This document shows, piece after piece, positions 1 to 13,741 of a stretch of 13,741 nt of DNA. The stretch is from Phycisphaerales bacterium (GTDB taxonomy: Bacteria; Planctomycetota; Phycisphaerae; Phycisphaerales; Phycisphaeraceae), in assembly GCA_012031455.1 (NCBI GenBank), contig JAAUTM010000006.1:1-13741 (forward strand), written 5' to 3'. Each line of letters begins with the position of its first letter. Position 1 is the first letter of the stretch. A model generated the notes under the pieces. That model worked only from the letters and a program-made list of their open reading frames with translations, was not told the DNA's origin and did not search any database. The translations under genes were made by a program, and so were the position numbers.

Positions 1-69
1 TCCTTGGATCGGGAGAAGGCTGAACATTACGAGCAAGTTCAAGTCGTGCGCGCTCATCGGATGCTGTAA
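1..69 (+). CDS. Possible C-terminal tail of an upstream gene (partial)
   Basis: Frame 1 is open from the left edge and gives 22 residues ending in VVRAHRML before a TAA at 67-69. The residues (DREKAEHYEQVQ and onward) are charged and look like the end of a soluble protein. The stretch is too short to identify a family, and an open frame of this length can occur by chance. It is listed because the next gene on this strand starts about 175 bases later, with its own promoter in between. Confidence 0.35.
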   Translation, partial: SLDREKAEHYEQVQVVRAHRML

Positions 70-173
70 GCCGTTAAGTCAGATGCCATTGCGTCCAAGT
101 CGTCTCACGTTAACCGGACAGTAGTGACATAAATTGATAAATTATGCCATATGGTCCATTTTCAATTTATCAC
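70..173. other. Intergenic stretch before the esterase promoter
   Basis: No gene is seen here. It holds an ACGTTAACCGG string at about 108-118. A similar ACGTTA core appears at 4632-4641, 8652-8657 and 8711-8716, always outside coding sequence. An open frame upstream of the chosen esterase start runs from 151, but it has no ribosome binding site and would put about 31 residues in front of a clear signal peptide, so I do not count it as coding. Confidence 0.4.
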
Positions 174-202
174 TTGTGTAGGACTCGGAAGTCAGTTATA
201 CT
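174..202 (+). promoter_or_regulatory. Probable sigma-70-type promoter of the esterase gene
   Basis: TTGTGT at 174-179 and TATACT at 197-202 are separated by exactly 17 bases, which fits a housekeeping promoter with a good -10 and a moderate -35. Transcription would start near 208-210, directly in front of the putative operator at 212-232 and about 35 bases before the start codon. The assignment rests on hexamer match and spacing only. Confidence 0.5.
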
Positions 203-211
203 TCTCAAATA

Positions 212-232
212 GTGTGAACGGTACCATAAATG
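212..232 (+). promoter_or_regulatory. Putative LacI-type operator, copy A
   Basis: The site reads GTGTGAACGGTACCATAAAT, with the near-palindrome AACGGTACCAT at its core. It shares 16 of 19 positions with the copy at 6701-6719, including 12 consecutive identical bases. It lies just downstream of the predicted transcription start of the esterase, a position where a bound repressor would block initiation or early elongation. The likely ligand is the LacI-family protein encoded at 4726-5778; this is inferred from co-location. Confidence 0.55.
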
Positions 233-243
233 AAAGGAAAGCC

Positions 244-1080
244 ATGCATTTGATTTATTTATCTTTGATTCTTGTTGTTTTTACCAGCCAGATCGCAACT
301 ACCTGGGCTCAAGAAACCAAAATGAAATATGAAACGATTAAGGACATTTACTACTATCAGGACATGGCGGGGGATGAACAGGATTCGTATCAGCTTGAAC
401 GTTGCCGGTTGGATTTGTACCGACCGACCAATGCCAAGGGCTATCCGACAGTGGTGTGGTTCCACGGTGGCGGGTTGACAGGTGGGGGTAAATCCATTCA
501 CCAAGAGTTCATGGGGCAGGGGATGGCTGTGGCTGCGGTGAATTACCGCTTTAGCCCTAAGGTGAAAAGCCCCGTGTACATCGAGGATTCCGCTGCTGCA
601 ATCGCGTGGGTTGTCAAGAATATTGCAAAATACGATGGTGATGCAAGCAAAGTGTTTGTCACCGGGCATTCAGCAGGCGGCTATCTGACACTCATCAATG
701 GGCTGGACAAGAAATATTTGGGCAAACACGGGGTCGATGCTGATTCGATCGCTGCCTACCTGCCACTGAGCGGCCAAGTGGACACTCATTCGGCCATTCG
801 CGCTGAACGAGGTATTCCCCGTATCAACACCGTGGTTGACGAATTGGCGCCGCTATATCAGATTCGTCCCAACTGCGCTCCCTTTATTTTAGTGACCGGC
901 GACCGCAACATGGAATTGTGGGGGCGGTATGAATCCAACGCCTGGTTTGTCAACCTGATGAAACGTGCGGGTAATGAAAATATTACTCTTTACGAAATTC
1001 AGGGCTTTAATCATGGCACTGTGCGTGGGCCAGCCTGTGAACTGGTCGCACGCTATATCAAAAGCCTCACCCAAAAATGA
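244..1080 (+). CDS. Secreted alpha/beta-hydrolase, esterase/lipase type (carbohydrate esterase candidate)
   Basis: This 278-residue protein begins at the ATG at 244, preceded by AAGGAAA three bases upstream. That start exposes a Sec signal peptide (MHLIYLSLILVVFTSQIATTWA, likely cut after residue 22), so the enzyme is exported. The fold is alpha/beta-hydrolase of the Abhydrolase_3/BD-FAE type. It has an RLDLYRP strand near 55-61, the oxyanion motif HGGG at 74-77, nucleophile Ser143 in GHSAGG, a probable acid Asp220 in VTGDRN and His257 in FNHG. All catalytic elements are present and the length is normal for the family. The family hydrolyses carboxyl esters; in this locus an acetyl or other acyl group on a polysaccharide is a reasonable but unproven substrate. 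It is transcribed alone, convergent with the beta-helix gene, and a candidate operator precedes it. The family call is secure; the substrate is unknown. Confidence 0.87.
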   Translation: MHLIYLSLILVVFTSQIATTWAQETKMKYETIKDIYYYQDMAGDEQDSYQLERCRLDLYRPTNAKGYPTVVWFHGGGLTGGGKSIHQEFMGQGMAVAAVNYRFSPKVKSPVYIEDSAAAIAWVVKNIAKYDGDASKVFVTGHSAGGYLTLINGLDKKYLGKHGVDADSIAAYLPLSGQVDTHSAIRAERGIPRINTVVDELAPLYQIRPNCAPFILVTGDRNMELWGRYESNAWFVNLMKRAGNENITLYEIQGFNHGTVRGPACELVARYIKSLTQK

Positions 1081-1394
1081 TCGTCAGTAGGCCGCAGCAT
1101 TACGTTTGAGTGTTGCGGTGAAATTCAGGCACGTCGACAACTCCATGAACTCATGGGTAAACTACCACTTGGCAATAGTGGGCTTCCTGGATAGCGATCA
1201 TACTCTACTGCCACTCGCCCATGATTCATGGGTAGGTCCGTACGGCCTATCTTACCTGCGACCGATGTAAGACGACTATCCGGGGATACTATCGAGTCGC
1301 AACTAACGCTGCGTTTCTCCCCGTGTGCTTCGGGCATAGATGGGCATTGCACCGGATATATACCAACGTCAACGGTTCATGTAGCAGCAAAAAT
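1081..1394. other. Non-coding, hairpin-rich stretch between convergent genes
   Basis: I see no convincing gene in this stretch. The open frames on either strand have no ribosome binding site or recognisable product. Several short inverted repeats occur: 1092-1118, CCATGA..TCATGG at 1143-1156, CCACT..AGTGG at 1165-1181, CCCATG..CATGGG at 1218-1232, and CGACT..AGTCG enclosing ATCC..GGAT at 1273-1299. The two CATGA/TCATGGGTA hairpins resemble each other. The stretch may be an eroded element, a small structured RNA or simply spacer. Confidence 0.4.
1092..1118 (+). terminator. Hairpin just after the esterase gene, weak terminator candidate
   Basis: CCGCAGCA at 1092-1099 pairs with TGTTGCGG at 1111-1118 (eight pairs including one G-U) around an 11-base loop, 11 bases after the stop codon. 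There is no clear T-run behind it, so intrinsic termination is uncertain. It may act as a 3' stabilising stem. Confidence 0.3.
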
Positions 1395-1418
1395 AACAGC
1401 CCCCAAGGGGGGGCTGTT
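1395..1418 (-). terminator. Strong intrinsic terminator of the minus-strand operon
   Basis: AACAGCCCCC at 1395-1404 pairs perfectly with GGGGGCTGTT at 1409-1418, a 10-bp GC-rich stem with a four-base loop. On the minus strand it is followed by ATTTTTG. It lies 35-60 bases beyond the reconstructed stop of the beta-helix gene at 1454. The uncorrected reading frame would run straight through it, which supports a frameshift at the end of that gene. Confidence 0.85.
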
Positions 1419-1453
1419 TGTATCTGATATTAATATTGACGGGAGTTGATGAC

Positions 1454-4400
1454 CTATTTGCCAGCGGTCTTGGCCGCCTGTTTTGAATTTCATTCGAGGA
1501 CAGACGATAGTTCCACACCGAAAACTCATCCATAGCGCCCCACCATTTGTTTCCGCCGTTTTTCGCACAGCCCAGCCGCATCAGATCGTCGTACCGTAGA
1601 GGCTGGGTATCAATCGTGCGTGTATCCCGCTCTATACCGTCCACATAAAGTGTGAACTGCATTTTCCCGGTATCGCGCAAAGCTGGTCCCCAGGTCATCG
1701 TCACGTTAAACCATCGCCCTGGGGTCATGATTTTGGTCACGTCATACTTCATTGATACGCCGGAAACATCCCCTTGAAGTTCCAAGGACCGGAACTTCTC
1801 ACCACGGGCATGAACCGTGATGGCCCAAGGTGCATGGCCTTGGCCTTTCGTAGCGATTTCGAAGGCTGTCATGTCTCGTCGATAGGCTTTAGTTTCGAAC
1901 TCTTTCTGGATTATCTCGGACTGCAGATCATCACTGCTTAACCACATCGACAGTGTGCCTTCATTACTACCCTGAAAACCGGGAGGAACAGGCAGAACAA
2001 AATTGTGTTTAGCTTTGATGGCACTTCCCAGGACACCGGGTACGAAGGTACCGGGATCGACCGATGTGCTCTGTGAGTTGGTCGGCTCGTGGGACTTGCC
2101 GAATGCATCGATCAGGTCGGTATGGCCGTCGAAGGGAACATAGGCAACCCGCGATAGAGCGGGGACTTCCATGTTCGCTGTATTCTTTGCCGCGGTGATC
2201 CCCAGCAGCAGGAAGGCTGGTTTAAGATTGCTCTGATCCCGTTGCACAACGATCGATTTGATGGTGCGATCCGGATTGGGGTTGACCATGCGCAAATAGT
2301 AGATTGTGACCCTGCTGACCTTGGGATTTGGACCTTGCCATGCTACGTAAGCGCTGTTCTGATTCAAGTTGTCGTGTTGCTGCCAAGTCGGGTCCACCCA
2401 CCAGTCATACAAGTGCTCTCCAATATTGACTGGTTGAGTGGCATGGCTCCCATCTTCATACTGGATTATAAATTGGGCAAGTGGACCGCTACCGCACCAT
2501 GCAGCGGTATAAAGGAAGTACAGTTCATCGTACTTCTGACCGACCGGAAGTTCGATCTGGCGTACTGCTTGCTCGGATTTGACCATGCTTGTTTCAAACA
2601 GCACGGCCCCAAGCTCTTTCGAGCCTATCTCATACATCACGCCGTCGAATCTGTTTTTGCCGTTGGGCAGTTGCGACATGTCATTGGGTCCCTGGTCGGT
2701 CCAGCCGCCCAGACCATCACCTTCCAAATCGTCAACCAGCGCACGATTGAAGAATTTGGAGATATCCAGCGGGTGGTAGATCAGATTGCTGCGCTGGTGT
2801 TGCTTACTCTCCTGCTGGGGAGGCTTGACATAAAACTCGCTCCAGTCCAACCTGATGGAGGTGGTATGAAAGCCGACTTGCTTTGCCAGTGTTTCATCCG
2901 TGAGAGTGAAATTCCACAGCTTGGGATCGACAAAGATTTCCTTATTCGTGAGGTAGGCTTTACCCCCCTTATTGATCTTTTCAAATGCATCTTTGTCAGA
3001 AACTACACCACCAATCTGAAAGGACTGCTTACCTTTGGTACTTATAAATAAATTATCCCGAAACTGATTCTCGAAGTACCGACCGTCAGAGGCGATTGAA
3101 TCCGGCAAGATGGAGGCATGAGTAAAGTTATTGTAAAGCAGGTTGGCATAAACTTGATTGAGGTGCAGGCCGTTGGTTCCCTTGCGGTCGGGTCCGCCAC
3201 CGACATCAATCCCCGATCCTTCGCTATCCGCAATCACGTTGTTGTAGACTTTCGTCCGAGTACTGCCGGATACCGCGATTCCATTAGCCAGGGGCGGTCG
3301 CGTACCGATGACCACGTTGTTGCGAATTGTTGTCCCATTCATTTTGAAGCGTTTGGCCACTTCAAGTGACGGGGCACCTTGGGTATTGCGTGAGCCATCG
3401 GCAAAAACGCTCATGTTCGGGCTGGGTGTTACTTCATTGAGTATCCCACCGGCCATGGCACGGTAAACCAGATTATTTTCAATCAGACAGTCTACGCCAG
3501 CGTAATCGAACCACAGCGTATGGTTGTCGTTGTTACGTGCAACATTCCAACGCATCACAACGCGGTCGCATTCCAGCAGCTTCATCCCGCCGCCTTCATT
3601 CCATACGGAGATACCGCGATAGTTGTTGTTGTCCGTAATATTGTATTCGATAATAGTATCATCGAATGTGCTCCCCGCAATACCCATGCAACCATTATTG
3701 CTGGCGATGTTGTTGCGGATGGTGATATGGTGTGGCCGAACTTCCAAGGCCTTATCAATCGTTACCCCAAGAACTGCGATGCCATAGGAGTTGGCGTACT
3801 GAACATCACAGTTTTCGATGATGATGTCATGGGTTACCCCCCGCACCTGAATCGCACCCTGTCTGGCAAAGGTCGAGAAATTACGGATTCGGAAACCACT
3901 CACACGCACGTGTGAGGTTGCATAGGGATCTGCGAATTTGGGGTCTTTCCACGAGTTCCGGTTCGGTGGCGTACCGAGCTGAATCGCCCATGTTCGCATC
4001 GTCACTTCCACGTTGGCCTGATTCGGATCGCGTCCATCGGTCAGACAGACATACAGTTTTTTCTTGATGTCATCGACATAGAACCGGTCCGCAGGTTTGA
4101 GCATCTCAAACTGTTTGATCTGCTGGATCAGCTTTCCATCAACGAAAACCTGCTCCATGCGGGCAGTGATGGCGGTTTCCGGTTTCTGCCAGCCGGCCAT
4201 CAATTCCGGTCGGTCGATTGACCACACCGGTTTGTCGCCCGGTTCACGCACCCAGTCCTTGCGTACATCAGACCCGCGAATTTCCACCCCTGGTTCTGCG
4301 AGGATGTTGATCCAGGCATCGGGGCGTCCCTGCTTGTGAATCCAGAACCCCTCACGATAAACCCCCCTTGCAGACCAGCACGGTTTGACCCGGCTGAACC

Positions 4401-4613
4401 AGATCAATCGCCCTTTGCATCGTGGCAAAGGCGGTAGCACGGGTCAAAACCGTTACTGGTGTCACTGCCATCAGGGGCGACGAAGTATGTCACTTCGGAA
4501 TCAGTAATAGGTTTGGGATCAGGGCCGATGATTGGCCAGGCAGCGTGAAGCGATGCGGCCTGAAAAAACAATACCAACAGCATCAGGTACTTCATCGGGA
4601 ATCGTAGAGGCAT
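1454..4613 (-). CDS. Large secreted right-handed beta-helix protein with C-terminal LamG domain (polysaccharide-active; three frameshifts)
   Basis: Reconstructed length is about 1,050 residues. The ATG at 4613 has AAGGAG seven bases upstream and opens a Sec signal peptide (MPLRFPMKYLMLLVLFFQAA, cut near 24). TYFVAPDGSDTSNG near 43-56, then AIDLVQPGQTVLV and VYREGFW, are the usual entry to parallel beta-helix polysaccharide enzymes (compare GH141 and lyase-like helices). Helix coils run roughly 235-540 with many VxIxNN-type repeats. A beta-sandwich follows near 610-800 (GGWTDQGPNDM), then a LamG/concanavalin domain from about 815 (VAYVPFDG..., GTLSMW, AMDEFSVWNYRLSS). Three single-base shifts break the frame: an extra base near 4439, one extra base in the C6/G6 run at 4362-4367, and a missing base in the T4/A4 run at 1481-1484. 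Correcting the last gives the ending KQAAKTAGK and a stop at 1454-1456. The long uninterrupted frame runs from 4440 to 1369. I cannot assign lyase or hydrolase activity, as no catalytic residues are certain. Confidence 0.8.
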
Positions 4614-4725
4614 TAATCAACTCCTTGTGCAACGTTAACGTACGGGTGAGAACCAATGGATAGCCGTAATCGCCTTACCTTGGCAATTGGACGATATCAA
4701 TATTTTTGGATGACGGACTATTGAG
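4614..4725 (-). promoter_or_regulatory. Spacer between regulator and beta-helix gene with a palindrome
   Basis: This 112-base gap contains the perfect 10-base palindrome ACGTTAACGT at 4632-4641, 18 bases upstream of the beta-helix start codon and just before its AAGGAG site. Similar ACGTTA strings sit in the other intergenic regions. It could be a second operator class or a processing site. No convincing -35/-10 pair was found, so the gene is probably read from the promoter upstream of the pseudopilin. Confidence 0.35.
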
Positions 4726-5778
4726 TTATGGCGGCCCAATTGAACCTGAATCCTTGAATCCAAATGGGACAAGAACCGGTTCGTACTTCATCAGGGGATT
4801 CTCGATCTTGTTAACCAACATTTTGACCGCCAGCTCGCCGACGGCATAGTCGGGCTGCTCCATAATCGACAACCGCAAACATCTGGTCACCTCGCTGTAT
4901 TCCTGAAACGAGAAGACCGATAGATCAGCGGGTATGCGAAGTCTAAGCCATTTAGCAGCGGTACAAATGGCGATGACATCTCCCATGTTGTCGGCAATGA
5001 TCGCAGTGGGACGATCGTGATTTTGCAGCAGTTGCATTGCCGTCGTGTGGCGTTCTTCTTCATCGAAAAATTGGGTTTGCAGGAGCTTGGGCAGTAAACC
5101 AGCCTTGGTCATGGCCTGTTGGTAACCTTCAAAACGGTCTGCCCAGCTATAGTGCCGTTGATCACGGACGCAGAAGTCCCAAAACTCGATGCGACGATGG
5201 CCGAGATCCAAAAGTATTTTCGTTGCCTGAACGCCTGCACCCAGATCGTCAGGCCGAACCACATCGTGGGTATGTTTAACGTTGATCCAGGTCGCTGGGA
5301 CATTGTATTCGTCGATCAGATTCACCATACGGGGAGAATTGGACCTGATCACGTCCATCAGCAACCCGTCGGCGGATAGATTACGTAAAATTTCAGGCAC
5401 GAAGCTCGAGTCTTCCAATTTATTCACATCGACACGACTGACCATCACTCCCATTTTGAGTTCAGCCAGTGCGTGTTGTATTCCGTTCATCCGTTCGGAA
5501 GGCAGGTAACTCTCTGGCCCATCACCGCACTGTACAATGCCGATGGTATTCAACCTGCCCAACGACATTGCACGGGCCGCCGTATTGCATCGGTAACCCA
5601 TTTCACGCGAGATCTGAAGCACTTGCTCAACGCGATGTTTGGCTTTGGCGCGCTTTCGGGGGTCTCCATTAAGGGCGCGGGCCACCGTCATACGGGAAAC
5701 ACCCAGGCGTTTGGCAATCGCATTGATGGTGACTCGTGACGGTGCTTCTTCGACGTTGTTTTGACCTTGCTGATTCAT
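4726..5778 (-). CDS. LacI-family transcriptional regulator
   Basis: This is a 350-residue protein when started at the ATG at 5778. The frame is open further upstream to 5895, but that part overlaps the pseudopilin end and lies ahead of the DNA-binding domain. Residues 16-60 form the classic LacI helix-turn-helix (VTINAIAKRLGVSRMTVARAL, then NGDPRKR and the hinge region to RCNTAARAMS). Recognition-helix residues are Arg29 and Met30 after Ser28. The rest is a periplasmic-binding-protein-like sugar-sensing domain (NTIGIVQCGDG, SADGLLMDVI, LGHRRIEFWD, RPTAIIADNMGDVIAI), ending SGSIGPP, of normal family length. There is no clear Shine-Dalgarno, only a weak GGAT upstream, so translation may be coupled to the pseudopilin 37 bases before it. 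It most likely represses this locus and its own operon through the GGTACC-centred sites and responds to a sugar released by the neighbouring enzymes. The effector is unknown. Confidence 0.92.
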   Translation of the reverse strand: MNQQGQNNVEEAPSRVTINAIAKRLGVSRMTVARALNGDPRKRAKAKHRVEQVLQISREMGYRCNTAARAMSLGRLNTIGIVQCGDGPESYLPSERMNGIQHALAELKMGVMVSRVDVNKLEDSSFVPEILRNLSADGLLMDVIRSNSPRMVNLIDEYNVPATWINVKHTHDVVRPDDLGAGVQATKILLDLGHRRIEFWDFCVRDQRHYSWADRFEGYQQAMTKAGLLPKLLQTQFFDEEERHTTAMQLLQNHDRPTAIIADNMGDVIAICTAAKWLRLRIPADLSVFSFQEYSEVTRCLRLSIMEQPDYAVGELAVKMLVNKIENPLMKYEPVLVPFGFKDSGSIGPP

Positions 5779-5815
5779 ACGTCTAATTGTAATCCATGCT
5801 GACCCGCCTGCACAA

Positions 5816-6579
5816 TCATTTGTGTAGTTCACGACCCTGGACGGTAGCAACCATCTTGTGAGCAGAAATCCATAGTTCGCTGGTGGCATGGCCATCGAGC
5901 CAGAGCACGCCGTTTCTCATCTCTAAAAATACTGTCCCGTGATTGCCACCCCCGTAAAAATTGCCCCGTGGAAAAGGTTTACCAGGTTTATACTTCGAGA
6001 ATCCATTCTCAGTGCCATGACCGTCATAAATGCAAATCGTATCCGATGGAAGATCCGCCTGTTCTAGTTTACGTATACTACCTAAGTAGTCCTTCCATGA
6101 ACCTACACCGATATTTAAGCCAGTGTTCATAGCCGCCGGATCACTGTTGAGTCGTACGTTGCGTGCATAGTAGTACTGTGCTTCAGTTAACTTATTATCC
6201 TTTCTGAACGCCTCGGACAGGCCCGGACACCCGCAGGGTCCGGTTTGGCTGAATCGTAGTTTTTGCTCGCTCCTTTGGACGTATCATGCTCCAGCAATCC
6301 CGCATTGTGCCAGGGTTGAGCGATACTCCACCATTCAGCGGTAATCTGATTCCAAGCCATCACGGGGCTTGAAGCAAAATAGTTCCCGTACTCAGATGCG
6401 TAACTGTACACCACCATGCCCGTTTGTTTGAGGTTGTTCTTGCACGCTAATTCCTGGGACACAAGCCTCGCCTGGGACAGGGCGGGAAGCAATAAAGCGA
6501 TCAACAAAGCAATGATGCTGATCACGACCAAAAGCTCTATTAGCGTGAAGCCAATTCCGCATGTGCGATTCTTTGACAT
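5816..6579 (-). CDS. Type II secretion/type IV-like pseudopilin (one frameshift)
   Basis: Reconstructed length is about 254 residues. The ATG at 6579 has AAGGAG eight bases upstream. The N-terminus is a prepilin class III signal: [10 protein letters not shown], then [20 protein letters not shown], with cleavage after Gly10 and the conserved Glu5 of the mature pilin. Next come the LPALSQAR and CKNNLKQTG strings common in PulG/DUF1559-like pseudopilins of planctomycetes and relatives. The frame breaks near 6214-6216, where one base is missing. The next frame continues with [19 protein letters not shown] and runs to the stop at 5816. The C-terminal part ends [11 protein letters not shown] and [10 protein letters not shown], a variant of the His-X9-Asp-Gly signature with 14 residues between His and Asp. 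The protein should sit in the inner membrane and assemble into a pseudopilus. It heads the operon with the LacI regulator and the helix protein. Its role is not known; a surface fibre binding polysaccharide is a guess. Confidence 0.85.
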
Positions 6580-6700
6580 GATAATCTCCTTACATGTGTT
6601 GTTAACCGCTTACCAATAAACAGTTAAATCTTTTTAATCTTTGCGTGCCACGGGATGGTTGCCCATACAAATCCTTGACTAATGCCAATCGCCATACATT

Positions 6701-6720
6701 GTGTGAACGGTATCATTATG
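6701..6720 (-). promoter_or_regulatory. Putative LacI-type operator, copy B
   Basis: The plus strand reads GTGTGAACGGTATCATTATG, matching copy A at 212-230 in 16 of 19 positions and copy C at 8711-8730 in 15 of 20. It overlaps the -10 element and start point of the operon that encodes the LacI regulator, so it predicts autoregulation. Confidence 0.6.
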
Positions 6721-6743
6721 CATCACTCAAGCCGCGTTGTCAA
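6715..6743 (-). promoter_or_regulatory. Promoter of the pseudopilin-lacI-helix operon
   Basis: On the minus strand a perfect TTGACA (6743-6738) is followed after exactly 17 bases by CATAAT (6720-6715), one mismatch from the consensus -10. Transcription would start near 6708, inside the putative operator. It is the strongest promoter match in the window, and overlap of operator and -10 is typical of repressor control. Confidence 0.7.
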
Positions 6744-6838
6744 GTAAATATCGCAAAAATTGCAACTTTTCCCTGACAATCCCAATCCCGGAATTTCAAA
6801 CAGTTGGCATCACCCAAATCAAATAGCGTGGGCCTCTG

Positions 6839-8617
6839 TTATCCAATAGACTCCAAAGTCAGTACCCGACCTGCTGTGGGAGGTAACTCCAGGTTAAATT
6901 CACTCGTAAAATCGCCCAGCGTCGCTTTCGTCCAGTAGTCGGATATCCTCACGTCTCCATCAAACCGGATCTTCCGCTGGGACGGCTCTTTGGTCCAATT
7001 CAGCAGCACAACATGCCTGGCGTGGCCATCGTTGATCCAGCCCATTTCCAGCCGGTCGTCGGCAAACGTTGCGGCAATTCCGGGTGCAGTTGTCAGGATA
7101 CGCAGCAGTCTCCATTGTTCCGGGGTGTACGCGATAACAGCATCACCGCAAAGCATCATTCCACCAGAGGCCAGTGTCGCTGCCATGTGGAAGCTCACCT
7201 GATTCTGAGTTAGGCCTTGATCCTTCTGGACTTTTCCATCGCCACCAATGAGTTCAATGGATGCGGATTTGGGCTTGAGAGCATCCAGCTTGATGCAATC
7301 CGGATCGTTCCACCAGAGCCGATCATTCATCCAGTTGCGCAGGAGATTCTCCCTGGCCACGCGGGCTACCGTCTCGTAGTTGCCAAAGACATCGCAGGAG
7401 GTGCGCGACCCGTGGATCTCGCCCAGAGACGGCCAATAGGGTTGATTGCAGCCCAGAATGAAACTGTTGCCCGCTCCGCGGCGAATCGCAGCCATGCCCC
7501 GGCGATAGGCCTCAATGGCTGTGGCCTTTGAATCGTAATGCTCCCCGAACGGCAACGCACCCCAGACATTCGCATCCAGCTTGAAGTAGGTGCATCCCCA
7601 TGCATGGAGCGTCCGAAACACTTCCTCCAGGTAGGCCAGTGCTTCTGGATGTGTACCATCGAGGATATACCACGGCCCCTGACGCCATCCGCCAAAAGTA
7701 ACCTTGCCACTATTGAGCGGAGCACCATCAGCGTCCTTCACAAACCAATCGGGATGCTCCTGGAAGAGTCTGGATTCCGGACTGGCGACAAACGGGGCCA
7801 CCCAGATAGCCGGTTCAAACCCAGCTTCCCGAATAGAGGCGATCACCTGTTTGACGCCACCATGAACATTGCCGTGGACTCGAGCCAATCGCCCATCCAA
7901 GGCTGATAGCCTGTCGTCGATCTGGATGTAACGTACCTCCGGCAGATGGGTCTGGAATGCCTCCAGGTTTGCCAGGATTTTTTTGGATGAAATGTCCGGG
8001 CCGTAGCAGTACCAGGAACACCAACCGTTGGGCACACCGTCCCAGTTGAGTCTGGGATGATGGCCCACGATCCTCGCGGCGAACCTCTCCATCATGAGCG
8101 GAGCGTCTGCGTCTTCCGCAACCATTAGCTCTTCCAGAACGACTTCTTCTCCCGGAGCCAGGGGAATCTTCTCCAGATTCATGACGATCTGGAGCGTTTG
8201 GGCATTGAAGTTGAAACGGCCGCCAAAGCGACGACATGAGGTGAATCCCACAAGCGCAGACATTCTGCCGGGGATTCCGAGTCGCATATAGTTGTAGCAG
8301 GAATGGAAACCCACCGGCTCCACAAGACGATAATGATTTACCTCGGTCAGTGAGTCCACATCTTCCGGTGCAGCAAGTGTCCCGGCTGTGGAGCAGAACA
8401 TGCTGAAGCCTTCGCCATAGAGCGCGGATTCGGGTGCAAGGCCGTGCTGGAACTCGGCCAAGAGGAACTCGCCGATGCGGGCCGTCGCTGCCGTGGTATT
8501 CTTCAAGGTAAACTTGAAGAGTTCACCTTCACGCACGACCGTGAGTTTCAGTCCGTCCAGCGACCGTTGCCGCTGGGTCAAGGCAAGTTCAATCGCATCA
8601 GCAAGCTTCATCGCCAT
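6839..8617 (-). CDS. GH36-like alpha-galactosidase (melibiase family), cytoplasmic
   Basis: This 592-residue protein starts at the ATG at 8617, with AAAGGGA upstream. No signal peptide or membrane segment is present, so it should act in the cytoplasm. Residues 1-185 form an N-terminal beta-supersandwich domain. The TIM barrel opens with GWCSWYCYG at 198-206 and YIQIDD at 230-235, then IWVAPF at 271-276. The probable nucleophile is Asp348 in YFKLDAN, matching the K-x-D strand of clan GH-D. The probable acid/base is Asp409 in SRTSCD, matching the R-x-S-x-D motif. A C-terminal beta-domain covers about 515-592. The size fits short bacterial GH36 or related GH27/31-like enzymes. The family releases alpha-linked galactose, and here it would finish imported oligosaccharides. 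It is divergent from the GH95 gene and shares its control region. The frame is intact. Family confidence is good; exact linkage preference cannot be read. Confidence 0.87.
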   Translation of the reverse strand: MAMKLADAIELALTQRQRSLDGLKLTVVREGELFKFTLKNTTAATARIGEFLLAEFQHGLAPESALYGEGFSMFCSTAGTLAAPEDVDSLTEVNHYRLVEPVGFHSCYNYMRLGIPGRMSALVGFTSCRRFGGRFNFNAQTLQIVMNLEKIPLAPGEEVVLEELMVAEDADAPLMMERFAARIVGHHPRLNWDGVPNGWCSWYCYGPDISSKKILANLEAFQTHLPEVRYIQIDDRLSALDGRLARVHGNVHGGVKQVIASIREAGFEPAIWVAPFVASPESRLFQEHPDWFVKDADGAPLNSGKVTFGGWRQGPWYILDGTHPEALAYLEEVFRTLHAWGCTYFKLDANVWGALPFGEHYDSKATAIEAYRRGMAAIRRGAGNSFILGCNQPYWPSLGEIHGSRTSCDVFGNYETVARVARENLLRNWMNDRLWWNDPDCIKLDALKPKSASIELIGGDGKVQKDQGLTQNQVSFHMAATLASGGMMLCGDAVIAYTPEQWRLLRILTTAPGIAATFADDRLEMGWINDGHARHVVLLNWTKEPSQRKIRFDGDVRISDYWTKATLGDFTSEFNLELPPTAGRVLTLESIG

Positions 8618-8653
8618 CTCATATCCCTTTAGGTTTATACTTCATGACAGAAC

Positions 8654-8671
8654 GTTAATGAGGTACCGCCC
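8654..8671 (-). promoter_or_regulatory. Putative operator, copy D (divergent copy, weaker)
   Basis: On the minus strand the sequence reads GGGCGGTACCTCATTAAC, which keeps the CGGTACC core and an ATTA flank but has one extra base between them compared with copies A-C. It lies 45 bases upstream of the alpha-galactosidase start codon. It could be a real second site or chance, since it is less similar than the others. Confidence 0.35.
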
Positions 8672-8710
8672 CACAACATTCCCGAAACACAATGGTGTCA
8701 ACCAAGCTTT

Positions 8711-8730
8711 ACGTTACCGGTACCATTATG
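8711..8730 (+). promoter_or_regulatory. Putative LacI-type operator, copy C
   Basis: The site reads ACGTTACCGGTACCATTATG. The last seven bases (CATTATG) and the CGGTA core are identical to copy B, with 15 of 20 positions shared. It also contains the near-palindrome GTTACCGGTACC and an ACGTTA string. It lies 56 bases upstream of the GH95 start codon. Confidence 0.55.
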
Positions 8731-8785
8731 TCCAATTCCGGCTATATTACCCTACCAAAGTAACCTCACAAGCAGAGAGACTTCT

Positions 8786-11200
8786 ATGAACGCAGAATCC
8801 GAGTCAAGCCAGATGTCGCGCAGGGACGTGTTGCGGGTCGCATCAGCCACGCTGGCCGCTTCTTCGGGGATGGCCTCGGCTGCAATCAAGGCGGTGACTC
8901 AGATAACGCCCGATGCGATGATCACACCCGTTGTCTCACCGCCCCCGGAGTCGAATCTTGTGCTGTGGTACGAACAGCCCGCCGCCACTTGGGAAGAAGC
9001 CCTGCCGCTTGGCAACGGCCGACTTGGCGCGATGGTCTTCGGCTCACCCACCCGAGAGCGACTACAGCTTAACGAAGACACCCTCTGGGGCTGGCGATCC
9101 TTACGATCCTGTTAGCCCCGAAGCAATGGACGCTCTGCCCGAGGCACGCAAACTTGTTTTTGAAGGCCGGTACAAGGACGCCCACGAACTGATCGCCCAA
9201 AAAATCATGGCTCGTCCGCTGCTGCAGATGCAGTATCAGACGCTCGGCGATCTGCATTTTGGAATTCGCAGGCGATGACGCAACCTGTTCAGACTTTCGC
9301 CGTACGCTCGATCTGGAGTCTGCCCTCAGCACTGTGAGCTATAAGCAAGGCGGCGTTCGCTTCACGCGTGAAGCGTTCATCTCGCCGGTCGATCAGGTGC
9401 TGGTGGTACGCATCCGTGCGGATCAACCCGGTGCGATCAACTTCGTCGCCCGCTTCACGACGCCTCACAAGACACAACAGTCGTCCACCAAAGCTACGGA
9501 CACATTGTTGCTGCGAGGCAGCAACGGTGATTCCGAGGGTGTTAAAGGCGCACTCTCATTCGAAGCCCGCCTCGTGGCCCGCACGACTGGTGGGCGTGTG
9601 GAACTCGACTCGGATCGGCTTCGTGTCGTCGATGCCGATGAAGTCGTCCTCCACGTCGCGATGGCAACCAGCTTCCGAAAATTTGATGATGTCAGTGGCG
9701 ACCCGACATCGCTCAATGAATCGACTCTGGCCAGTAGCTTGCTGCGGTCGTATACGCAGATGTTCGATGAACATGTCGCCGAGCACCGCAGGCTCTTTGA
9801 TCGTGTGAGTCTTGACCTTGGCATCACGGATGCAGCAAAGCTCCCCACGGATCGCCGCGTGCGCGATTCGATGTCACTCGATGATCCCGCGCTCGCATCG
9901 CTCTATTTCCAGTACGGTCGTTACCTGCTGATATGCAGCTCGCGTCCCGGCACGCAGCCAGCCAACCTGCAAGGCATCTGGAACGACAGCCTGACCCCGC
10001 CCTGGGGCAGCAAGTACACCATTAACATCAACATCCAGATGAACTACTGGCCTGCCGAGACTACGGGTCTGGGTGAGTTGATCGAACCATTGGTGAAGAT
10101 GGTTGAAGACCTCGCCATCACCGGCGCTCACACCGCTCGCAAGATGTACAACGCCCGCGGCTGGGTCTGCCATCACAACACCGATATCTGGCGTGCCACT
10201 GCGCCTATCGACGGACCCTTCTGGGGCATGTGGCCCTGCGGCGGTGCTTGGCTCACCACTCACCTGTGGAATCATTACCTCTACACCGGAGATGTTGCGT
10301 TCCTGCGGCGTATATACCCGCTCCTTCGCGGTGCAGCCGAGTTCTTCCTCGATGCACTCGTCGAGGATCCCAAGACCAGATACCTCGTTACGAATCCATC
10401 AATCTCGCCTGAGAATGCCCATCCACACGGTACGAGCATCTGCGCCGGTCCAACGATGGACAACCAGATTATCCGCGACGTTTTCACGCAGGCGATCAAC
10501 GCTGGCGAGGTACTGAGGGTTGATCCCGAATTGCGGATCCAATTACAGATGAAATGCGATCGGCTGTCGCCTAATAGGATTGGCGCACAGGGACAATTGC
10601 AGGAATGGCTTGAAGACTGGGACGCAAACGCCCCCGAAAAGCATCACCGCCATATTTCCCATCTGTACGGCCTGTTCCCGTCAAACCAGATCGACCCTCT
10701 GACCACGCCCCAACTGGCCCAGGCTTGCAAAGTCACACTCCAAAATCGCGGCGACATTTCCACTGGCTGGGCCATCGCTTGGCGCATCAACTGCTGGGCA
10801 CGTTTGCGTGATGGTGATCGGGCTTACAACATTCTTCGCCACCTCTTGGACCCGACCCGTACATATCCGAATCTCTTCGATGCCCATCCACCGTTCCAAA
10901 TCGACGGCAACTTCGGCGGCGCAAATGCCATTGCGGAAATGCTGCTGCAGAGTCACAACGATGAACTTCATCTGCTGCCAGCCTTACCCCGTGCCTGGCC
11001 CGCAGGCAAGGTCACCGGTCTGCGCGCCCGTGGCGGCTTCGTCGTGGATCTGCCAATGGGCAGAAGGGCTGCTGACCTTGGCAACCATTCGAAGCTGCCT
11101 CGGTAACTCGTGTCGCATCCGTTATGGCAAGCTCCTGGCCGAACACACGATCGCCGCGGATCAGTTGCTTCACCTCGGTCCAACACTTCAAGTCAAATGA
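8786..11200 (+). CDS. GH95 glycoside hydrolase (alpha-L-fucosidase / alpha-L-galactosidase), Tat-exported (three frameshifts)
   Basis: Reconstructed length is about 804 residues, normal for GH95. The N-terminus holds a twin-arginine signal ([17 protein letters not shown]), predicting folded export through Tat. The GH95 opening motif [20 protein letters not shown], then GRLGAMVFG and NEDTLW, is followed by a helical core: [29 protein letters not shown] (10021-10059), PSISPEN and DGNFGG. By analogy with the Bifidobacterium enzyme, the Glu at 10411-10413 is a candidate general acid, and the Asn pair of NIN plus the Asp at 10903-10905 candidate base elements. Extra single bases break the frame at three places: the G4 run 9087-9090 (restores WAGDPYDPV), 9261-9262 (restores LHFEFAGDD) and 11053-11054 (restores VVDLQWAEG and the family ending GPTLQVK, stop 11198-11200). 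Uncorrected pieces are 8786-9115, an overlapping frame to about 9278, and 9259-11106. GH95 inverts and removes alpha-1,2-linked fucose or L-galactose. Divergent from the alpha-galactosidase gene. Confidence 0.85.
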
Positions 11201-11281
11201 AGCGGTGAGCAGCCTGCGGTTGCAGTGGACGGTGAGCCACTTCTCATGCTTACAGGCAATCTCACCACCCGTACACATCGC

Positions 11282-11310
11282 CACCCAGAACACTGGAGGG
11301 TGATATTTTC
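11282..11310 (+). terminator. Weak terminator candidate after the GH95 gene
   Basis: CACCCAG (11282-11288) can pair with CTGG and GTG in the stretch up to 11302, with a three-base bulge, and is followed by ATATTTT. The stem is short and interrupted, so the call is tentative. Confidence 0.25.
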
Positions 11311-11325
11311 AACTACGAAATAAAA

Positions 11326-11367
11326 CGGCATTAATCAGCCATGAATAAACATAGCTGATTAATGCCG
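11326..11367 (-). terminator. Perfect 14-bp inverted repeat, terminator of the CBM/helix gene
   Basis: CGGCATTAATCAGC at 11326-11339 is repeated inverted without mismatch at 11354-11367, with a 14-base loop. On the minus strand the stem is followed by TTTTATTTCG, and it starts 22 bases after the stop of the CBM/helix gene, so it should end that transcript. The stem is symmetric and may also slow the oncoming GH95 transcript from the other side. Confidence 0.7.
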
Positions 11368-11388
11368 ATAGCTGTCAGCCGACCCGTA

Positions 11389-13741
11389 TTATCTTCTTTG
11401 CCCGTAATGTGAAAGTACAAAGGCTTTTGCATACGCAGGCAGCACGGGCGTACCTATCGGAAGCAGTTGACCGTTAATATCAAATCCCAGTGCATTCCAG
11501 TCTGAGAAGTTCTTTCTCGAGGTTTTCCAATACCATACTGATTTTGTGGAAAAGCCCCTGTAGATATTATTATCGACAGTCACCTGACTCGCTAAATCAT
11601 ATGTCGGATCACCGGATTCGTCCTGAAGCTTCATGAAAACACCCCATTCAGTATCCATCGATATATCGTTGTGATGAATATTCACGTTATAAAGTCCGGG
11701 TGATCTGGTGGAATGTAATGCCCATATGCCATCTTTGGGACCATAAACAGCATTTTCATAAACTTCAACATCTCTTGATCCGCTGATAAAGATACCTGCA
11801 TTACCATTGCCGCCTATGCCGTTATTCCTTACGATATTCCAATAGATTTTGTTGGTCCGTAGCTGATCTCGTAGAAGATCCCCATGCTGTGATTGTTTTC
11901 CGTCAAGTTGGAGCGGATGGTGGCATTGTAGTTATAGGCATCAAACCAGATACCAGGCCCGATGTTGTCGTGCACCCAGTTGTTTTCTACCAGCATGCCT
12001 GCATCTGTATACAAAAACTTGGTGCCTCCGCCTTCCCAGCCCCAGTCGTAATCCAGCACCTTGTTATTGTATATTTCGGTATTGCGCAGGATCACATACG
12101 CAGTGTAACCATAACTGGGCCTGTTAGGGTCATCCACCCGGCCAACACCCCGGATGCCAATTTGTCCGTTACTATGTACCTTGGAATTTTCGATCGTTAT
12201 TCCCGGTGCCAGGCTGATGCCTGCCCCATGATTGTATCTTGCTTCCACGTATCTGACGATCCAGTTCTGAGTATAATGTTGTGCATGGAAGGATATGGCA
12301 CCATGCTGAGCAGGTGTGGCGTATTTTTCAATAATGAGATTCTCTATCGTTACGCCGCTGACTTCATGTCCCCCAAAAGCACCCCTTTCTTTGCTGATTT
12401 CCACTGATGAGAAGGATGCTGGGTTGTCATACATATAGATTCTTTGATTCGGATAGTCATAAAACCACTTTCCTGGTCCCAATTCCGCAATGCTTCCTAC
12501 ATGCTTGAGGCGAGTATATCCATTGACAAATAATTCCTCGCGATATGCATCACGAGCATTTCCGCCAGCCTTGATTTTCCCAAATGCCCAGTTATCCCCG
12601 GGTTGTCCGCTGATGAAGTACCGTCCGTTCTGATCGGTTTGAAAAGCAGAGGCTGACAGGACTTTTGCCCCGTTCAAAACGGCACCATATTCACCAAGGA
12701 ATGTATCCCCGTTCTTTGCAATAACTGATTGCTGGCGATGTACGCCAGACTTGATGATATATGTTGTACCAGCCGGATTATTGTTCACTACAGATTGGAA
12801 GTTGTCTCCGACATTGAGATATACCTCTCCAGCCACTGCCTTTCTGAGCAACAGATAGTCAACATTCGCGCCATTGGACCCTGTGGTTGTAGCTCTAATG
12901 GTGTTGGCACCTTCCAGAAGTGCAGTTGTTGTTGCTGACGTCAACCATGTAGTCCAATTACCAGTCGGATTAAAGGCCAGACTTGAATTAACAACATTAC
13001 CATTTACTTTAATTTCCAATGGGCGGTTAGAGGCTGCACCATTGGCATAAATGAATTCCAATGCATAATTACCTGCCGAAGGCACATCGACGGTCCATTC
13101 AATGTAAGCACCTGTGTTTCCGCTGTAATCCCTGTAGCCCGTACCACTGTACCCAGGGTTTGATGAGCTGGTCGATGCCTGTGAGGCAGTTGCACTTTCA
13201 GCTTCATAAAGTGCTTGAGTAACTTCAAGATAATCTATATTTCCGCCATTTAAACCAATTGTTGTAACTCGAATGGTGTTATCGCCCGCATTCAACACGA
13301 CCTTGTCATTACTGATTGCCCAATTAGACCAGCTGCCAGTTGGCTTGTAAGACTGTTTGCTACGAACAGTAACTCCATTCACAGCCATTTCGAGTGTTCT
13401 GTCGGCAGCGGCACCGTTGGCATGCCTGATTTCCAATAGATATGTTCCCTGTGCAGCCACATTGACAGTCCATTCAATGTATGCTCCCGTATCACCCCCT
13501 GCACCAAAATTGAAATCAACATATCCTGTGCCACTGTATCCAGGATTGCTTGAAAATACCTGTGCCCCGCTACGGGCTGCATCTTCAGCCTCGTATACTG
13601 ATGCCGATAGGAGACTTGAAGCCAGCTGAACCGGCGTCAGGGTCTGAAGGGGTGAGAGGGTCAGCAATTCCTGCGAAGCGACGCTGGTCTGCTGAACGCT
13701 CCTGGTTTGGTGCCCGCGTTGGTTCGTAAGTTGTGCGGACG
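11389..13741 (-). CDS. Exported protein with two tandem CBM6/35-type modules and a parallel beta-helix (5'-partial, one frameshift)
   Basis: The frame is open to the right edge, so the true start lies outside; a TTG at 13667 within it has no ribosome site. At least 780 residues are present. Counting from 13667, residues 25-149 and 154-275 are two related carbohydrate-binding modules (YEAEDA / YEAESA start, SSNPGYSGTGY, TGAYIEWTV, NTIRxTT, xDYL end). They are of the CBM6/CBM35 beta-sandwich type, which bind sugars with calcium. From about 283 (VGDNFQSVVNN) a right-handed beta-helix follows with many N-N turn repeats (VENNWVHDN, IRSNLTENN). One base is missing near 11854-11858: the first frame stops at 11829, while the next continues NKIYWNIVRNNGIGGNGNAG to the stop at 11389. 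Such proteins are exported polysaccharide binders, lyases or hydrolases; no catalytic residue can be named. Convergent with GH95. Confidence 0.8.
12843..13595 (-). repeat. Tandem duplication of a carbohydrate-binding module
   Basis: Two protein-level repeats of about 125 residues (13595-13221 and 13208-12843) are separated by only four residues. They share SSNPGYSGTGY, TGAYIEWTV, the NGAA..R.LE..VNG string, PTG.W..W and the NTIR.TT..NG.N.DYL ending. This is an internal duplication within the gene, not a DNA-level mobile repeat. Confidence 0.75.

Follow-up and report, generated by a model that had tools for sequence, protein, structure and literature searches.

Three intergenic sites in the window (the whole 13,741-nucleotide stretch of DNA analysed here) are probably even, C·G-centred operators, the dot marking the centre, of the LacI-family repressor encoded in the same stretch, which would hold down the adjoining transcription units until released by a sugar. 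The first-pass annotation had placed an operator of this regulator before an esterase, a pseudopilin-LacI unit, an alpha-galactosidase and a GH95 enzyme. Intergenic enrichment of the sites, a promoter at one of them and a comparison of recognition helices bear this out, while a TA centre, a supposedly odd Arg-Met pair and a fourth copy (D), all part of the same proposal, fail or are weakened; judged from sequence, the evidence favours a local regulon but does not prove it. In our model, ligand-free dimers would sit on the -10/start region of the regulator's own pseudopilin-LacI promoter (operator B), on the esterase leader (operator A) and in the gap from which alpha-galactosidase and GH95 diverge (operator C), repressing each unit, and would leave these operators when sugar is freed from polysaccharide. 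Arg15-Met16, together with Arg20 of the recognition helix, would read the half-sites, which are TGTGAAC, TG(G/A)TACC and CGTTACC. The enzyme families suggest a galactose- or fucose-type sugar as the ligand.

Table 1. Predicted operators, promoter and genes in the window
Feature	Position	Strand	Basis and remarks
Operator A, predicted	213..226	.	TGTGAAC·GGTACCA; esterase start codon (244) 17 nt away; sequence, strict family pattern, gap
Operator B, predicted	6702..6715	.	TGTGAAC·GGTATCA; sequence, promoter scan, strict family pattern
Operator C, predicted	8712..8725	.	CGTTACC·GGTACCA; sequence, strict family pattern, gaps
Promoter-like TTGACA-17-CATAAT	6715..6743	-	11/12; reads into pseudopilin-LacI; promoter scan
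LacI-family regulator, 350 aa	4726..5778	-	Pfam LacI and Peripla_BP_3; P0001; CcpA alignment
Pseudopilin-like gene	5816..6579	-	two ORFs, 6187-6579 and 5816-6130
Esterase, BD-FAE/Abhydrolase_3 type	244..1080	+	predicted target of A
Alpha-galactosidase-like protein, Melibiase	6839..8617	-	predicted target of C
GH95 enzyme	8786..11106	+	shifted frames 8786-9115 and 9259-11106; Glyco_hydro_95_cat 6e-181; predicted target of C

The core CGGTA(C/T)CAT is common to the three sites, with exact matches at 219-227, 6708-6716 and 8718-8726 and nowhere else, and sites A and B share 12 consecutive bases (GTGTGAACGGTA), as had been described. All three are non-coding, provided that the esterase starts at ATG 244 and not at ATG 151, and we read ATG 244 as the probable start, with AAAGGAAA before it and a signal-peptide-like N-terminus after it. 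One of the four GGTACC occurrences in the window is in a gene (2047), and one match to site A from a scan allowing three mismatches (5120-5133) lies inside the LacI gene. Operator B precedes the pseudopilin-LacI unit at a distance of 122 nt from ATG 6579; it adjoins the TTGACA-17-CATAAT promoter and takes in the final base of the -10 box; a score as high as that of this promoter was reached in 0.0025 of 2000 single-base shuffles. The same scan found no promoter at A or at C. Operator C lies 94 nt from the alpha-galactosidase start codon and 60 nt from that of GH95. More than 75% of LacI sites are 30-140 bp upstream, according to the excerpted text of PMC4052901; B and C are within this usual range, and A, nearer its start codon than most LacI sites, is outside it. 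Homologues of the alpha-galactosidase-like protein are named alpha-galactosidase or GH36, and one alpha-galactosidase (P0121) is 92% identical to it.

The regulator has the domain order of the LacI/GalR family, PF00356 (2.3e-8) followed by PF13377 (2.6e-18), both above the cut-off in a Pfam scan of the longer ORF 4726-5895. Its alignment with CcpA is ungapped across the recognition helix (S-R-M-T-V-A-R), and the aligned hinge (N-T-A-A-R-A-M) ends in a hydrophobic Met where Leu is usual, a position at which I, M, F, V and T all occur in relatives. The closest protein is 39% identical, and among the matches listed, with at most five candidates per genome scored, at least one of 397 genomes of the class has a hit whose E value is 1e-57 or lower. 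No relative was present among 75 candidate viral contigs, and each of 221 plasmid records of LacI domains was below 60% identity; the subfamily is seen mainly in planctomycetes.

We compared the sites with 139 regions upstream of LacI genes, 133 of them unique, leaving out the window, L114 (the same place as L104), and L115 and L116 (not LacI by eye). The top match (13/14, to operator B) belongs to L107, an SRMTVSR regulator from a 3.2-Mb genome (G083) sampled from the class to which a planctomycete belongs. The L107 site lies at the start codon of its own regulator and overlaps the TATGAT of what by eye is a TTGACA-16-TATGAT promoter, and the exact sequence TGRTAYCGTTCACA occurs once in that genome, at this site. 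The two regulators match significantly only over residues 16-71, at 50% identity and with the hinge Met in common, and their ligand domains have no significant similarity; the part that they share is therefore the DNA-binding part. In contrast to the carbohydrate genes of the window, the next gene at L107 looks by eye like an M24-type peptidase. Further copies of the L107 motif, with one mismatch each, number two in G083 and two in G033, three of the four being inside reading frames of more than 110 aa. One copy, L129, is 53 nt before an ORF that by eye resembles a sugar transferase.

Regulators with Met16 and Arg20 carry such sites more often than others: 6 of 22 scored at least 11/14, compared with 6 of 111 (Fisher P 0.005), in a contrast set up after the L103, L107 and L108 sites had been seen and with 22 regulators that are not independent, since close relatives are among them and one genome contributes three loci. 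None of 200 column-permuted motifs reached six in this class, and at 12/14 or better the counts were 2 of 22 and 1 of 111 (P 0.07). Among regulators with a Lys-Met (KM) helix, L103 has TTGTTACC·GGTAACAA, fully palindromic over 16 bp around C·G, and L108 has TAGATACC·GGTAACAT and ..CAG. The E. coli LacI-family regulator GntR (KMTVSR) likewise combines Met16 and Arg20 with a C·G centre; its site, CTGTTATC·GGTAACAT, lies between gntR and gntK, the sole strict site in 6 kb, and resembles those in the window in its TTA(C/T)C half-sites and its place beside local sugar genes. GntR differs in having Lys rather than Arg at residue 15, in its target genes and in its site, A and B being asymmetric with one TGTGAAC half each. 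Orthology with GntR was rejected (PRK14987, 39.9 bits against a cut-off of 433), and the window regulator resembles GntR in site type only. Arg-Met after Ser had been taken as a sign that the specificity may be unusual. SRMTV is found in 7 of 26 aligned proteins, including that of the window; residue 20 is Asn in the other six, where the window regulator has Arg. Met16 regulators have similar sites; because GntR, with its KM helix, is among these, we do not regard Arg-Met as odd.

The Arg-Met regulators L104, L089 and L099 have no such site upstream, and L089 and L099 (SRMTVQR) have instead a conserved inverted repeat, TGTAGCACGTGATA..TATCACGTGCTACA. A search of the phylum that includes G006, a Lentisphaeria genome, gave nine Arg-Met loci in 7 of 194 genomes; seven scored below 11/14, L124 and L126 reached 11 but miss the strict pattern, and two strict matches upstream are about 400 nt before the helix. 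These loci are poor comparators because eight of the nine, by eye, are without the usual hinge sequence. The phylum search around G002 (392 genomes) gave three matches, namely L104 again and two that by eye are not LacI. A survey of strict sites used 119 of 124 hits, including the window, with five left out for gaps in the helix; 28 of the 119 loci had such sites, 37 in all against 12.7 expected.

Could the sites be a chance likeness with shared promoter elements, CATAAT-like flanks and a GGTACC hexamer? We compared the seven intergenic stretches (1495 of the 13,741 bases) with dinucleotide shuffles (n = 200). The best pair of 14-mers (13/14) was equalled in 43 of 200 shuffles and is weak alone, and GGTACC is not confined to intergenic DNA, both of which would fit such a likeness. 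For the best pair of 16-mers (15/16), 3 of 200 shuffles did as well. A scan with site A allowing three mismatches gave four matches, the one in the LacI gene included; 1.03 were expected, and 4 of 200 shuffles gave as many. Against chance stand the measures that take in three sites, along with the L107 site: the best three-region match (27/32) was reached in 1 of 200 shuffles, and the strict pattern NGNNANC·GNTNNCN, applied only once A, B and C had been seen, has five matches in the window, of which the intergenic three are exactly A, B and C, against 0.26 expected and with 0 of 500 shuffles reaching three. Chance is thus very improbable as an explanation. We regard as scarcely credible that an atypical recognition helix reads a TA-centred operator within GGTACC, the centre originally proposed. 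In A and C the hexamer reads the same on both strands over all 6 bp, and T·A gives slightly more matching pairs summed over the three sites within 5 bases (10 vs 8) and within 6 (12 vs 11); the two registers are equal within 7 to 9 bases, and C·G is ahead within 10 (17 vs 14). The C·G palindrome falls short of full symmetry (4, 4 and 5 matching pairs out of 7) and does no better than T·A at that length; the choice of centre cannot be made on symmetry alone. In B, however, the hexamer is GGTATC (C·G falls at 6708/6709 and T·A at 6711/6712), the L103 palindrome is about C·G, and the C·G register gives A, B and C the 14-bp form of the family, with all six half-sites reading G..A.C up to the centre. 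LacI sites usually have A at NT-3. The G at NT-6 expected with Arg20 under the rule excerpted from PMC2978694 is present in all six. The supposed unusual centre most likely came from reading the sites three bases off.

It is unlikely that A, B and C belong mainly to a paralogous LacI regulator encoded at another place in the genome, or to several whose specificities overlap. Paralogues of the subfamily are plentiful in relatives (at E 1e-25 or better, 13 each in G002 and G003 and 29 in G007), and T(T/G)-type sites, for example TGTTATC·GCTATCA, are found with actinobacterial regulators that have an HQ helix as well. Against them, B is at the promoter of the local regulator's own unit, L107 shares a DNA-binding domain with this regulator and has a nearly identical site, and local regulation and autoregulation are common in the LacI family in the excerpt of PMC2978694. 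We therefore keep the local repressor as our preferred reading.

PtxS is another member of the LacI family. Its site is TGAAACCGGTTTCA in the excerpt of PMC12195362, and a CCGG core is therefore already known. In their excerpted text, LacI-family sites are 14 bp with a central CG, residues 15/16 and 20 setting specificity (PMC2978694), and for 1173 of 1303 LacI factors the site is an even palindrome centred on CG (PMC4052901). The local LacI regulators in the excerpts of Camas 2010 and Ravcheev 2014 are like that of the window in their even 14-bp site with central CG, in G at NT-6 with Arg20, and in having operators both at the regulator's own promoter and at carbohydrate genes next to it. They differ from the window in its planctomycete-type subfamily, hinge Met for Leu, adjoining pseudopilin gene and TVAR helix, the published rules, as excerpted, having been made for TVSR. 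Our data suggest that these rules extend to a planctomycete-type regulator, and operators there may therefore be predictable from the helix.

The first pseudopilin ORF (6187-6579) matches N_methyl (PF07963) and TIGR02532, and a family search with the second (5816-6130) gave no match. Of 30 unique planctomycete/Lentisphaeria-type relatives, 12 have a pilin signature on the strand of LacI, at 850-1400 nt downstream from its start, compared with three pilins in 149 kb elsewhere in those loci and 0 of 76 in other, mostly actinobacterial, relatives; independent cases are fewer than 12, since at least three pairs look orthologous (same helices, two genomes). The window has the reverse order, pilin first and then LacI. 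We tentatively propose that LacI and pseudopilin form a recurring unit in planctomycetes, the pseudopilin being a part of polysaccharide use, one per locus, and not a housekeeping pilin. It would be sugar-induced, because the promoter of the unit in the window carries the operator of the glycan enzymes, and would act in surface attachment or type II-like export. Among the literature matches listed, none concerned LacI with pseudopilins in planctomycetes, a weak result, as LacI also matches Lacipirellula. The predicted tie to a sugar-controlled glycan locus gives such pseudopilins a testable role.

Copy D (8654-8671), put forward as a weaker fourth site, is off the family pattern and was dropped as an operator, matching the other sites in 8 of 14 bases at best. 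It may still have a weak role: it would sit just downstream of the -10 of a candidate alpha-galactosidase promoter, TTGACA-17-TGTTGT (8701-8673, 9/12).

Sites A, B and C, the predicted LacI-family operators before the esterase, before the pseudopilin-LacI unit and between the alpha-galactosidase and GH95 genes, are all intergenic, and coincide with the only exact occurrences of CGGTAYCAT in the window (219, 6708 and 8718). In shuffles of the window's intergenic stretches, the weak likeness of the 14-mer pair was equalled in 43/200, that of the 16-mer pair in 3/200 and the three-way match in 1/200; for the last two a chance origin is unlikely. The shared element described in the first-pass annotation is thus upheld at these three places, while its claimed fourth copy (8654-8671) matches at 8/14 bases and is dropped. 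A, B and C are real sites, most likely in the ordinary LacI register.

Coordinates of the sites and genes
Feature	Position	Strand	Remark
Site A	213-226		14-base frame, TGTGAACGGTACCA
Site B	6702-6715		14-base frame, TGTGAACGGTATCA
Site C	8712-8725		14-base frame, CGTTACCGGTACCA
Esterase	244-1080	+	
Beta-helix protein with laminin-G-like domain	1369-4613	-	two frames
LacI-family regulator	4726-5778	-	recognition helix S-R-M-T-V-A-R
Pseudopilin-like gene	5816-6579	-	
Alpha-galactosidase-like gene	6839-8617	-	
GH95 gene	8786-11106	+	
CBM35/CBM6 beta-helix protein	runs to end of window		

Two studies describe LacI-family sites as 14-bp palindromes with a central CG, in which residues 15/16 pair with NT-5/NT-4 (NT-n, n bases left of the centre) and Arg20 with G at NT-6 (PMC2978694), and report an even palindrome with a CG centre for 1173/1303 LacI factors (PMC4052901). 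Read around CG, 6/6 half-sites of A, B and C carry G, A and C at NT-6, NT-3 and NT-1, respectively. A at NT-3 is usual in LacI-family sites. A strict pattern with fixed positions taken from the family, applied only once the sites were known, has five matches across the window, at 213, 6702, 8559, 8712 and 13409; the intergenic matches are exactly A, B and C (0.26 expected; three reached in 0/500 shuffles). Internal symmetry does not decide the centre: in matching pairs summed over the three sites, the TA centre proposed earlier is ahead within 5 (10 vs 8) and 6 bases (12 vs 11), the two are equal within 7-9, and CG is ahead within 10 (17 vs 14). Because comparator regulators favour CG, we think the earlier centre was three bases off. 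The hinge residue inserting at the central CG, usually Leu, is Met, Ile, Val, Thr or Phe in 25/26 aligned proteins.

The comparators were 133 unique LacI upstream regions (L001-L101 plus 21 later loci), each compared on both strands with the three sites. The highest score, 13/14, belongs to L107, an SRMTVSR regulator in a genome from a planctomycete class, which significantly matches the local regulator in the DNA-binding domain only (28/56 residues, same hinge Met). The L107 site is found at the start codon, overlapping the -10 of a promoter recognised by eye, or just inside the gene if an upstream in-frame ATG is the true start, and is the single occurrence of TGRTAYCGTTCACA in that genome. 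Scores of at least 11/14 were reached by 6/22 Met16+Arg20 regulators vs 6/111 others (P 0.005; column-permuted motifs giving six in this class, 0/200), and at least 12/14 by 2/22 vs 1/111 (P 0.07), in a contrast set up after three of its sites were known and with the 22 partly non-independent. The unusual specificity once suggested for Arg-Met finds no support, since similar sites accompany regulators with KM at residues 15-16: TACC-GGTA for L103 and L108, and CTGTTATC-GGTAACAT before gntK for E. coli GntR. Arg-Met is neither sufficient nor exclusive, because no such site was found upstream of L104, L089 and L099 or for 7/9 Arg-Met loci from the phylum of a Lentisphaeria genome, and half-sites of actinobacterial HQ regulators resemble those of A, B and C. 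Those nine loci (L118-L126) encode LacI-type regulators whose helix is SRMTVSR in all but L118, which has TRMTVSS; by eye, the usual hinge motif is missing in 8/9. At -33, L124 carries TGTTACAAGTAACG, whose centre is AA.

A promoter scan found TTGACA-17-CATAAT reading into pseudopilin-LacI, its last -10 base overlapped by site B, a usual position for repression; this 11/12 match was reached in 0.25% of single-base shuffles. At A and C the scan found no promoter (best candidates 8-9/12); the start codons of the divergent genes on either side of C are 60 and 94 nt away from it. The intergenic stretches beside the beta-helix genes, as far as they lie in the window, hold no strict site. Without its fourth copy, the four-unit regulon proposed earlier is plausible as a local one with predicted binding, given the intergenic enrichment, the promoter at B and the likeness to L107. 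Its predicted members are the esterase, the alpha-galactosidase, GH95 (a fucosidase/galactosidase family) and the pseudopilin with its regulator; the enzyme families suggest removal of polysaccharide side chains, with the freed sugar as inducer.

Since operator B precedes the pilin, the pilin itself would be sugar-controlled. A pilin signature directly follows the LacI gene on the same strand in 12/30 unique planctomycete/Lentisphaeria-type relatives (L002, L003, L004, L005, L006, L007, L084, L088, L089, L091, L095 and L099, some being orthologous pairs), vs three pilins elsewhere in 149 kb of these loci and no pairing among 76 other, mostly actinobacterial, relatives. None of the titles listed in weak literature searches deals with such planctomycete pairs. 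In the window the order is inverted, with the pilin ahead of LacI. The DNA upstream of the SRMTVQR LacI genes of L089 and L099 has diverged except for an inverted repeat, TGTAGCACGTGATA..TATCACGTGCTACA, conserved immediately ahead of the start codon; this may be a double operator of another type.

Reading frames are shifted in the pseudopilin, GH95 and both beta-helix genes (5816-6579, 8786-11200, 4404-4613 and 11389-11829), through either base-calling/assembly errors or decay, whereas the LacI and alpha-galactosidase genes are open. The local regulator shares at most 39% identity with its nearest relatives; those in named genomes (L001-L015) belong mostly to Planctomycetota.
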